Program-made: the position numbers and the translations under genes | Shown here: piece by piece, positions 1 through 64,000 of the stretch | Layout of the letters: every line of letters starts with the position of its first letter | How positions within the stretch are numbered: the first letter of the stretch is position 1 | Source: Xanthobacter aminoxidans | GTDB lineage: Bacteria > Pseudomonadota > Alphaproteobacteria > Rhizobiales > Xanthobacteraceae | Direction: 5' to 3' | Assembly: GCF_023571765.1 (NCBI RefSeq) | Contig: NZ_JAMJXC010000002.1 | Coordinates: 248,001-312,000 of the forward strand | Length of the DNA stretch: 64,000 nt | The notes under the pieces: generated by a model | What the model was told of the DNA's origin: nothing | The model's input: the letters and a program-made list of their open reading frames with translations, nothing else | The model's database searches: none

Positions 1-292
1 TACCGCCATCTACACCGCGTCAACCTGCCGCGATTCTGGCAGGAAAGTCAGCACTACTGCCCCTTGCCTGATGCATGGAGGCCACAGCCCGACGCAACGT
101 CTGGCACGTTTTCGCCATACTCCGCCGCTACTCACGGGACCGTGACCCGAGGCAAGGCCATCTGCCGCCCTCGGTGAGCTGGGGGAGCCGGGTGTCAACG
201 CACCCTTAACCGAACCCGACAAGACTCCGTCTCCATCGCTTCGCGGCAACACATCGCGAAGTCCTTGAAATCTGAGCCTCGGGTTCGAGACA
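1..292. other. Non-coding leader before the DUF882 gene
   Basis: No convincing gene is visible here; the open frames have no start signal or recognisable protein. An inverted repeat with arms CTTCGCG and CGCGAAG lies at about 238-262, roughly 30 bases before the downstream start. It may be a leader hairpin, but nothing shows a function. Confidence 0.4.
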
Positions 293-1828
293 TTGGCCAT
301 CCGCACCACGCCTGAAACCGTCCGCCACACGCGCCGCCCCAGCGGCCAGCGCGGCCGGTCCGCCTTTCAGGCGATCCTGCCAGCCCTCGCCATGGCGGGA
401 AGTCTCATCCTTGCCGGCACCACCTCACTGCAGAATGCGGTGGCCAACGGCGATACCCGCACCATCACCCTGCACCACACCCATTCCGGCGAGAGCGGCA
501 GCTTCACCTTCAAGAAGGACGGCCGCTACGACCAGGCGGTGCTTGCCCAGCTGAATCACTTCCTGCGCGACTGGCGCAACCAGAAGTCGACCCAGATGGA
601 CCCCCAGCTGTTCGACATCGTCTGGGAGGTCTACCGGGAGGTGGACGCCAGCGCCCCCATCCAGATCGTCTCGTCTTACCGCTCGCCGGAGACCAACTCC
701 ATGCTGCGCGCCCGCTCCAGCGGCGTGGCGAAATTCTCCCAGCACATGCTGGGCAAGGCGATGGACTTCTACATTCCGGGCGTGAACCTCACCGACCTGC
801 GCGTCGCCGGCCTGCGGCTCCAGCGCGGCGGCGTGGGCTTCTACCCCACCTCCGGTTCGCCCTTCGTCCACATGGACACCGGCAACGTGCGCCACTGGCC
901 GCGCATGACCCACGACCAGCTCGCCCGCGTCTTCCCGGACGGCAAGACGGTGCATGTGCCCACCGACGGGCGTCCGCTGGCGAAATACGACGTGGCGCTG
1001 GCCGAGATCCAGGCGCGCGGCTCCAAGCCCGGTGTGGGCGTCGCAAGCGCCGGCAAGGGCAAGAACTTCTTCGCCAGCCTCTTCGGCAAGAAGGATGCGG
1101 ACGACGACGAGGGCGGCGAGGCCCCGACCGCCGCCTCCTCCACGGTCGCGTCCGCCGAAGACACGGCCAGCCGCGAGACGCCGGCTTCCGCGCCCACCCG
1201 CGCGGTGCGGACCGCGTCCGCCACCATGCCCATTCCCCCGACCCGGCCAGCCGAAATCGTCGCCGGCGCCATGGTCAGCGCGCAGGCGACGCGCAACGGC
1301 TTCCTCGCGCCGCTGCCCCTGCCCCGCCCGGCGGAGGCCGACCGCAACACCCGCACCGCCAGCCTCACCTCGGCGCCCGTGCCGCTGCCCTCGGTCATCA
1401 CCCGCGGCACCGAAGGGGAGACCGGGCCGGTTCTCGGCTACGCCGCCGCCGGCTCCATGATGGATCAGCGGATGCCGCTGACGGGTGGCTTCATGGCCGG
1501 CGCGCACGGACATCCGGCGGCCGTCGCAACGGCGCCAGTGACCGCGACAAGCGCTCCGGCGAGCGCACGCCCGCGCACCAAGCTTTCCGAAATCGCCTTC
1601 GGGCGGCTGTTCCTGTCGCCGAGCCTCTCCAACGAGCTGTATCTGCGTGTGCCGGAGATGCGGCAGCTGGCGACCTTCATGGCGCCGCCGCGTGAAGTGG
1701 TGGCGACGGCCTTCTCGCGGGACGGCTCGTTCGGCCTGAAGGCCCGCTTCGCCGGCACCGCCGTGGCGGACCTGCCGACTTACGTGTTCCGTGCGCCCCA
1801 GGTGGCCTACAACAGCCAGCGCATGTGA
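293..1828 (+). CDS. DUF882 / M15-type murein endopeptidase-like protein
   Basis: A 511-residue protein with a TTG start and a hydrophobic export signal at about residues 25-50. The DUF882/peptidase M15 domain follows at about 55-230. It carries the zinc-site pattern QHMLGKAMDF near residue 150 and VHMD near 193, as in YcbK-like enzymes that cut peptidoglycan cross-links in the periplasm. The remaining 280 residues are low-complexity, rich in Ala, Pro and Thr, with a weakly structured C-terminal segment. The TTG start is preferred because the next ATG (391) would cut into the signal region. The family call is secure; the cleavage specificity is not visible. Confidence 0.85.
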   Translation: MAIRTTPETVRHTRRPSGQRGRSAFQAILPALAMAGSLILAGTTSLQNAVANGDTRTITLHHTHSGESGSFTFKKDGRYDQAVLAQLNHFLRDWRNQKSTQMDPQLFDIVWEVYREVDASAPIQIVSSYRSPETNSMLRARSSGVAKFSQHMLGKAMDFYIPGVNLTDLRVAGLRLQRGGVGFYPTSGSPFVHMDTGNVRHWPRMTHDQLARVFPDGKTVHVPTDGRPLAKYDVALAEIQARGSKPGVGVASAGKGKNFFASLFGKKDADDDEGGEAPTAASSTVASAEDTASRETPASAPTRAVRTASATMPIPPTRPAEIVAGAMVSAQATRNGFLAPLPLPRPAEADRNTRTASLTSAPVPLPSVITRGTEGETGPVLGYAAAGSMMDQRMPLTGGFMAGAHGHPAAVATAPVTATSAPASARPRTKLSEIAFGRLFLSPSLSNELYLRVPEMRQLATFMAPPREVVATAFSRDGSFGLKARFAGTAVADLPTYVFRAPQVAYNSQRM

Positions 1829-1861
1829 TCCGCGCGGGCGGTCCCTCCGCCCGCTGCCGTC

Positions 1862-2125
1862 TCAGACGAAGATGCCCAGCGCCTGCATATAGAGATCGAC
1901 GATGGCCTCGTGCTCCTTGCGCTCGTCGACGTCTTCCTTGCGGATTTTCAGGATGGTGCGCAGCGCCTTGACGTCGAAGCCGTTGGCCTTGGCTTCGGCG
2001 AACACGTCCTTGATGTCGTCGGCAATGGCCTTCTTCTCCTCCTCGAGGCGCTCGATGCGCTCGATGAAGGACTTGAGCTGTTCCTTGGCAAAGCCCGCGG
2101 GGGAATCTGAAGCGTCTTCCGCCAC
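1862..2125 (-). CDS. gapR: GapR-type nucleoid-associated protein (DUF2312)
   Basis: An 87-residue coiled-coil protein with the hallmark segment [20 protein letters not shown] followed by EAKANGFD. Caulobacter GapR (about 89 residues) binds overtwisted DNA ahead of forks and polymerases and stimulates topoisomerases; the same role is inferred here. I place the start at the GTG at 2125 because AGGAG lies nine bases upstream and the length then matches the family. The frame stays open to a TTG at 2191, giving 109 residues, but that extension has no family similarity. The gene converges on the DUF882 gene and diverges from the DMT transporter. Confidence 0.9.
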
Positions 2126-2326
2126 CTGGACGGTCTCCTTGGGTTCCGCCGCGCGTCCGTCGAGGCCATGCCGGGCCGGCGCGCGGGTCAAAGGGTGGAG
2201 CCTTGATGGCTCCGGAGGGAAAGCTGATAGAGGCGGGCGGAAAGCCGCGCGTCAAGGATGCGTCCCCGCTTTCCACCCCGCCGGTGATCCACAACCGGCC
2301 CGAGACAAGCGGCGGGACAGGTTTTC

Positions 2327-3259
2327 GTGAGCAAGAACCCCTCTCTTACCCTGGCGTTCGGTACCTTGATGCTGACGCTCGGGGCGCTGGCCATGGGCGC
2401 CTCGGTGCTGTTCGTCCGCCTCGCGGATGTGGGGCCGTTCGCCAGCGCCTTCTGGCGGGTGGCGCTCGCCTTGCCACCGCTGGCGCTCTGGGCGGCTCTC
2501 GCCGAGGGGACACGCGCCTTCCGGCCCGACCGGCTGTCGCTGCTCGCCGGCGCCTTCTTCGCCGGGGACCTCTTCTTCTGGCATCTCGCCATCCTCGGCA
2601 CGACCGTCGCCAACGCCACGGTGCTCGCCACCACGTCGCCCCTGTGGATCACCGCCTTCGCCGTGCTGGTGCTGCGGCAGAAGGTGTCCCGTGCCGGCCT
2701 GATCGGGCTTGGCCTGTGCATTGCTGGGGCGCTGGCACTGGTGGGGCGCTCGTGGCAGTTCGATCCGCAGCATCTGCCGGGGGACGCCGCAGGGCTGGCG
2801 ACAGCGGTATTCTTCGCCGGCTATTTTCTCGCCGTCAGCCGGGCCCGCGCCTCGCGCGGTGCGGCGGCCATCACCCTCGTCTCCACCGCCACCACCGCGC
2901 TGATCCTGCTGGCAGTCGCCCTCATTGCAGAGCCGACCCTGTGGCCCGCCAGCGCCGGCGGTCTTGCGGCGCTGGTAGCGCTGGCCCTCGTCTCGCAGGT
3001 GGGCGGACAGGGGCTGATGGCGGTGGGCCTTGCCTCCGTGCCACCGGCGTTCGGCGCGCTGGTCTTCTTCCTGGAGGTGGCGTCCGCCGCCGCGCTGGGC
3101 GCCATGCTCCTGGATGAGCCCATTACCGGGCTTCAGGCGGCGGGCGGCGCGCTGATCCTCGCCGGCATCGTGGTGGCCCGTCCGCGCCCACGTCCGGCAC
3201 GCACGGGAGAGGCCGGGAAGGACCATTCCGCCACCGGCTACCGGGAGGGCAGGCATTGA
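2327..3259 (+). CDS. EamA/DMT family transporter
   Basis: A 310-residue membrane protein with a GTG start and about ten hydrophobic segments in two repeated EamA halves. Family features are FASAFWRVALALPPLALWA in the first half and PPAFGALVFFLEVASAAALG in the second. Members of the drug/metabolite transporter superfamily export amino acids or other small metabolites across the inner membrane; the substrate cannot be read from the sequence. The stop overlaps the start of the following DUF1036 gene, so the two are probably co-translated. Confidence 0.88.
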   Translation: MSKNPSLTLAFGTLMLTLGALAMGASVLFVRLADVGPFASAFWRVALALPPLALWAALAEGTRAFRPDRLSLLAGAFFAGDLFFWHLAILGTTVANATVLATTSPLWITAFAVLVLRQKVSRAGLIGLGLCIAGALALVGRSWQFDPQHLPGDAAGLATAVFFAGYFLAVSRARASRGAAAITLVSTATTALILLAVALIAEPTLWPASAGGLAALVALALVSQVGGQGLMAVGLASVPPAFGALVFFLEVASAAALGAMLLDEPITGLQAAGGALILAGIVVARPRPRPARTGEAGKDHSATGYREGRH

Positions 3260-3858
3260 CGCCCCGGTCCCCACGGGGCACACAACACACCATCATGCCC
3301 TTCGCCGCCACGCCCCTCCGCTTCGACGGCATGCCCGAACCCTGCGCGGCGCTTGCGCCGGCCCGACGGGTGAACTCCGCGCCACGGAGCCTTGCGCTCG
3401 CGCTCAGTGCCGCCTTCGCGCTTGGGCTCGGCATTAGCCTTATCCCCACGCCCGCGGCCGCCGAATTCCGGCTGTGCAACCGCACCCAGAGCCGGGTCGG
3501 CATCGCGCTCGGCTACAAGGACGGCGACGCCTGGGCCACCGAAGGCTGGTGGAACGTCGCGGCCAACAGCTGCGAGACGCTGCTGCGCGGCGACCTCGCG
3601 GCGCGCTTCTATTACCTCTATGCCGTGGATTACGACCAGGGCGGGGAGTGGGCCGGCAAGGCCTACATGTGCACCCGGGAAAAGGAATTCACCATCAAGG
3701 GCGCCGAGGACTGCCTCGCCCGCGGCTTCGACCGCACCGGCTTCTTCGAGGTGGACACCCAGGAGCAGAAGTCCTGGACGGTGCAGCTCACGGAATCGAG
3801 CCAGAGCAAGCCAAGTCCGGCCGCCGCTCCGCTGCCACCCCCCCGCGCGAAGCCCTGA
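3256..3858 (+). CDS. Exported DUF1036 protein
   Basis: A 200-residue protein. An N-terminal hydrophobic segment ending in TPAAAE predicts cleavage and export. The mature part is a DUF1036 domain starting FRLCNRTQSRVGIALGY, with aromatic and Cys residues typical of the family (WWNVAANSCETL, AYMCTREKEF). The C-terminus is Pro/Ala-rich. The function of DUF1036 is not established. The TTG start is chosen because GGGAGG lies about seven bases upstream and the codon overlaps the preceding stop; an ATG at 3295 is the alternative and would still keep the signal peptide. Confidence 0.8.
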   Translation: MTPRSPRGTQHTIMPFAATPLRFDGMPEPCAALAPARRVNSAPRSLALALSAAFALGLGISLIPTPAAAEFRLCNRTQSRVGIALGYKDGDAWATEGWWNVAANSCETLLRGDLAARFYYLYAVDYDQGGEWAGKAYMCTREKEFTIKGAEDCLARGFDRTGFFEVDTQEQKSWTVQLTESSQSKPSPAAAPLPPPRAKP

Positions 3859-3864
3859 AGCAGA

Positions 3865-4554
3865 TCAGATTCCCCGGCCTTCGACCTTGATGGCGAGCTG
3901 GCTCTCCAGCTCACCCGCCCCATCGAGATGCGGATTGACGGCGAGCGCCTGCCGTACGGCCTGCAGCGCCCGCTTGTCGTCGCCGAGGTCCCGCATGATC
4001 AAGGCCAGGCCGTAGAGCATGGCGAAATGGCGCGGCTCGCGCGCCAGCACCTCCCGGATGTCCGCAAGGGCCGCGCCATAGTCGTCGCGCATGTAGAAGA
4101 TCGTCGCCCGGCGGCTGAGCGCGCCGATATAATCGGGCTCGATCTCGATCACCTCGTCCAGCAGTTGCACGGCAAGGTCCGTCTCCTTCGCCTCGGCTGC
4201 CGCCGCCGCGCGGGCCATCAGGAGATCGGCGCTGGGACTGCCGGAATCGCCGAAGATCTGGTCAAGCCGATCGGCGATCATCTTGGCGCTGCGATCGTCG
4301 GGGGCGACCTTCAGGGCGGCGAACAGGCCTTCCACCTGGGTCCGCTTGTCCCTGGGCAGGCGCGGCCGGGCCGGGGCGGAATCGGATGGGCTGGCGGACG
4401 GGGGACCGGGCTGCGGCATGGCCTTGTCGCCGCGCAATTGCTGCGCCTGCGCGAGACCGCCGGAGATCATCACCGTCAGCACGGCGGCAAGAAAGAGACG
4501 CGGCGCACGCAGGGCGCGGTCGGCAAGGCGGAGAGGCATCGCGCTAAAGATCAT
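3865..4554 (-). CDS. Exported tetratricopeptide repeat protein
   Basis: A 229-residue protein if started at the ATG at 4554; the frame is open 51 bases further upstream. A signal peptide (RLFLAAVLTVMISGGLAQA) precedes a Pro-rich linker. At least three TPR-like helical pairs follow, for example LLDEVIEIEPDYIGALSRRA and EVLAREPRHFAMLYGLALIM. TPR arrays mediate protein contacts; no partner is indicated. The gene ends six bases from the converging DUF1036 gene. Confidence 0.8.
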   Translation of the reverse strand: MIFSAMPLRLADRALRAPRLFLAAVLTVMISGGLAQAQQLRGDKAMPQPGPPSASPSDSAPARPRLPRDKRTQVEGLFAALKVAPDDRSAKMIADRLDQIFGDSGSPSADLLMARAAAAAEAKETDLAVQLLDEVIEIEPDYIGALSRRATIFYMRDDYGAALADIREVLAREPRHFAMLYGLALIMRDLGDDKRALQAVRQALAVNPHLDGAGELESQLAIKVEGRGI

Positions 4555-4592
4555 CGGCGAAGTGTCCGCCGCGATGCACGCGCCGTCAACAA

Positions 4593-4628
4593 CTGCGCCG
4601 GCCACAGGGGAGCCCCGGGCCGGCGCAG
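4593..4628 (-). terminator. GC-rich hairpin downstream of rpmJ
   Basis: A perfect 11-base inverted repeat (CTGCGCCGGCC and GGCCGGCGCAG) separated by 14 bases. On the minus strand it is followed by TTGTTG. It lies between rpmJ and the TPR gene, fitting a terminator for rpmJ, although the U-tract is weak. Confidence 0.5.
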
Positions 4629-4682
4629 CAGATCACGTTTGCTCAAGATCGAAGGACCGGACCGGAAGTCCAGCCTGAGCGC

Positions 4683-4808
4683 TCAGCCCTGGCGGGCCTT
4701 GTAGCGCTTCTGGGTCTTGTTGATGATGTAGACGCGGCCCTTGCGGCGCACGAGACGGTTCTCGCGGTGGCGGCCGAGCAGCGACTTCAGGGAATTGCGG
4801 ATCTTCAT
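4683..4808 (-). CDS. rpmJ: 50S ribosomal protein L36, zinc-independent (type B) form
   Basis: A 41-residue basic protein beginning [20 protein letters not shown] and ending [11 protein letters not shown]. This matches the type B (YkgO-like) L36, which lacks the Cys/His zinc ribbon of the short form and is common in alphaproteobacteria. It is the last protein added to the large ribosomal subunit. The start at 4808 gives the family length; the longer open frame to 4925 has no similarity and is not used. Confidence 0.95.
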
Positions 4809-4952
4809 GACAAACTCGCTCGTGTCGAAGTTCGGAGCCGACCGCGGCGCGCTTGCCGCGCGGCCTATCGACACCGGGAATTGGATCGGAGCCGGCGTGA
4901 TAAGGGGCCGGGACCCGGATGTCAATGCAAGCAGCCGATTCCCGCGCCGCGC

Positions 4953-5435
4953 TCACGCGCGATGGTAGGGATGCCCGGCGAGGATGGTGACCGCCCGATA
5001 GATCTGCTCCGCCAGCATGACCCGCACCAGCTGGTGGGGAAACGTGGCCGTGCCATAGGCGATCATCAGGGACGCCCGCGCCCGCACCTCTTCCCCGAGC
5101 CCGTCCGCACCACCGATGACGAAGGCAAGGGCGGAGAGCCCGCCATCCCGGTCGGAAGCGATGCGGCGGGCGAAGTCCTCGCTGGAGAAATTGCGCCCGC
5201 GCGGATCGAGCACCACGAGTCCAGCCCCCGCAGGCAGCGCCGCGAGAAGCGCCGCCGCTTCCTCGGCCATGCGGTCCTCGGCGCGGCGGGCGGCGGATTC
5301 GGCGATCTCGATCATGTCGCACGGGCCGAGGCCCAAGGGCCGGCCGGCGGGGCGGATGCGATCCACGTAGCGGGTCACGAGCTCCCGCTCGGCGCCGGCT
5401 TTCAGCCGGCCGACACAGGCGAGGACGAGGCGCAC
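4953..5435 (-). CDS. rlmH: 23S rRNA (pseudouridine1915-N3)-methyltransferase RlmH
   Basis: A 160-residue SPOUT-class methyltransferase of normal length. The SAM-binding trefoil knot is visible in the C-terminal half: [13 protein letters not shown], then [20 protein letters not shown] and the terminal GHPYHRA. RlmH methylates pseudouridine 1915 in helix 69 on the assembled 70S ribosome. It lies just downstream of rsfS in the conserved proB-proA-nadD-rsfS-rlmH order, 34 bases after rsfS on the same strand. Confidence 0.95.
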
Positions 5436-5469
5436 GTCGTCTACAGGCCCGCCGGAACCGGAAACGCCA

Positions 5470-5874
5470 TCAGGAGCGGGGCGTCCCGGACCACATCTTC
5501 TCGATATTGTAGAAGGTGCGGACCTCGGGCTGGAAGACGTGGACGATCACGTCGTTCGCATCGATGAGCACCCAGTCGCAGGCCGGCTGGCCTTCCACGC
5601 GCACATGCTTGATCCCCGCCGCCTTGAGCGCCTCGATGAGGTGCTCGGCGATGGCGCCCACGTGCCGCTGCGAGCGGCCGGAGGCAATCACCATGTAGTC
5701 GGCGATGGAGGTCTTGCCGCGCAGGTCGATGGAGACGATGTCCTCGGACTTGTCGTCATCCAGCCGGGCTTGGATGAGGGCGAGAATTTCCGCAGCGTCG
5801 GGAAGCGCCTCGGAAACCTTGGCGTCTGAAACCGTGGCGGGCGGTGTCATCTCAGCGGCCGCCTGAAGTGCCAT
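5470..5874 (-). CDS. rsfS: Ribosomal silencing factor RsfS
   Basis: A 134-residue RsfS/Iojap protein. The core reads [20 protein letters not shown] followed by [12 protein letters not shown] and ends YNIEKMW. RsfS binds L14 on the 50S subunit and blocks subunit joining when nutrients fall. The first 25 residues are a poorly conserved extension. It sits between nadD and rlmH in the usual order. Confidence 0.95.
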
Positions 5875-5959
5875 CGTGGACAGGGGTCCAAATCCTCTCG
5901 CTCAAGGCGACGGTCCAAACCGTCGCACCACCTCAGAATGCCTGCAAATCAATGAATTT

Positions 5960-6637
5960 TCAAGACGTATGGCGGGCGGCCTCGATCTCGTGCCCTCCCT
6001 GCCCCCCGCGTGCGGCCCGGATTCCCGTTGAGGAGAGGGGAGATTTCAGCCCGTGGAGGAACACCCAGGCGGGTGGCGCGCAGTCCGCCAGGAGGCGGGC
6101 CTCATGCTCGCCGAGACGATAGCGTGCCAGCGCCTGCGCGGCCGGCGATGCGGTCGCGGCAAGGCTTTGCCCCATGCGGTCCACCACCGCGATGGGCACG
6201 AGGTCGGCGATGCCGCGCCAGTGCTGCCAGCGGTCGAAATGGGCGAGATTGTCCGCCCCCATGATCCAGACGAAGCGCACGCCCGGCAGCCGTCGCACCA
6301 GATAGGCCAGCGTCTCGTAGGTGTAGCGGGTGCCGATGCCAGCCTCGAAGCCGGTGACGTCGATGCGCGGATGGCGCGCCACCGCGCGGGCGATGGCGAT
6401 GCGCTCCTCCAGCGGCGGCAGGGCGCGGTTGTCCTTCAGGGGATTGCCGGGCGTCACCAGCCACCACACCCGGTCGAGGCCGAGCCGGCGCAGGGCGAGG
6501 AGGCTCGCCGCGCGGTGGGCGGCATGGGCGGGGTTGAAGCTGCCGCCGAACAGCCCGACGCGCAGCCCCTGCGTGACGAAGGGCAGACGCCGCGCGGCAC
6601 GCGGCGTCACAGGCTCCACGACGGGGCCGGACGACAT
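5960..6637 (-). CDS. nadD: Nicotinate-nucleotide adenylyltransferase
   Basis: A 225-residue NadD. The nucleotidyltransferase signature [14 protein letters not shown] lies near residue 27 and SSTGIRA near the C-terminus. The enzyme adenylates nicotinate mononucleotide in NAD synthesis. The ATG at 6637 shares one base with the proA stop (TGATG), indicating translational coupling. The frame remains open far upstream, but that part only shadows proA. Confidence 0.94.
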
Positions 6638-7959
6638 CACGGACGGGTCTGTCCCGACCCGTGGATGCGGTATTTGAAGGAGGTGAGCTGCTCGGCCCCC
6701 ACCGGCCCGCGCGCATGCATCCGCCCAGTGGCGATGCCGATCTCCGCGCCAAAGCCGAACTCGCCGCCATCGGCGAACTGGGTGGAGGCGTTGTGCAGCA
6801 CGATGGCGCTGTCCACCTCGGCGAGGAACCGGTCGGCCGCCGCCGCATCCTCCGTGACGATGGAATCGGTGTGGTGGGAGCCGTGCGCCTCGATATGGGC
6901 GATGGCGTCGCCCACCCCATCCACCACCTTCGCGGCGATGATGGCGTCGAGATATTCGGTGTCCCAATCCTCGGCCGTTGCCGGCTTCACGCGCGCATCC
7001 ACCGCCTGCACATCGGCGTCGCCGCGGATCTCGCAGCCGGCGTCGATCAGCATCTCCACCAGCGGCTTGAGGTGCGTTCCGGCCACCGACCGGTCGATCA
7101 GCAGCGTCTCGGCGGCGCCGCAGACGCCGGTGCGGCGCATCTTGGCGTTCAGCACCACGGTCTTGGCCATGTCGAGGTCGGCGGCCTTGTCCACATAGAC
7201 GTGGTTGATGCCGTCGAGATGGGCGAACACCGGCACCCGCGCATCGCTCTGCACCCGCGCGACGAGGCTCTTGCCGCCACGGGGCACGATCACGTCCACG
7301 GTGTTGCCGAGGCCCGCCAGCATGTGCCCCACCGCTGCGCGGTCGGGCACGTTGACGAACTGCACCGCATCCTCGGGCAGACCGGCGGTGGTGAGCCCGG
7401 CGACGAAGGCGCGATGGATGGCACCGGAGGAATTCAGGCTGTCCGACCCGCCGCGCAGGATCACGGCGTTGCCGGCGCGCAGGCACAGGGCAGCAGCGTC
7501 CGCCGTCACGTTCGGCCGGCTCTCGTAGATGACGCCGATGACGCCCAGCGGCGTGCGCACGCGCTCGATGATGAGGCCGTTGGGGCGGGTCCAGCGCTCG
7601 GTGACGAGGCCGATGGGATCGGCCAGCTCGGCCACCTGCTCCACGCCCTCGGCCATGGCCTCCACCCGCGCGGCGGTGAGGGTGAGCCGGTCGAGGAAGG
7701 AGCCGGTCATGCCTTCCGCCTTCGCCTTGGCGACGTCGATGGCATTGGCCGCGAGGATTTCACCAGCTGACGCGCGGATCGCTGCGGCCGCGGCCTTGAG
7801 CGCCTGCGTCTTCACCTCGGGCGCAGCGAGGGCGAGGCTGCGGGCGGCGGCACGGGCGCGCTTGCCCATGGCCAGCATCACCCCCTCCAGCTCCGCCGGC
7901 GGCACGGGCCGGCCCGCAGTGGCGGCGGCATCGGTGCGAAGGGCGGAGGCGGTGGACAT
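6637..7959 (-). CDS. proA: Gamma-glutamyl phosphate reductase
   Basis: A 440-residue ProA of the aldehyde dehydrogenase superfamily. The catalytic Cys is in [16 protein letters not shown], and [13 protein letters not shown] is also typical. It performs the second step of proline synthesis, using NADPH to make glutamate semialdehyde from the ProB product. proB lies upstream on the same strand, with an unrelated membrane-protein gene inserted between them. The stop overlaps the nadD start. Confidence 0.96.
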
Positions 7960-8060
7960 GGGATGACTCTCAGAAGCAGGACAGGACGTTGGCCCTCATA
8001 TGGGGGCGCAGGTTCTCCCTAGCACATTGCCCGCCGGGTGCGACAGGTGGGCGCGGAGGG

Positions 8061-9008
8061 TTAGAAGTCCTCGGGCGGCTCGTTGGGGGCCCGATCCATG
8101 AGCGGAGCGGACGGGGCGTCCTCGGCGACCTGGCGGAGATAGGCGAAGGCGAGCGAAACGTAGGCGGCGAGCGCGATCGCGCCAATGACCGACAGGATGC
8201 TGGAGAGGAACCCGTTGATGAGGGCCGGGATGAACGGCATGCCGGGCGTCTCGAAAGACCGCATCTCCAGGTAAAGCGGCCCGACGGGCGTGGATTTCGT
8301 CTGCGATACGACGTGCATGTCCGTCGCCGAGAACGAGCCGAAGAGGAACTGCACGGGGAGCACCACGACGATAACGACCGCCAGCATGGCGAGCGAAAGG
8401 AGCAACGTGCCGCCGACCAGCCGCAGGGTATTTCCGCGCCCCAGACGCCAGACGTCGTTCCATGGCATCGGCTGGCCGATCGACCGGGACGGCAGCCTGA
8501 GGCTCAGCCGGGTGACCACACCGATCGCGGCAAGCCAAACGGCAAGCGCGCCGACGAAGATAGCGAATGTCGACCAGCTTCCGATTCGCGCCAGGGCGAC
8601 GACGGCAGTGATCCCGGCGACGGAGAGCATCGCCAGAATGAGAGTTGCCAGAAGCAAAACAAGGGAATCGAACAGGTAGGTGAGGCCGCGAATGCCGAGC
8701 GGACCCATGGTCGCGGCATTGAAGCCGCCTGATCCACGCAGGATTTCGTTGTGGGTCAGCAACGCCAGATAGATGAAGGCGAAGCCCTCTATTGCGTTCA
8801 GCCCGTAGATCTTCACGAACGCCATCGCAGTGGGCGGTCGTTCGGCCTCGACAACATCCCCCAGCAGGATCAGGCCCGCATAGTTCCAGACCAGCGTTCC
8901 AACCGCATAGATCAGTGCCACGATCCAGTGCTTGCGCAGAACCGTCAGCGTCCACCGATAGGTGAATTTGAGCGCCTGGAAGACGGGAAACTTCACGCGC
9001 TGGGCCAT
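8061..9008 (-). CDS. Multi-pass inner-membrane protein of unknown function
   Basis: A 315-residue protein from the ATG at 9008 (MAQRVKFPVF). It has about six hydrophobic segments, with a central run of LVLLLATLILAMLSVAGI and a C-terminal SVIGAIALAAYVSLAFAYL. The overall look is of a DUF-type membrane protein similar in layout to glycerophosphoryl-diester-phosphodiesterase membrane domains, but I do not recognise the family with certainty. It lies between proB and proA. Its codon use looks slightly less GC-biased than its neighbours, which hints at a later insertion. Confidence 0.7.
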   Translation of the reverse strand: MAQRVKFPVFQALKFTYRWTLTVLRKHWIVALIYAVGTLVWNYAGLILLGDVVEAERPPTAMAFVKIYGLNAIEGFAFIYLALLTHNEILRGSGGFNAATMGPLGIRGLTYLFDSLVLLLATLILAMLSVAGITAVVALARIGSWSTFAIFVGALAVWLAAIGVVTRLSLRLPSRSIGQPMPWNDVWRLGRGNTLRLVGGTLLLSLAMLAVVIVVVLPVQFLFGSFSATDMHVVSQTKSTPVGPLYLEMRSFETPGMPFIPALINGFLSSILSVIGAIALAAYVSLAFAYLRQVAEDAPSAPLMDRAPNEPPEDF

Positions 9009-9152
9009 CACGAGGCGCCTGTGGGAGGCGACGCGGACGACGGACGACGGCGCGCCCCTCGCCCCCGCGATCACAACCGCTATCCCGCCGCACACAACCT
9101 GTCGAGGGGTTTCAGCGCCTTCCCTAGCGGTACCGCGTTGCGCTGATGACCT

Positions 9153-10331
9153 TCACTCCACCCCGAGCGCCAGATCGTCCCGGTGCACCATCTCGGAGCG
9201 GCCCTTCACGCCCAGCAGCGCCTCGATCTCCGAGGTGGAGTGCCCCATGATGCGGGCGGCGTGGGTGGAATCGTAGGCGACGAGGCCGCGCCCCACTTCG
9301 GCGCCGTCCGGACCGCGCAGCACCACGGCGTCGCCGCGGTCGAACTGGCCGTCGATGCGCTTCACGCCGGCCGGCAGCAGGCTCGCCCCGCGGCGCAGCG
9401 CGGCCACCGCGCCGTCATCGAGATGCAGCGTGCCGCGCGGCTCCAGCGCCCCGGCGATCCAGCTCTTGCGGGCACGCACGGGATTGGCTGACGTGAGGAA
9501 CCAGGTGCAGCGTCCGCCCTCCATGATGCGCTTCAGCGGATTCTTCACGTGGCCGGAGGCAATCACCATGTGGGTGCCGGCGGAGGTGGCGATCTTGCCC
9601 GCCTCGATCTTGGTACGCATGCCGCCGCGCGACAGCTCGGAGCCGGCATCGCCCGCGATGGCCTCGATCTCGGCGCCGATGCGCGGCACCACCGGGATCA
9701 GCGTCGCGTTGGGGTCCTGCGCCGGCGGGGCGGTGTAGAGGCCGTCGATGTCGGAGAGCAGCACCAGCAGGTCGGCGCTGGCCATGGTGGCGACGCGGGC
9801 GGCGAGGCGGTCGTTGTCGCCGTAGCGGATCTCGGTGGTGGCGACGGTGTCGTTCTCGTTGATGATCGGCACGGAGCGCAGCTCCATCAGCCGGCCGAGG
9901 GTGGAGCGCGCGTTGAGATAGCGGCGACGCTCCTCGGTGTCACCCAGCGTCAGCAGCACCTGCCCGGCGGTGATGTTGTAATGGCCGAGGATATCCGCCC
10001 AGGTCTTGGAGAGGGCGATCTGTCCCACGGCGGCGGCGGCCTGGCTGTCTTCCAGCTTCAGCGGCCCCGACGGCAGGCCGAGCACGGTACGCCCCAGGGC
10101 GATGGCGCCGGACGATACCACCATCACCTCGCAGCCCCTGGCGTGCAGGGCCGCGATGTCCTCCACCAGCGAAGTCAGCCAGGCGAGGCGCACCCGGCCC
10201 TGCGCCCGGTCCACCAGAAGGGCCGAGCCCACCTTGATGACGATGCGGCGGAAATCGGCGAAGGCGGGCGTCTTCGCCTGCGCATCGGAGGACGCTTCGA
10301 AGGATGCAGACTCGGGAGAAGCCATGGACAT
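9153..10331 (-). CDS. proB: Glutamate 5-kinase with PUA domain
   Basis: A 392-residue ProB. The amino-acid-kinase domain starts [14 protein letters not shown] and has [11 protein letters not shown] and [19 protein letters not shown]-terminal PUA domain spans about 290-375. It phosphorylates glutamate in the first, proline-inhibited step of proline synthesis. I use the ATG at 10331; another ATG at 10325 and a TTG at 10343 are possible. The decayed VapC fragment lies directly upstream. Confidence 0.94.
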
Positions 10332-10349
10332 GCGAACCGGCAAGGCACT

Positions 10350-10478
10350 TCAGGCGTGCGGGCGGCGCACGTCGGTGCGGGAGAAGTCATCCCCCTTGAA
10401 GAGGAGCGGCACGTCATGCGCCTTGGCCACGGCATAGGCCATCGGGCTGCTGAAGTTCAAGCCCGCCGGCAAATGGCG
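10350..10478 (-). pseudogene. Remnant of a VapC-type PIN-domain toxin (C-terminal piece)
   Basis: Between obgE and proB the minus strand has an open frame ending at 10350 that reads RHLPAGLNFSSPMAYAVAKA and then HDVPLLFKGDDFSRTDV. This matches the last third of VapC RNases, usually RHPAGLNFGDCFAYALAK with LLFKGxDFxxTD. The conserved Gly-Asp after LNF, an acidic active-site position, is replaced by Ser-Ser. No N-terminal PIN half and no VapB antitoxin is present; upstream sequence is taken by obgE. I infer a dead toxin-antitoxin remnant of about 42 codons. Confidence 0.65.
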
Positions 10479-10504
10479 AAACGGAATGGAGACGAGAACC
10501 TGGC

Positions 10505-11665
<1,161 letters not shown>

Positions 11666-12115
11666 TTAGCGCGTGCCCCACTGCTGGTTGGAACGGTCTT
11701 CACCGCCGCTCTTGCACGGCCAGGCAACCACGCCCGTTCCGGCCCCGCCGAAACGGGGCACATCCAGGCACATATTGTTCTGACCGATGATTTCGCCGTT
11801 CGCGCCGACCCGCCACTGCTGATTGGCGCCGCCGTTGCACGAATAGATGATGACCCGGTCTCCGGCGCGCGCCGCACCGCCCGAAATGTCGACACAACGC
11901 CTGCCGGCCCGGATCGTCCCGTCACCCATGAAGGTGAAGGACTGATTGTCGCCGCCGTTGCACGGAAAGACGATAATCGACGTGCCATTGGGCTGGTCAA
12001 GGCCGCCCTTGACGTCGAGGCAGAGGTTGCTCGCATGGCCCGGGCGCAGCTCGCCCGCACTTGCCCCGCCCACCAGCACACAGCAGATGGCGGCCGCCGT
12101 CATCAGAATTCGCAT
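11666..12115 (-). CDS. Secreted ricin-type beta-trefoil lectin protein
   Basis: A 149-residue protein with a clear signal peptide (MRILMTAAAICCVLVGGASA) and one complete beta-trefoil. Three repeats each contain a Cys-hxDh strand (LCLDV, RCVDI, MCLDV), a second Cys (FPCNGG, YSCNGG, WPCKSG) and a QxW-type end (NQSFTF, NQQWRV, NQQWGT). The six Cys could form one disulfide per repeat. There is no attached catalytic domain, so it is a free carbohydrate-binding module; ligand unknown. Such stand-alone lectins are sporadic in the order. Confidence 0.85.
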   Translation of the reverse strand: MRILMTAAAICCVLVGGASAGELRPGHASNLCLDVKGGLDQPNGTSIIVFPCNGGDNQSFTFMGDGTIRAGRRCVDISGGAARAGDRVIIYSCNGGANQQWRVGANGEIIGQNNMCLDVPRFGGAGTGVVAWPCKSGGEDRSNQQWGTR

Positions 12116-12268
12116 TGTTTCCCCCCGGAATGAGGTTCCACCCTACCATTACAGCCAAGCTTCGCAACCCCTCCGAGCTTGCAGAGAAAATAGGTTGGGC
12201 TCCTCCGATCCCCTGTCAGAGCCACCCCGCCCTTTGACCTTTCCCGCGCGCCGGACCAAAAGACGAAC

Positions 12269-14446
12269 ATGAGCCCGCGCACCGTCGACGTCCTGCTCCC
12301 CCTCGGCCTCGACGCCGCCTATTCCTACCTCCTGCCCGAGGGGATGGAGGTGTCGCCCGGCGACCTCGTTCATGTCCCGCTGGGCACCAAGAGCGTCATC
12401 GGCGTGGTCTGGCCGCGCGCGCAGGCCGGTGGCAAGGCGGTGGAGACCGGCAAGCTGAAGGCGGTGAAGGCCAAGCTCGATTACGTTCCGCTGCCGCCTG
12501 ACCTCATCAGGCTCATCGACTGGATGGCCGACTACACGCTGGCGCCGCGCGGCATGGTGCTGCGCATGGCCTTGCGGCACGGCGAAAGCCCCGGTGCGGC
12601 GCGCGAGCGGGTCGGCGTGCGGCTCACCGGCACGGCGCCTACGCGCATGACGGCCGCCCGCGCACGGCTTCTGGATACGCTCGCGGATGGCTTCGTGCGC
12701 GGCAAGACCGAAGCGGCGCGGGAGGCCGGCGTCTCGCCCTCCGTGGTGGACGGGCTGGTGGATGACGGCACGCTGGAAGCCGTGGTGCTGCCGCCCGAGC
12801 CCGCCGCCTACCCGCCCGATCCCGACCACGCAGTACCCGAGCTGTCGCAGCCGCAGTCGGAGGCGGCGGCTGCCATGGTCGCGGCGGTGAAGGCGAAGAC
12901 GTTCGCCGTGCACCTGCTCGACGGCGTCACCGGCTCCGGCAAGACCGAGACCTATTTCGAGGCGGTGGCCGAGGCCATCCGCAGCGGCCGGCAGGCGCTG
13001 ATCCTGCTGCCGGAAATCGCCCTCACCCAGGCCTTCCTCGACCGCTTCACCGAGCGCTTCGGCGTGAAGCCAGCGGAATGGCACTCGGGCGTCTCCACCC
13101 GGCGGCGCGCGAAGGTGCTGAACGAGGTCGCCTCGGGACAGGTGAAGGTGGTGGCGGGGGCGCGCTCCGCCTTGTTCCTGCCGTTCCGCGACCTCGGCCT
13201 CATCATCGTCGATGAAGAGCACGACCCCGCCTACAAGCAGGAGGACGGCGTCTGCTACCACGCGCGCGACATGGCGGTGGTGCGGGCACGCCTCGCCTCC
13301 GCCCCCATCGTGCTGGCCTCGGCGACGCCCTCCATCGAGACCGAGGTAAATGCCCGGCGCGGGCGCTATCGGCGGCTCGCCCTCCCCGTGCGCTTCGGCG
13401 GCGCCAAGGTGCCGGGCCTCTCCCCCATCGATCTGCGCAAGGAAGGCCCGCCGCGCGGCCGCTGGATCGCACCGCGGCTGGAAGCCGAGATCAACACGAC
13501 GCTGGAGGCGGGCGAGCAGGCGCTGCTCTTCCTCAACCGCCGGGGCTACGCGCCGCTCACGTTGTGCCGCTCCTGCGGCCACCGGATGCGCTGCCCCTCC
13601 TGCACCGCCTGGCTGGTGGAGCATCGCTTTCGCCGCCGCCTCACCTGCCACCACTGCGGCTATCAGGCGCCGGTGCCGGAGAAATGCCCCGCCTGCGACG
13701 CGCCGGACAGCCTCGTTCCGGTCGGGCCGGGCGTGGAGCGGCTGCAGGAGGAGGTGCAGACCCTTTTTCCAAATGCCCGCGCCCTCGTCCTCTCCTCGGA
13801 CCTGCTTGGCGGGGTGGAGCGGATGCGCGCCGAACTTGATGCGGTGGCGAAGGGCGACGTGGATGTGGTGGTGGGCACCCAGCTCGTCGCCAAGGGCCAT
13901 AATTTCCCCGGCCTCGCTCTGGTCGGCGTGGTGGATGCGGATGTCGGCCTCGGCCATGGCGACCCGCGCGCCGCCGAGCGGACGTTCCAGCTGGTGCATC
14001 AGGTGGCCGGGCGCGCCGGGCGCGGCAAGGCGGAGGGGCGCGGCTTCATCCAGACCCACATGCCCGAGCATCCGGTGATGCGCGCGCTCGTGACCGGCGA
14101 TCGCGACGCCTTTTACGACGTGGAGATCGCCGCCCGCGAGGAGGCGCACCTGCCCCCCTTCGGCCGCATGGCGGCGCTCATCGTCTCCGCCAGCGAGGCC
14201 CATGTGGCCGAAGGCCATGCCCGGCGCCTCGCCGCTTCCGCGCCCATCCTGCCCGACGTGCGCATCCTAGGCCCGGCGGAGGCGCCCCTTGCCCTGCTGC
14301 GCGGGCGCCACCGCTGGCGCCTGCTGGTGCGATCGCCGCGCAACTTCGACCTGCCGGCCTATCTCAGGGAATGGCGGGCCGTGGCACCGAAGATCACGGG
14401 CAATATCAAGGTGGCCATCGACGTGGACCCGCAGAGCTTCCTGTGA
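12269..14446 (+). CDS. priA: Primosomal protein N' (replication restart helicase)
   Basis: A 725-residue PriA. Walker A is GVTGSGKTETYF and the Walker B/DExH region is IIVDEEHDPAYKQEDG. Paired zinc-binding Cys motifs run through CRSCGHRMRCPSC and CHHCGYQAPVPEKCPAC, and helicase motifs V-VI appear in VVGTQLVAKGHNFPGL and HQVAGRAGRG. It reloads the replisome at stalled forks. The stop codon overlaps the GTG of the following Nudix gene, so the two are coupled. Confidence 0.96.
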   Translation: MSPRTVDVLLPLGLDAAYSYLLPEGMEVSPGDLVHVPLGTKSVIGVVWPRAQAGGKAVETGKLKAVKAKLDYVPLPPDLIRLIDWMADYTLAPRGMVLRMALRHGESPGAARERVGVRLTGTAPTRMTAARARLLDTLADGFVRGKTEAAREAGVSPSVVDGLVDDGTLEAVVLPPEPAAYPPDPDHAVPELSQPQSEAAAAMVAAVKAKTFAVHLLDGVTGSGKTETYFEAVAEAIRSGRQALILLPEIALTQAFLDRFTERFGVKPAEWHSGVSTRRRAKVLNEVASGQVKVVAGARSALFLPFRDLGLIIVDEEHDPAYKQEDGVCYHARDMAVVRARLASAPIVLASATPSIETEVNARRGRYRRLALPVRFGGAKVPGLSPIDLRKEGPPRGRWIAPRLEAEINTTLEAGEQALLFLNRRGYAPLTLCRSCGHRMRCPSCTAWLVEHRFRRRLTCHHCGYQAPVPEKCPACDAPDSLVPVGPGVERLQEEVQTLFPNARALVLSSDLLGGVERMRAELDAVAKGDVDVVVGTQLVAKGHNFPGLALVGVVDADVGLGHGDPRAAERTFQLVHQVAGRAGRGKAEGRGFIQTHMPEHPVMRALVTGDRDAFYDVEIAAREEAHLPPFGRMAALIVSASEAHVAEGHARRLAASAPILPDVRILGPAEAPLALLRGRHRWRLLVRSPRNFDLPAYLREWRAVAPKITGNIKVAIDVDPQSFL

Positions 14447-14904
14447 GCAACGCCATCGACCGCCCCGCCGCCCGGATCCTCGTGCTCGATGGGGAGGACC
14501 GGCTGCTGCTGTTCCGCTTCGCCTATGCCGAAGGCGCGCTGGCCGGAAACGTCTTCTGGGCACCGCCCGGCGGCGGGCTGGAGCCGGGCGAGACCTATGA
14601 GGCCGCCGCCTGCCGCGAGCTTCTGGAAGAAACCGGCCTCCGCATTGCCCATCCCGGCCCGGCCGTCGCCCAGCGCGAGGTCTCGTTCACGATGCCGGAC
14701 GGGCAGCGGGTGCGTTCGCGGGAGTTCTATTTCCTCGTGCGCGCACCGGGCCTCGTGGTCTCGTCCGCCGGCTGGTCGGACGATGAGCGTAAGGCGCTCG
14801 TGCATCACGCGTGGTGGACGCCGGATGCGCTGGCCTCTCTCGCGGAGCAGGTGTGGCCGGAGGATATTTTCGTGATGCTCGCAGAGGCGGGCGTCTGGCG
14901 CTGA
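14443..14904 (+). CDS. Nudix hydrolase
   Basis: A 153-residue protein with a GTG start overlapping the priA stop by three bases. The Nudix box reads GGGLEPGETYEAAACRELLE followed by ETGL, complete with the catalytic RExxEE pattern (RELLEETG). Members hydrolyse nucleoside diphosphates linked to another moiety; the substrate is not predictable here. Its position between priA and pdeM suggests, but does not show, nucleotide-pool or repair work. Confidence 0.9.
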   Translation: MSNAIDRPAARILVLDGEDRLLLFRFAYAEGALAGNVFWAPPGGGLEPGETYEAAACRELLEETGLRIAHPGPAVAQREVSFTMPDGQRVRSREFYFLVRAPGLVVSSAGWSDDERKALVHHAWWTPDALASLAEQVWPEDIFVMLAEAGVWR

Positions 14905-14914
14905 TGGTGCGTCG

Positions 14915-15673
14915 ATGCCGGCGCCACTGTCCCGCTTGCTCGCCGCGCGCCGTTGGGCACAATCCGCCGCCATGCTCGCCCTCGCCGAATCAGCGGACCT
15001 CTCCCTCGCGCGGATCGACCTCCGCGGTGCGGAGCTTGAGCTTGACCCGTCCGGTGCCCTGCTCTGGCCGGACGAGCGGCTGATGGTGGTGGCGGACCTG
15101 CACCTGGAGAAGGGTTCCGCCTTCGCCCGGCGCGGCCAGATGCTGCCGCCCTACGACACCCTGGACACGTTGAAGCGCCTCTCGGCCGTGGTTGCCCTGC
15201 ACCAGCCGCGCATGGTGATCGCGCTGGGCGACAGCCTGCACGACCGCTGGGCCGGCGAGCGCATGACCGACCCGCTCCGCGACGAGATCCGCCGCATCCA
15301 GACCGGCCGCACCTTCATCTGGATCGCCGGCAACCACGATCCCCTGCCCCACGACCTCGGCGGCGAGGGTACGGCCATGCTCGCCCTTGGCCCGCTGCTC
15401 TTCCGCCACGAGCCGGAAGAGGGGCCGGCGCCGGGCGAGGTGTGCGGTCATCTCCACCCCGCTGCTCGGGTGGTGATGCGCGGACGGGGCGTGCGGCGGC
15501 GGTGTTTCGTCACCGATGGCAGCCGCATGATCCTGCCGGCGTTCGGCGCCTATGCCGGCGGCCTGAGCGTCGCCGATCCCGCCATCACGCGGCTGTTCCC
15601 GGCGCAGCGCTTCACCGCCCACCTGCTCGGCGCAGGACGCACCTACGGAATGCCCGCGTCCGCCTGTCTCTGA
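14915..15673 (+). CDS. pdeM: PdeM-type metallophosphoesterase (ligase-associated repair endonuclease)
   Basis: A 252-residue calcineurin-like phosphoesterase. All metal-binding blocks are present: VADLHLEKG, ALGDSLHD, AGNHDPLPHD and CGHLHPAAR. The arrangement is that of PdeM, usually encoded with a DNA ligase and Lhr-type helicase (LigD/LPS repair set); those partners are not in this window. The start at 14915 is used, with an alternative ATG at 14972. It follows the Nudix gene by ten bases. Confidence 0.88.
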   Translation: MPAPLSRLLAARRWAQSAAMLALAESADLSLARIDLRGAELELDPSGALLWPDERLMVVADLHLEKGSAFARRGQMLPPYDTLDTLKRLSAVVALHQPRMVIALGDSLHDRWAGERMTDPLRDEIRRIQTGRTFIWIAGNHDPLPHDLGGEGTAMLALGPLLFRHEPEEGPAPGEVCGHLHPAARVVMRGRGVRRRCFVTDGSRMILPAFGAYAGGLSVADPAITRLFPAQRFTAHLLGAGRTYGMPASACL

Positions 15674-15684
15674 ATTAAGGACGC

Positions 15685-16278
15685 TCAGCGGCGGCGGCGG
15701 ATGCGGACGTAGAGCGCACCCTCCCCGCCATGGCGGCGTCCGGCGGACTCGAACCCCACCACCACCGCCCGCAGGTCCGGCTCGGCAAGCCACAGGGGCA
15801 CCGCCCGCTTGAGCACGCCCCGGCCCTCGCCGAAGGCCGGCCCCGAACTCATCAGGCGCTCGGGATCGCCCTTGCCGGTGATGACCAGCACCAGCGCATG
15901 GCCGCTCGCCTGCGCCTCCATGAGGAACAGGCGCAGGCGGCGATGGGCGGCCGCCTGGGTGAGGCCGTGCAGGTCGAGGCGCGCATCCACTTCCGCCCCG
16001 CGGGTGAGGCGGCGGCGGGTCTTCGGCTCCAGCGCGGCCAGAGGCGGGGGTGGCGGGGACGTGGGGGCGACGACCTTCGGTGGGGTGCCGGACTTGGCTT
16101 TCGCTTTCGACTTGGTCTCGGGCGTCGGCGCGACGACGGGGGGCGGCTCGGGGGCGGGCACCAAAGGCGGCGCGACAACGGGCTTCTCAGGCCGCAGGCG
16201 CTTCACCGAGCGCACCACATGGTCCCACAGCGCGCGCTCTTCCGCATCGAGTATCCGGCGGCGGCCCCGGCGGCTCAT
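15685..16278 (-). CDS. Smr domain protein (MutS2 C-terminal type)
   Basis: A 197-residue protein. The N-terminal half is charged then Pro/Ala-rich. The Smr domain at about 110-195 has VDARLDLHGLTQAAAHRRL, VITGKGDP and GEGALYVRIRR. The LDLHG and TGKG motifs are those of Smr nucleases acting on DNA or RNA. The ATG overlaps the mltA stop (ATGA), so it is the last gene of the tim44-mltA-smr operon, an arrangement common in alphaproteobacteria. Confidence 0.9.
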   Translation of the reverse strand: MSRRGRRRILDAEERALWDHVVRSVKRLRPEKPVVAPPLVPAPEPPPVVAPTPETKSKAKAKSGTPPKVVAPTSPPPPPLAALEPKTRRRLTRGAEVDARLDLHGLTQAAAHRRLRLFLMEAQASGHALVLVITGKGDPERLMSSGPAFGEGRGVLKRAVPLWLAEPDLRAVVVGFESAGRRHGGEGALYVRIRRRR

Positions 16279-17570
16279 GGCGCGCCTCCGGAGTCCACCT
16301 TGGCGAAGCGCGGCACCAGCATGGTGAACTTGCCCGAGTGCCGGATGCGACCCGCTACGGCGCCCGCTGCATCGCCCGCACCGAAAAAGAGATCCGCCCG
16401 TGCCGGCCCGACGATGGCCGAGCCGGTGTCCTGCGCGATCATCAGCCGACGGAACGGCTCGGCCGTGCCGGGAGCGGAGAGCGGCAGGTCGGCCTCCACG
16501 AAGATGGGCGTGCCGTAGGTGTGGAGCTTGCGGTCCACCGCCAGCGAGCGGCCCGCCGTGAGCGAAACGCCCTGCGCGCCCATGGCCCCCGCATCGGCAC
16601 CAAGCGTCAGGGCCTTGAAGAAGGTGAAGGTCGGGTTCTCCCGCCGCAAGGCGCGGCCCGCCGCGGGATCAGCCTCCATGAAGGTGCGGATGCGCGCCAT
16701 GGACATCTCTTCCCGCGGCACCAGCCCCCGCTGGATCAGGAGACGCCCCACCGCCACATAGGGCTGGCCGTTGAAGCCGTCATAACCCAGCCGAAGAATC
16801 CGGCCATCCGGGAGACGCACGCGGGCGGAGCCCTGGATTTGCATGAAGAACAGATCGACGGGATCCTTGAGCCAGACAATCTCCAGCCCGCGCCCCGCCA
16901 AGGCGCCATCCTCGATGGCGGCGCGATCATGATACGGCACGAGGGCGTCGCCCTCCCGCCGGAAGGCGGAGCCGGAATTGGGCGTGGCCCCGGGACCCGT
17001 CATGACGAGATCGCCGGGACGTCCATAGACCGGAACATCGAAGCCGTTGCCGGGCTGGAGCGCACCCTCTACCTCCGGCTCGTAATAGCCGGTGTAGTAG
17101 CCGCCCGTGCCGCCGTCCGGAATCACCCGCCACGCGCGGAAATTGGCCTCGAAGAACAGGCGGGCGAGAAGGGGAGTGGGTGCGTCCGGACCAAGCCGCG
17201 CGGCCGCAGCGCAGGCGTGGCGCAGTCCGAGCCGGAGCGTCGGTGCGGAAGCCGGCCCCACATCTTTCGGCGGTGACTTCAAAGCCGCGCAGCTGACGCG
17301 GAAGGTGGCGAAGGCCGCGGCGTGGTCGTCGGCGGCCCAGCCGTCGAGGTCCGTGAAGGCGACGGGCTCGAGCCGCGCGCCGGCCACGGCGGGAACGATG
17401 GGCTGGAGCGTCATGGCCGGTGCCGGGATGGGTCGGGAGGCCGGGGCGGCGACGCAGGAGGAGGTCGCCGCGAAGAGCGCCACCACGATCCCGGTGAGGC
17501 TCGCGCATCGTGCGGCAACGCCAGGAGCGAAGCGCCGCACGCCGGCTGTGACGGCGCGCGCCTGTGCCAT
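16275..17570 (-). CDS. mltA: Membrane-bound lytic murein transglycosylase A
   Basis: A 431-residue MltA. A hydrophobic N-terminus ending in ATSSCVAAP suggests a lipoprotein with lipidated Cys. The double-psi barrel domain shows GYYTGYYEPEV and IQGSARVRLPDGRILRLGYD, and the 3D domain near the C-terminus ends with the catalytic Asp in QDTGSAIVGPARADLFFG. It cleaves the glycan strand to 1,6-anhydromuropeptides in the periplasm. It starts three bases after the tim44-like gene and overlaps smr. Confidence 0.95.
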   Translation of the reverse strand: MAQARAVTAGVRRFAPGVAARCASLTGIVVALFAATSSCVAAPASRPIPAPAMTLQPIVPAVAGARLEPVAFTDLDGWAADDHAAAFATFRVSCAALKSPPKDVGPASAPTLRLGLRHACAAAARLGPDAPTPLLARLFFEANFRAWRVIPDGGTGGYYTGYYEPEVEGALQPGNGFDVPVYGRPGDLVMTGPGATPNSGSAFRREGDALVPYHDRAAIEDGALAGRGLEIVWLKDPVDLFFMQIQGSARVRLPDGRILRLGYDGFNGQPYVAVGRLLIQRGLVPREEMSMARIRTFMEADPAAGRALRRENPTFTFFKALTLGADAGAMGAQGVSLTAGRSLAVDRKLHTYGTPIFVEADLPLSAPGTAEPFRRLMIAQDTGSAIVGPARADLFFGAGDAAGAVAGRIRHSGKFTMLVPRFAKVDSGGAP

Positions 17571-17573
17571 GGG

Positions 17574-18290
17574 CTACTGGGCGGCTTCCGTCGCCACCAG
17601 CTTCCAGTTGGGGTCCCGCGTGCCGAGATCGCGAGCGAAGGTCCACACGTCGGTCACATCGGCCACCGTGTCCGGGCTGCCATCCACCACCGAGCCGTCC
17701 GGGCCGCGGGTGACGGAAATAAGCTTCGACACGAAACGCACGGTCAGCTGCGCATTGGTCCCGCGCACGGTGACGTCTTGCAGGTCCGCCGATTCGATGG
17801 AGACGAAGCGCGATTCCATCGTCTCCTTGCGGCTCTCGCGGTCGGCGATGGCGGAGACGAAGCCGTCATAGACGTCCTTGGCGAGCAGATCCTTGAGCTG
17901 GCGACGGTCGCCCGTGGCGAAGGCGGTGACGATCATCTCGTAGGCCGCGCGGGCGCCGGTCAGGAAGTGCTTGGCGTCGAAGTCCGGCTCGATACGGGCG
18001 ATCTCGTCGAGCGCGGAGGCGGTGGCGGATCCTTCCGCCACAACACCCTCCCATCGGAAGGCCGGCGCCTCGACCTCGGCCGGGCCTGCGGCGCCGGGCG
18101 GCGGTCCGTTGCGCTCGGGCAGCGTCACCACCTTGCCCTCGGGGGCCGGCTGCGGCGGACGAGCGGTATCGCGGGAATAGGGATCATAAGGCGGGCGCTC
18201 ACGCCCCGTCCTCTGCCCCAGAACGCTGCGCAGCCGGACGAAGATGAAGACCGCAAGGGCCAGGAAGATGATCGTGTAGATGTCCAGCAC
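17574..18290 (-). CDS. Tim44/TimA family membrane-anchored protein
   Basis: A 238-residue protein. A single N-terminal membrane segment (MLDIYTIIFLALAVFIFVRL) and a low-complexity linker precede a Tim44-like domain at about 85-235 with FDAKHFLTGARAAYEMIVTA. Bacterial Tim44-like proteins of alphaproteobacteria share the fold of the mitochondrial import component; TimA is linked to membrane quality control, but the role here is only inferred. It leads the operon with mltA and smr. Confidence 0.9.
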   Translation of the reverse strand: MLDIYTIIFLALAVFIFVRLRSVLGQRTGRERPPYDPYSRDTARPPQPAPEGKVVTLPERNGPPPGAAGPAEVEAPAFRWEGVVAEGSATASALDEIARIEPDFDAKHFLTGARAAYEMIVTAFATGDRRQLKDLLAKDVYDGFVSAIADRESRKETMESRFVSIESADLQDVTVRGTNAQLTVRFVSKLISVTRGPDGSVVDGSPDTVADVTDVWTFARDLGTRDPNWKLVATEAAQ

Positions 18291-18602
18291 TGCGCTTCGC
18301 CATGCCTCTCGGGCGCGCCGATCTTCGGCCCGCCGGGTTGCCTCGACCGGTTGCGCGCGCCCCGCCGCGTGCGCTTCCTGCCCATCAGCTTATGTACGTC
18401 GAAGCTGACGTATCGCCAGCCCCTGCGCCTCAGAAGCTCACATTTTCCAAGGAAGCTTAAGCCACCGGGGCCGCATGCGCCACCTCCCGCCGGCAGATCG
18501 CGGAGGCTGTCATCGCCTTGACCTCAGGGAGGCACTGACCTACGGTCATTCAAAACGATTAGATTTCGGCCAAAGAAGCCGAATGTCAGGGAGAGAGACA
18601 CC
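18291..18602 (+). promoter_or_regulatory. Divergent promoter region between tim44-like gene and tctC
   Basis: 312 bases with no gene. On the plus strand TTGACC at 18518 is 17 bases from TACGGT at 18541, a weak sigma-70-like promoter. It overlaps a short palindrome TGACC-TAC-GGTCA at 18536-18548, a possible operator for the transporter genes. A purine-rich ribosome site (AGGGAGAGAG) precedes tctC. The promoter call is tentative. Confidence 0.35.
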
Positions 18603-19577
18603 ATGCGCCGGTTTCTGATGGCGGGGCTCGCCCTCGCCGTATCGTCTTTTGCCGCCCTTGCACCGAACGCCGCCGCGGCGGCCTACCCCGATCGCCCCAT
18701 CACGCTCATCGTGCCGTGGAACGCCGGCGGCGGAACCGATGCGGTCGCGCGCATCGTCGCCTCGCTTCTTGAGAAGGATCTGGGGCAGCCCATCGCGGTG
18801 GTGAATCGCACCGGCGGGCAGGGCGTGGTGGGTCATCAGGCCATCGCCGATGCGGCACCGGACGGCTACACCATCGGCATCATCACCGTCGAGATCGGGA
18901 TGATGCACTGGCAGGGCCTGACCCAACTTACCGGCGCCTCCTACACCCCCCTCGCCCTCATGAACGAGGACCCCGCCGGCGTGCAGGTGCGTACGGACGC
19001 CTCCTACAAGACGCTCGACGACCTGATCGCCGACATCAAGGCCAACCCCGGCAAGTTCAAGGCCTCCGGCACCGGTCAGGGCGGCATCTGGCACCTCGCC
19101 CTTGCCGGCATGCTCTCGTCCCTGAAGCTCGATCCGAAGAGCGTGCCGTGGGTGCCCTCCAACGGCGCGGCGCCCGGCCTGCAGGACCTCGTGGCGGGCG
19201 GCGTGCAGGTCGTCACCTGCTCCATCCCCGAGGCGCGCTCGCTCATCGACGCCAAGCGCGTGAAGAGCCTCGCCATCATGGCGAGCGAACGCTCCAAGCT
19301 GATGCCCGATATTCCCACCCTGAAGGAAGCCACCGGCAGCAGCTGGACCATCGGCGCATGGCGCGGCTTCGCCGCCCCCAAGGGCCTCGACAAGGCGGCC
19401 TCGGACAAGCTCCAGGCGGCCCTCAAGAAGGTCTACGACAGCAAGGAATATCAGGAGTTCCTCACCAATCGCGGGTTCGGCGGGCGCTATGCGGACGGCC
19501 CCGGCTTCGCCGAGTTCATGGCCAAGGCGGATGCCTCCCTCGGCGCCGTCATGAAGGAAGTCGGCCTCGCCAAATAG
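18603..19577 (+). CDS. tctC: Tripartite tricarboxylate transporter substrate-binding protein (Bug/TctC)
   Basis: A 324-residue periplasmic binding protein. The signal peptide ends NAAAA. The Bug family start YPDRPITLIVPWNAGGGTDA is followed by GQPIAVVNRTGGQGVVG. It captures a carboxylate or similar acid for the TctA/TctB membrane pair encoded directly downstream. The usual TctD/TctE two-component regulators are absent. The actual ligand is unknown; Bug proteins bind citrate, glutamate, aromatic acids and others. Confidence 0.93.
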   Translation: MRRFLMAGLALAVSSFAALAPNAAAAAYPDRPITLIVPWNAGGGTDAVARIVASLLEKDLGQPIAVVNRTGGQGVVGHQAIADAAPDGYTIGIITVEIGMMHWQGLTQLTGASYTPLALMNEDPAGVQVRTDASYKTLDDLIADIKANPGKFKASGTGQGGIWHLALAGMLSSLKLDPKSVPWVPSNGAAPGLQDLVAGGVQVVTCSIPEARSLIDAKRVKSLAIMASERSKLMPDIPTLKEATGSSWTIGAWRGFAAPKGLDKAASDKLQAALKKVYDSKEYQEFLTNRGFGGRYADGPGFAEFMAKADASLGAVMKEVGLAK

Positions 19578-19640
19578 CGAGGGCTCCTGAACGCGGCGGC
19601 CCGGGCCGCCGCTTCCTCCCCGCGACGCCGGAGCCGCATC

Positions 19641-20108
19641 ATGCGCTTCAGTGACCTGATCCTCGGCCTGCTGCTGCTCGCGGGGGCTGCCGTCTTGTTC
19701 TCCGCCGCATCCGGGCTGCCACCCATTCCGGGGCAGGCTTACGGCGCGGATGTCTTCCCCGTTCTGACGGCCGCAGGCCTTGCCGCCTGCGGCTTCATCC
19801 TGACGGTGGGCTCGGTTCGCGCCGGCCCCTTCCCGCTCGCGCAGACCACATGGGTCCGCACGCCCGGCGCCAGCTTCAGGGCGGCGGCGACGATCGCCCT
19901 TGTCCTCGCCTATATCGTGCTGACACCGCTCATCGGCTTCGTCGCCACGGCGACCGTGGTCCTGACCGGCCTTTTTCTCGTGGTGCGGGTGCCGGTGGCG
20001 CAGGCGATCGGAATTGCGCTGGCGACGGCCCTCTTCACCTACCTCTCCTTCAACATGTTCCTGCGCGTACCGCTGCCGCGCGGCCTCGTGGAAGGCTTCC
20101 TGCCATGA
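19641..20108 (+). CDS. tctB: Tripartite tricarboxylate transporter small membrane subunit TctB
   Basis: A 155-residue protein with four hydrophobic segments, the TctB plan (LILGLLLLAGAAVLFSAASG at the start, FTYLSFNMFLRVPLPRG at the end). It is the poorly conserved small subunit of the sodium-driven transporter. Its stop overlaps the tctA start as ATGA. Confidence 0.9.
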   Translation: MRFSDLILGLLLLAGAAVLFSAASGLPPIPGQAYGADVFPVLTAAGLAACGFILTVGSVRAGPFPLAQTTWVRTPGASFRAAATIALVLAYIVLTPLIGFVATATVVLTGLFLVVRVPVAQAIGIALATALFTYLSFNMFLRVPLPRGLVEGFLP

Positions 20109-21595
20109 ATGCCGTGCTCGCCGGCCTCGACCTCGTCCTGCGCTGGGACGTGATGCTCACCATCCTCGTCGCGTCGGCCTTCGGCCTCGTCGTCGGCGCC
20201 ATACCGGGCCTGACGGCGACGATGGCCATCGCCCTCCTCGTCCCGATCACCTTCTTCATGGACCCCATCCCCGCCGTGGGCGCCATGATCTCCTGCTCGG
20301 CCATGGCGATCTTCGCCGGCGACATCCCGGCAACGCTCATGCGCATGCCCGGCACGCCGGCCTCGGCCGCCTATTCCGACGAGTGCTACGCCATGACCCG
20401 CAAGGGCGAGGCGGAAGTGGCGCTCGGCGCCAACGTGCTGTTCTCGGCGCTGGGCGGGCTGTTTGGCACAGCCATCCTCATCGTCTCCGCGCCGCTGCTC
20501 GCGGAGATTGCGCTCGGCTTCTCCTCGTTCGAATATTTCTGGCTGGCGCTGATGGGGCTGGCCTGCGCCATCTTCATCGGCTCGGGCTCGCCGGTGAAGG
20601 GGCTGGTGTCGCTGTTCCTCGGGCTGTTCGTGTCGCAGATCGGCATCGACAATCCGGCCGGCGTACCGCGCTTCACCTTGGGCAATTCCAACCTGCTCGG
20701 CGGGGTGGACTTCATCCCGGCCATGATCGGCCTGTTCGCCATGTCGGAGGTGATCCGCACCATGGCGGCCGGCGCGCCAGACTGGTCGGTGCGCCAGACC
20801 TCGCTCGGGAATCCGCTGAAAGGCTGGGGCCACCTCATAGTGAAATACTGGCCGCAGCAGATCCGCGGCAACATCACGGGCACCGCCATCGGCATCCTGC
20901 CCGGCGCCGGCGCGGACATCGCCGCCTGGGTGTCCTACGCCATGAGCCGGAAGTTCTCGAAGACACCGGAGAAATTCGGCACCGGACACGTGGAAGGCAT
21001 CATCGAGAGCACGTCCGCCAACAATGCGGCCCTCGCCGGCGCCTGGGTGCCGGCACTGGTGTTCGGCATTCCGGGAGACAGCATCACCGCCATCGTCATC
21101 GGGGTGCTCTATCTCAAGGGGCTCAATCCCGGTCCGACCCTGTTCCTGAACAACCCGGAATCCATCTACGCGGTCTTCATCATCTTCATCATCGCCAACC
21201 TCGCGATGATCCCGCTCGGCCTCGCCGCGCTGAAGGCGGGAACCGCCCTTCTGCGCTTCCCCCGGCGTATTCTGATCCCGCTTATCCTGTTGTTCTGCAT
21301 CGTCGGTGCCTATGCGGTGAACAACTCGGCCTATGGCGTGGTGCTGATGCTGGTGTTCGGCGTGCTCGGCTTCCTCATGGAAGAGCACGACATCCCCATT
21401 GCCCCATGCGTGCTGGGCATCGTGCTCGGCAAGATGCTGGAGGAGAGCTTCGTCACCTCCATGATCAAGGCGGACGGCAACCTCCTCGCCTTCTTCGAGC
21501 GGCCCATCGCGGGCGGGCTCGGCGTGCTGACGCTGCTGATCTTCTGCCTGCCCATCTGGGGCGCGCTGAAGCGGCGGCGCGCGTCCGTGGCCTGA
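20105..21595 (+). CDS. tctA: Tripartite tricarboxylate transporter large membrane subunit TctA
   Basis: A 496-residue membrane protein starting at the ATG overlapping the tctB stop. It has about a dozen membrane segments and family motifs GAIPGLTATMAIALLVPITF, MPGTPASAAY, GILPGAGADIAAW and ESTSANNAALAGAWVPALVF. The Gly/Pro-rich loops at both halves are typical of the TctA substrate pathway. It forms the permease with TctB and takes substrate from TctC. Confidence 0.95.
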   Translation: MNAVLAGLDLVLRWDVMLTILVASAFGLVVGAIPGLTATMAIALLVPITFFMDPIPAVGAMISCSAMAIFAGDIPATLMRMPGTPASAAYSDECYAMTRKGEAEVALGANVLFSALGGLFGTAILIVSAPLLAEIALGFSSFEYFWLALMGLACAIFIGSGSPVKGLVSLFLGLFVSQIGIDNPAGVPRFTLGNSNLLGGVDFIPAMIGLFAMSEVIRTMAAGAPDWSVRQTSLGNPLKGWGHLIVKYWPQQIRGNITGTAIGILPGAGADIAAWVSYAMSRKFSKTPEKFGTGHVEGIIESTSANNAALAGAWVPALVFGIPGDSITAIVIGVLYLKGLNPGPTLFLNNPESIYAVFIIFIIANLAMIPLGLAALKAGTALLRFPRRILIPLILLFCIVGAYAVNNSAYGVVLMLVFGVLGFLMEEHDIPIAPCVLGIVLGKMLEESFVTSMIKADGNLLAFFERPIAGGLGVLTLLIFCLPIWGALKRRRASVA

Positions 21596-21636
21596 GGCAT
21601 CGGGGAACCGCATCGGCTCCGCCGGGCTTGAGGTCC

Positions 21637-21659
21637 TGCCGGCAAAGGCGAAGCCGGCA
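21637..21659 (+). terminator. Hairpin after tctA
   Basis: An inverted repeat with arms TGCCGGC and GCCGGCA lies between tctA and glucokinase. There is no strong U-tract, so it could be a weak terminator or an mRNA end structure. Confidence 0.35.
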
Positions 21660-21716
21660 CGCTTGCGTCGCGGCCACGCTTGGCGCAGTAGAAGCTCTCC
21701 ATCATCGGACTCTCCA

Positions 21717-22658
21717 ATGGCTCCCACAGTCCTGCTTGCGGATATCGGCGGTACAACCACCCGGGTCGCCCGGGCCGGAGCCGACGGCATCCCGTTCGAT
21801 GTCCGGCTCGAAGCCAACGATTCCTATGCCTCGCTCGAGGATCTGCTGGGCACCTACCTCGCGTCCGTGAGCGGGGAGGCCCCGAGCTGCGGGGCACTGG
21901 CGGTCGCCGGCCCCATCGACGGCGACGACGTGCGGCTGACCAACCGCAACTGGCGCTTCTCGACGGAGAAGCTCGCGGCCGATCTCTCCTTTCGCCGACT
22001 TTCGGTGCTCAACGATTTCGAGGCGTTCGCCCACGGGCTGCCGCTGCTCACCCGCGACGATTTGCTGGAGGTGGGCACCGGCCGTGCGGTCGCCGGCGCG
22101 CCCATGCTGCTGTCCGGTCCTGGAACCGGGCTCGGCACGGCCCTCATCCTGCCGCGCGAGGCCGGCTACGAGGTGCTGGCCAGCGAGGCCGGGCACATGC
22201 GTCTCGGCGCGGTGACGACAGACGAGGCCCGCATCGTCGCCCATCTGGTGCGCGACCTTGGCCCGGTGTCGGTGGAACACGTGCTCTCCGGTCCCGGACT
22301 GGTGCGCCTGCACCGCATCCTCTCCGGCGAAAGCCTGTCCTCCCACGCCATCATCAAGGCGGCGCTGGATGGTCAGCGGCAGGAAAAGGAAAGCTGCCAC
22401 ATCTTCCTGCGCCTGCTCGGCCGGGTGCTGGGCGACCTCGCCCTCGCCGTGGATGCCAAGGGCGGCGTCTATGTGGGCGGCGGCGTGGGTCGGGCCATGG
22501 CGCATCTTTTCGCCGAGAGTCCGTTCCGCACCGCGTTCGAGGAGCACCCGCCCTATCACGACCGCCTCGCGCAGATCCCCATCCATGTGGTGATGCACGC
22601 GACCCCCGGCCTCGTGGGCATCGGCGAGATCGGCCGCCGCCTGCTGGTGGAGTGCTGA
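21717..22658 (+). CDS. glk: Glucokinase
   Basis: A 313-residue Glk-family hexokinase. The phosphate-1 motif LLADIGGTTTRVARAG is at the N-terminus, LNDFEAFAHGLPLL and LSGPGTGLGTALILP follow, and GGVYVGGGVGRAM is the adenosine motif. It phosphorylates glucose to glucose-6-phosphate. The ATG at 21717 is chosen because the family begins directly with this motif; the upstream 54 bases of open frame lack similarity. It is 121 bases after the transporter genes and may be separately expressed. Confidence 0.93.
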   Translation: MAPTVLLADIGGTTTRVARAGADGIPFDVRLEANDSYASLEDLLGTYLASVSGEAPSCGALAVAGPIDGDDVRLTNRNWRFSTEKLAADLSFRRLSVLNDFEAFAHGLPLLTRDDLLEVGTGRAVAGAPMLLSGPGTGLGTALILPREAGYEVLASEAGHMRLGAVTTDEARIVAHLVRDLGPVSVEHVLSGPGLVRLHRILSGESLSSHAIIKAALDGQRQEKESCHIFLRLLGRVLGDLALAVDAKGGVYVGGGVGRAMAHLFAESPFRTAFEEHPPYHDRLAQIPIHVVMHATPGLVGIGEIGRRLLVEC

Positions 22659-22667
22659 CCCAACCGC

Positions 22668-23525
22668 TCAGGCTGCGGCGCGGGCCTCCCGGCCGCAGAA
22701 GGCGGCGATCAGGCCGGCCAGCTCCCGCGAGGCGGAACACGCGTCGCTCGCAGCCCGTAGCGCGAGTTCGGTCGGCGGGATGGCTGGCCAAAGGTCCGAT
22801 GTGCGCAATTCCCGGAGCTTCGGGTTGAGCGCGAGATCGCTCAGGACCGTCACCCCCAGCCCACCCGCAAGCGCCGCCTCGATGCCGATCAGGCTCGGGC
22901 ATTCATAGGCCACGCGCCAGGAACGACCAGCCTTTTCCAGGGCGTGGACGGCCCGGTTGCGGTAAAGGCAGCCCTGCCGGAAGGCCGCGAGGCTCACCAC
23001 CGCCTCGTCCGGCTCGAAGCCCGCTCCGCAGACCCACACCAGCCGCTCCGGCCAGGCCTCCACGGCAGGGCCGGCCCCCGGCTCGCGCTTCAGCAGCACC
23101 ACGTCCAGCTCGCCGCGGGCGAAACCGGCATCGAGATCGCAGCTCAGCCCGCACTCCACCGCGAGACGCACCGCGGGCCGGCTGCGTGCGAACTCGGCCA
23201 CCACGGAGGTCAGGGCCGCCAGGGCGAAATCGTCCGGAATGCCGAGCCGGACCACCCGGGCGGGGGCAACACCCGACAGGGCCGCGCGCGCCTCCGCGCC
23301 GAGGGCGAGGATCCGCCGGGCATAGCCGAGCAGGCGCTCGCCTTCGGCCGTCAGGCTGACGCCGCGGGCGTCGCGGTTCAAAAGCTGGTGGCCGAGTTGA
23401 TCCTCCAGCCGCCGCACCTGCTGGCTCACGGTGGATTGGGTGCGATGGACGCGCTCTCCCGCACGGGTGAAGCCGCCGGCATCCACCACGCTGACGAACG
23501 CCTTGAGAAGATCCATGTCCAACAT
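22668..23525 (-). CDS. LysR-type transcriptional regulator
   Basis: A 285-residue LTTR from the ATG at 23525 (MLDMDLLKAFVSVVDAGGFT). The winged helix-turn-helix includes RTQSTVSQQVRRLEDQLGHQ, followed by a type 2 periplasmic-binding-like effector domain to the C-terminus. Starts at 23540 or 23552 are also possible. It diverges from an EamA exporter across a short AT-rich gap, the normal position for the regulator of that exporter. The effector is not known. Confidence 0.92.
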   Translation of the reverse strand: MLDMDLLKAFVSVVDAGGFTRAGERVHRTQSTVSQQVRRLEDQLGHQLLNRDARGVSLTAEGERLLGYARRILALGAEARAALSGVAPARVVRLGIPDDFALAALTSVVAEFARSRPAVRLAVECGLSCDLDAGFARGELDVVLLKREPGAGPAVEAWPERLVWVCGAGFEPDEAVVSLAAFRQGCLYRNRAVHALEKAGRSWRVAYECPSLIGIEAALAGGLGVTVLSDLALNPKLRELRTSDLWPAIPPTELALRAASDACSASRELAGLIAAFCGREARAAA

Positions 23526-23556
23526 GGCAGCACCTGACATTTGAATTTCCACTAGC

Positions 23557-23587
23557 CAACATCAAATCATTCAATTTTTCAATGTTG
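23557..23587. promoter_or_regulatory. Candidate LysR operator between regulator and exporter
   Basis: The divergent gap is unusually AT-rich for this genome and contains the inverted repeat CAACAT-N19-ATGTTG, with several T-N11-A matches inside it. This is the expected location for LysR binding and autoregulation. The assignment is by position and symmetry only. Confidence 0.4.
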
Positions 23588-23621
23588 CCTCGGCGTGCTT
23601 CTCTGCGGTTCAGGAGATGTC

Positions 23622-24548
23622 ATGACCGCCACGCCCCTTCCCCTCGTCGCCTCGCGCCGGACAGACGCGCTGCTGCCCGTCTTCATCGCAGCGTTCTGCA
23701 TCATCTGGAGCTCGGCCTTTGCGGTCGCCAAGGTGGCGCTGGCGGACTGCCCGCCTTTGCTGCTCCTGTCCGGGCGCTTCCTTGCGGCCGGGCTGCTTGT
23801 GCTCGTCGGCTGCGTGCTGTTCCTGCCCGCCTCCCATTTCCGCCGCCTGGACCTGCGCGATATCGCGGCGCTCGCGGCGATGGGCATCCTCAACAACGCG
23901 GTCTATCTGGGCCTGAGCTATGTGGGCATGACCCATGTGTCGGCGGGCTTCACGGCCGTCCTCGTCTCCGCCAACCCGCTGCTGACGGCGCTCGGCGCGG
24001 CGGTGCTGCTGGGGGAGCGGCTGACGGGGCGCAAGCTGCTCGGGCTCGTCCTCGGCATGATTGGAGTGGCCATCGTGGTGCGCTCGCGCATCGTCTCCGG
24101 CCACGAGGACCCGCTGGGCACCGCTTATGTGGTCGGCGCTTTGCTGGCGCTCACGGCGGCAACGCTCATGTTCAAGAAGGTGCGCACCTCCGCGTCCCTG
24201 TTCGTCGGCAGCGGCATCCAGTCCTTGGCCGGCGGGCTCGCGCTGCTGCCGGTGGCGCTGTGGCGGGAGGATGTGGCGTCGATCCACCCGACCCTCTCGC
24301 TCGGCCTCTCCTTCGCCTGGCTCACGCTGGCGGGCTCGGTCGGAGCGTTCAGCCTGTGGTTCTTCATCCTCGGCCGCACCAGCGCCACCCGCGCGAGCGC
24401 CCTGCACTTCCTGATGCCGCCGCTCGGGCTGATGTTCGGATGGCTGCTGCTGGGCGAACCGGTGCCGCCGCTCGACCTCGTCGGCATCGTGCCGATTGCC
24501 CTCGGCATCCGCCTCGTGACGACAACGCCATCGGCTCAGAAACGGTAA
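23622..24548 (+). CDS. EamA/DMT family exporter
   Basis: A 308-residue, ten-segment DMT protein. The start at 23622 has AGGAG seven bases upstream, while the open frame begins at a GTG at 23595. Family features include CIIWSSAFAVAKVAL near the start and GRTSATRASALHFLMPPLGL in the second EamA repeat. It probably exports an amino acid or metabolite under control of the adjacent LysR protein. Its last 13 bases overlap the converging gene. Confidence 0.9.
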   Translation: MTATPLPLVASRRTDALLPVFIAAFCIIWSSAFAVAKVALADCPPLLLLSGRFLAAGLLVLVGCVLFLPASHFRRLDLRDIAALAAMGILNNAVYLGLSYVGMTHVSAGFTAVLVSANPLLTALGAAVLLGERLTGRKLLGLVLGMIGVAIVVRSRIVSGHEDPLGTAYVVGALLALTAATLMFKKVRTSASLFVGSGIQSLAGGLALLPVALWREDVASIHPTLSLGLSFAWLTLAGSVGAFSLWFFILGRTSATRASALHFLMPPLGLMFGWLLLGEPVPPLDLVGIVPIALGIRLVTTTPSAQKR

Positions 24549-25456
24549 TAGGCGGCGAGTACCACGCCGTTCTCCTGCGGCGCGTTGCGGGCGAAAACGG
24601 TGCTGACCACGGACAATTGCACGGTGACGGCCGCCGAGAGATCGTAGGCCGCCCCGAACTGCAACTTGTAATACTCGTAGGAGTCGCCGAAGTACGGCCC
24701 GGTGCCCGCCCCCTCCGAGATCACGTTGAACGACTGGGCAAGCAGTTGCCAGCGCTCCGCGACGCGCCAGCCCAGCGTGACATCGAGATGCAGTTCGTCC
24801 GGCGGCGGACCGAAGCGCATGCGCTGGGCCAGCTGGACATCGAGGAAGGCCGCCTTTCCGAACATGGTGAAAGACAAGCCGTAGAGCAGACGGAGATCGA
24901 GCTCGGGGTCCTCATAGCCCACCGCTGCGGCGCTCTCAGAATTGCCCGTGCCCGGAAAGCGTCCGACGACCTGCGCCGAGACCACGCTCGCCTCATCCCG
25001 CCACAAGCGCATGCGCGCGCCCACATCCTGATAGCCCGGCCCGGTATAGGACGAGGGCGACGGCTCGCCGAACGAGACATAGAGGAATTGCGGCGCCGCG
25101 ATCAGCGTCAGCCAGTCGGTCGCGCCATACTCGAAGACGAGAGTGACCTCCACCTTGTCGTAGGGCCGGCTGGCGTAGAGATCGTAGGACGGGCCGAACT
25201 CGGTCGCGGAATAGGCCGCCGAGCTTTGCAGGATCACCTGCCCGTGCCCCTCCTCCTGCGTCCAGGCGCCAGCGCGCGCCGGCGCGGGAACGGCGAGGAG
25301 GATCGAGGCGATGAGCACGGGCACGGGCACGGGGCAGAACCCGGACCAATCGCAAGCCGATTTGCCGAAGTGGATTTTTCCGCGCGCCAGTCCGCAGGCG
25401 GCAAGACATGCCCGCCCGGCTTTGATCCGGTGCTTGAGATAATCCCCCATCCGCAT
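24536..25456 (-). CDS. Predicted outer-membrane beta-barrel protein
   Basis: A 306-residue protein. A long basic N-terminus precedes a hydrophobic signal ending VPAPARAGAW, so the true start may be further in. The mature part is made of alternating short strands rich in Tyr, Phe, Gly and ends VVLAAYYRF, the C-terminal Phe expected for barrel insertion by BamA. Phrases such as WTQEEGHGQVILQSSAAYSA resemble uncharacterised barrel families. Function unknown. Its 3-prime end overlaps that of the EamA gene in antisense. Confidence 0.75.
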   Translation of the reverse strand: MRMGDYLKHRIKAGRACLAACGLARGKIHFGKSACDWSGFCPVPVPVLIASILLAVPAPARAGAWTQEEGHGQVILQSSAAYSATEFGPSYDLYASRPYDKVEVTLVFEYGATDWLTLIAAPQFLYVSFGEPSPSSYTGPGYQDVGARMRLWRDEASVVSAQVVGRFPGTGNSESAAAVGYEDPELDLRLLYGLSFTMFGKAAFLDVQLAQRMRFGPPPDELHLDVTLGWRVAERWQLLAQSFNVISEGAGTGPYFGDSYEYYKLQFGAAYDLSAAVTVQLSVVSTVFARNAPQENGVVLAAYYRF

Positions 25457-25648
25457 GCCCTGACCCCATGCGGGTTGAAACTATACCTTAACGCCGCGTA
25501 AGGGCACGCCTGACGTAAAGTGACCTTGCGTAAATTTCATCCAGCCTTGTCTTGCCGCCCCAACGCGAACCCACCATATTGACGGCGAACGTACAGGCGC
25601 GGCCTCGGCCGGTCTTGGACGTTTGAGATTTCTTCAAGGGGAACGACG

Positions 25649-26434
25649 ATGTCCGATTATGATCGCAACGTCGCCGGGCGTTTCAACCCGTCGGTGGCAC
25701 GCTCGCAGGCCGCGATCGACCAGGGGCTGCGCACGTACATGCTCAGCGTGTACAACTATATGGCGCTCGGCCTCGCCATCACGGGTGCTGCTGCGCTCGG
25801 CATCTACATGCTGTCGGTGACCACCGATCCCGCGTCCGCCGCGGGCCGGATCGCGGGCGGCATCATGCTGACGCAGTTCGGCTACGCGCTGTTCGTGAGC
25901 CCGCTGAAGTGGGTGGTGATGCTGGCCCCGCTCGCGGCGGTCTTCTTCCTGAGCTTCCGCATCGAGCGCATGAGCGTATCGGCCGCCCAGCTGACCTTCT
26001 GGGTCTATGCGGCGCTGGTGGGCATCTCGCTCTCGACGATCTTCCTCGTGTACACCCACGAGAGCGTCGTGCGGGTGTTCTTCATCACCGCGGCCTCGTT
26101 CGGTGCGCTGAGCCTCTACGGCTACACCACGAAGCGTGACCTGTCCGGCATGGGCTCCTTCCTGATGATGGGCCTGTTCGGCATCATCATCGCCTCGCTG
26201 GTGAACATCTTCCTCGGCTCCACGATGCTTCAGTTCATCGTGTCCGTGGTCGGCGTGCTGGTTTTCGCGGGCCTCACCGCCTACGACACGCAGCGCATCA
26301 AGGAAATGTACTTCGCTGGCGACGACGTCGCCGTCGCGGGGAAGAAGGCCATCATGGGCGCGCTCGCGCTCTACCTGGACTTCATCAACATGTTCATGAT
26401 GCTGCTGCAGCTTTTCGGCAACCGCAACAACTGA
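25649..26434 (+). CDS. Bax inhibitor-1 / YccA family protein
   Basis: A 261-residue protein with seven membrane segments. The N-terminus is soluble (RSQAAIDQGLRTYMLSVYNY) and the family-typical end is TAYDTQRIKEMY followed by ALYLDFINMFMMLLQLFG. The BI-1 family includes calcium-leak channels (BsYetJ) and YccA, an FtsH modulator. The pair of conserved Asp residues (YDTQ and YLDF) is intact. A strong terminator follows 36 bases later. Confidence 0.93.
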   Translation: MSDYDRNVAGRFNPSVARSQAAIDQGLRTYMLSVYNYMALGLAITGAAALGIYMLSVTTDPASAAGRIAGGIMLTQFGYALFVSPLKWVVMLAPLAAVFFLSFRIERMSVSAAQLTFWVYAALVGISLSTIFLVYTHESVVRVFFITAASFGALSLYGYTTKRDLSGMGSFLMMGLFGIIIASLVNIFLGSTMLQFIVSVVGVLVFAGLTAYDTQRIKEMYFAGDDVAVAGKKAIMGALALYLDFINMFMMLLQLFGNRNN

Positions 26435-26470
26435 CGCGACGCCCCCTCGGGGGGCTCGCCCGAAACAGGA

Positions 26471-26498
26471 AGGCCCCGGCATTGCCGGGGCCTTTTTC
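26471..26498 (+). terminator. Rho-independent terminator after the BI-1 gene
   Basis: A perfect ten-base stem (AGGCCCCGGC / GCCGGGGCCT) with a three-base loop, followed by a T-rich tract (TTTTTCTT counting the stem end). It closes the single-gene BI-1 transcript. Confidence 0.85.
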
Positions 26499-26523
26499 TT
26501 GCGCGCGGAGATCGGACGACGGG

Positions 26524-27279
26524 TCAGCCGCGGCCGATGAAGGGCATCTTGGTGGCCATCACCGTCATGAACTGCACGTTGGCGTCCAGCGGCAGGCTCG
26601 CCATGTAGACTACCGCGCTCGCCACATGCGCGACATCCATCACCGGCTCCACCTTGATGGAGAGGTCCGCCTGGGGCACGCCCGCCTTCATCTTCTGCGC
26701 CATGGGCGTGTCGGCATTGCCGATATCGATCTGGCCACAGGCGATGTCATAGGCGCGCCCGTCCAGCGACGTGGACTTGGTGAGCCCGGTGATGGCGTGC
26801 TTCGTGGAGGTGTAGGGCGCCGAGAACGGCCGGGGTGCCGTCGCCGAGATGGAGCCGTTGTTGATGATCCGCCCGCCGCGCGGCTCCTGCGCCTTCATCA
26901 CCCGGAACGCCTCCTGGGTACACAGGAAGGGGCCGGTGAGGTTCGTGGAGACCACCTGCTGCCACTGGGCGAAGGTGAGATCCTCCAGCGGGATCGCCGG
27001 GGCGCCGGTGCCGGCGTTGTTGAACAGAAGGTCGAGGCGCCCGAACGTCTCGACGGTCGCCGCGAACAGGGCGCGCACGGCATCCGGATCGGTCACGTCG
27101 GTCGGGACGGCAAGGCTCGGCGCATCGCCGAGAGCCGCCACGGTCTCTTCCAGCGCATCCAGCCTGCGTCCGGCGAGGGCCACCGCATAGCCCGCTTCGG
27201 CTAATCCCACGGCCACCGCCCGACCGACACCCGAGCCGGCTCCGGTCACGATGGCGACCTTTCGTCCTGCCTTGCTCAT
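26524..27279 (-). CDS. Short-chain dehydrogenase/reductase
   Basis: A 251-residue classical SDR. The NAD(P) site is [23 protein letters not shown] follows, the catalytic Ser is in NNGSISA, and the YxxxK pair is in [11 protein letters not shown]. The substrate is unknown. The ATG at 27279 has GGAGGA eight bases upstream, so the longer frame to 27363 is not used. A perfect 12-base palindrome CTTGTCGACAAG lies at 27326-27337 in its upstream region. Confidence 0.92.
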
Positions 27280-27365
27280 TTGCTTCCTCCCGCCTTTTTG
27301 CCGGGCGGTTCTAAATCGTTTCGAAGCTTGTCGACAAGGCGGATCGGATGGTTGGCGCGCCAATC

Positions 27366-28478
27366 TCAGTCCGGCGCGCGGGCGGCGAGGGCCTCGAAAT
27401 CGATGTAGTGGCCCGCGCGGTCGCGCTTGGAGGCGAGATAGCGGACATTTTCCGCCGTCGGGCGGCCGAGCACCCGCTGGTCGGCAACCACCTCCAGCCC
27501 GGCCGCGTTCAGCGCCTCGATCTTCTGCGGGTTGTTGGTGAACACCCGAACCGCGGACACGCCGAGCTGGCGGAGCATGGCGGCGGCAAAATCGAACCGG
27601 CGCTGATCGAGGTCGAAGCCGAGCGCAGCGTCCGCATCGTAGGTGTCAAAGCCCTGTGCCTGCAGGGCATAGGCGCGCATCTTGTTGGAGATGCCGTTCC
27701 CGCGGCCCTCCTGGTCCAGATAGAGCAGGATGCCGCCCTCGCCCTGCGCCATCCGTCGCACCGTGTCGCGCAGCTGATCTCCGCAATCGCACTTCAGCGA
27801 GCCGAAGAGATCGCCGGTCAGGCACGCGGAATGCAGCCGCACCGCCACCGCCCGCGACAGGTCCGGACGCCCGACGATGATCGCCACCTGGTCGCGCAGG
27901 CCGTCGCCGCCGCGAAAGACGACGAACTCGGTTTCCGGAGCGCCTTCGAGCGGCACTGGCGCGCGCCCGACAATTGTGAGCCGCGCAACCTCTGCGGCCC
28001 GGAAGGCCATGATGTCGTGCGCCTCCACCGTCACCAGACCGGCAGCCATCCCCTCCGGTACCGAGCAGACCACCGCTGCCGGGAGAACCAAAGCGAGCGC
28101 GAGCAGTTCCAGCGCGGCGACTTGGGCCGGCGTCGCCGGGGCGACCGGCGCGTCGAGCCGAGTTTCGGGCTTGAGCGCCAGACTTGTCACTCGGGCGATA
28201 TCGAGATGCGGAAGGGCGACCGCGCCCGCCTGGGCACGAGGCGATCCCAACCGATTCAGCCGCGGGGCCGCCAGCACGAGGCTGGCATCAGCGGCGCCAG
28301 CGCCCTCGAGCACTCCGGCCATCGTCGCGTCAAACGCCTCCGCCGCCACGACCACCAAACGGACGTCACCCGCCGCGATCACAACGGCGCGAGCGGACCG
28401 GACCTCGGCAATGGCGCGCTCCACGGAAAGCCGCCCCGCGTCCGGCGCAAACCCAAGACCTTCAACGATGGACGCCAT
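27366..28478 (-). CDS. ribA: GTP cyclohydrolase II with degenerate N-terminal DHBP-synthase-like domain
   Basis: A 370-residue protein. The C-terminal 200 residues are GTP cyclohydrolase II: zinc ligands in [20 protein letters not shown], then [20 protein letters not shown] and [11 protein letters not shown]. It opens GTP to start riboflavin synthesis. The first 165 residues follow the length and order of a RibB domain but lack its RENEGD acidic motif, so that half should be inactive. This layout occurs in related alphaproteobacteria. The gene diverges from a RibD-type reductase gene. Confidence 0.92.
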
Positions 28479-28607
28479 TTTGACCTCTCACAGCGGGAAA
28501 CGCGACCAGCCGACGGCGCGAACGATCTGTCGTATCGGCAGGAGCGTAACAAACGGCATGATGACGCGTTCCTGATCGAACTGTCTGCTTACGCCGGGCG
28601 AGGACCG

Positions 28608-29416
28608 ATGGATGACACGACCCTGCGGCTCCGGTCGCACAAGCGAGTGAGTGGATATCCGGCGCAGGACCAGGAAGCGGCGGCAAATCCTCGCCCCCAC
28701 GTCATCGCCCAGCTCGGCCAATCCCTGGACGGGCGCATCGCCACCACCTCAGGCGAGTCGAAATACATCAACGGCCCCCATGCCCTCGACCACCTGCACG
28801 CGTTGCGGGCGTCCGTTGACGCTGTGGTGGTGGGGGTGGGAACGGTCTGTGCGGACGATCCGCTGCTGACGGTGCGCCGCATCGCCGGTGTGAGTCCAGC
28901 GCGGGTCGTGATCGATCCCTCGGGCCGGGTCGATCCAAATGCGCGCTGTTTCGCCGAGGATGGCGTGCGCCGGCTCGTGGTTCGGCGGCGGAGTGTCGTT
29001 GCCCCTCCGCTGCCGGACGGCGTCGAAGTAGTGCCCATGGACGACGCTCCCGCCTTCGATCCGTCCGCAGTCCTTCAGTCCCTTGTGCAACACGGATTCA
29101 GGCGCATCCTCGTGGAGGGAGGTCCCACCACCCTCTCAGCCTTCCTCGAAGCCGACCTCGTGGACCAGCTTCACGTTTTCGTGTCCCCGGTCATCCTGGG
29201 AGCCGGCCGCATCGGCTTGTCCCGCAAGGCATGCGACACTCTGGCTCACGCGCTGCGCCCGAAGGCGCAGGTGCATGTATTCGCCGATTCCTGTTCCGGT
29301 GCGATCTGCGGGAGAGCGCCCGCGGTGCCGGTCCGCGGGACGCGCCTTCGCCAGTGGAGGCCAATCCCCCCGATGAACAGCACGTCTCATCCCGAGCCCT
29401 ACGCGCCGCCGGCTAG
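28608..29416 (+). CDS. RibD C-terminal-type reductase, probably frameshifted near its end
   Basis: From the ATG at 28608 the protein has a RibD_C (pyrimidine/dihydrofolate reductase-like) domain: VIAQLGQSLDGRIATTSGES, VGVGTVCADDPLLTVR and RILVEGGPTTLSAFLEADLV. There is no deaminase domain. In this frame the expected C-terminus is lost near 29288 and translation would run on into cytochrome b561 (to 29924). One frame over, the usual ending reappears as FLFRCDLRES and stops at 29416. I therefore bound the gene at 29416 and flag an apparent one-base loss. A genuine fusion is the alternative. Confidence 0.7.
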
Positions 29417-29924
29417 GCGTATCCACTGGATCATGGCGGCCCTGGTGATCCTCGTGATCCCGCTGGGGTTTGCCATGATGAACATGGATTCCGGCCCCAC
29501 GCAGGACCGGCTGTTCGATCTCCACCGCTCCATCGGCTTCACCATCCTCTGCCTCGCGGTGATCCGCGTGCTGATTCGCATCCTCAATCCGCCTCCAGCC
29601 CCGCCCGAGGGCATGCCGAAGGCACTCTGGATCGTCGCCAATTCGGTGCATTACGCCCTCTATGTGCTGATCTTCGTCATGCCCGTGCTCGGGTGGCTGG
29701 CCTCCAACGCCTTCGGCAGCGCGGTGAGTATCTTCGGGCTATTTACGCTGCCCAACATCGTCGCAAAGAACGACGCCCTCGCCGATCTCTTCGGCGACTG
29801 GCACGCGCGGCTCGGCTTCGTCATGACCGCGCTGGTAATCATGCACGCGGGGGCGGGCCTTTGGCATGGCGTCATCCTGCGCGACGGCGTGCTCTCGCGC
29901 ATGTGGCCGGGCCTGTCGCGCTGA
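29373..29924 (+). CDS. Cytochrome b561 family protein
   Basis: A 183-residue four-helix membrane protein starting MNSTSHPEPYAPPARRIHW. The haem-ligand His residues are RIHW, LHRSIGF, VHYALYV and the WHARLGF/IMHAGAGLWH helix, with the family end VILRDGVLSRM. It should pass electrons across the inner membrane, possibly for superoxide or quinone redox. GGAGG about 11 bases before the ATG supports independent initiation. It is in the same frame as the preceding reductase with no stop between them. Confidence 0.88.
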   Translation: MNSTSHPEPYAPPARRIHWIMAALVILVIPLGFAMMNMDSGPTQDRLFDLHRSIGFTILCLAVIRVLIRILNPPPAPPEGMPKALWIVANSVHYALYVLIFVMPVLGWLASNAFGSAVSIFGLFTLPNIVAKNDALADLFGDWHARLGFVMTALVIMHAGAGLWHGVILRDGVLSRMWPGLSR

Positions 29925-30001
29925 TCGAGGAGCTGCGGCGCCGCGTTCCGTTAACGATTGGCGCTCCCAAAAAACCGTTCGGTTTCCGGCCGCTGTTTCC
30001 G

Positions 30002-30030
30002 TTGACATGCCGGCGAAGCACTCCTACCTC
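30002..30030 (+). promoter_or_regulatory. Candidate promoter of hpf
   Basis: TTGACA at 30002-30007 is spaced 17 bases from TACCTC. The -35 is a full match, the -10 is weak. An inverted repeat CTACCT-CTTT-AGGTAG (30024-30039) overlaps the -10. Confidence 0.4.
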
Positions 30031-30062
30031 TTTAGGTAGCCGGCCGGTTTGCAATGCATGAG

Positions 30063-30082
30063 ACGGTCCCTCGCGGGACCGT
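30063..30082 (+). promoter_or_regulatory. Leader hairpin before hpf
   Basis: A perfect eight-base stem (ACGGTCCC / GGGACCGT) with a TCGC loop lies 19 bases before the hpf start, close enough to affect ribosome access or mRNA stability. It has no T-run, so termination is unlikely. Confidence 0.4.
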
Positions 30083-30101
30083 TCATAGGGGATCAAATCG
30101 C

Positions 30102-30686
30102 ATGGCCCTACGCGTGTCCGGAAAGAATCTCGACGTCGGCGAAGCTCTTCGCCAGCGTTTGACCGAGCGGGTCTCGGAAGTCCTCGAAAAATACTTCGAC
30201 GGTGGATGGTCAGGGCACGTGACCGTCACGAGGGACGGCTCCGGCTACCGCTCCGAATGCATGCTTCATCTTGATTCGGGCGTGAACCTTCAGGCGCACG
30301 GCAATGCGCAGGATCCGAATGCCTGCGCCGACGTGGCGGTCGAGAAGATCGAGAAGCGCCTCCGCCGCTACAAGCAGCGCCTCAAGGATCGTCACGGGCA
30401 TGGCAACGGCAATGGTGTCGATCATGCCGCCCAGAGCTACATCCTGAGCGCCGCGCCCGAAACCGAGACCGAAGAAGAACTCGTCGGCTGGAGCCCGACC
30501 GTGGTGGCGGAGCAGGTGACGCGCCTGCGCACGCTCTCGGTGGCGGATGCCGTCGTGGAGCTCGACATCACCGGTGCTCCCGTCGTGGTCTTCCGCCACG
30601 CCGGCCATGGCCGAGTCAGCGTCGTCTACCGCCGGCCCGACGGCCATGTGGGGTGGATCGACCCGGGCTCCGAGGAATTGCACTAG
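30102..30686 (+). CDS. hpf: Long-form ribosome hibernation promoting factor
   Basis: A 194-residue Hpf. The N-terminal S30AE domain (ALRVSGKNLDVGEALRQRL) is joined by a variable linker to the C-terminal dimerisation domain (VFRHAGHGRVSVVYRRPDGH and GWIDP). Long Hpf joins 70S ribosomes into inactive 100S dimers in starvation. The ATG at 30102 fits the family; the frame extends 48 bases upstream through the leader hairpin. ptsN follows, a conserved neighbour; rpoN, often upstream, is absent here. Confidence 0.94.
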   Translation: MALRVSGKNLDVGEALRQRLTERVSEVLEKYFDGGWSGHVTVTRDGSGYRSECMLHLDSGVNLQAHGNAQDPNACADVAVEKIEKRLRRYKQRLKDRHGHGNGNGVDHAAQSYILSAAPETETEEELVGWSPTVVAEQVTRLRTLSVADAVVELDITGAPVVVFRHAGHGRVSVVYRRPDGHVGWIDPGSEELH

Positions 30687-31083
30687 AACCACGCGCGGGG
30701 GGCCTGCTTGCAGGCTCCCCGATGCGCACGGAAGATCTTGGAAGTCGAGCCCGGGCGGGAACGGTGCCCTCTCGGGTCATGGCAATGCCGGGGGGCAGAT
30801 GCTGAAAGCCGTGCCGGAGCCTTGCCAAGCGGGCGGGCCGGGACGCTTCGGAACAGCGCCGACCCGCACCAACGAATCTCTGCGCATACCGCCCCGGCTT
30901 GAGCCGGAGGCTGGTTAACGCTAGATGGAGGCCGCATGAAGACCTCCGGGAGGGACAACCCTCCCGCGTTTTGAATGGGGACGGAGCAATGCATCGGCGC
31001 TTTGGGGGCGCCGCCGCCTTTGATCCGTTCCTTGCGTCCGCCGCTTTACCGAGCCTCGGCCGCTCGCCCCAGGGACCTGATCG
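30687..31083 (+). other. Gene-free stretch between hpf and ptsN with hairpins
   Basis: No supported gene of normal size is present. Three inverted repeats occur: GCCTGC-TT-GCAGGC within 30698-30720, probably ending hpf mRNA; CCGGCT-TG-AGCCGG near 30892-30905; and CGGGAGGG-ACAA-CCCTCCCG at 30947-30966 followed by CGTTTTG, which is terminator-like. The third lies inside a 12-codon frame with its own ribosome site (30936-30974), so an attenuator-like arrangement before ptsN is conceivable. Confidence 0.4.
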
Positions 31084-31548
31084 ATGCCGCTCGCCGACCT
31101 CCTTGCCCCGGACGCAGTGTTTCCGATGCTGCGGGCGAGCAGCAAGAAACAGGCCCTGCAGGAACTCTCCCACCATGCAGCCCTGCTGATGGGCCGCGAC
31201 CAGCGGGACATCTTCGATACGCTGCTGCAGCGCGAGCGCCTGGGCTCGACCGGGGTCGGCAACGGCATCGCCATTCCGCACGGCAAGCTCCCCGGTCTCA
31301 CCAAGCTGTTCGGCCTGTTCGCGCGGCTGGAGAAGCCCATCGATTTCGAATCGCTGGACGGCGCGCCGGTGGACCTCGTGTTCCTGCTTCTGGCTCCTGA
31401 AGCCGCCGGCGCGGATCACCTCAAGGCGTTGGCACGGGTTGCCCGAATGCTGCGAGACCCCGATGTTGTGGAAAAGCTCCGGGCCACGCGCGATGCCGGC
31501 GCGATGCACGCTCTGCTGACCGCCACCTCGGCCTCAAACGCTGCCTGA
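31084..31548 (+). CDS. ptsN: PTS IIA-like nitrogen regulatory protein
   Basis: A 154-residue EIIA-Ntr. The phosphorylated His is in GNGIAIPHGKLPGL, and RERLGSTGVG is conserved. PtsN is the last acceptor of the PTS-Ntr phosphorelay (PtsP-PtsO-PtsN) and regulates potassium transport, stringent response and metabolism by direct contacts. It follows hpf at a distance. kup, a potassium transporter of the kind the relay can affect, lies 7 kb away. Confidence 0.94.
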   Translation: MPLADLLAPDAVFPMLRASSKKQALQELSHHAALLMGRDQRDIFDTLLQRERLGSTGVGNGIAIPHGKLPGLTKLFGLFARLEKPIDFESLDGAPVDLVFLLLAPEAAGADHLKALARVARMLRDPDVVEKLRATRDAGAMHALLTATSASNAA

Positions 31549-31567
31549 GCACGAGCGGCAACAAAAA

Positions 31568-31589
31568 GCCGGGTCGTTGCCGACCCGGC
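31568..31589 (-). terminator. Terminator between ptsN and the DUF1150 gene
   Basis: A perfect nine-base stem (GCCGGGTCG / CGACCCGGC) with loop TTGC. Read on the minus strand it is followed by TTTTTGTT, giving a good intrinsic terminator for the Hsp20-DUF1150 transcript. It may also slow plus-strand transcription from ptsN. Confidence 0.8.
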
Positions 31590-31632
31590 GGGAAAATTCA
31601 GAACCTTAGCCCGTTGACCGGCCTTCCGGCCG

Positions 31633-31899
31633 TCAGTGCACGCTGACGGTCACCAGCTCGTGCTGCATGGCATTGGCCAGCGCGGCCTCGCGGCTGTCGG
31701 TCAGCATGATGGGCGTGCCATCGGCTGCGTGCAGCGTGAACAAGGTCATGCCGGGCGCGATCTCCGGCGCCTGCGGGAACAGGGACGGCACGTCCTCCGA
31801 CTTGATGCTGCGCACGTAGGCGATTTCGCCGCCGCCCAGGACAGCCAGAGCCTCCGGGGTGATGTCCGCCAGGACTTCGTGTTCGGTATCGTGGGTCAT
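31633..31899 (-). CDS. DUF1150 family protein
   Basis: An 88-residue protein starting at the ATG at 31899 with GAGGAG about eight bases upstream. Family features are LGGGEIAYVRSIKSEDVPSL and ALANAMQHELVTVSVH. The function is unknown, but DUF1150 genes are recurrent downstream partners of small heat-shock genes in Hyphomicrobiales. Here it begins 43 bases after hsp20 and shares its terminator, so heat-induced co-expression is likely. Confidence 0.88.
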   Translation of the reverse strand: MTHDTEHEVLADITPEALAVLGGGEIAYVRSIKSEDVPSLFPQAPEIAPGMTLFTLHAADGTPIMLTDSREAALANAMQHELVTVSVH

Positions 31900-31942
31900 C
31901 AATCTACTCCTCTACTCCTGGCAAATCCGGCACCTCTCCCCT

Positions 31943-32368
31943 TCACGAGCGGGAGACGATGTCGATTCGCTTGGCGTGGCGGGCCGGCTCGGGGCGAACC
32001 AGATCCACGGACAGGAGGCCGTGCTTCAATTCGGCACCCAGCACATTCATGCCTTCAGCGAGCACGAAGGTGCGCTGGAACTGCCGGGCGGCGATCCCCC
32101 GGTGCAGGAAAGTCCGGCCCTGTCCATCCTCGACCTGACGGCCCCGAATGGTCAGCTCCTTCTCCTCCAGCACGACCTCAAGCTGCTCCGCCGTGAAGCC
32201 CGCCACCGCCAGGGTGATCCTGAGGCGCAGCGGCTCACCGGCGGCTTCGATCCTCTCCACATTGTAGGGAGGATACCCGTCCGCGCTCTTGGCCACCCGG
32301 TCGAGCGCCCGCTCGACCTCGTCGAACCCCAGAAGAAAGGGGGACGACAGGGAAGACATCCGCGACAT
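31943..32368 (-). CDS. Hsp20 family small heat-shock protein
   Basis: A 141-residue IbpA-like protein. The alpha-crystallin domain runs from about YNVERI to VLAEGMNVLGAEL, with the edge strand LSVDL; RTFLHRGIAARQFQRTFVLA is the typical core. A short IxI-like tail follows. It holds unfolding proteins for DnaK/ClpB during heat stress. It is preceded by a sigma-32-type promoter and a thermometer-like hairpin covering its ribosome site, and is followed by DUF1150. Confidence 0.94.
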   Translation of the reverse strand: MSRMSSLSSPFLLGFDEVERALDRVAKSADGYPPYNVERIEAAGEPLRLRITLAVAGFTAEQLEVVLEEKELTIRGRQVEDGQGRTFLHRGIAARQFQRTFVLAEGMNVLGAELKHGLLSVDLVRPEPARHAKRIDIVSRS

Positions 32369-32372
32369 CAGC

Positions 32373-32396
32373 CAAAGTCCTCGTCAAGCGACTTTG
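32373..32396 (-). promoter_or_regulatory. ROSE-type RNA thermometer hairpin over the hsp20 ribosome-binding site
   Basis: Read 5-prime to 3-prime on the minus strand, CAAAGTCGCT pairs with AGGACTTTG across a UGACG loop. One unpaired G interrupts the stem exactly as in the ROSE consensus, where U-(U/C)-G-C-U faces the AGGA ribosome site. The AGGA lies about nine bases before the hsp20 ATG. A second hairpin (GGCATG / CATGCC) lies upstream at 32405-32428. ROSE elements control small heat-shock genes in rhizobia and relatives; function here is inferred from fit. Confidence 0.75.
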
Positions 32397-32462
32397 CATT
32401 GCCGGGCATGCACCTATCCGGCCATGCCCGCCGGGACCCTCTCGGCATCCCGACAAGGGTGC

Positions 32463-32491
32463 ATATGGGGGGCACCCCATCCCCCCGCAAG
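32463..32491 (-). promoter_or_regulatory. Sigma-32 (RpoH) promoter of hsp20
   Basis: On the minus strand CTTGCGG is separated by 14 bases from CCCCATAT. This is a close match to the RpoH consensus CTTGAAA-N13/14-CCCCATnT. The predicted transcript would start near 32456 and carry a leader of about 88 bases that includes the thermometer hairpins. Confidence 0.75.
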
Positions 32492-32511
32492 GCTCGATGC
32501 CGCGGGTGGAC

Positions 32512-34221
32512 TCAGGCGGCGCGGCGCGGGCCCACGGTCTGGCGCGGGGCGAAGCTGTCGGCGTCGGCCGCATGCCACTCGGCGGCATAGGGTGTCTCGT
32601 CCGGCGCATCCAGAAGGGAACCCGCCTCAAGGAAGGTGTAGATGCGGTCGAGCGCCTTGACCTCGATGGGACTCACCCGGTGCCAGACGTGATGGGGCAA
32701 GAGGTCGCCGGGATGCTCCAGCCCCGCCGCCGCGATCAGTTCCGCCAGCGCGTGCACCGTATGCCGGTGGAAGCTCGCCACCCGCTCCGCCTTCTCGTCC
32801 ACGACGAGGCCGCGTTGCAGGTGAGGATCGTTGGTGGTGACGCCCGTCGGGCAGGTGCCGGTGTGGCAGCGCATGGACATGACGCAGCCGAGCGAGAACA
32901 TGAAGGCGCGGGCCGCGTTGCACCAGTCGGCACCGATGGCCATGTTGGCGGCCATGGAGAAACCGGACGTGACCTTGCCTGAGGCGGCGAGGCGCACATT
33001 CTGCCGGAGCCCGGTGCCCACCAATGCGTTGCGCATCAGGATGAGCCCTTCGCGCAGCGGCATGCCCAGATGGTCCGCGAGCTCGTGGGGCGCGGCGCCG
33101 GTGCCGCCCTCCGCCCCGTCGACCACGACGAAATCGGGCTGGATGCCGGTCTTCACCATGGCCTTGGCGAGGGCGAACACCTCGCTGGGATGGCCGACGC
33201 ACAGCTTGATGCCCACCGGCTTGCCGCCGGACAGCTCCCGCAATTGCGCGACGAATTCCATCATCTGGGCCGGCGTCGAAAAGGCGGAGTGACGCGACGG
33301 CGAGATGCAGTCCTCGCCCAGCGGGATTCCCCGGATCTCGGCGATCTCCGGCGTTACCTTGGCGGCCGGCAGCACGCCGCCGTGACCCGGCTTGGCGCCT
33401 TGGGACAGCTTGATCTCCACCATCTTCACCTGGGGATCGGTCGCGCGCTCGGCGAAGCGCTCGGGCGAGAAGGTACCATCGCGGTTGCGGGCGCCGAAAT
33501 AGCCGGAACCCAGCTCCCACACGATGTCTCCGCCGTGGATGCGGTGATAGGGCGACAGTCCGCCCTCGCCCGTGTCGTGATAGCAGCCGGCGGTCTTCGC
33601 CCCGAGGTTCAGCGCCTCGATGGCGTTGCGTCCCAGAGAGCCGAAGCTCATGGCGGAGACGTTCAAAACCGAGGCGGAATAAGGCTTTGCGCAGGCACTG
33701 CCGCCCACCGTCACCCGGAACGGCTCGTGCGCCACCGGCGCCGGGGCGAGGGAGTGGGTCATCCACTCATACTCGGCCGCATAGGTGTCGAGCTCGGTGC
33801 CGAAGGGCTGGCGGTCTTCCTCGTTCTTGGCGCGGGCGTAGATGATCGACCGGTCCTCGCGGTTGTAGGGCCGCTCGGACTGGTCGTCCTCCATCAGATA
33901 CTGCCGGAGATAAGGGCGCATCGCCTCGAAGATCCAGCGCACCGAGCCGATCACCGGGTAGTTGCGCAGCAGCGAGTGCTCGGACTGGGTGACGTCGAAA
34001 ATCCCAACCAGAACAAGGGGAAAGAGCACGCAGAAGACGATCAGCCACGCCTGGTGGGAAGTGAAGGACAGCAGGAGGCTGACGAGCGCGATCACCGTCA
34101 CGGCGATGAACACGCTCCAACGCCGCAGCAACCCGCGGGCGCTGGAGGACATGAACAGGCCATCCGCACCGCCTTCGGGCTGGGGGGCGGACTTGTATTC
34201 GGGCTTGGTGGCGACGGGCAT
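32512..34221 (-). CDS. FMN-binding glutamate synthase family protein
   Basis: A 569-residue protein. Two N-terminal membrane segments lie at about 30-75 (VFIAVTVIALVSLLLSF, IVFCVLFPLVLVGIF). The rest is the GltB2-like FMN barrel: AMSFGSLGRNAIEALNLGAK, EIKLSQGAKPGHGG, DGAEGGTGAAPHELADHLG and the iron-sulfur Cys cluster in CVMSMRCHTGTCPTGV. There is no amidotransferase domain, so it is not a complete glutamate synthase. Its electron donor and true substrate are unknown; the anchor places it at the membrane. Confidence 0.88.
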   Translation of the reverse strand: MPVATKPEYKSAPQPEGGADGLFMSSSARGLLRRWSVFIAVTVIALVSLLLSFTSHQAWLIVFCVLFPLVLVGIFDVTQSEHSLLRNYPVIGSVRWIFEAMRPYLRQYLMEDDQSERPYNREDRSIIYARAKNEEDRQPFGTELDTYAAEYEWMTHSLAPAPVAHEPFRVTVGGSACAKPYSASVLNVSAMSFGSLGRNAIEALNLGAKTAGCYHDTGEGGLSPYHRIHGGDIVWELGSGYFGARNRDGTFSPERFAERATDPQVKMVEIKLSQGAKPGHGGVLPAAKVTPEIAEIRGIPLGEDCISPSRHSAFSTPAQMMEFVAQLRELSGGKPVGIKLCVGHPSEVFALAKAMVKTGIQPDFVVVDGAEGGTGAAPHELADHLGMPLREGLILMRNALVGTGLRQNVRLAASGKVTSGFSMAANMAIGADWCNAARAFMFSLGCVMSMRCHTGTCPTGVTTNDPHLQRGLVVDEKAERVASFHRHTVHALAELIAAAGLEHPGDLLPHHVWHRVSPIEVKALDRIYTFLEAGSLLDAPDETPYAAEWHAADADSFAPRQTVGPRRAA

Positions 34222-34360
34222 GGGCAGTCTCCTTCGCCGCCAAGCTAGTCGATTTGGCGCCGGAGGGGAGCACCGGCGCGATAAAAAAGACGCGTCGAAT
34301 CAAAGGCATGAATGTGCGGTGCGGCATTGGCGATCCACCGCCCGCCGCACTGCACGCGTC

Positions 34361-35284
34361 TCAGGCCAGGGCGTCGGCGTGGCTGGCGAAGCTGTCGGCG
34401 AGGGCGCGCAGGCGCACGATCTGGTCAGGCAACTCGCGCCAGTAGCGGCGGTTCAGCTCCAGATTGACGATGGTGCCGGCCGGGAAGGCGCAGCGGCGGG
34501 CGACGAGGTCCCAGTCGATGCCGCCCCAGCCCAGCGGCAGGTGCAGATCGCCTTCGCCGAGGCCGGCCCGCTCGGCATCGTCGATGGCCCAGCTTTCCTG
34601 AGGCCTGCCAAAGCTTTCGTGGACATGGACGTGGTGGGCATAGGGGGCCAGAGCGGCGATCTCGGCGGCGAAGTCCACCCGGGCGTCGGTGGACCGCAGG
34701 AGGGCGTGGCTCACGTCCAGGGTGGCGCGGACGTGGGGGTGGTCGATGGCGTCCAGCTCTCCGGCGAGGCGCGAGGGCAGCGCCGTCTCGCGCATGGCCT
34801 CGTAGCGGAAGATGTTTTCCACGCAAAGGGTTACGCCTGCCACGCCGGCCTTGTCGCCGGCCTTGAGCAAGGCGTTGCGCTGCCGCTCATAGGCCATCGC
34901 CACATCATCGTCCCCCCGGACGCAGCCGGAGTGGAGGACGAGGTGGGGGGCGGAAAGTGCGCCGGCTATGGCGATCATGGCGTCCAGGAAGGCCTCGTGA
35001 CGGGGGAGGCGCTCCTTCGGGGACATGAGATTGATGGCGAGCGGCCCGTGCACGGTGTAGCCGAAGGGGCGGTCGCGGGTGGCGGCGACGAGGCGATCGA
35101 GGCGGTCCTGCAGTACCCGGCCGTCCACCACCAGCGTCCAGGCGAAGACGGGAAGCTCAACGAAATCAACGCCCAGACGCTCAGCCTCATCGAGGGCGGC
35201 GGGCAGGTCGTCGAAGTCCGGCGACGTGGTTCGGATGGAATATCCGATGCCCCGGATGGCGGGAAAAGGCGTGCGCGCGTCCAT
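34361..35284 (-). CDS. TIM-barrel protein of the sugar phosphate isomerase/epimerase family
   Basis: A 307-residue protein with an AP-endonuclease-2-like fold. Metal-ligand candidates appear in VLHSGC, LCVENIF, ATLDVSHALL and HHVHVHESFG, in the order expected for xylose-isomerase-like barrels. The reaction is not predictable; members isomerise or epimerise sugars or cyclitols. It stands alone on the minus strand between the glutamate-synthase-like gene and a GATase gene. Confidence 0.85.
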   Translation of the reverse strand: MDARTPFPAIRGIGYSIRTTSPDFDDLPAALDEAERLGVDFVELPVFAWTLVVDGRVLQDRLDRLVAATRDRPFGYTVHGPLAINLMSPKERLPRHEAFLDAMIAIAGALSAPHLVLHSGCVRGDDDVAMAYERQRNALLKAGDKAGVAGVTLCVENIFRYEAMRETALPSRLAGELDAIDHPHVRATLDVSHALLRSTDARVDFAAEIAALAPYAHHVHVHESFGRPQESWAIDDAERAGLGEGDLHLPLGWGGIDWDLVARRCAFPAGTIVNLELNRRYWRELPDQIVRLRALADSFASHADALA

Positions 35285-35449
35285 GGGCGATGCTCCCTCG
35301 GGGATTTTTCGCCTCAGGCTAGCGAAGAGAAATGAGACGCCTGTGACAGCCGGCCGGCTGATCGAACTGTACAGAAGAATCGGCGGGGTTCAGCATCGAT
35401 TCAGGTGGGGTATCGGTGCCATCAGGCACTGTCAGTCCCGAACACCCCC

Positions 35450-36199
35450 TCAGATACCACCATTCTCGTCGAGCGCGATCGCGCGCCCGTCCTCTTCCCC
35501 GGTGGCGAAGATGGTGGCGAGGAAGGCATCGAGCCAGCTCACCACCGCGCCGTCGTGGAGCGCCCATCCGGCGAGATGGGCCTCCCCTGGCTGGGCGCCC
35601 TTCCGGCTGAAGCGGTGGGCGCCGCGCTCGATCCAGGTCACCATCATCTCCCGCGTCACCTCGGGATGGAACTGGACGCCCCAGGCGGCCCCCGCCCGGA
35701 AGGCCTGGTTGGGGAAGACGGTGCCGGTGGCGAGCAGCTCGGCACCGGCGGGCACGTCGAAGCCCTCGGTGTGCCAGTGATAGACATGGCCCGGCCACGG
35801 CATCAGCGCGGCGCCGGCCTCCGTGGCGCGGAGCGGGTAATAGCCCATCTCGCAGATGCCCTCGGCGTGGGGGGCCACCTGCCCGCCCAGCGCCCGGGCG
35901 AGGATCTGCGCGCCGAGGCAGATGCCGAGGGTGGGGAGGTCCGCGGCCAGCGCCCGCTCCATCAGCCGGGTCTCGGCGCGGATGAAGTCGCTGTCGTCAT
36001 TGGCGCTCATGGGGCCGCCGAAGACGAGGAGGCCGGCGTGGTGCGCGAAGGTGTCCGGCAGGGGATCGCCCAGCGCCGGACGGCGCACGTCCAGCGCGAA
36101 CCCCCGCGCCTTCAGGCGCTCGCCCACGCGGCCGGGCGTGGAGCGCTCCTGATGGAGCACCACCAAGAGGGTGCGCGGGTCGTCTTCCGGTGCGGCCAC
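35450..36199 (-). CDS. Class I glutamine amidotransferase-like protein
   Basis: A 249-residue stand-alone GATase with GTG start. The nucleophile elbow is GICLGAQILARALGG, and the His-Glu pair is in GVQFHPEVT. This subgroup resembles YfeJ/GuaA-like amidotransferases and gamma-glutamyl hydrolases lacking a synthetase partner. The substrate is not clear. It starts 11 bases after the TerB gene ends, so the two are probably co-transcribed. Confidence 0.88.
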   Translation of the reverse strand: MAAPEDDPRTLLVVLHQERSTPGRVGERLKARGFALDVRRPALGDPLPDTFAHHAGLLVFGGPMSANDDSDFIRAETRLMERALAADLPTLGICLGAQILARALGGQVAPHAEGICEMGYYPLRATEAGAALMPWPGHVYHWHTEGFDVPAGAELLATGTVFPNQAFRAGAAWGVQFHPEVTREMMVTWIERGAHRFSRKGAQPGEAHLAGWALHDGAVVSWLDAFLATIFATGEEDGRAIALDENGGI

Positions 36200-36210
36200 G
36201 GCGCGCCCCC

Positions 36211-36687
36211 TCAGGCCGGCGTGTCGCCGCCTTCGGTCTCCTCGCGCACCTCGCGGCGGATGCGGATGCGGTCGCGGGAGCCGACGTTCAGAAGCTCGGC
36301 GGCGCGCCAGACGAGATTGTCCTCGAACTCGGAGAGGCCGCCGTCCGCATATGCCACCTCGAACATCATCTCGACGATGCGCAGGCGCCCTTCCTCATCC
36401 AGCGCCCGGTTGAGCACGCTGGTGAAGGCGTAGAGGTCCACCGCCTCGGCGTCCTTGGCGATGGCCAGCTCCACCAGCTGCTCGGTCTCGACCTCGTCGA
36501 GGGCGAAGCGACCGGCGAGGATGGTCTTGAGCACCGCCCGCTCTTCCGGCGTCACCGCCCCGTCGATGGACATGACGTGCACCAGCAGCGCCGCGGCGGC
36601 GAGGCGATAGTCGGTCTCGTCGAAGGCGGCGGCCTCGCGGTGGCCTCCGGTGATGTCGGAGATGAAGTCGGAGAGGGTGCGGAACAT
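36211..36687 (-). CDS. TerB family protein
   Basis: A 158-residue, mostly helical, acidic protein with the TerB_N/TerB core: HVMSIDGAVTPEERAVLKTI and VAYADGGLSEFEDNLVWRAA. TerB domains are associated with metal and tellurite stress and envelope functions, but this single-domain form in alphaproteobacteria has no proven role and no ter operon surrounds it. Confidence 0.88.
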   Translation of the reverse strand: MFRTLSDFISDITGGHREAAAFDETDYRLAAAALLVHVMSIDGAVTPEERAVLKTILAGRFALDEVETEQLVELAIAKDAEAVDLYAFTSVLNRALDEEGRLRIVEMMFEVAYADGGLSEFEDNLVWRAAELLNVGSRDRIRIRREVREETEGGDTPA

Positions 36688-36789
36688 GCCTCTGGGTCCT
36701 GGGGCTCGGGGCTCGGGCTCCTTTCGCCTGTGCCATGACGGCTGCGGCGGTGCAAGGGAGGAAGACGGACCCGATCCGGAGGACGCCCC

Positions 36790-37194
36790 TCAAGAGCCCG
36801 GAAACAGCTCCACGTGTGTCTCCGCGGTCCGGCCGAAATAGAGGGCGCGGCGGCCGGGGAAGGAGACGATGTAGCCGGCGCAGCCGGCCGCCGCCGCCGT
36901 CTCGCAGAAGCCGCGATAGGTGTAGCCCGGCACCTGCTGCTGCGCCTCGCGGATCGCGGCCTTAAGGCGATCGGTGTCGAAGGCGGGCGCGATGGCCGTC
37001 GCGACACGGTGGGCGGGCAGCTCCAGGCTGTCGCCGTCGGGCAGATAATAGGTGGCGGTGGCGCGGCGCAGATCCACCGCATAGCTCTCGAATCCGGCGG
37101 CGATGAGCGTGCCCACGATCTCCGGAAAGATCATGGTGTCGCCCTCCGCGGCGGCAAGACAGGCGCGGGCAATGGCCTTCTGCTCGTCGGTCAT
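36790..37194 (-). CDS. DUF1398 family protein
   Basis: A 134-residue protein with the DUF1398 (YbcV-like) pattern: GFESYAVDLRRATATYYLPD, GYTYRGFCETAAAAGCAGYI and the end GRTAETHVELFP. The family is small, cytosolic and uncharacterised. It lies alone between the TerB gene and the YbhN-like gene; the nearest neighbours give no functional clue. Confidence 0.82.
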   Translation of the reverse strand: MTDEQKAIARACLAAAEGDTMIFPEIVGTLIAAGFESYAVDLRRATATYYLPDGDSLELPAHRVATAIAPAFDTDRLKAAIREAQQQVPGYTYRGFCETAAAAGCAGYIVSFPGRRALYFGRTAETHVELFPGS

Positions 37195-37321
37195 GGCTTC
37201 GCCCCAGGGCTCATTCGGCGGGAACAGCCGTCATGCTGCCGTGCCCGGCGACCTGCCGCAACAGGCGCTCCGGCGTTTCCCGCTCCGCCGACGTCGCGCC
37301 GGAGCCGTGTTCCGCTGAAGC

Positions 37322-38365
37322 CTATTCCGCCGGCGTTTTTGACGCCGCCGCGCGGGCCTTGGCCTCGGCCTTCTCGGCCGCCGCCTGCTCCTTGCCGGCA
37401 ATGCGCAGGCTCAGCTCACGGGCGCCGAGCAGGGTCAAGGCGAAGGCGAAGGGCACGATGTAGTAGAACAGCCGGAACACCAGCAGCGCGCCGAGAAGCT
37501 CCGCCTTGTCGAACTGCGGCAGGGCGACGAGGAGCGCCGCATCGAACACCCCGAGCCCGCCCGGCGCGTGGCTGGCGAAGCCCAGCAGGGTGGCGGTGAC
37601 GAAGATGACCGACAGGCTGATGGGGTCGATATAGGGCGAGGCCGGCATCAGCATGTACATGGCGGCGGCGCACAGGCTGAGGTCGAGGATGCCGATGCCC
37701 ACCTGCAGCAGCGTGGTGCGGCCGCGCGGCAGCGTGACGAACCAGGTGGAGCGGCCGATGGTGCGCGGCGCCAGCGACACCCAGGTGATGTAGGCCACCA
37801 GCGCGCTCAGGGCCGCGACGCCGATGAGCCGGTTGATGAAGGGCGGCAGCTGGTCCACGGCGGTGGCCGCCTCGGGGTGCAGCGTGATGCCGAGGCCGAG
37901 CACGGCGATGTTGCCGAGCCAGAAGGTGAGGCCGGCCACGAAGCAGATCTTCGCAACGTCGATGGCGCCGAGCCCCCAGGCCGAATAGATGCGGTAGCGC
38001 ACCGAGCCGCCGGTGAAGACGGTGAAGCCCACATTGTGCCCCACCGAATAGGAGCAGAAGCCGCACAGCGCCGCGATGCGATAGGGCACGTGGTCCTTGC
38101 CGATGGTGCGCAGGGCGAACCAGTCATAGAAGGTGAGCGTCAGATAGGCACCGGCCACCAGGAAGAAGGCGATGGCGACGTCGCGCGGGTTCTTCTCGCG
38201 CAGGGCGTCGAGCACATCCGACCACTTGAGGTTGTGCAGCATCCGGTAGAGCACGGTCGCCGCGAAGGCGATCACGATCAGGCTCAGGATGAAGCCGAGG
38301 CCATGCAGACCCACCCGCTCCTTGAAGAACGTCGATACTCTCACCGCCAGAGTGCGCGTACCCAT
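37322..38365 (-). CDS. YbhN/UPF0104-type integral membrane protein (LPG synthase TM domain family)
   Basis: A 347-residue protein from the ATG at 38365, which has a GGGGGAAC ribosome site; the frame stays open to 38494. It has about eight membrane segments with family motifs NVGFTVFTGGSVRYRIY and GFASHAPGGLGVFDAALLVA. This is the lysylphosphatidylglycerol-synthase membrane domain without the cytosolic transferase, so it more likely moves or supports lipids than makes lysyl-PG. Function unproven. Confidence 0.85.
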   Translation of the reverse strand: MGTRTLAVRVSTFFKERVGLHGLGFILSLIVIAFAATVLYRMLHNLKWSDVLDALREKNPRDVAIAFFLVAGAYLTLTFYDWFALRTIGKDHVPYRIAALCGFCSYSVGHNVGFTVFTGGSVRYRIYSAWGLGAIDVAKICFVAGLTFWLGNIAVLGLGITLHPEAATAVDQLPPFINRLIGVAALSALVAYITWVSLAPRTIGRSTWFVTLPRGRTTLLQVGIGILDLSLCAAAMYMLMPASPYIDPISLSVIFVTATLLGFASHAPGGLGVFDAALLVALPQFDKAELLGALLVFRLFYYIVPFAFALTLLGARELSLRIAGKEQAAAEKAEAKARAAASKTPAE

Positions 38366-38549
38366 ATCGTCACCGTTCCCCCCGCCCGCGACGACCTCGG
38401 ACGCCCCTGTTGTAGTTTGCTCCCCTGCCCTATGGGGAGCCTTTTTTTGCGGAGCATCGTTCGAAGCCAGGCCGTCTTGCGGTTCGTGATACACTGTAAG
38501 CCCTGCCTAAGGCTGGGATCGGACTGGCCGCCGGTGCCGGAGCGGATGC

Positions 38550-40436
38550 TCAGAGCTTCACCGGATAGCCGATCTCCACCGTCCGGGCACGCGGCAGGCC
38601 GAACCGGTCCACCGAACGCTCGGCATTGCGCGCGAGGAACGCGAAGACGTGGGCGACCACGTCCCTCAGCTTGATGACCTCGTCAGGCGGGATGATCCGC
38701 TCGTGGCCGATCACGTAGATCGCCGCGTCCGGATCGATGCCCCGCGCGCTCAGCGCCGGACCCAGCACAGACGGCACGTCGATCTGCTGCATGTAGCCGA
38801 AGCGCAGATCGACCCGCACGAACCCCTCATTGAGGGTGGTCACCTTGACCCGGTCTTCCACCGACACCCTGGGGCGGGCGGCGATCCAGACCGAGACGAT
38901 AACCGCCTTCTCGAACCGGACCTTCAGCAGGTCTGCCATCCGGGAAAGCGCCACGGGCGTCATCGCACCTGCACGAGACAGAAAGATGGCAGTGCGCGGT
39001 GCCTCCACATCGTTCACCCGGTCCTTGCGGGCGACGAAATTGTCCAAAGGCTCGGTAAAGCGCACCTGCTGGGCCACCACCGCCTCGAGGCCGCGGCGCC
39101 AGCTGACCATCACGAAGATGATGACCGCCGCGATGGAGAGCGGCAGCCAGCCGCCGTCGTGGATCTTGGTCATGTTGGCGGAGGCGAAGGCGAAATCCAC
39201 CGTCAGCAGGCCCGCCGCCATGGCCCACACCGCGAACGAGGGCCAGCCCCACGCCCGCTTCACCTGGGCGATGAACAGGATGGAGGTCGTCACCATGGCG
39301 AACGCCACCGCGATGCCGTAGGCCGACGCCAGCCGGTCCGACGCCTCGAAGCCCAGCACCACGGCGATGCAGGCGATCATCAGCAGCCAGTTCAGCCGGC
39401 CCACATAGATGTGCTGCTCGTTGTGCTCCGAGGTGTAGCGGATGCGCATGGGCGGCAGATAGCCCAGCTCGATGGCCTGCTTCGCCAGCGAGAACACGCC
39501 GGTGATGATGGATTGCGAGGCGATCACGGTCGCCGCCGTCGCGAGGAACAGCAGCGGAATGTCGAACATGTCGGGGCAGAGGTCGTAGAAGGGATTTCGG
39601 ACCGCGCTCGGGTCCACCAGCAGGATGGCGCCCTGCCCGAAATAGTTGAGCAGCAGCGCCGGCATGGCCACGAACAGCCAGGCCCGCGCGATCACCGGCC
39701 GGCCGAAATGCCCGAGGTCCGCATAAAGCGCCTCGCCGCCCGTCACCGCCAGGAAGCAGGCGCCGAGGATGACGCCGGCAAGGCCCGGATGCTGGACCAT
39801 CAGCATGATGCCGTGGCGCGGATCGAGGCCCGCGATCACCTGCGGCGCCTGGAGGATGCCGTAGATGCCGAGCGCCGCCAGCGAGCCGAACCACAGCAGC
39901 ATCACCGGGCCGAAGAAGGAGGCGATGCGCTCGGTGCCGAGGCGCTGGGAGAAGAAGATGGCCGCGAGCACGAGGCAGGTGAGCGCCACCACCCAGTGCT
40001 CCAGCTCCGGCGCGATGACCTGCAGGCCCTCGATGGCGGAGAGCACCGACATGGCCGGCGTGAGCACGCCGTCGCCGATGAGCATGGCGGCACCGAGGAG
40101 GCCGGCTGCAAGCAAATACCATCTGAGGCCGATGGCGCTGCGATGGAGATCGAGCAGCGTCACGAGGGCGAGGATGCCGCCTTCGCCGTCGTTGTCCGCC
40201 CTGAGCACGAGGAAGACGTACTTCACCGTGACGGAGAGGATGATGCTCCAGGTGATGAGGGAGAGCAGGCCGAGCACGTCGGCGCCGATGAAATTGGTGC
40301 CGCCCACCGCCAGCACGCCCTGCTTGAGGGCGTAGAGGGGGCTGGTGCCGATGTCGCCGAAGACGACGCCGAGGGCGCCGATCTCCGCAGCGAACGGCAG
40401 GGTGCGCGAACGGTCGCGGGAAAAGCTCGTGGACAT
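38550..40436 (-). CDS. kup: Kup system potassium uptake protein
   Basis: A 628-residue Kup/HAK transporter with twelve membrane segments in the first 440 residues. It shows GVVFGDIGTSPLYALKQ, EGGILALVTLL and TGGEALYADLGHFG, and a cytosolic C-terminal domain ending GLPRARTVEIGYPVKL. It imports potassium with protons. Other kup copies are frequent in the order. It is monocistronic, with a long non-coding stretch upstream. Confidence 0.95.
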   Translation of the reverse strand: MSTSFSRDRSRTLPFAAEIGALGVVFGDIGTSPLYALKQGVLAVGGTNFIGADVLGLLSLITWSIILSVTVKYVFLVLRADNDGEGGILALVTLLDLHRSAIGLRWYLLAAGLLGAAMLIGDGVLTPAMSVLSAIEGLQVIAPELEHWVVALTCLVLAAIFFSQRLGTERIASFFGPVMLLWFGSLAALGIYGILQAPQVIAGLDPRHGIMLMVQHPGLAGVILGACFLAVTGGEALYADLGHFGRPVIARAWLFVAMPALLLNYFGQGAILLVDPSAVRNPFYDLCPDMFDIPLLFLATAATVIASQSIITGVFSLAKQAIELGYLPPMRIRYTSEHNEQHIYVGRLNWLLMIACIAVVLGFEASDRLASAYGIAVAFAMVTTSILFIAQVKRAWGWPSFAVWAMAAGLLTVDFAFASANMTKIHDGGWLPLSIAAVIIFVMVSWRRGLEAVVAQQVRFTEPLDNFVARKDRVNDVEAPRTAIFLSRAGAMTPVALSRMADLLKVRFEKAVIVSVWIAARPRVSVEDRVKVTTLNEGFVRVDLRFGYMQQIDVPSVLGPALSARGIDPDAAIYVIGHERIIPPDEVIKLRDVVAHVFAFLARNAERSVDRFGLPRARTVEIGYPVKL

Positions 40437-40919
40437 GAAGGGCGGCTGCCTCTCAGCCGGGCGCGAACGTCAGGGGTGAGCGTGACGAACCGCGACCGGC
40501 GCTCCGGCCGGCGGGAGAATGCGCATCGCAACCGGATGCATCGCGCAGGAAGGCGCCTCGCGAGCGTCGCACGTAACCGTCCAAGGCCAAGCCCCCGCAA
40601 CCAGCCCCCGCACATGCCCCGCTGCAGGTCTCCGCCCCGGTCGTCCCGAGGCCCGAACCCGCCCCCGCTCGGCGCCGGAAGCCTTCGCCCCGGAGCGCGG
40701 TATGCCCCGGATCGATCCGTTCCGACACCCCGCCGCATGGCGATCGCGGAACCGGCTTCCCGCGCGTTGCGGGTTCCCAACACCTATCCCCGTTCGCAGG
40801 TGAACACAATGCGGTGCCACACGGACCCCGCGCGAGGCCCCCAAACGCAGAACGCCGGCCTGAGGGCCGGCGTTCTCGAACATCAGGACAGACGCGGCGC
40901 GCCGCGCTCCGTCGCGCAA
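40437..40919. other. Long GC-rich intergenic region between kup and ahcY
   Basis: 483 bases without a supported gene. Open frames on both strands are Arg-rich shadows with no recognisable product. The only clear structure is the ahcY terminator at 40850-40875. The region must hold the kup promoter, but I cannot point to one. Confidence 0.4.
40850..40875 (-). terminator. Terminator hairpin after ahcY
   Basis: A perfect 11-base inverted repeat (GAACGCCGGCC / GGCCGGCGTTC) with a four-base loop. On the minus strand it is followed by TGCGTTT. It lies 44 bases past the ahcY stop. Confidence 0.7.
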
Positions 40920-42317
40920 TCAGTAGCGGTAGTGCTCGGGCTTGAACGGGCCCTTCTGCGCCACGCCGATATAGGCCGACTGCTGATCGGTGAGCTTGGT
41001 GAGCTTCACGCCGATCTTGTCGAGGTGCAGCGCCGCCACCTTCTCGTCCAGCGACTTCGGCAGGGTGTAGACCTTCTTGTCGTACTGGCCGGGCTTGGTG
41101 AACAGCTCGATCTGCGCCAGCGTCTGGTTGGTGAACGACGCCGACATCACGAAGCTCGGATGGCCGGTGGCGTTGCCGAGGTTCACGAGGCGCCCCTCGG
41201 ACAGGAGGATGATGCGCTTGCCGTCGGCGAACTCGACCTCGTCCACCTGCGGCTTCACGTTGTGCCACTTCAGGTTCTTGAGGCCGGCCACCTGGATCTC
41301 GCTGTCGAAGTGGCCGATGTTGCAGACGATGGCGCGGTCCTTCATGGCCCGCATGTGGTCCACGGTGATCACGTCCAGATTGCCGGTGGCGGTCACGAAG
41401 ATGTCGGCGCGCGTGGCGGCATCCTCCATGGTGGTGACCTCATAGCCCTCCATGGCGGCCTGCAGGGCGCAGATGGGATCGACCTCGGAGACCATCACGC
41501 GGCAGCCGGCATTGCGCAGCGAGGCGGCCGAGCCCTTGCCCACGTCGCCGAAGCCCGCGACCATGGCCACCTTGCCGGCCATCATCACGTCGGTGCCGCG
41601 GCGGATGCCGTCCACCAGCGATTCACGGCAGCCGTACAGGTTGTCGAACTTCGACTTGGTGACGCTGTCGTTCACGTTGATGGCGGGCCACAGCAGCGTG
41701 CCCTTCTTCTGCATCTCGTAGAGGCGATGCACGCCCGTGGTGGTCTCTTCCGTCACGCCCTGGATGTTCTTGGCGAGCTGCGAGTACCAGCCGTGCTTGT
41801 GCTTCAGGCGGCGCTTGATGGCGGCGAAGAGGACTTCCTCCTCCTCGTTGGTGGCGCCGTCGAGGAAGGCGGTGTCGCCCTCTTCCGCGCGCTTGCCGAG
41901 GTGGACGAGCAGCGTCGCGTCGCCGCCGTCGTCGAGGATCATGTTGGGGGTGCCGCCGTCCGCCCACTCGAAGATGCGGTGGGTGTACTCCCAGTACTCC
42001 TCCAGCGGCTCGCCCTTGATGGCGAAGACGGGGGTGCCGGCGGCGGCGATGGCGGCCGCGGCATGGTCCTGGGTGGAGTAGATGTTGCACGAGGCCCAGC
42101 GCACGTCGGCGCCGAGCGCCTTCAGCGTCTCGATGAGCACGCCGGTCTGGATGGTCATGTGCAGCGAGCCGGCGATGCGGGCGCCCTTGAGCGGCTGCGA
42201 GGGACCGTATTCGGCGCGGGTGGCCATGAGGCCGGGCATCTCGATCTCGGCGATGTCCAGTTCCTTGCGGCCCCAGTCCGCGAGGTTGATGTCCTTCACC
42301 ACGTAATCGTTGCTCAT
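40920..42317 (-). CDS. ahcY: Adenosylhomocysteinase
   Basis: A 465-residue SAH hydrolase from the ATG at 42317 ([20 protein letters not shown]). The NAD site is [20 protein letters not shown], substrate-binding residues are in [14 protein letters not shown], and the C-terminus KPEHYRY is diagnostic. It clears S-adenosylhomocysteine to adenosine and homocysteine and so sustains all SAM-dependent methylation. The frame remains open 219 bases upstream without similarity. An AT-rich palindrome lies about 100 bases before the start. Confidence 0.96.
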
Positions 42318-42412
42318 GGATCGCTCCGCTTGAGATCGGCTCGGGGCGGCACGGTCCGGGCCGCCGGTCATGGCGCGCCCTTTAGCATGGCGGGTCCGGA
42401 CGGGCAATAAGG

Positions 42413-42432
42413 ATATAAAGAAATGCTTATAT
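42413..42432 (-). promoter_or_regulatory. AT-rich palindrome in the ahcY upstream region
   Basis: A 20-base dyad with arms ATATAA and TTATAT, unusually AT-rich here. Position and symmetry suggest an operator for a regulator of the SAM cycle, such as an ArsR-type SahR, or a strong -10 region. It is about 95 bases upstream of ahcY. No known regulator gene is adjacent, so this is inference. Confidence 0.45.
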
Positions 42433-42560
42433 GACCCTGTCACGACGCTGCGCAAAGCGGCGCCGCACAACGCCTCGCAAGTCGGCGCCCAGCAGACCTC
42501 CAGTCGTGCCCCAAGTCGCCGCCTGCCGCCGGCCAAGGTAAGGTTGGCGACACACGCGCT

Positions 42561-42588
42561 TTGATTCCGACAAAAAATGTGATATACG
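42561..42588 (+). promoter_or_regulatory. Candidate promoter upstream of carD
   Basis: TTGATT at 42561-42566 is 16 bases from TATACG at 42583-42588, in a locally AT-rich patch with a TGTGATATAC extended -10 look. If it serves carD, the leader is about 290 bases with no supported gene in it. Confidence 0.5.
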
Positions 42589-42883
42589 TGACTTTACAGT
42601 CGATTGCTTCCACATCCAGCCACATCGCGTCCGCAATGTGTTCGCGCATATTCCAGGGCGCATTCTCGGGAACAAAGGGGCGAGAATAGGTGCCGGCCGT
42701 CTTCCTGCGGCGCGGCGCAAAGGCTGTCTGTGTATCGTCTGGCAGAGCGGGGTGGCGGGCGTTCCGGCCGCGACCCATATCCGCAGCTGAAGGTGCGCGC
42801 CGTTGCCGGGACCGGACCGGCCGGCCGGCGCACCAACAGGTTCGGCCCCGGTTTTCCAGGGCCGGATCAGGAGTGTCAAGAGC
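42589..42883 (+). other. Gene-free leader region before carD
   Basis: About 295 bases with only weak open frames on either strand. None has a ribosome site plus recognisable product. It may be a structured 5-prime leader of carD or contain an undetected small RNA. Confidence 0.3.
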
Positions 42884-43471
42884 ATGTCGGCAAAGAAGAA
42901 CGCGCAGGCCCGTCTCGGCTTCAAGACGGGCGAGCACATTGTTTACCCGTCCCATGGTGTTGGCCGTATCATGGCCATCGAGGAACAGGAAGTCGCCGGT
43001 TTCAAGCTCGAACTCTTCGTGATCTCGTTTGAAAAGGACAAGATGACGCTGCGGGTGCCCCTCGCCAAGATCGCCAGCGTCGGCATGCGCAAGCTTTCCG
43101 AGACCAACATCGTCGAGAAGTCGCTCGAGACCCTGCAGGGCCGCGCCCGCGTCAAGCGCACCATGTGGAGCCGCCGCGCGCAGGAATACGAAGCGAAGAT
43201 CAATTCCGGCGACCTCGTCGCCATCTCCGAGGTGGTGCGCGACCTCTACCGCTCCGAGGCCCAGCCCGAGCAGTCCTATTCCGAGCGCCAGCTCTATGAG
43301 GCCGCCCTTGACCGCATGGCCCGCGAGCTGTCGGCCGTGCAGAACATCACCGAGACCGAGGCGGTGAAGCTCATCGAGCAGAACCTCCTCAAGGGTCCGC
43401 GCCGCGGCGCCGCCAAGGTGGCCGAGGAAGCCGACATCGACCAGGACATGGAAGCCGAAGAGGCCGCCTGA
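42884..43471 (+). CDS. carD: CarD family transcriptional regulator
   Basis: A 195-residue CarD_CdnL protein. The RNA polymerase-interacting Tudor-like domain begins FKTGEHIVYPSHGVGRIMAI and includes FVISFEKDKMTLRVPL. The C-terminal helical DNA-binding domain contains RRAQEYEAKINSGDL and RSEAQPEQSYSERQLYEAAL. CarD stabilises open complexes, especially at rRNA promoters; this family is essential in several alphaproteobacteria. AGGAG lies 11 bases before the ATG at 42884. Three tandem terminators follow. Confidence 0.94.
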   Translation: MSAKKNAQARLGFKTGEHIVYPSHGVGRIMAIEEQEVAGFKLELFVISFEKDKMTLRVPLAKIASVGMRKLSETNIVEKSLETLQGRARVKRTMWSRRAQEYEAKINSGDLVAISEVVRDLYRSEAQPEQSYSERQLYEAALDRMARELSAVQNITETEAVKLIEQNLLKGPRRGAAKVAEEADIDQDMEAEEAA

Positions 43472-43521
43472 GCGTCCAGCATCTGGCGTTCTGGGTCCAG
43501 TTTTACACGGCGAGCGACAGG

Positions 43522-43624
43522 AACCCGGCGTCAAGCCGGGTTCTTTTTTGGAATGACGCACCCGGCCTCAAGCCGGGTTCTTTTTTGGAACGACACACCC
43601 GGCCTCAAGCCGGGTTCTTTTTTG
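43522..43624 (+). terminator. Three tandem identical terminators after carD
   Basis: The unit (A)CCCGGC-(G/C)TCAA-GCCGGGTTCTTTTTTG occurs three times, starting at 43524, 43561 and 43598, an exact 37-base period. Each copy is a complete Rho-independent terminator with a GC stem and a T6 tract. Copies two and three are identical over the stem and tail; copy one has a G for C in the loop. It looks like recent tandem duplication. Confidence 0.9.
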
Positions 43625-44048
43625 CCCGGGCGGCAGCGCCGCGGCGGCCGGATCAAGTTTTCGCGCGGCAGCCCCGCCGGGGTGTACGCGGCCTTCCGGC
43701 ACGCTATGATGGCAGCGCTGAGCAGGCGGGGGCGCCGGCATGGAGACGTTTCATGCTCCCTCACGTCCGCGATCGGCAACATCCCAAACAAGATCAAGAA
43801 AGCCCCGCCGGGGTCCGGCGCGTCTGCACCTGCGGGCGCGGAGGCCGGGCTGCGCGCGCGGCACCGAGCAAGGAGGTCAACGTGACGCCAAGACCCAGCA
43901 GCGGCGCGATCTGCGTCGGGCTGTGACCCGTGCGGCGCGGCGGGGTCTCCCGCCGGCGCGGCCGAAGCTCCCCGGCTGTCGTCTTCCCCGGACGGCAGCC
44001 GGATTCATGTCGGGGCCAGATTGATGTCGGGGCCAGCTCGGCCCGGCC
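43625..44048. other. Non-coding stretch after the carD terminators
   Basis: 424 bases without a supported gene. The motif GCCCCGCCGGGGT, itself a small hairpin, appears twice (near 43671 and 43803). Near 44008 the phrase ATGTCGGGGCCAG is repeated directly with a 17-base period. I see no protein or RNA gene. Confidence 0.35.
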
Positions 44049-44936
44049 TCAGCGCGGTTCCAGCGCGATTTCCCACACATGGGGCCAGCACTTGCCGGTG
44101 ACGAGCAGATGGCCGGTGGCGGGATCGAAGGCGATGCCGTTCAGCACATAGGGATAGACCAGCTTCGCCGGATCGGGATTGAGGCCCGACAGGTCGATCC
44201 AGCCGAGCATCCTGCCGTCCGCCGGATCGATGATGGCGATGAAATGGCTCTGCCAGACATTGGCGTAGAGCTTGCCGTCCGCATATTCCAGCTCGTTCAG
44301 GAAGCCCAGCGGCGCCACCGCGTCGGAGACGAAGAGGGTGCGCACCCGCTCGAAGGTGGCGGGATCGCGGAAGACGATGGAGGACGAGCCGTTGCTGGTG
44401 ATGAGGTGGGTGCCGTCATGGGTCATCCCCCACCCCTGCTCAGCGTAGCGGAAGGCGCCGATCCGCTCGAACGTCTTGCGGTCGTAGACGTAGGCGTGGT
44501 TGTCCAGATAGGTGAGCTGGTAGATGCGCTCGCCCATCACGGTCACGCCTTCGCCGAAGACGTTGGGGTCCAGCGCCCGCTCCCGCAGCACCTGCCCGCT
44601 CTTGAGATCCCACGCGATCAGCCGCGAGCGGCCGTAGAGGCCGGTGCCCTCATAGATGGTGCCGCCCTCCAGCACGAAACCCTCCGTATAGGAGGAGGTG
44701 TCATGCGGATACACCTTCACCACCCGGTAGCGGTAGACGGGGATGGCGCTCTGCCCCAGCACCCGCTCGGAGGTGAGCTGGATGGGGCCGTGGGTGGGCG
44801 GCTCGCCGGTGGATGACTGCTCGCCCGCCGCACGGGCACGGCCGGCGGCCAGCGCCGCCAGGCCGAGCCCGGCCATGCCCTTCACGACGGACCGCCGTCC
44901 GATCACGCCCTGCCCGATCCTGCCCTGCCCGGTCAT
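44049..44936 (-). CDS. Glutaminyl-peptide cyclotransferase (glutamine cyclotransferase)
   Basis: A 295-residue protein with a Tat-type signal (GRRSVVKGMAGLGLAALAAG) and a five-bladed beta-propeller of the plant-type glutaminyl cyclase family: YPHDTSSYTEGFVLEGGTIY, TGLYGRSRLIAWDL and LNELEYADGKLYANVWQSH. It should convert N-terminal Gln to pyroglutamate in the periplasm. The gamma-glutamyltransferase gene lies 72 bases upstream on the same strand, so a joint role in periplasmic glutamine/glutathione chemistry is possible. Confidence 0.9.
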   Translation of the reverse strand: MTGQGRIGQGVIGRRSVVKGMAGLGLAALAAGRARAAGEQSSTGEPPTHGPIQLTSERVLGQSAIPVYRYRVVKVYPHDTSSYTEGFVLEGGTIYEGTGLYGRSRLIAWDLKSGQVLRERALDPNVFGEGVTVMGERIYQLTYLDNHAYVYDRKTFERIGAFRYAEQGWGMTHDGTHLITSNGSSSIVFRDPATFERVRTLFVSDAVAPLGFLNELEYADGKLYANVWQSHFIAIIDPADGRMLGWIDLSGLNPDPAKLVYPYVLNGIAFDPATGHLLVTGKCWPHVWEIALEPR

Positions 44937-45008
44937 TGGCGCCGCCCCCCAGTGTTGGTGTTGGCGGCATGGTCGGCGCGCGCCGCGCCGGGCGTCAAGC
45001 TCAAGCCG

Positions 45009-46616
45009 TCAGACGCCCGCCGCCCCGCCATCCGCGCGCGGATCGTGGGCGCCTTCGAGCTGTCCGCTGGGGTGGATCACCACGCCGCCGGCATGGCCCA
45101 TGGTGTCGGAGTAGGCTTCCGGCAGCACCACCAGCTCGTGCCCCACCGACAGCAGGCGATCCACGAGATTGCCGTCGAAGCGGGATTCGAGCTTCAGGTT
45201 GGTCTCCTGGTCACCCCAGGTGCGGCCCAGGAGCCAACGCGGCCGGGCGATGGCCTCGCCCAGCGGCACGCCGAACAGCGCGTGGCGGGTGAACACCGCC
45301 GCCTGCGTCTGCGGCTGCCCCTCCCCGCCCATGGTGCCGTAGGCGAGGATGCGCCCGTCGGCGAGTTCGGCGAGGGCGGGGTTGAGGGTGTGGAAGGGGC
45401 GACGGCCCGGCAGCAGCGGATTGAGCGCCTTCGGGTCGAGCACGAAGCTGCAACCGCGGTTCTGCATCAGCACGCCGGTGGACGGCAGCACGCAGCCCGA
45501 GCCGAATTCGAAATAGATGGACTGGATGTAGGACACCGCCAGCCCCGAGGCGTCGGCCGTGCCCATCCAGATGGTATCGCCGGGCTTCGCCTCGTGCGGC
45601 CAGGCCAGCGCCCGCCCCATGTCAATCTTCGCCGCCCGCTGCGCCAGCGCCTTGGGATCGAGGAAGGCGGCGGGATCGTGTGGCAGGTGCTCGGGATCGC
45701 ACACCACCTGCTGGCGCACCAGAAACGCGCGCTTGGTGGCTTCCACCAGCCCATGGATGTGCTCGAACGTCTCCGCCCGCGCCACCTTGAGCTGGTCGAA
45801 CAGGCCGAGGATGAGGAGGGACGCGAGGCCCTGGGTCGGCGGCGGGGCGTTGAACAGGCGGGCGCCGCCGATCTTCATCTCCAGCGGCGGGCGCTCGCGG
45901 GCGCTGTAGCGCTCGAGATCGGCGCGGGTGACGGGGCTGCCGATGCGCTCGAGATCCGACGCCATCTCGCGGCCCACGTCGCCGCGATAGAAATCGGCGA
46001 GGCCGGCGGCGGCGAGGTGGTCCAGCGTATCGGCGAGGCGCGGCTGGCGCTGCAGCGTGCCCTCCTCCGGCACTTCGCCGCCGGGCAGAAACACCTCGGC
46101 GAAGCCCGGAGCATTCTCCAGTTCCGCCCGCTTCTCGCGGGTCAGCCGCGTCTGGGAGCGCGTCACCGGCACGCCCTCGCGGGCGAAGCGGATGGCCGGC
46201 TCCAGCAGCCGGCGCAGGGTCATCCGCCCGCCATGGCCTCGCGCCGCATCCAGCGCCAGCGCCCAGCCCCCCACCGCGCCGGGCACGGTGACGGCGGCGT
46301 TCGGGCCGCGGGTGGGGATCGTCTCGAAGCCGAGGTCGTGGTAGCGGGCGATGGTGGCGAGGCTGCCGGCGAAGCCGCACGCCTCGATGTAGCGCACCCG
46401 CCCGGAGGGCTCGCGGATGAGCCAGAAGCCGTCGCCGCCCACATGGTTCATATGCGGATAGACCACGGCGATGGCCGCCGCCGCCGCTATCATGGCCTCG
46501 ACGGCGTTGCCGCCTTCGGCCAGCACCTCCTGCCCCGCCGCGGCGGCCAGGTGATGGGGCGCGGCAACGATGCCGCGGGCGGCGTGGGTGCTTTCATACT
46601 CTTCAGCGGCCAGCAT
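45009..46616 (-). CDS. Gamma-glutamyltransferase family protein
   Basis: A 535-residue Ntn-hydrolase. The start at 46616 has GAGGAG upstream (MLAAEEYESTHAARGIVAAP). The autoprocessing Thr is in DTIWMGTADASGLAVSYIQS, and NHVGGDGFWLI and GGEGQPQTQAAVF are conserved. Family members move or hydrolyse gamma-glutamyl groups from glutathione or related compounds. Unlike classic periplasmic GGT it has no signal peptide from this start, so a cytosolic YwrD-like enzyme is more likely. Glutaminyl cyclotransferase follows. Confidence 0.9.
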   Translation of the reverse strand: MLAAEEYESTHAARGIVAAPHHLAAAAGQEVLAEGGNAVEAMIAAAAAIAVVYPHMNHVGGDGFWLIREPSGRVRYIEACGFAGSLATIARYHDLGFETIPTRGPNAAVTVPGAVGGWALALDAARGHGGRMTLRRLLEPAIRFAREGVPVTRSQTRLTREKRAELENAPGFAEVFLPGGEVPEEGTLQRQPRLADTLDHLAAAGLADFYRGDVGREMASDLERIGSPVTRADLERYSARERPPLEMKIGGARLFNAPPPTQGLASLLILGLFDQLKVARAETFEHIHGLVEATKRAFLVRQQVVCDPEHLPHDPAAFLDPKALAQRAAKIDMGRALAWPHEAKPGDTIWMGTADASGLAVSYIQSIYFEFGSGCVLPSTGVLMQNRGCSFVLDPKALNPLLPGRRPFHTLNPALAELADGRILAYGTMGGEGQPQTQAAVFTRHALFGVPLGEAIARPRWLLGRTWGDQETNLKLESRFDGNLVDRLLSVGHELVVLPEAYSDTMGHAGGVVIHPSGQLEGAHDPRADGGAAGV

Positions 46617-46800
46617 GAGGCTCCTCGGGGGCAGGACGGGAGGGAGGACAGGCGTGCGGACGGGATCGGCGGACTTGACCCGGCGCCGCGCCCAGCGCAG
46701 TTTCCGCCCCTTATAGAGCAGCGGCCGGCGAAAGACTCCAGTGTCCGACGCCCGCCGCGCGGTTTGGCGTGATCGCGCCGGACGGTATCGGGAGACTGGA

Positions 46801-47037
46801 ATGGCGGGTTTGGGCAAGACGGGGGGCGGCAGCCTGTTCACCGTGGTGAGCGCCACGACGCTGGTTGCCACCCAGGCCATTGCCACCGCCATCGCCGCCG
46901 GCTGGGCCCTGGCCGGCCTGATGCACCTCGGCGACATCGGCGAATACGCCCTGATGGCGTTGTTCAGCCTCGCCGCCCTCTATATCTCGGTGAAGTACTT
47001 CCGCCGCGCCCATGCGGTGGAGATGTCGCTGAACTGA
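46801..47037 (+). CDS. Small two-segment membrane protein
   Basis: A 78-residue protein from the ATG at 46801 (MAGLGKTGGG). Two hydrophobic segments, about 18-40 (ATQAIATAIAAGWALAGLMH) and 47-65 (ALMALFSLAALYISVKYF), suggest a hairpin in the inner membrane. GGAG lies upstream. It is divergent from the gamma-glutamyltransferase gene and converges on the nitroreductase gene. The family is not recognised. Confidence 0.75.
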   Translation: MAGLGKTGGGSLFTVVSATTLVATQAIATAIAAGWALAGLMHLGDIGEYALMALFSLAALYISVKYFRRAHAVEMSLN

Positions 47038-47043
47038 GCCGCC

Positions 47044-47721
47044 TCACGGCTGCCAGCGCGTCACCACGTCTGCGAGCGCCGGGCGCGGGCGGTCGTCCGG
47101 ACGCGTCGCCGGTCGGCCGATATGGATGAAGCCGGCCACCTTCTCCCCCGCCCCGACCCCCAGCAGCGCCGCCGCCGCAGGGTCACGCCCCGGCCATTTC
47201 AGCAGCCACAGCGCGGAAAAGCCCAGCGCCGTCGCCGCCACCACCAGATTCATCGCGGCCGCACCGGCGGAGAGAATCTGGTTCAGCTCGGGGATCTTGG
47301 CGGCCGGGTCCGCCCGGCTCACCACCACCACGGTCACCGGCGCCCGCATCAGATAATCCCGCCACATGCGCGCCTTGTCCGGCGCGAGGCCCGGATTCTG
47401 CGCGGCATAGAGCGCATCGAGCCGCGCCCCGGCCGCTTCGCGCGCCGCCCCCTCGATGACGATGAAGCGCCACGGCACCAGCCGGCCATGGTCCGGCACC
47501 CGCGCGGCGATGGCGAGCATGCGGTCCAGCTCCTGCGGCGTCGGGCCGGGGTCGAGCAGCGCCCGCAACGGCAGGGAGCGGCGTGTCTCCAGCAGGTCCA
47601 GCGTCCCGGGGAAGACCGGCACATCCGCCAGCGGCGTCTGGTAGGCCACCGCCGCGCCATGGCCGTGCGGGGCCGGTGCGGCCTCACGGCCGGGGGATCG
47701 GGATTCGGCGGCTTCGGCCAT
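47044..47721 (-). CDS. Nitroreductase family protein
   Basis: A 225-residue FMN oxidoreductase. The N-terminal ETRRSLPLRALLDPGPTPQEL and RVPDHGRLVPWRFIVIEGAA are typical of YdjA-like nitroreductases, and ALWLLKWPGRDP lies late in the protein. The ATG at 47721 has CAGGAGG six bases upstream; the frame continues to 47793. It would reduce nitro compounds or quinones with NAD(P)H; the natural substrate is not evident. Confidence 0.9.
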   Translation of the reverse strand: MAEAAESRSPGREAAPAPHGHGAAVAYQTPLADVPVFPGTLDLLETRRSLPLRALLDPGPTPQELDRMLAIAARVPDHGRLVPWRFIVIEGAAREAAGARLDALYAAQNPGLAPDKARMWRDYLMRAPVTVVVVSRADPAAKIPELNQILSAGAAAMNLVVAATALGFSALWLLKWPGRDPAAAALLGVGAGEKVAGFIHIGRPATRPDDRPRPALADVVTRWQP

Positions 47722-48200
47722 GGCGGCCTCCTGAAGGGCAGGCGCGGGAACGGCCAATGGGGCGCCCACTTGAGTACCCATGAATAGATGCACCGCCGCA
47801 AAATAGAACGAGGTACAATCGAACTAGAAGTCTTCGCGTCGCCGCCGGGGGCGCCCATCACCTGCCGAACGGGCGGGTCCGGCCAGCCGGGACCCCCGCG
47901 CGAGATGCTGCGCAACAATCTCGCCGCGCCATCGCCCAACATTCATGTACCAAAGCGGGAGAGATGTGTTAGTCTGGATGTTGGTCGGAGCCGTGCGCCC
48001 GAGTGCGTGGGCATGTTTTCCGACCTGTCATATAGGCTGCGAGGCGAGACGCGGGTGGCTGGAACAGGCGTTGTGCGAAGGCGGAATTTAATACGCCCGA
48101 AGCGTGCAAGTTAAAGTGTGGCACGAAGAAACGCATCATTGTCCGGCAGTGGTGGATGGCCCTAAGCCAAAATTGGCGACTGACCTCAACGGAAATACAC
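47722..48200 (+). promoter_or_regulatory. Divergent region with probable long leader of the cold-shock gene
   Basis: 479 bases without a supported gene. The half nearest the cold-shock gene is AT-richer than the genome average and lacks good open frames, as expected for the structured 5-prime leader of a cold-shock mRNA. No exact cold box or promoter can be assigned. Confidence 0.35.
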
Positions 48201-48893
48201 ATGAGCCGTAACCGAGACTTCCGAGAGCCGCGCCGCCGTGGCTTTGATGACGACTTTGCGCCGCCGCGTGACCGCGGCTTCGGAGGGGATCGTCCTTTTT
48301 CCTCGCCCAGCAGCAGCTTCAGCGCCCCCGCCCCCTCCGGCCCGACCATCGACGCCACGGTGAAGTGGTTCAACCCTGAGAAGGGTTTCGGCTTCGTCGA
48401 GCTGTCCGACGGTTCGGGTGACGTGTTCCTGCACGCCCGCGCCCTCGAGGCCGCCGGCCAGGAAAGCGTGCCCCCCGGCTCCAAGCTGTCGGTGCGCGTC
48501 GGCCAGGGCCAGAAGGGCCGTCAGGTCACTGAAGTGCTCGAAGTCGATACCTCGACCGCGGAAGCCGCTCCGGCCCGCCGCAGCTTCGGCGACCGTGCCG
48601 GCGGCGGTGGTTTCGGCGGTGGTGGCGGCTTCGGCGGCGCCCCCCGCGCGGGTGGTGGCCCCCGTGCTGCGACCGGCCCCACCGAAGAGCGCGTGGGCAC
48701 CGTGAAGTGGTACAACCCCGAGAAGGGCTTCGGCTTCATCGCGGTTGAGGGCGGCGGCAAGGACGTGTTCGTGCACGTCACCGTCATCTCCCGTTCCGGC
48801 CTCAGCGACCTCGCCGAGGGCCAGCGCGTGGTGGTGCAGGTGGGTCAGGGCCCCAAGGGTCCCGAAGCCCGCGGCATCGAGCTCGCCGACTGA
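48201..48893 (+). CDS. Double cold-shock domain protein
   Basis: A 230-residue protein from the ATG at 48201 (MSRNRDFREPRRRGF). Two cold-shock domains are present: residues about 50-115 (VKWFNPEKGFGFVEL, DVFLHARAL) and 160-228 (VKWYNPEKGFGFIAV, DVFVHVTVI). Both RNP1 and RNP2 motifs are intact. The N-terminus is Arg/Phe-rich and a Gly-rich linker (GGGFGGGGGFGG) joins the domains. Such proteins bind single-stranded RNA; the double form is common in Hyphomicrobiales. Confidence 0.93.
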   Translation: MSRNRDFREPRRRGFDDDFAPPRDRGFGGDRPFSSPSSSFSAPAPSGPTIDATVKWFNPEKGFGFVELSDGSGDVFLHARALEAAGQESVPPGSKLSVRVGQGQKGRQVTEVLEVDTSTAEAAPARRSFGDRAGGGGFGGGGGFGGAPRAGGGPRAATGPTEERVGTVKWYNPEKGFGFIAVEGGGKDVFVHVTVISRSGLSDLAEGQRVVVQVGQGPKGPEARGIELAD

Positions 48894-49027
48894 TCTCGCA
48901 GATCCCTTTGCCGCCGGCCGGTTCGTCCGGGCGGCGGTGAAGAGCAATGCAACCAGCGGTGCCGGGCGCAAGCGCGGCGCCGTTTCCGTTTTTGCAGTTT
49001 CCGTTCCGCAGGCGCAGCCTGGGAGCG

Positions 49028-49240
49028 ATGCCGGAGTTCAATACCACCATGGCGCAACAGGCCGAGGCTGACCTCGCAAGCCTTCTCGATCGCCTCAAGG
49101 CGGCCCAGCGCGAGCTGGTCCTCACCGCAGCCAAGGGCTCCACCCTTCCCTCCGATGGCATGCTGCGCAAGATTTCCGAGCTGGAAGGGGCCATCGCGGC
49201 CACCGAAGCCCTCATGCAGGAAGAAGGCGTCCGGCGCTGA
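49028..49240 (+). CDS. Small helical hypothetical protein
   Basis: A 70-residue protein, MPEFNTTMAQQAEADLASLL to LMQEEGVRR, predicted to be two helices with heptad-like Leu/Ala spacing. GGGAG sits just before the ATG at 49028. I do not recognise the family. It lies 134 bases after the cold-shock gene and may be co-transcribed. Confidence 0.6.
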   Translation: MPEFNTTMAQQAEADLASLLDRLKAAQRELVLTAAKGSTLPSDGMLRKISELEGAIAATEALMQEEGVRR

Positions 49241-49376
49241 GCCGTCCGGCCGCCGGTCCCTAAGCCTCCCCGAATCCGCTGCGAGTTGCCCCGGCTAACG
49301 GCCGGGTGGACCTTGGCCGCGCGAGCCTGTAGCGTGCACCGCAACAAAAGGGCGGGGCGGAAAGGCACGGGTCGGG

Positions 49377-51023
49377 ATGCTGGCGCACAGCACGGGCGCA
49401 TCGGGATCAGGCGCAGTTTCCAGCGAATACGAGCGTTCCAGCGCCTATGAGCGCCGGCGCCGCGCTTTCCTCTGGATGGTGCCGGAGCGCTATAATATGG
49501 CGGTGCACGCCTGCGATGCGATCGCGGCGCAGCATCCGGACCGTCCCGCGCTCTTCCTGCCCTCGGGCGACGGCTTCTCCCCGGTCTCCTACGGCGCGCT
49601 GGCGCGACTCTCCAACCGGCTGGCCCATGCGCTCGTCGCCTCCGGCATCCGGCCCGGCGACCGGGTGGCCATTCTGCTCCCCCAGTCGCTGGAAGTGCTC
49701 GTCACCCATCTCGCCGTCTACAAGATGGGCGCCATCGCGGTGCCGCTGGCCGGCGCGTTCGGCGTGGATGCCATCGCCTACCGCCTGCTGGATTCCGGCG
49801 CCCGCGCCCTCGTCACCGACGATGCCGGCCTCGCCAAGCTGCTCGCGCGGCCCGAGGCGCTGGATCTCGTGGTCAATGTGGACGGCGCGCGCGACGGCGC
49901 CGTCGGCTTCTCCGCTCTGGTGGAGGCGGCCTCCGACCGCCCGCTTCCCATATCCTCCGGCCCGGACGATCCGGCGCTGATGATCTACACCTCCGGCACC
50001 ACCGGCCAGCCCAAGGGCGCGCTGCACGGCCACCGGGTGCTGTTCGCCCATGTGAGCGGCGTCACCTTCACCCATGAGGGCATCGGGCAGGCGGGCGACC
50101 GCATGTGGACGCCCTCCGACTGGGCCTGGGCCGGCGGGCTCCTGAACACCGTGCTGCCGGCGCTGGCGCTGGGCGTGCCTGTGGTGGCGCAGCCGCGCGG
50201 CAAGTTCGATCCCGAAGCCGCCTTCGCTCTGATGAAGCGCGCCAAGGTGCGCAACGTCTTCATCCCGCCCACCGCGCTGCGCATGATGCGGCAGGTGCAG
50301 AACCCGCGCGAAAAGTTCGGCTTCGCGCTGCGCACGGTGGGCTCGGCCGGCGAGGCGCTGGGCGCGGAGACGTTCGAGTGGGGCCGCGAGGCCCTCGGCG
50401 TGCCGGTGAACGAATTCTACGGCCAGACCGAATGCAACTACGTCATCGGCTCCTCGGCCGCGCTGGGCGTGGCCAAGGCCGGCGCCACCGGCAAGGCGGT
50501 GCCCGGCCACGAGGTGGCGGTGCTGGGCGAGGACGGGCGCATTCTGCCGCCCGGCCAGATGGGCCAGATCGCCGTGCGCACGCCGGACCCGGTGATGTTC
50601 CTCACCTACTGGAACCGCCCCGAGGCCACCGCCGACAAGGTGAAGGACGGCTGGCTCCTCACCGGCGATCTCGCGACGCGGGACGAGGAGGGCTATTTCC
50701 ACTTCCTCGGCCGCGACGACGACGTCATCACCTCGGCCGGCTACCGCATCGGCCCGGCGGAGATCGAGGACGTGCTGCTGAAGCACCCCGCCGTCGCCAT
50801 GGCCGCCGCCGTGGGCAAGAAGGACCCGCTGCGCACGGAGATCGTCAAGGCGGTCATCGTGCCGATGCCCGGCGTGGAGCCCACGCCGGAGCTGGAGGCG
50901 GAGATTCGCGACTTCGTGCGCACGCGCCTCGCCGCCTACGAATATCCCCGCGAGATCCAGTTCGTGGACGAGCTGCCGCTGACCACCACCGGCAAGGTCA
51001 TCCGCCGGATGCTGCGCGACTAA
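49377..51023 (+). CDS. AMP-dependent acyl-CoA synthetase
   Basis: A 548-residue ANL-family ligase. The start keeps the family N-terminus YERRRRAFLWMVPERYN. The ATP-binding loop is MIYTSGTTGQPKGALHGH, followed by EFYGQTECNYVIG, WLLTGDLATRDEEGYFHFLG and the catalytic Lys in TTTGKVIRRMLRD. It activates a carboxylic acid with ATP and CoA; the layout resembles medium-chain or acetate/benzoate-type synthetases but the acid is unknown. It converges on the HpaI-type aldolase gene with three bases between. Confidence 0.92.
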   Translation: MLAHSTGASGSGAVSSEYERSSAYERRRRAFLWMVPERYNMAVHACDAIAAQHPDRPALFLPSGDGFSPVSYGALARLSNRLAHALVASGIRPGDRVAILLPQSLEVLVTHLAVYKMGAIAVPLAGAFGVDAIAYRLLDSGARALVTDDAGLAKLLARPEALDLVVNVDGARDGAVGFSALVEAASDRPLPISSGPDDPALMIYTSGTTGQPKGALHGHRVLFAHVSGVTFTHEGIGQAGDRMWTPSDWAWAGGLLNTVLPALALGVPVVAQPRGKFDPEAAFALMKRAKVRNVFIPPTALRMMRQVQNPREKFGFALRTVGSAGEALGAETFEWGREALGVPVNEFYGQTECNYVIGSSAALGVAKAGATGKAVPGHEVAVLGEDGRILPPGQMGQIAVRTPDPVMFLTYWNRPEATADKVKDGWLLTGDLATRDEEGYFHFLGRDDDVITSAGYRIGPAEIEDVLLKHPAVAMAAAVGKKDPLRTEIVKAVIVPMPGVEPTPELEAEIRDFVRTRLAAYEYPREIQFVDELPLTTTGKVIRRMLRD

Positions 51024-51026
51024 CGC

Positions 51027-51794
51027 CTATGCCTTGTACTGCTTGGCCAGCGCCTCGGCGCTGCGGGCGAACAAAGCGGCATCCACCCCCACGGCGGTGA
51101 ACACCGAGCCGGCCGCCATGTAGCGGCGGGCCAGCGCCTCGTCGCCCACCACCAGCACGCCGCCGCGATTGCCGGCGGCCCGGATGCGCCTCAGCCCGTC
51201 CTCGATGGCCTCCACCACCTTCGGGTGGGTGGGCTGGTGCAAGAGGCCCATAGAGGCGGAGAGGTCGCCGGGGCCGATGAAGATGCCGTCCACGCCCGGC
51301 ACGGCGGCGATCTCCTCCACCTTCTCCAGCGCCTCCATGGTCTCCACCTGCACCAGCACGCACATCTCGTCGGCATAGCGGGTGAAGTAATCACCGATGC
51401 GGCCGAAGCGGGTGGCGCGGGAGGCCACCGCATAGCCGCGGATGCCGTCCGGCGGATAGCGCGTCGCCGCCACCGCCGCGCGGGCCTCCTCGGCATTCTG
51501 GACCATGGGGATGAGGAAGCTCTGGGTGCCGATGTCGAGGAAGCGCTTCAGCGTCACCGCATCGTTCCACGGCACCCGCACCACCGGCTGGGTGGCGTAG
51601 CCCACCATGGACTGAAGCTGGTTGAAGACGTTGGGCAGCTCGTTGGGCGCGTGCTCGGTGTCCAGCACCAGCCAGTCGAAGCCGGCGCCGGCGAGGATCT
51701 CCGAGACATAGTTGGAGGGCACGGCGCACCACAGGCCGATCTGCTGGGTGCCGGCATGGAGCGCTCGCTTGAACGGGTTCTCGGGCAGTTGCAT
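51027..51794 (-). CDS. HpcH/HpaI family aldolase
   Basis: A 255-residue metal-dependent class II pyruvate aldolase. Metal and substrate residues lie in DWLVLDTEHAPNEL, VQVETMEALEKV and IFIGPGDLSASMG. The family includes 4-hydroxy-2-oxoheptanedioate aldolase and 2-dehydro-3-deoxyglucarate aldolase. No HpaG/H homologue is nearby, so the exact substrate is open; the KdgK-type sugar kinase 3 kb away hints at sugar acids. Confidence 0.9.
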   Translation of the reverse strand: MQLPENPFKRALHAGTQQIGLWCAVPSNYVSEILAGAGFDWLVLDTEHAPNELPNVFNQLQSMVGYATQPVVRVPWNDAVTLKRFLDIGTQSFLIPMVQNAEEARAAVAATRYPPDGIRGYAVASRATRFGRIGDYFTRYADEMCVLVQVETMEALEKVEEIAAVPGVDGIFIGPGDLSASMGLLHQPTHPKVVEAIEDGLRRIRAAGNRGGVLVVGDEALARRYMAAGSVFTAVGVDAALFARSAEALAKQYKA

Positions 51795-51831
51795 GGCGTT
51801 TCCTTCGGGGGATTTTTATTGGGGCGAAGCC

Positions 51832-52944
51832 TCACTCCGGTCGCAGCATAGCGGGCACCTCCTCGCCCAGCACCATGCCGGCGAGCATCTCGCCCAAAGC
51901 CGGGGCGAACTTGAAGAGGTGGCCGCCGGCGAAGAAGTCCACCGCGCCGCGCCGCACCACCTCGAGGCGCTCGGATTCCCACGGCGCGCCGTCGTCGGGA
52001 TGCTCCAGCGAGGTGGAGACGCAGCTCTCGATGGTGAAGCGCGACGTGTCGAGGCCAGGCAGCGTCTGCGCCGCCAGCGCCAGCGTGTGCTCGATCACCT
52101 GGTCGGGATGGCCCCCGCCGCTGCGGTCGGCGTCGCTCGGCTCCAGCCCCACGGCGAACAGGCCGTCATGCAGCGCCGGCAGGCCGTAGGTATAGAGCAC
52201 GCCGTGGCGGTGGTCGCTCTTGTCGCGGAAGGACACCATGGGCCGCGCCGCGAGATCGCCGTTCATGGGAAAGAGCAGGCGCTGGTGGACGCTGTAGACC
52301 TGCGGCACCTTCACGCCCATGGCGCCGGAGAGCACCGGCGTCTGCATTCCCGCCGCCACCAGCACGCGCCGCGCGCGGTAGATGGCGCTGCGGGTGGAGA
52401 CCAGCACATGGCCCGACCGCTGGGTGAGGCCCAGCACCGGCGTCTGCTCGTGCAGCGCATCGCCCAGCGTGGCGGCGAGCCATTCGATGCTGTCGCGGGC
52501 GCGGATGGTGCCGGCCTCCTCCTCCAGGATCACCGACTTCGCCCAGGGCCGATGCACCGGCAGCAGCTCTTCCTGCTCGGCGGGGGAGACGAAGCGGACC
52601 TTCAGATCGAGCCCGGCGAGGCGCTTCAGCTCCGCCTCGGCCTGCTCGACGATGAGAAAGGAGCCGGTGCGCTCGATGAGGGGTCGGCCGGCCTCCTCCT
52701 CCCAACGCGCCCAGCCGGTGCTGGCCTTGCGGGCGAGCCAGAGCATGCGGGGATCGTTGTAGGCCGCGCGCATGATGCGCGAGCCCCCGGCCGACTGGGC
52801 ACCGCCCGCCGCACCCGCATCGAAGCAGCGCACGGAGATGCCGAGGCGCGTCAGGGTGTGGGCGACCGACAGGCCGACGATGCCGGCGCCGACGATCGCG
52901 ATCTCGGTGTCCTCGAACGGCAGGCGGGCGGTCGATGCGGGCAT
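51832..52944 (-). CDS. FAD-dependent oxidoreductase (sarcosine/N-methyltryptophan oxidase-like)
   Basis: A 370-residue DAO-family flavoprotein from the ATG at 52944, which has GAGGAG upstream. The FAD site is IAIVGAGIVGLSVAHTLTRL and QSAGGSRIMRAAYND is typical of the MTOX/sarcosine oxidase group; the C-terminal GGHLFKFAPALGEML contributes to flavin attachment in relatives. It probably oxidises an N-methyl or secondary amine, giving hydrogen peroxide. It is 37 bases upstream of the aldolase on the same strand. Confidence 0.88.
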   Translation of the reverse strand: MPASTARLPFEDTEIAIVGAGIVGLSVAHTLTRLGISVRCFDAGAAGGAQSAGGSRIMRAAYNDPRMLWLARKASTGWARWEEEAGRPLIERTGSFLIVEQAEAELKRLAGLDLKVRFVSPAEQEELLPVHRPWAKSVILEEEAGTIRARDSIEWLAATLGDALHEQTPVLGLTQRSGHVLVSTRSAIYRARRVLVAAGMQTPVLSGAMGVKVPQVYSVHQRLLFPMNGDLAARPMVSFRDKSDHRHGVLYTYGLPALHDGLFAVGLEPSDADRSGGGHPDQVIEHTLALAAQTLPGLDTSRFTIESCVSTSLEHPDDGAPWESERLEVVRRGAVDFFAGGHLFKFAPALGEMLAGMVLGEEVPAMLRPE

Positions 52945-53116
52945 GGGGGCTCCTCGCGATTCGGCACTCGATCCCTCGTAACATGCTGGCCACGGCCACG
53001 CTTTGCGCGCTGCAGCAGGTTTTCCCCCACTCCCCACCCCGCACCTTCGGTGCTATCCAAGGCGTCCTTTTTGAACGCGGCGCGCGAGACGCCGCGCGCC
53101 CGAGGATCTGCCGGCC

Positions 53117-54304
53117 ATGCTCACCACCAATCCCGCCTTCGACCGCATCGGCGAGGAGAACGCCTTCGCTGTCCTCGCCCGCGCCACGGCGCTTCAGGCG
53201 GAGGGGCGCTCCATCCTCAATCTCGGCATCGGCCAGCCCGACTTCCAGACGCCGGCCCACATCGTCGAGGCGGCGGTGAAGGCGCTGCGCGACGGCCAGC
53301 ACGGTTACACGCCCTCGGTCGGCATCCTGCCCCTGCGCGAGGCGGTGGCCGGCGATCTCAACCGCCGCTACGGCGTCGAGGTGGACCCGAACCTCGTGAT
53401 GATCGTGCCCGGCGGCAAGGTGACCATGTATGCGGCCATCCGCCTGTTCGGCGAGCCCGGCGCGGAAATCCTCTATCCCGATCCCGGCTTTCCCATCTAC
53501 CGCTCCATGATCGAGCACACCGGCGCGACGCCCATCCCGGTGCCGATCCGCGAGGAGAACGGCTTCGCCTTCTCGGCCGAGGAGACCCTCGCCCTCATCA
53601 CGCCGAACACCCGGCTCCTCATCATCAATTCGCCGGCCAACCCCACGGGCGGCGTCACGCCTGCCGCGGAGATCGACAAGCTGGTGAAGGGCCTCGCCGC
53701 CCATCCCCACGTCGCGCTCATGTCGGACGAGATCTACGACCGCTTCCTGTTCGACGGGGAGGAGCACCGCACGCTCCTCGCCTATCCCGAGATCCGCGAC
53801 CGGCTGATCCTGCTGAACGGCTGGTCGAAGACCTATGCCATGACTGGCTGGCGCCTCGGCTATTCCATCTGGCCGAAGAGCCTCTACGACCAGGTGCGCA
53901 AGCTGGCGGTGAACTGCTGGTCCTGCGTCAACGCCGCGACACAGTATGCCGGTATCGCCGCCCTCGAAGGTCCACAGGATGCGGTGTTCGCCATGACCGC
54001 CGAGTTCGACGCCCGCCGCCGCATGGTGGTGGAGGGGCTGAACGCGCTGCCCGGCGTCACCTGCGCGACGCCCAAGGGCGCCTTCTACGCCTTTCCCAAC
54101 ATCACCGGCACCGGCTGGACTTCGGCCAAGAAGCTCGCCTCGGCCCTGTTGGAGGACGCGGGCGTGGCGGTGATCGGCGGGCCGGATTTCGGCGTCCATG
54201 GCGAGGGCTATTTGCGCCTCTCCTACGCCACCTCGCGGGAGAACATCACCGCCGCGCTCGGCCGCATGGGCGATTTCCTCGCCGCCAACCGCAAGGTGGC
54301 CTGA
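53117..54304 (+). CDS. Class I/II pyridoxal-phosphate aminotransferase
   Basis: A 395-residue fold-type I aminotransferase. NLGIGQPDFQTP is near the N-terminus, INSPANPTGG and DEIYDRFLFDG lie mid-protein, and the PLP Lys is in NGWSKTYAMTGWRLGY. It resembles aspartate/aromatic aminotransferases, but substrate cannot be set from the sequence. GAGGA precedes the ATG. A small exported protein gene follows three bases later. Confidence 0.92.
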   Translation: MLTTNPAFDRIGEENAFAVLARATALQAEGRSILNLGIGQPDFQTPAHIVEAAVKALRDGQHGYTPSVGILPLREAVAGDLNRRYGVEVDPNLVMIVPGGKVTMYAAIRLFGEPGAEILYPDPGFPIYRSMIEHTGATPIPVPIREENGFAFSAEETLALITPNTRLLIINSPANPTGGVTPAAEIDKLVKGLAAHPHVALMSDEIYDRFLFDGEEHRTLLAYPEIRDRLILLNGWSKTYAMTGWRLGYSIWPKSLYDQVRKLAVNCWSCVNAATQYAGIAALEGPQDAVFAMTAEFDARRRMVVEGLNALPGVTCATPKGAFYAFPNITGTGWTSAKKLASALLEDAGVAVIGGPDFGVHGEGYLRLSYATSRENITAALGRMGDFLAANRKVA

Positions 54305-54307
54305 GGC

Positions 54308-55006
54308 GTGGGGGCGGCGCGGCGGTGGACGGGCCGGCGGGCGCTTCTCGCCCTCGCCCTCGTGCTGCTGGCCTTCTCTCCCGTGCTGCTGGTGCTGACG
54401 CGCCCGCCGCCGGAGGGTCCCGCCCCCAGGGTCGCCCCCGCTCTGCCGGAGCCCGAGCCGGAACCGGCCGTTCCCGCCGATGCGGACCTGCCGCCGGGCC
54501 CGTCCCAGGCGCGCCAGGCCACTGCCCACGCCGACGGCGATGCGGCGACGCCGGAGCGCTGGAAGGTGGTCGTCTCCTGCCCGCGCGAGAAGGTGTCCGG
54601 CGGGCAATACAATCGCTGCCTCTATGACGTGACCCGCACCTCCGAGCAGGCGCTGGAGGCGGAGCTGGCCAACGCCTTCACCGTGATCGAGGCGCGCACC
54701 GACCTGCAAGGCACCCAGCGCGCCCGCTGGAAGACCCAGCTCGACGAGGCGCAATCGCGCTTCCTGCTGTTCCGCAATCTCGACTGCCAGGGCGTCGCGC
54801 CGTTCGAGGGGCCGCGCGGCATCGGCAATTTCGAGCAGCGCTCCCTCTGCCTCATCGCCGCCAATCGCGGCCGCGCCGCCGATCTGCGCGCCCGCTACGG
54901 CACGCCCCAGCCCGAGGGCGCCACCGACGCCGCCAAGCCCGGCCCCACTGGCCCGGCGCCGCGCGACGGCACCTGGACCCACCCGGTGCCGCCGCCGGTG
55001 GATTGA
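54308..55006 (+). CDS. Membrane-anchored LprI-like (DUF1311) protein
   Basis: A 232-residue protein with a GTG start three bases after the aminotransferase stop. One N-terminal membrane segment ([18 protein letters not shown]) leads to a Pro/Glu-rich linker. A domain at about 80-190 then has spaced Cys residues (VVVSCPREK, NRCLYDV, NLDCQGV, RSLCLIAANRG), as in LprI-type lysozyme-inhibitor domains. The C-terminus is Pro-rich. The family call is moderate; periplasmic location is likely. Confidence 0.7.
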   Translation: MGAARRWTGRRALLALALVLLAFSPVLLVLTRPPPEGPAPRVAPALPEPEPEPAVPADADLPPGPSQARQATAHADGDAATPERWKVVVSCPREKVSGGQYNRCLYDVTRTSEQALEAELANAFTVIEARTDLQGTQRARWKTQLDEAQSRFLLFRNLDCQGVAPFEGPRGIGNFEQRSLCLIAANRGRAADLRARYGTPQPEGATDAAKPGPTGPAPRDGTWTHPVPPPVD

Positions 55007-55063
55007 GCCTTTCCCTATGATAGGGTCCGGCGCCCGGCGCAGGGCACGATAACGGAGGCACCC

Positions 55064-56008
55064 GTGGCGAAAGTGGTCTGTGTGGGCGAGGTGATGGTGG
55101 AACTCGCCCGCGGTTCCGACGGGCGCTTCGGCCTCGCCTTCGGCGGCGACACCTTCAACACCGCCGTCTATCTCGCCCGGGCCGGCGTGGACGTGGCCTA
55201 TGCCACGGCGCTCGGCGACGACGCCTTCTCCGGCGACATCCTCGCCCTCGGCGCGGCGGAGGGCGTGGACATGAGCCTGATCCCGCGCGTCAGCGGCAAG
55301 GTTCCCGGCCTCTATCTCATCACCACCGACAACGCCGGCGAGCGCAGCTTCCATTACTGGCGCGACACCGCCCCCGCCCGCGCCCTGTTCGAGGCGGACG
55401 GCTGGCAGGAGGTGGCGGCGGCTTTGGTGGGGGCGGGCGCGGTCTATTTCTCCGGCATCACCCTGTCGCTCTATTCCAACCAGGGGCTCGGCCGCTTCCT
55501 CGCCGCGCTGGAGATGGCGGGCGGCGCCGGCGACAGCCGCTCAGGTCCGCCGGCCTGGCGGGTGTTCGACGGCAATTTCCGCCCGCGCGGCTGGGGCGGC
55601 GATCTCTCCCGCGCCCGCACCGTGTTCGCCGAGGCGCTGAAGCGGTCCTCCATGGCGCTGCCCACCTTCGAGGACGAGGCCGCCCTGTGGGGCGATGCCT
55701 CCCCCGCCGCCACCATCGAGCGCATCACCACCTACGGGGTGAGCGAGGTGGTGGTGAAGAACGGGGCCGGCGGCGCGCTGGTTCATGCCGAGGGGCGCAC
55801 CTTGGAGGTGCCGGTGGAGCGCACCGTCTCCCCCCTCGACACCACGGGGGCCGGCGACAGCTTCAATGCCGGCTATCTCGCCGCCCGCATCGCCGGCGCG
55901 ACGCCCGAAGCCGCCGCCCAGGCCGGCCACCGCCTCGCCGCCGAGGTCATCATGCACCGCGGCGCCATCATCCCCCGCGCCGCGCAGGAGGGCGCGACGG
56001 CGCATTGA
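55064..56008 (+). CDS. PfkB-family sugar kinase, 2-dehydro-3-deoxygluconokinase type
   Basis: A 314-residue kinase with GTG start and GGAGG ribosome site. GGDTFNTAVYLARAG near the N-terminus and the catalytic DTTGAGDSFNAGYLAARIAG near 270 are PfkB signatures. The first is characteristic of KdgK, which phosphorylates 2-keto-3-deoxygluconate in the Entner-Doudoroff-linked uronate route. No kdgA aldolase is adjacent, so specificity is likely but not certain. Confidence 0.88.
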   Translation: MAKVVCVGEVMVELARGSDGRFGLAFGGDTFNTAVYLARAGVDVAYATALGDDAFSGDILALGAAEGVDMSLIPRVSGKVPGLYLITTDNAGERSFHYWRDTAPARALFEADGWQEVAAALVGAGAVYFSGITLSLYSNQGLGRFLAALEMAGGAGDSRSGPPAWRVFDGNFRPRGWGGDLSRARTVFAEALKRSSMALPTFEDEAALWGDASPAATIERITTYGVSEVVVKNGAGGALVHAEGRTLEVPVERTVSPLDTTGAGDSFNAGYLAARIAGATPEAAAQAGHRLAAEVIMHRGAIIPRAAQEGATAH

Positions 56009-56020
56009 GGGAAAAGTTGT

Positions 56021-56047
56021 CCAATGTACCATTGAGTGGTACATTGG
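56021..56047 (+). promoter_or_regulatory. Operator palindrome and promoter of higBA
   Basis: A perfect ten-base inverted repeat CCAATGTACC-ATTGAGT-GGTACATTGG. It overlaps a promoter-like pair TTGTCC (56017) and TACATT (56040) spaced 17 bases. The site sits 20 bases before higB, the expected place for HigA autoregulation. Confidence 0.75.
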
Positions 56048-56066
56048 GTCTAAATCGGGGGGCAAA

Positions 56067-56363
56067 ATGATCGTCAGCTTCCGCGATGCGTGGCTGGAAG
56101 CGTTCTTTGTCGATGACACGCGCTCCCGCCACATCCCGGCGGATACCGAGGATCGGCTGTTCCGAAAGCTTCAGATGATCGACGACGCGACCACCGATCA
56201 GGATCTGCGCGTGCCGCCGAGCAATCATTTCGAGAAGCTGCGCGGCACGCTCGATGGACTGCACTCGATCCGGGTCAATCTCCGGTGGAGGCTCATTTTC
56301 CGGTGGGATGGCGAGAGCGGCGAAGCCTTCGATCTTTACCTCGATGACCACAGCTATCGGTGA
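56067..56363 (+). CDS. higB: HigB-type toxin (RelE/ParE superfamily)
   Basis: A 98-residue protein, MIVSFRDAWLEAFFVDDTRS, with RVPPSNHFEKLRGTLDGLHS, IRVNLRWRLIFRW and the C-terminal LYLDDHSYR. This is the HigB/killer-protein subgroup of ribosome-dependent mRNA interferases. The order toxin then antitoxin is typical of HigBA. Its stop overlaps the region of the antitoxin start. The sequence is intact, so the toxin is probably active. Confidence 0.93.
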   Translation: MIVSFRDAWLEAFFVDDTRSRHIPADTEDRLFRKLQMIDDATTDQDLRVPPSNHFEKLRGTLDGLHSIRVNLRWRLIFRWDGESGEAFDLYLDDHSYR

Positions 56364-56371
56364 GGCCACTC

Positions 56372-56680
56372 ATGCGGATGACCAAGCGCAAGCCGGCAGG
56401 GGTCGGCGAAATCCTCGTGGAGGAATTCATGGAGCCGCTCGGCCTCACCCAGGCGGCGCTGGCCGAGGCGATGGGCGTTCCGAGGAAGCACGTCAACGAG
56501 CTGTGCAATGAGCGCCGCTCGGTCACGGCCGCGACGGCGCTCATTCTGGCGCGGGTGTTCGGTAACAGCGCCGATTTCTGGCTGAACGTCCAGCGCCGCA
56601 CAGATCTCTGGCAGACGCTGAACTCGCCGGAGGAACGGGCGCGGATCGAGCGGGCGAAGCCGTTGGCTCCGGCCGCCTGA
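56372..56680 (+). CDS. higA: HigA-type antitoxin (XRE family)
   Basis: A 102-residue protein with the HigA helix-turn-helix LTQAALAEAMGVPRKHVNEL and the family run LILARVFGNSADFWLNVQRR. The N-terminal GEILVEEFMEPLG is diagnostic. HigA binds HigB and represses its own promoter. I use the ATG at 56372; a GTG at 56360 and an ATG at 56378 are alternatives. Confidence 0.93.
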   Translation: MRMTKRKPAGVGEILVEEFMEPLGLTQAALAEAMGVPRKHVNELCNERRSVTAATALILARVFGNSADFWLNVQRRTDLWQTLNSPEERARIERAKPLAPAA

Positions 56681-56716
56681 TCCCTGGCCGCCCAATGTCC
56701 GAGGCGGCGCGCCGCC

Positions 56717-58216
56717 TCAGATGGTCTGGTTGTATTCGCCGATGCCGGGGTGCTGGCGGAGCACACCGTCGATCTCCTTGAACATCTCGCGCATGCGGGC
56801 TTCGGAGACCGGGCTTTCCACCACCACCACCAGCTCGGGCTTGTTGGAGGAGGCGCGCAGCAGGCCCCAGGAGCCGTCCTCGCAGGTGACGCGCACGCCG
56901 TTCACCGTCACGAGGTCGCGGATCTTCTGGCCGGTAACGGTCGCGCCTTCAGCCGCCAGCTTCTCGTAATGCTCCACCACCTTGGCGACGACGCCGTACT
57001 TGGCTTCGTCCGCGCAATGGGGGGACATGGTGGGCGAGGACCAGGTCTTGGGCAGCGCCTCGCGCAGCTCGGAGAGCTTCTTGCCGGGGTTGCGGTCCAG
57101 CATGTCCAGCACGGCGATGGCGGAGACGAGGCCGTCGTCATAGCCGCGGCCCACGGGCTTGTTGAAGAAGTAGTGGCCGGACTTCTCGAAGCCCACCAGC
57201 GCGCCGGTCTCGTTCACCCGGCGCTTCATGTAGGAATGGCCGGTCTTCCAGTAGTCCGCCTTCACGCCGAGCTTGATGAGCTCGGGGTCGGTGGCGAACA
57301 GGCCGGTGGACTTCACATCCACCACGAAGGTGGAGTTGGGATAAAGCTTGGCGAGGTCGCGGGCGAGCAGCACGCCCACCTTGTCGGCGAAGATCTCCTC
57401 GCCGGTGTTGTCCACCACGCCGCAGCGGTCGCCGTCGCCGTCGAAGCCGAGGGCCACGTCCGCCTTGTGCTCCAGCACCGCGTCCCGCATAGCATGGAGC
57501 ATCTCCATGTCCTCGGGGTTCGGATTGTACTTGGGGAAGGTGTGGTCCAGCTCGGTATCGAGCGGCACCACCTCGACGCCCAGCGCCTCGAGGATCTTCG
57601 GGGCGAAGGCGCCGGCCGTGCCGTTGCCGCAGGCCACCACCGCCTTGATGGGGTGCTTCAGCTTCGGCCGGTTGGTGAGGTCCTTGATGTAGACCTCGGG
57701 GAAGTTCTCGACGAACACATAGGCGCCGCCGCCCTTCAGGTCGAACTTAGCCGACAGAACGATGTCCTTCAGCCGGCTCATCTCATCCGGTCCGAAGGTG
57801 AGCGGGCGGTTCACGCCCATCTTCACGCCGGTCCAGCCATTGTCGTTGTGCGAGGCGGTGACCATCGCCACGGCGGGAACGTCCAGCGCGAACTGGGCGA
57901 AATAGGCCATGGGCGACATGGCAAGGCCGATGTCGTGCACCTTGATGCCCGCCGCCATGAGGCCGGAGACCAGCGCCAGCTTGATGGAGGAGGAATAGGA
58001 GCGGAAGTCGTGGCCGGTGACGATCTCGGGCTTCACGCCCATCTCGTGCATCAGCGTGCCCAGGCCCATGCCGAGGGCCTGCACACCCATCAGGTTGATT
58101 TCCTTCTGGAACAACCAGCGGGCGTCATACTCCCGGAAGCCGGTCGGCTTCACCATGGGCTCGGACTCGTAGGCGTAGGTATTGGGCGTCAGGACCGGCT
58201 TCGGCGTCGGGAACAT
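56717..58216 (-). CDS. Phosphomannomutase/phosphoglucomutase
   Basis: A 499-residue alpha-D-phosphohexomutase. The active Ser is in VTASHNDNGWTGVKMG, metal binding is DGDGDRCGVV, and the sugar loop is GFEKSGHYFF. The ATG at 58216 is preferred because GGAGGA lies nine bases upstream. It interconverts 1- and 6-phosphates of mannose or glucose for exopolysaccharide and LPS precursors. It converges on higA. Confidence 0.93.
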   Translation of the reverse strand: MFPTPKPVLTPNTYAYESEPMVKPTGFREYDARWLFQKEINLMGVQALGMGLGTLMHEMGVKPEIVTGHDFRSYSSSIKLALVSGLMAAGIKVHDIGLAMSPMAYFAQFALDVPAVAMVTASHNDNGWTGVKMGVNRPLTFGPDEMSRLKDIVLSAKFDLKGGGAYVFVENFPEVYIKDLTNRPKLKHPIKAVVACGNGTAGAFAPKILEALGVEVVPLDTELDHTFPKYNPNPEDMEMLHAMRDAVLEHKADVALGFDGDGDRCGVVDNTGEEIFADKVGVLLARDLAKLYPNSTFVVDVKSTGLFATDPELIKLGVKADYWKTGHSYMKRRVNETGALVGFEKSGHYFFNKPVGRGYDDGLVSAIAVLDMLDRNPGKKLSELREALPKTWSSPTMSPHCADEAKYGVVAKVVEHYEKLAAEGATVTGQKIRDLVTVNGVRVTCEDGSWGLLRASSNKPELVVVVESPVSEARMREMFKEIDGVLRQHPGIGEYNQTI

Positions 58217-58345
58217 GGGGACCATTCCTCCGCAGGCACGCAAAATTTCGCGGTCGCGAGATAGCACGGATTCGTGACCGTACGAACGGCTGCGCTTCGG
58301 ATTAGTTCCCCTCGCAGCGGCGGCACGGTGACGCCGCCGTGGCGG

Positions 58346-59872
58346 TCACGCGATCTTCCGTGTCATTTCCGGGAGCATGGTGCCCTCCTCCCGCGCCCGC
58401 ACGTGCCAGGCGAGGGCCTCCTCGATGATGTGCGGGGTGTGCCCGCCGCGCGCCGTGGCCCGCTCGAAATAGTCCGACAGCGCATCGCGATAGAGCGGAT
58501 GGACGCAATTGGCGATGACGACGCGCGCCCGCTCGCGGGGGGCCAGCTCGCGCAGGTCCGCAAGGCCCACCTCGGTGACGAGGATGTCCACGTCATGCTC
58601 GGTGTGGTCCACATGGCTCACCATGGGCACCACCGAGGACAGCGCGCCACCCTTGGCGATGGACTTGGTGACGAACACCGAGAGATAGGCGTTGCGGGCG
58701 AAATCGCCGGAGCCGCCGATGCCGTTCATCATGTGGGTGCCGCCCACATGGGTGGAATTGACGTTGCCGTAGATGTCGAATTCCAGCGCCGTGTTGATGC
58801 CGATGAGGCCGAGGCGGCGGATGATCTCCGGATGGTTGGAAATCTCCTGCGGCCGCAGGATGAGGCGCGACTTGTAGTCGGTGATGCGCGGCATCACCTG
58901 GTCGTACTTCGGCTTCGACAGGGTGATGGACGAGCCGGACGCGAAGTTCAGCTTGCCGGCGTCGAACAGGTCGAAGGTCGAATCCTGGAGCACCTCGGAA
59001 TACATGGTGAGGTCTGAGAACGGGCTCTCGATGAAGCCGTGCATCACCGCGTTGGCGATGGTGCCGATGCCGGCCTGCAGCGGCTGCAGGCGGTTCGTCA
59101 TGCGGCCGAGCTTCACCTCGTGCTTCAGGAATTCCATGAGATGGCCGGCGATGGCGGCAGTCTCGGGGTCCGGCGGCAGCACGTTGGAGGCGGAATCGAG
59201 CTTCCGCGTCACCACGATGGCGGCGATCTTCTCCGGGTCGACGGGAATGAAGGGCAGGCCCACCCGGCTTTCCGGCGTCACCACCGGGATCGGCTCGCGA
59301 AACGGGCGGCGGGTGGGGATGTAGATGTCGTGCAGCCCCTCCAGCTCCGCCGGCTGGGTGAGGTTGATCTCGACGATGACCTTCTTCGCCAGGATGGCGA
59401 AGGTGGCCGAATTGCCGACCGAGGTGGTGGGAATGATGCCGCCGGACGCGGTGATGCCCACCGCCTCGATCACCGCCACGTCGATGGGGCCGAGCTGGTT
59501 GGTGCGCAAATGCTCGACCGTCTCGGAGAGATGCTGGTCCACGAACATCACCTCGCCGGCGTTGATCGCCTTGCGCAGGGCCGGGTCGGACTGGAACGGG
59601 ATGCGGCGGGAGAGCAGGTGGGCCTCCGCCATCTGCTTGTCGAGGTCGTTGCCCAGCGAGGCGCCGGTGATGAGGGTGATGCGCAGCGGCTCGCCGCGCG
59701 CATGGGCGGCATTGGCGCGGGCGGCCAGCGCCATGGGCACGGCCTTCGCCTCGCCGGCGCGGGTGAAGCCGCTCATGCCCACGATCATGCCGTCGCCGAT
59801 GAGCGCCGCGGCCTCCTCGGCCGGGACGATCCTGTCACGCAAGGACGAGAGGCGGATGCGGTTCTCGGGCAT
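58346..59872 (-). CDS. Acetyl-CoA hydrolase / succinyl-CoA:acetate CoA-transferase family protein
   Basis: A 508-residue class I CoA-transferase from the ATG at 59872 (MPENRIRLSSLRDRIVPAEE). Signature segments are EFDIYGNVNSTHVGGTHMMN, IGGSGDFARNAYLS and an N-terminal MSGFTRAGEAKAVP. In Acetobacter AarC-type enzymes it swaps CoA between succinate and acetate; the acetyl-CoA hydrolase name is historical. Its expected role is acetate handling. The upstream 57 bases of open frame are not used. Confidence 0.92.
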   Translation of the reverse strand: MPENRIRLSSLRDRIVPAEEAAALIGDGMIVGMSGFTRAGEAKAVPMALAARANAAHARGEPLRITLITGASLGNDLDKQMAEAHLLSRRIPFQSDPALRKAINAGEVMFVDQHLSETVEHLRTNQLGPIDVAVIEAVGITASGGIIPTTSVGNSATFAILAKKVIVEINLTQPAELEGLHDIYIPTRRPFREPIPVVTPESRVGLPFIPVDPEKIAAIVVTRKLDSASNVLPPDPETAAIAGHLMEFLKHEVKLGRMTNRLQPLQAGIGTIANAVMHGFIESPFSDLTMYSEVLQDSTFDLFDAGKLNFASGSSITLSKPKYDQVMPRITDYKSRLILRPQEISNHPEIIRRLGLIGINTALEFDIYGNVNSTHVGGTHMMNGIGGSGDFARNAYLSVFVTKSIAKGGALSSVVPMVSHVDHTEHDVDILVTEVGLADLRELAPRERARVVIANCVHPLYRDALSDYFERATARGGHTPHIIEEALAWHVRAREEGTMLPEMTRKIA

Positions 59873-59956
59873 GTCGGCAATTCCGTCCTGGAGACAATCC
59901 CTTGCGCATAGCGAGGCGCGCAGGGCCACCGGAATTCGACTTAAAGGGAAGGCGGC

Positions 59957-60709
59957 TCAGGCGGTGATGGCCACCATGAGGCCACGGGCATCGCGCTCCG
60001 GCGGATCGGGGAAGCGCAAGGCGTTGCCCTCAAACACTCTTTTGGCGGTGACCGCGCAGGCGCAGGCATCCACCAGATCGTCGAGCCCTGCGCCCAGCGC
60101 AGCCGCGGTCTTCGCATTTAGCAGATCGATTGGCACGCCGGCGCGGGCGAGGAGGCCGATGCGCAGGTCGAGACCGGGCGGGTACGGCCGGCTCTTCACC
60201 TTCTTCGCCACATCGAGCGGCGCGCCGTTCATGATGCGGAACGACACCTCCGGGTGGCATTCGACGAGCCGGTCCCGCAGCTCCGCCCGGCGCAGCAGCA
60301 GTTCGTCCAGCTCGGCGATCTTGGGGAAGAGGTTGAAGCACTGGATGGAGACCTTGCGCGGCGGGCTCGAATGCGCGAGCGCCGTGGCACAGGCGGCAGC
60401 GAAGCGTTCTCGCTCGTCTCCCGGCCCCAGGCCGGCCATGACAGCCGCCCGGGCCGGGACGGAGAAGACAGAGGATTGCCGCTTGTCCAGCAGGGGGCGC
60501 ACCGCCCGCTCTGCTGCGCGCCCGCCGACTTCGCTGGTTTCGGGCAGCCCTATGGGCATGTCCACGCAGGCGATGGCGGGAGCGTCCGGCGCGTCGAACA
60601 GCGCTTCCACCCGCGCCACCCGGATCAGATCGAGCCGGCCGGCGCCGTCCCACCGGGCGACCACCCAGCCGCCGCGGCAGCCGTCGATGCCGGCGAGACG
60701 CAGGGTCAT
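59957..60709 (-). CDS. DUF429 family protein
   Basis: A 250-residue protein with an RNase H-like DUF429 fold: LAGIDGCRGGWVVARWDG, CVDMPIGLPE, SSVFSVPARAAV and ECHPEVSFRIMNG. The acidic and GCRGGW motifs suggest a nuclease-like site, but the activity is untested. It starts four bases after the extensin-like gene stop, so the two are in one operon. The open frame extends far upstream, shadowing the extensin gene. Confidence 0.88.
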   Translation of the reverse strand: MTLRLAGIDGCRGGWVVARWDGAGRLDLIRVARVEALFDAPDAPAIACVDMPIGLPETSEVGGRAAERAVRPLLDKRQSSVFSVPARAAVMAGLGPGDERERFAAACATALAHSSPPRKVSIQCFNLFPKIAELDELLLRRAELRDRLVECHPEVSFRIMNGAPLDVAKKVKSRPYPPGLDLRIGLLARAGVPIDLLNAKTAAALGAGLDDLVDACACAVTAKRVFEGNALRFPDPPERDARGLMVAITA

Positions 60710-60713
60710 GCCC

Positions 60714-61958
60714 TCAGTCCTCGCCCGCCTTGGCCTTGGGCAGGGGGATGGTGGAAGGCTGGGGGATCGGAGCCGCGTAATATTTGCGCTTGATAGAGCC
60801 CGTCTCGGGATTGCTGGACGCGGCGGACGACACCGGGATGCCCTGCGGCCCCACCTGCCAGCCCGGCGGCAGGCCGCCCTTCTGCGGCGCTGACGGCGGA
60901 GGGGCGGGCGCACGCGCGGCGGCGGGAGCCGGGGCACCGCCCACGGCGCCGGGGGGATAATTGGAGGGCGGATAGTTCGCGGGCGGATAGCTGGACGGCG
61001 GATATCCGGCGGGCGGGGGCGGCGCCGGCGAGGCGATGATCGGCGCTCGCGCGGCCTCGACCGGCGGCAAGGCGGGCGGGAGGGGGGGCGGCGGCTCGGC
61101 CTCGACCGGCGCCGGCTGCGGCGCGGCCTTCGGCCCGCCGAACAAGGTGGAGAAGAAGGAGGGCTGCTCCGCCGGGGCCGAGACCTGCTGCGGGGCCGGG
61201 GCATAGACGGGGGCCGCTTCCACCACCGGCGCGCTGGGCGCGGCCGACACCATCGGCGGCGCCTTGGTCGGCATGGGCGGCGCCGGCATCGGGCGCGGCG
61301 CCGGCTTGCAGATGGTCCGCCCCTTGGCGTGGCGCATCAGGTCCACATGGATGTGGTCGTAATGGAAGATGTTGGAGCCCGGCGCGAGCACCGTGGTGAA
61401 GCGCTCGCAGGCACCGGCCTGCACCTGGAGCAGGAAGCCGCGCTCCTCCGGCGTGCCCTTCCAGCCGTTCTTCACGCTGATCCAGCGGCCGTCCGCCGTG
61501 CGGAAGCCGCCGATGTCGAGGGCGTTGCCGAATGCATGCTCGGAAATCTTGGCGTTGGGATCGCCGTTCATGCCGCGGCAGGAATAGGCCGACATCTGGC
61601 TGATGGCGACGATGGGCTGGCCGAGCCACGCCAGCGCCGCCGGCTGCACCACGTCCTGCACCCACATGTCCACCTGGTAGATCACCGGGCAGGCGAGCTT
61701 GCCGGCCGGCTCCAGCACCACATTCCCTCGCGCCAGCGCGCTCACGCGGAACGGGTGGTCCATGCCGCAGGCGCCGGGGCCCTGGACGGCGGGAAGCGGC
61801 TCCATGAAGACGGACGGGACCACTCCCTTGGCCGCAAGGCATTGCTCCTCGGCCTGGGAGCGCCACGAATCGCGCTCCTCCAGGCCGAAGCGACAGCCCG
61901 AGAGGGCGCCGGCCAGAAGGAGGAGGGCGAGGAAGATGCGGGGCGTGTCGCGCGACAT
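60714..61958 (-). CDS. Extensin-like lipoprotein with proline-rich tail
   Basis: A 414-residue protein starting at 61958. A lipobox (LLLAGALSGC) predicts lipidation. The extensin C-terminal domain (PF06904 type) at about 35-240 has ISEHAFGNALDIGGF and HYDHIHVDLM, matching the metal-site order of M15-like peptidases. The last 170 residues are Pro/Ala-rich, with tandem SYPP/NYPP units (PPSSYPPANYPPSNYPP). It is probably a peptidoglycan-processing lipoprotein. Co-transcribed with the DUF429 gene. Confidence 0.88.
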   Translation of the reverse strand: MSRDTPRIFLALLLLAGALSGCRFGLEERDSWRSQAEEQCLAAKGVVPSVFMEPLPAVQGPGACGMDHPFRVSALARGNVVLEPAGKLACPVIYQVDMWVQDVVQPAALAWLGQPIVAISQMSAYSCRGMNGDPNAKISEHAFGNALDIGGFRTADGRWISVKNGWKGTPEERGFLLQVQAGACERFTTVLAPGSNIFHYDHIHVDLMRHAKGRTICKPAPRPMPAPPMPTKAPPMVSAAPSAPVVEAAPVYAPAPQQVSAPAEQPSFFSTLFGGPKAAPQPAPVEAEPPPPLPPALPPVEAARAPIIASPAPPPPAGYPPSSYPPANYPPSNYPPGAVGGAPAPAAARAPAPPPSAPQKGGLPPGWQVGPQGIPVSSAASSNPETGSIKRKYYAAPIPQPSTIPLPKAKAGED

Positions 61959-62118
61959 GGCCCCACCTTGCGGAGGCCGCCTTGCAAAGGGGTTAAAGCC
62001 CGTCGCCAAATACCGCAAAAGGAGCCGCAGCCCCTTGAAAAGACAGAACCCCACGCCCTTCCGCTACGCGATATCGCGGCGGAGGGATGGGGTTCGCAAG
62101 CGGGTGAAAATGGACGCG

Positions 62119-62138
62119 GACCGGCCGAGCGGCCGGTC
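62119..62138 (-). terminator. Hairpin between nepR and the extensin-like gene
   Basis: A perfect eight-base stem (GACCGGCC / GGCCGGTC) with a four-base loop, 78 bases past the nepR stop. No strong U-tract follows directly, so it is a weak terminator candidate. Confidence 0.4.
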
Positions 62139-62215
62139 GGGACCCTTGAACCTGGCGCGGCTGAACCTGGCGCGGTCTGAAGGGGAGAGACCTCCCCCCG
62201 ACTTCAGTCCTTGCC

Positions 62216-62437
62216 TCAGTCCTTCTTGGGCTCGGCCTTGGCGTCGGCGTCCGGGGGTGCGGCGCCATCGGCGGCGCCGTCCGGCTCGCGGCCCTCGAAG
62301 GCCGCCTGAAGACGGGCGGCGAGGCTTTGCAGCTCGTCCGGCATGTCTTCCTGGGTGTAATCGTCGAACAGTTGGCGCAGCTCGCGGCCCAGCAGATCCT
62401 GACGGGCGGAGATGTCGCGGCGGTGAGGCGTTCGCAT
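62216..62437 (-). CDS. nepR: NepR-like anti-sigma factor
   Basis: A 73-residue protein from the ATG at 62437, with GAGG about eight bases upstream. The conserved helical core LLGRELRQLFDDYTQEDMPD then ELQSLAARLQAAF has the NepR pattern (LGxxLRxxYDxxxxExxPDxx). NepR holds the stress sigma factor EcfG until phosphorylated PhyR removes it. Unlike the canonical locus, no ecfG or phyR is adjacent, so this is probably a NepR paralogue. The acidic/Ala tail is unusual. A start at 62470 is possible. Confidence 0.72.
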   Translation of the reverse strand: MRTPHRRDISARQDLLGRELRQLFDDYTQEDMPDELQSLAARLQAAFEGREPDGAADGAAPPDADAKAEPKKD

Positions 62438-62591
62438 GCCGCCTGCCTCTTTCTGATGCTGCGTCGTCATGGGGGTGTCGAGGGGGCCTTGGAAGCGTGC
62501 CGATCGCATGGCGAGGGTCTTCTGACAGACGCGGGCGGCCTCAAGATGGGACACGTCCACGTGCGTTGCAATAAGGTTCTGAACGCGGGCC

Positions 62592-62945
62592 TCAATCACG
62601 ATAGAGTCGCGACAGGTGTCCGGTATCAGGGTCGGTATGCGGGCCGGCCGCGTCCACGTCCGGTCCATCATCCACGTCGTGCCGCTTGTCGGAGCCGTCG
62701 AACGCCGCCTGGATTTCCTTGAGCAGGCGCCGCTCCTCGTCCACCACCCGCGCGCGGCGCGGGGGAAAATCGCGTCGGCTCTCGCCGGGGCCGAATTCCA
62801 CCGGGTCATAGCCGTGCGGCGCGGCATCGAGGCCCGGGGGCAAAACCCCGCCGTCCCGCGCGTCGTCTTCCGGTACGTTACCCTGGGCGCCCGCGTTCCG
62901 CATGGCAGAGCCGCCCGGCAGGGGTTCGTTTCGCAATCCGCTCAT
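62592..62945 (-). CDS. Stress-regulated, probably disordered protein of unknown function
   Basis: A 117-residue polar protein, MSGLRNEPLPGGSAMRNAGA to DTGHLSRLYRD, rich in Asp, Gly and Arg with little hydrophobic content. The start at 62945 has AGGAGGAGG immediately upstream. An exact EcfG promoter lies 36 bases before it. A short charged helix (VVDEERRLLKEIQAAF) may be the only folded part. I do not know the family. The NepR-like gene follows on the same strand 154 bases later. Confidence 0.7.
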   Translation of the reverse strand: MSGLRNEPLPGGSAMRNAGAQGNVPEDDARDGGVLPPGLDAAPHGYDPVEFGPGESRRDFPPRRARVVDEERRLLKEIQAAFDGSDKRHDVDDGPDVDAAGPHTDPDTGHLSRLYRD

Positions 62946-62980
62946 CCGCGCCTCCTCCTGCGTCTCCAGATCGCCGAGAA

Positions 62981-63005
62981 AACGCGAGGGGTGGGGATTT
63001 GTTCC
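62981..63005 (-). promoter_or_regulatory. EcfG-type general stress promoter (minus strand)
   Basis: On the minus strand GGAAC is followed by exactly 16 bases and then CGTT, an exact match to the alphaproteobacterial EcfG consensus GGAAC-N16/17-CGTT. It is 36 bases before the start of the unknown 117-residue protein and may also reach nepR. Confidence 0.8.
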
Positions 63006-63062
63006 ACGCCCGCGACTGGAAACATCCCGCCCCTCGACGTGCGCGGGAATCAGCGCCGTGCG

Positions 63063-63088
63063 GGAACAAGCGGGGCCATTGGGCAGTT
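63063..63088 (+). promoter_or_regulatory. Near-consensus EcfG-type promoter (plus strand)
   Basis: GGAAC followed by 17 bases and AGTT, one base from the EcfG consensus. It points to the DUF1328 gene starting about 105 bases downstream and is back-to-back with the minus-strand EcfG promoter. Confidence 0.5.
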
Positions 63089-63192
63089 GACGATGCGCGT
63101 CACACTTCAACGCCAAAAGCTGAGCGATATCAAAAGTGTCTTCAGCGGGCGGCGCACGTCATTCGATCAAACAAAGGCAAGGAGACACGGCC

Positions 63193-63369
63193 ATGCTGAG
63201 CTGGGCGATTACCTTTCTCATCGTCGCGCTGATCGCCGCGGTCCTGGGCTTCGGCGGCATCGCGGGTACGGCCATCGAAATCGCGAAGATCATCTTCTTC
63301 GTCGCGATCGTCCTGTTCCTCATCTCCGCGGTGATGGGACTGATGCGCCGGGGTCGAGGCCCGGTCTGA
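63193..63369 (+). CDS. DUF1328 (YtjA-like) small membrane protein
   Basis: A 58-residue protein from the ATG at 63193 with AGGAGAC upstream. Two hydrophobic segments ([20 protein letters not shown] and [19 protein letters not shown]) and the [15 protein letters not shown] link are the DUF1328 signature. These proteins are often induced by general stress in Hyphomicrobiales; function unknown. The near-consensus EcfG promoter upstream agrees with that. Confidence 0.9.
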
Positions 63370-63512
63370 TCCAGCCGAGGCGCAAAAAGAACAGGGCGGT
63401 CCGGAGGGGTCCCGGGCCGCCCTGAAGTCACTTGGAGATGGCTCCAGTGATACTTTGCTAAGGTAAAGGCACCGCTAACGCCCCTCGCCCGGACCACCGG
63501 ACCCCCAAACAA

Positions 63513-63536
63513 AAAGGCGCCCGGTTGGGCGCCTTT
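63513..63536 (-). terminator. Bidirectional terminator between DUF1328 and glycine-zipper genes
   Basis: A perfect ten-base stem (AAAGGCGCCC / GGGCGCCTTT) with loop GGTT. On the minus strand it continues as TTTTTGTTT, a strong terminator for the glycine-zipper gene; on the plus strand the T-run is shorter. A looser hairpin lies at about 63393-63425. Confidence 0.85.
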
Positions 63537-63566
63537 CGGTTGTTCAGCAGTACCGTTTCGTGCCGC

Positions 63567-63836
63567 TCAGGGGCACTGCACGCGATAGCGGTTGCCGTAG
63601 GCGTCGCGCGCCCAGCAGGCGCGGGGGGTGGTCTCGGCACCGATGATGGCGCCCGTGCCCGCGCCGATGAGGCCGCCGACGAGGGCGCCCGTGCCGGTGC
63701 CCGTGGCGGCGGCACCGATCAGCGCACCGGTGCCGGCGCCGATCGCAGCACCACCCACCGCGCGATCCTGCCGCGAATATTCGCTGCAACCGCCGAGGGC
63801 GAGTGCCATCACGCCAATCATGAGAGCCGCTTTCAT
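63567..63836 (-). CDS. Glycine-zipper lipoprotein
   Basis: An 89-residue protein from the ATG at 63836 with GGGAGAACG upstream. The lipobox ALALGGC is followed by about 50 residues of Gly/Ala repeats (GAAIGAGTGALIGAAATGTG, GALVGGLIGAGTGAIIGA), the glycine-zipper pattern. A short end with CWARDAYGNRYRVQCP follows. It is an outer-membrane-type stress lipoprotein similar to 17-kDa antigen/OsmB-like families. Confidence 0.85.
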   Translation of the reverse strand: MKAALMIGVMALALGGCSEYSRQDRAVGGAAIGAGTGALIGAAATGTGTGALVGGLIGAGTGAIIGAETTPRACWARDAYGNRYRVQCP

Positions 63837-63921
63837 CTCGTTCTCCCTTGCCCTGCCGGCAGCATGCCGGACATCCATCCTGCGCCCCGCCCCGCATCGG
63901 GGCACGAGGGCGAAACAGCAC

Positions 63922-63944
63922 GCCTGACCGCCCGTGGCGTCAGG
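63922..63944 (-). terminator. Hairpin after the partial gene at the window end
   Basis: GCCTGACCGCC faces GGCGTCAGGC with one bulged base. It is placed to end the partial minus-strand gene. Confidence 0.35.
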
Positions 63945-63953
63945 CCCGCCGCA

Positions 63954-64000
63954 CTAATCGACCACGGGCTGAGCCTTGCGCTCGTCCTCGCGGGCCGGAC
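63954..64000 (-). CDS. C-terminal end of a gene cut by the window edge
   Basis: The minus strand has an open frame entering at the edge and ending in TAG, reading PAREDERKAQPVVD. The charged, Arg-Glu-rich composition and the hairpin just beyond suggest a real C-terminus, but 14 codons are too few to name it. Confidence 0.35.
   Translation of the reverse strand, partial: PAREDERKAQPVVD

Follow-up and report, generated by a model that had tools for sequence, protein, structure and literature searches.

A displaced, diverged NepR gene with a small conserved neighbor in Xanthobacter aminoxidans

We analyzed a stretch of 64,000 nucleotides from Xanthobacter aminoxidans (the window), near the end of which a gene for a 73-residue NepR-like protein follows a gene for an acidic protein of 117 residues. 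Very probably, the general stress response core of Alphaproteobacteria is divided here, with NepR encoded by this block and ecfG and phyR in a separate half, and the block holds the only detectable anti-EcfG factor. In the partner switch as described in the literature, NepR holds EcfG until phosphorylated PhyR removes NepR (PMC4814048, PMC3892343).

The nepR block and its EcfG-type sites

The block is divergent from a gene for a small membrane protein, and its features are as follows.

62216..62437, minus strand: nepR (73 aa), encoding a diverged, predicted anti-sigma factor NepR; Pfam NepR match, clade profile, conserved ATG
62446..62452, minus strand: probable ribosome-binding site AAAGAGG of nepR, 8 nt 5′ of the 73-aa start
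62592..62945, minus strand: gene of a small acidic protein (117 aa; P0001), the upstream neighbor of nepR; open reading frame, pI 4.78
62981..63005, minus strand: EcfG-type site GGAAC-N16-CGTT, 5′ of the 117-aa gene and nepR; exact motif
63063..63088, plus strand: near-consensus EcfG-type site GGAAC-N17-AGTT, 5′ of DUF1328; motif
63193..63369, plus strand: DUF1328 small membrane protein (58 aa); Pfam PF07043, 57.6 bits (cut-off, 27)
63567-63836, minus strand: gene of a glycine-zipper protein adjoining DUF1328; Gly-zipper_YMGG, 33.1 bits

This layout agrees with the initial annotation, which had described two divergent GGAAC-type sites, an acidic open reading frame followed by a NepR-like one behind the first of them, and a DUF1328 gene behind the other.

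The promoter consensus of EcfG is GGAAC-N16/17-CGTT. The exact N16 form occurs twice in the window against 0.34 expected, and at least two occurrences were seen in 3 of 100 shuffles; there is one instance of the GGAAC-N17 pattern that allows A or C as the variable letter (0.40 expected), a count matched by 34 of 100 shuffles. Genome-wide, the exact N16/17 motif is not enriched: it has 61 sites, and its reversed pattern has 59. The motif alone is weak evidence for a promoter.

The upstream site is credible because it is conserved across orthologous loci. We examined 38 loci (20 named and 18 others), which reduce to 25 distinct ones; the named loci come from Xanthobacter (10), Aquabacter, Azorhizobium and Hyphomicrobiales/Rhizobiales bins. 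In 24 of the 25 distinct loci, the nepR strand carries an exact GGAAC-N16/17-CGTT no more than 760 bp from the NepR core, compared with 80 of 750 background windows, for which 14 of the 20 named loci were sampled. When the span is widened to 900 bp upstream of the start, all 25 carry such a site, although these loci are kin and hence not independent tests of promoter conservation. Five of them have an additional site approximately 100 bp 5′ of nepR. DUF1328 is the divergent neighbor of the block in 19 of the 25 loci, and every one of these has a loose GGAAC-N15-18-NGTT on the DUF1328 strand within 900 bp (background, 102 of 750 windows). Exact EcfG-type sites also precede phyR, ecfG and KGG in the X. 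aminoxidans genome. A consensus scan gave no sigma-70 promoter or terminator within 62000-63600, and no known RNA family reached the gathering threshold within 61900-64000.

Other sites of this type were noted in the surroundings. An exact GGAAC-N16-CGTT (58285-58309, minus strand) lies just 5′ of an open reading frame (56717-58267, minus strand) that, on reading its sequence, resembles a phosphomannomutase/phosphoglucomutase and may be a further EcfG target. Past the window end, otsB (Trehalose_PPase) and an otsA-like reading frame, named by sequence reading, adjoin the block (L016:7239-9790), and two exact GGAAC-N16-CGTT sites, one on each strand, lie by this pair (contig C26, 312373-312486). 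The block together with the ots region looks like a stress-gene island.

The 117-residue neighbor

The acidic protein had been put forward as a possible new component of the stress response, and its gene is real and conserved. It is present in 24 of the 25 distinct loci, recognized by a pattern of a DEER-type helix or the tail, and the tail itself, RL(Y/F)(R/K)(D/E), is found in 23. Between two of the loci (L018 and L019), substitutions number 8, 8 and 26 at the three codon positions over 117 codons, and this third-position excess indicates that the gene is translated. The protein has no Pfam or NCBIfam match, and no convincing solved relative of the family was found in the PDB (best E 0.48). 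A stretch DE...QAAF is shared with NepR; kinship with NepR was rejected, as it reached only 1.9% and 0.1% probability. Outside the clade, a single-sequence search of 41 genomes gave weak matches only (best E 0.024). A profile run against 297 genomes of the order, with the family thinly sampled and mostly the best 17 candidates scored, returned the X. aminoxidans genome only, and distant relatives outside the clade may be missed. So far, on this limited sampling, the protein appears to be particular to the clade.

We infer that the protein is most likely a small EcfG-induced protein and possibly a modulator of NepR. It is probably no more than a stress protein under EcfG control, with its promoter in common with nepR but no role in signaling: the predicted structure is mostly disordered (one helix at residues 70-83, mean pLDDT 60.6), the protein has no resemblance to NepR, and the neighboring DUF1328, KGG and otsBA resemble effector genes. 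Moreover, Aquabacter sp. P-9 (L035/L058) retains nepR, and the 117-aa gene was not found there. Against this, the gene stays directly 5′ of nepR in the 24 loci, both where the block adjoins ecfG and where it does not, and both the helix and the tail are conserved. That the protein takes part in signaling is possible, if somewhat doubtful.

The only NepR detected, apart from ecfG and phyR

Members of the NepR family have a two-helix core with flexible tails. The initial annotation had called the 73-residue protein NepR-like; profile comparison upholds the homology, but the protein scores just below the Pfam cut-off (PF18557, 23.1 bits, E 5.8e-5, curated cut-off 25.7). With the NCBIfam NepR model it reaches 22.9 bits, far under the cut-off of 100. 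Six of 18 orthologues pass the PF18557 cut-off and 12 fail, and one of those that pass (G011) does so only with its neighbors in the frame. A clade-only profile, built from 17 orthologues and no canonical NepR, finds the solved NepR of C. crescentus (3t0y_B) with E 1.8e-4, and hhalign of the clade profile with a profile of 14 canonical NepRs gives a probability of 92.9% (E 3.6e-7). We read the sub-threshold Pfam score as a near miss by a diverged subfamily and not as a lack of homology. Because standard NepR models just miss most of the clade, its genomes could be scored as being without NepR.

The divergence is seen in the core, where the canonical F..LL..LD is replaced by L..LA..LQ at several positions, and the clade alignment has 24 invariant columns among 17 sequences. 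A longer reading frame of 84 aa is open from 62470, but some relatives lack its ATG. We prefer the 73-aa start because its ATG is kept in 24 of the 25 distinct loci and an AAAGAG-type ribosome-binding site precedes it in most of them (it is altered in L035). A model of the 84-aa form has helices at 17-42 and 45-58; its confidence is low (mean pLDDT 61.7), which makes it only suggestive.

The X. aminoxidans genome was searched with two profiles. Pfam NepR gave the NepR gene (24 bits) and one 12-bit match with E 1.4. A mixed NepR profile of 17 rows gave the NepR gene only at E up to 10; its score of 63.5 bits is not independent, three of the rows being clade members. At the phyR-ecfG cluster, no NepR was found among open reading frames of at least 45 aa or by the whole-genome profile. 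The assembly is estimated to be 100% complete but is in 77 contigs, and a NepR in a gap is possible. There is one close EcfG match, in addition to five other ECF-type matches of 28-39% identity. The domains of EcfG and PhyR are intact by Pfam, and the genome encodes EcfG, PhyR and NepR.

We searched 61 genomes, X. aminoxidans included, and obtained 18 strong orthologues (E below 1e-21) and three weak matches. At E up to 0.1, the NepR profile matches a single protein in each of these 18 clade genomes, namely the orthologue, with 19.9-28.3 bits. The set contains 19 further genomes of the family; a canonical NepR scoring 45.8-65.3 bits is found in 16 of them, and three have none. Two near-complete genomes of the same family (G027 and G028) have no NepR and no close EcfG, with a PhyR match absent in the former and present in the latter; loss or decay of the stress-response system is possible there. 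The earlier proposal that the gene in the window is a second NepR is rejected, since it is the sole credible NepR by two profiles in its own genome and the single match in each of the 18.

The genes nepR, ecfG and phyR are usually found at one locus, as described in PMC4814048. X. aminoxidans departs from this arrangement: nepR is on contig C26, and ecfG and phyR, correctly described before as not adjacent, are both on contig C10. ecfG lies convergent to nepR and close downstream of it in nine of the 20 named loci, none of them labelled Xanthobacter, and phyR also follows in five of the nine (L044, L049, L055, L057 and L058). These five loci carry, in order, DUF1328 (divergent), the 117-aa gene (absent in L058) and nepR, then ecfG, KGG and a HisKA_2/HWE gene in convergent orientation, and then phyR, with an otsA/otsB-like gene on the DUF1328 side. 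In Aquabacter-type relatives, the block adjoins ecfG, and phyR is nearby. One locus (L048) ends just past nepR and is uninformative on ecfG. No ecfG occurs in the examined flanks of the 10 Xanthobacter loci, three of which (L042, L043 and L054) have flanks that end within approximately 2 kb.

A true EcfG is present in 12 of 13 other genomes of the genus, the exception being one that is 88% complete (G006). The nepR–ecfG distance is approximately 288, 370, 338 and 552 kb in the four genomes where the two share a contig; the first value takes the replicon as circular, with its size from NZ_CP032674.1. In eight others they are on different contigs. The nepR and ecfG matches are only 280-295 bp apart, approximately, in G014, G026 and G031, and approximately 2.1 kb apart in G019. 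In G026, phyR lies elsewhere (C1:411 kb versus 4.76 Mb), and two Azorhizobium loci have no phyR within 4 kb past KGG, so the core was broken at different points.

The gene may also be read as a NepR relative that lacks anti-EcfG function and serves another ECF sigma factor, with EcfG controlled otherwise. The diverged second helix and the five further ECF-type matches would fit this, but EcfG and PhyR (including the sigma-like domains) are intact, nepR is retained beside ecfG in several genera, and its invariant columns speak of strong conservation; we regard this reading as very improbable. Just as improbable is an additional NepR acting as an extra feedback element, for example by competing for PhyR, with the main NepR elsewhere: it could draw on the conserved upstream site, the diverged residues and the precedent of META2p0735 in M. 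extorquens (described in PMC4814048), but the genome and each of the 18 clade genomes have no other credible NepR and the orthologue sits beside ecfG in related genera. The points against the block as the NepR half of a split core are the scores below both curated cut-offs, the changed core residues, the lack of genome-wide motif enrichment, and the lack of a sigma-70-like promoter for basal NepR in the consensus scan.

Origin of the core, proposed switch and known systems

The other half of the core, on contig C10 (L017:8677-12754), comprises ecfG, KGG, a dCache-HisKA_2/HWE protein, a divergent phyR and a DUF883-like protein. Pfam finds dCache, HisKA_2 and HWE matches in the HisKA_2/HWE protein but, with E relaxed to 10, still no ATPase domain, and its reading as an active kinase was dropped for this reason. 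HHRIKN or HHRVKN is kept in this and five related loci. In S. melonis Fr1, the gene of PhyT, which was earlier named PhyP, is reported to lie at the phyR locus; the account gives this protein a membrane anchor, HRxxN and a degenerate ATPase domain, and shows that it relays phosphate from SdrG to PhyR (PMC5898713). The protein here is likewise a membrane-type sensor encoded at the phyR locus, with dCache, HHRIKN and no detectable ATPase domain. By this resemblance, it is more likely a PhyT/PhyP-like phosphotransferase and negative regulator than a kinase. The gene lies between ecfG and phyR here; in three loci from outside the order (L140, L141 and L143), such similarity follows ecfG.

We compared the PhyR proteins of 149 family genomes. 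Identity is 74-100% in 18 genomes from five genera, Xanthobacter included, and 53% or less in 120, with no match in 11. With as many as 17 candidates scored in each, none of the 18 yielded a second PhyR at E up to 1e-40. A search of 385 genomes of the class (6 candidates scored per genome, E limit 1e-75) gave six matching genomes from outside, each belonging to another order. Three from one family (f56) score 270-275 bits, above the best member of the own family outside the clade (255 bits), and the three further ones (255-257 bits) about equal it. In the PhyR tree, the clade and f56 are joined (99/95) and grouping with the rest of the own family is rejected (AU p 7e-5); the outside genomes were chosen as best PhyR matches, so this grouping is favored by sampling. 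In the EcfG tree, where the branch is long, the own-family grouping is not rejected (AU p 0.13) and the join with outside orders has a support of 86/46. The clade NepR profile scores 40.7, 39.7 and 30.5 bits with the f56 NepRs and 33.1 with that of a second family (f197); a third (f115, 21 bits) does no better than the own family (7-26 bits). The loci compared were L017, L044, L049, L055, L057 and L058 from the clade and L140-L145 from outside. A plasmid-borne PhyR donor was rejected, as all 23 matched plasmid records are below 60% identity (best 53.7%); no donor was identified.

In these comparisons, PhyR and NepR of the clade are nearer to those of one family of another order than to those of their own. 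This suggests either that the core was replaced by transfer or that paralogues were switched long ago; fast evolution is a possible cause of the pattern. A wider scenario can be drawn. The ancestor of Xanthobacter, Azorhizobium and Aquabacter would have swapped its core (at least PhyR and NepR) for that of another order, added a clade-specific small protein working with NepR, and then split the core differently in each genus, so that the anti-sigma factor would no longer be coupled to the sigma factor and would be adjusted through a separate EcfG promoter and a partner protein. We hold this scenario to be rather unlikely as a whole.

For the block as the NepR half of a split core, the switch would work as follows. 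In unstressed cells, NepR would hold EcfG. Under stress, kinases would lead to phosphorylated PhyR, which would take NepR away and free EcfG. Targets of the freed sigma factor would be phyR, ecfG, the KGG gene and DUF1328, the 117-aa gene together with nepR, and probably otsBA. EcfG dependence of the block, binding of NepR to EcfG and PhyR, and co-transcription of the 117-aa gene and nepR, which are 154 nt apart, are what we would predict from this arrangement. As EcfG would transcribe nepR, newly made NepR would reset the switch. Since nepR is separated from ecfG and preceded by an EcfG-type site of its own and by the 117-aa gene, two distinct transcription units should set the NepR:EcfG ratio. 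As no other NepR was detected, the feedback would be the ordinary NepR loop with a relocated gene and not an extra loop. A clade with a diverged, separately placed sole NepR and a new small protein offers a natural test of whether sigma and anti-sigma factor must be made together. A sole NepR encoded away from the core next to a conserved partner gene is not described in any of the titles and abstract openings listed from the open-licence literature on NepR, PhyR and EcfG in Xanthobacter and Azorhizobium, on horizontal transfer of NepR and PhyR, or on DUF1328.

The system resembles the canonical Hyphomicrobiales core of phyR and nepR-ecfG in having EcfG, PhyR and NepR, with EcfG-type sites before the core genes. 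All 27 genomes of our set that carry a canonical NepR have nepR immediately 5′ of ecfG in the same orientation (in seven of them, the strand was taken from the NepR profile search). In contrast, nepR here is diverged and far away; in related genera, it lies downstream of the 117-aa gene and faces ecfG in convergent orientation. A NepR homologue off the core locus and behind an EcfG-type promoter is also described for the paralogues of M. extorquens (PMC4814048). There, EcfG-controlled negative feedback was proposed for MexAM1_META2p0735, and the feedback idea is therefore not new; two of the paralogues are reported in that account to bind PhyR, and an interaction with EcfG was not detected. 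The M. extorquens paralogues accompany a main NepR, whereas here the sole NepR found is the displaced one. RsiA1 and RsiA2 of S. meliloti are, like the protein described here, NepR-type proteins, reported as anti-sigma factors of an EcfG factor (RpoE2); that genome is described as having two NepRs (PMC4814048), whereas one was found here.
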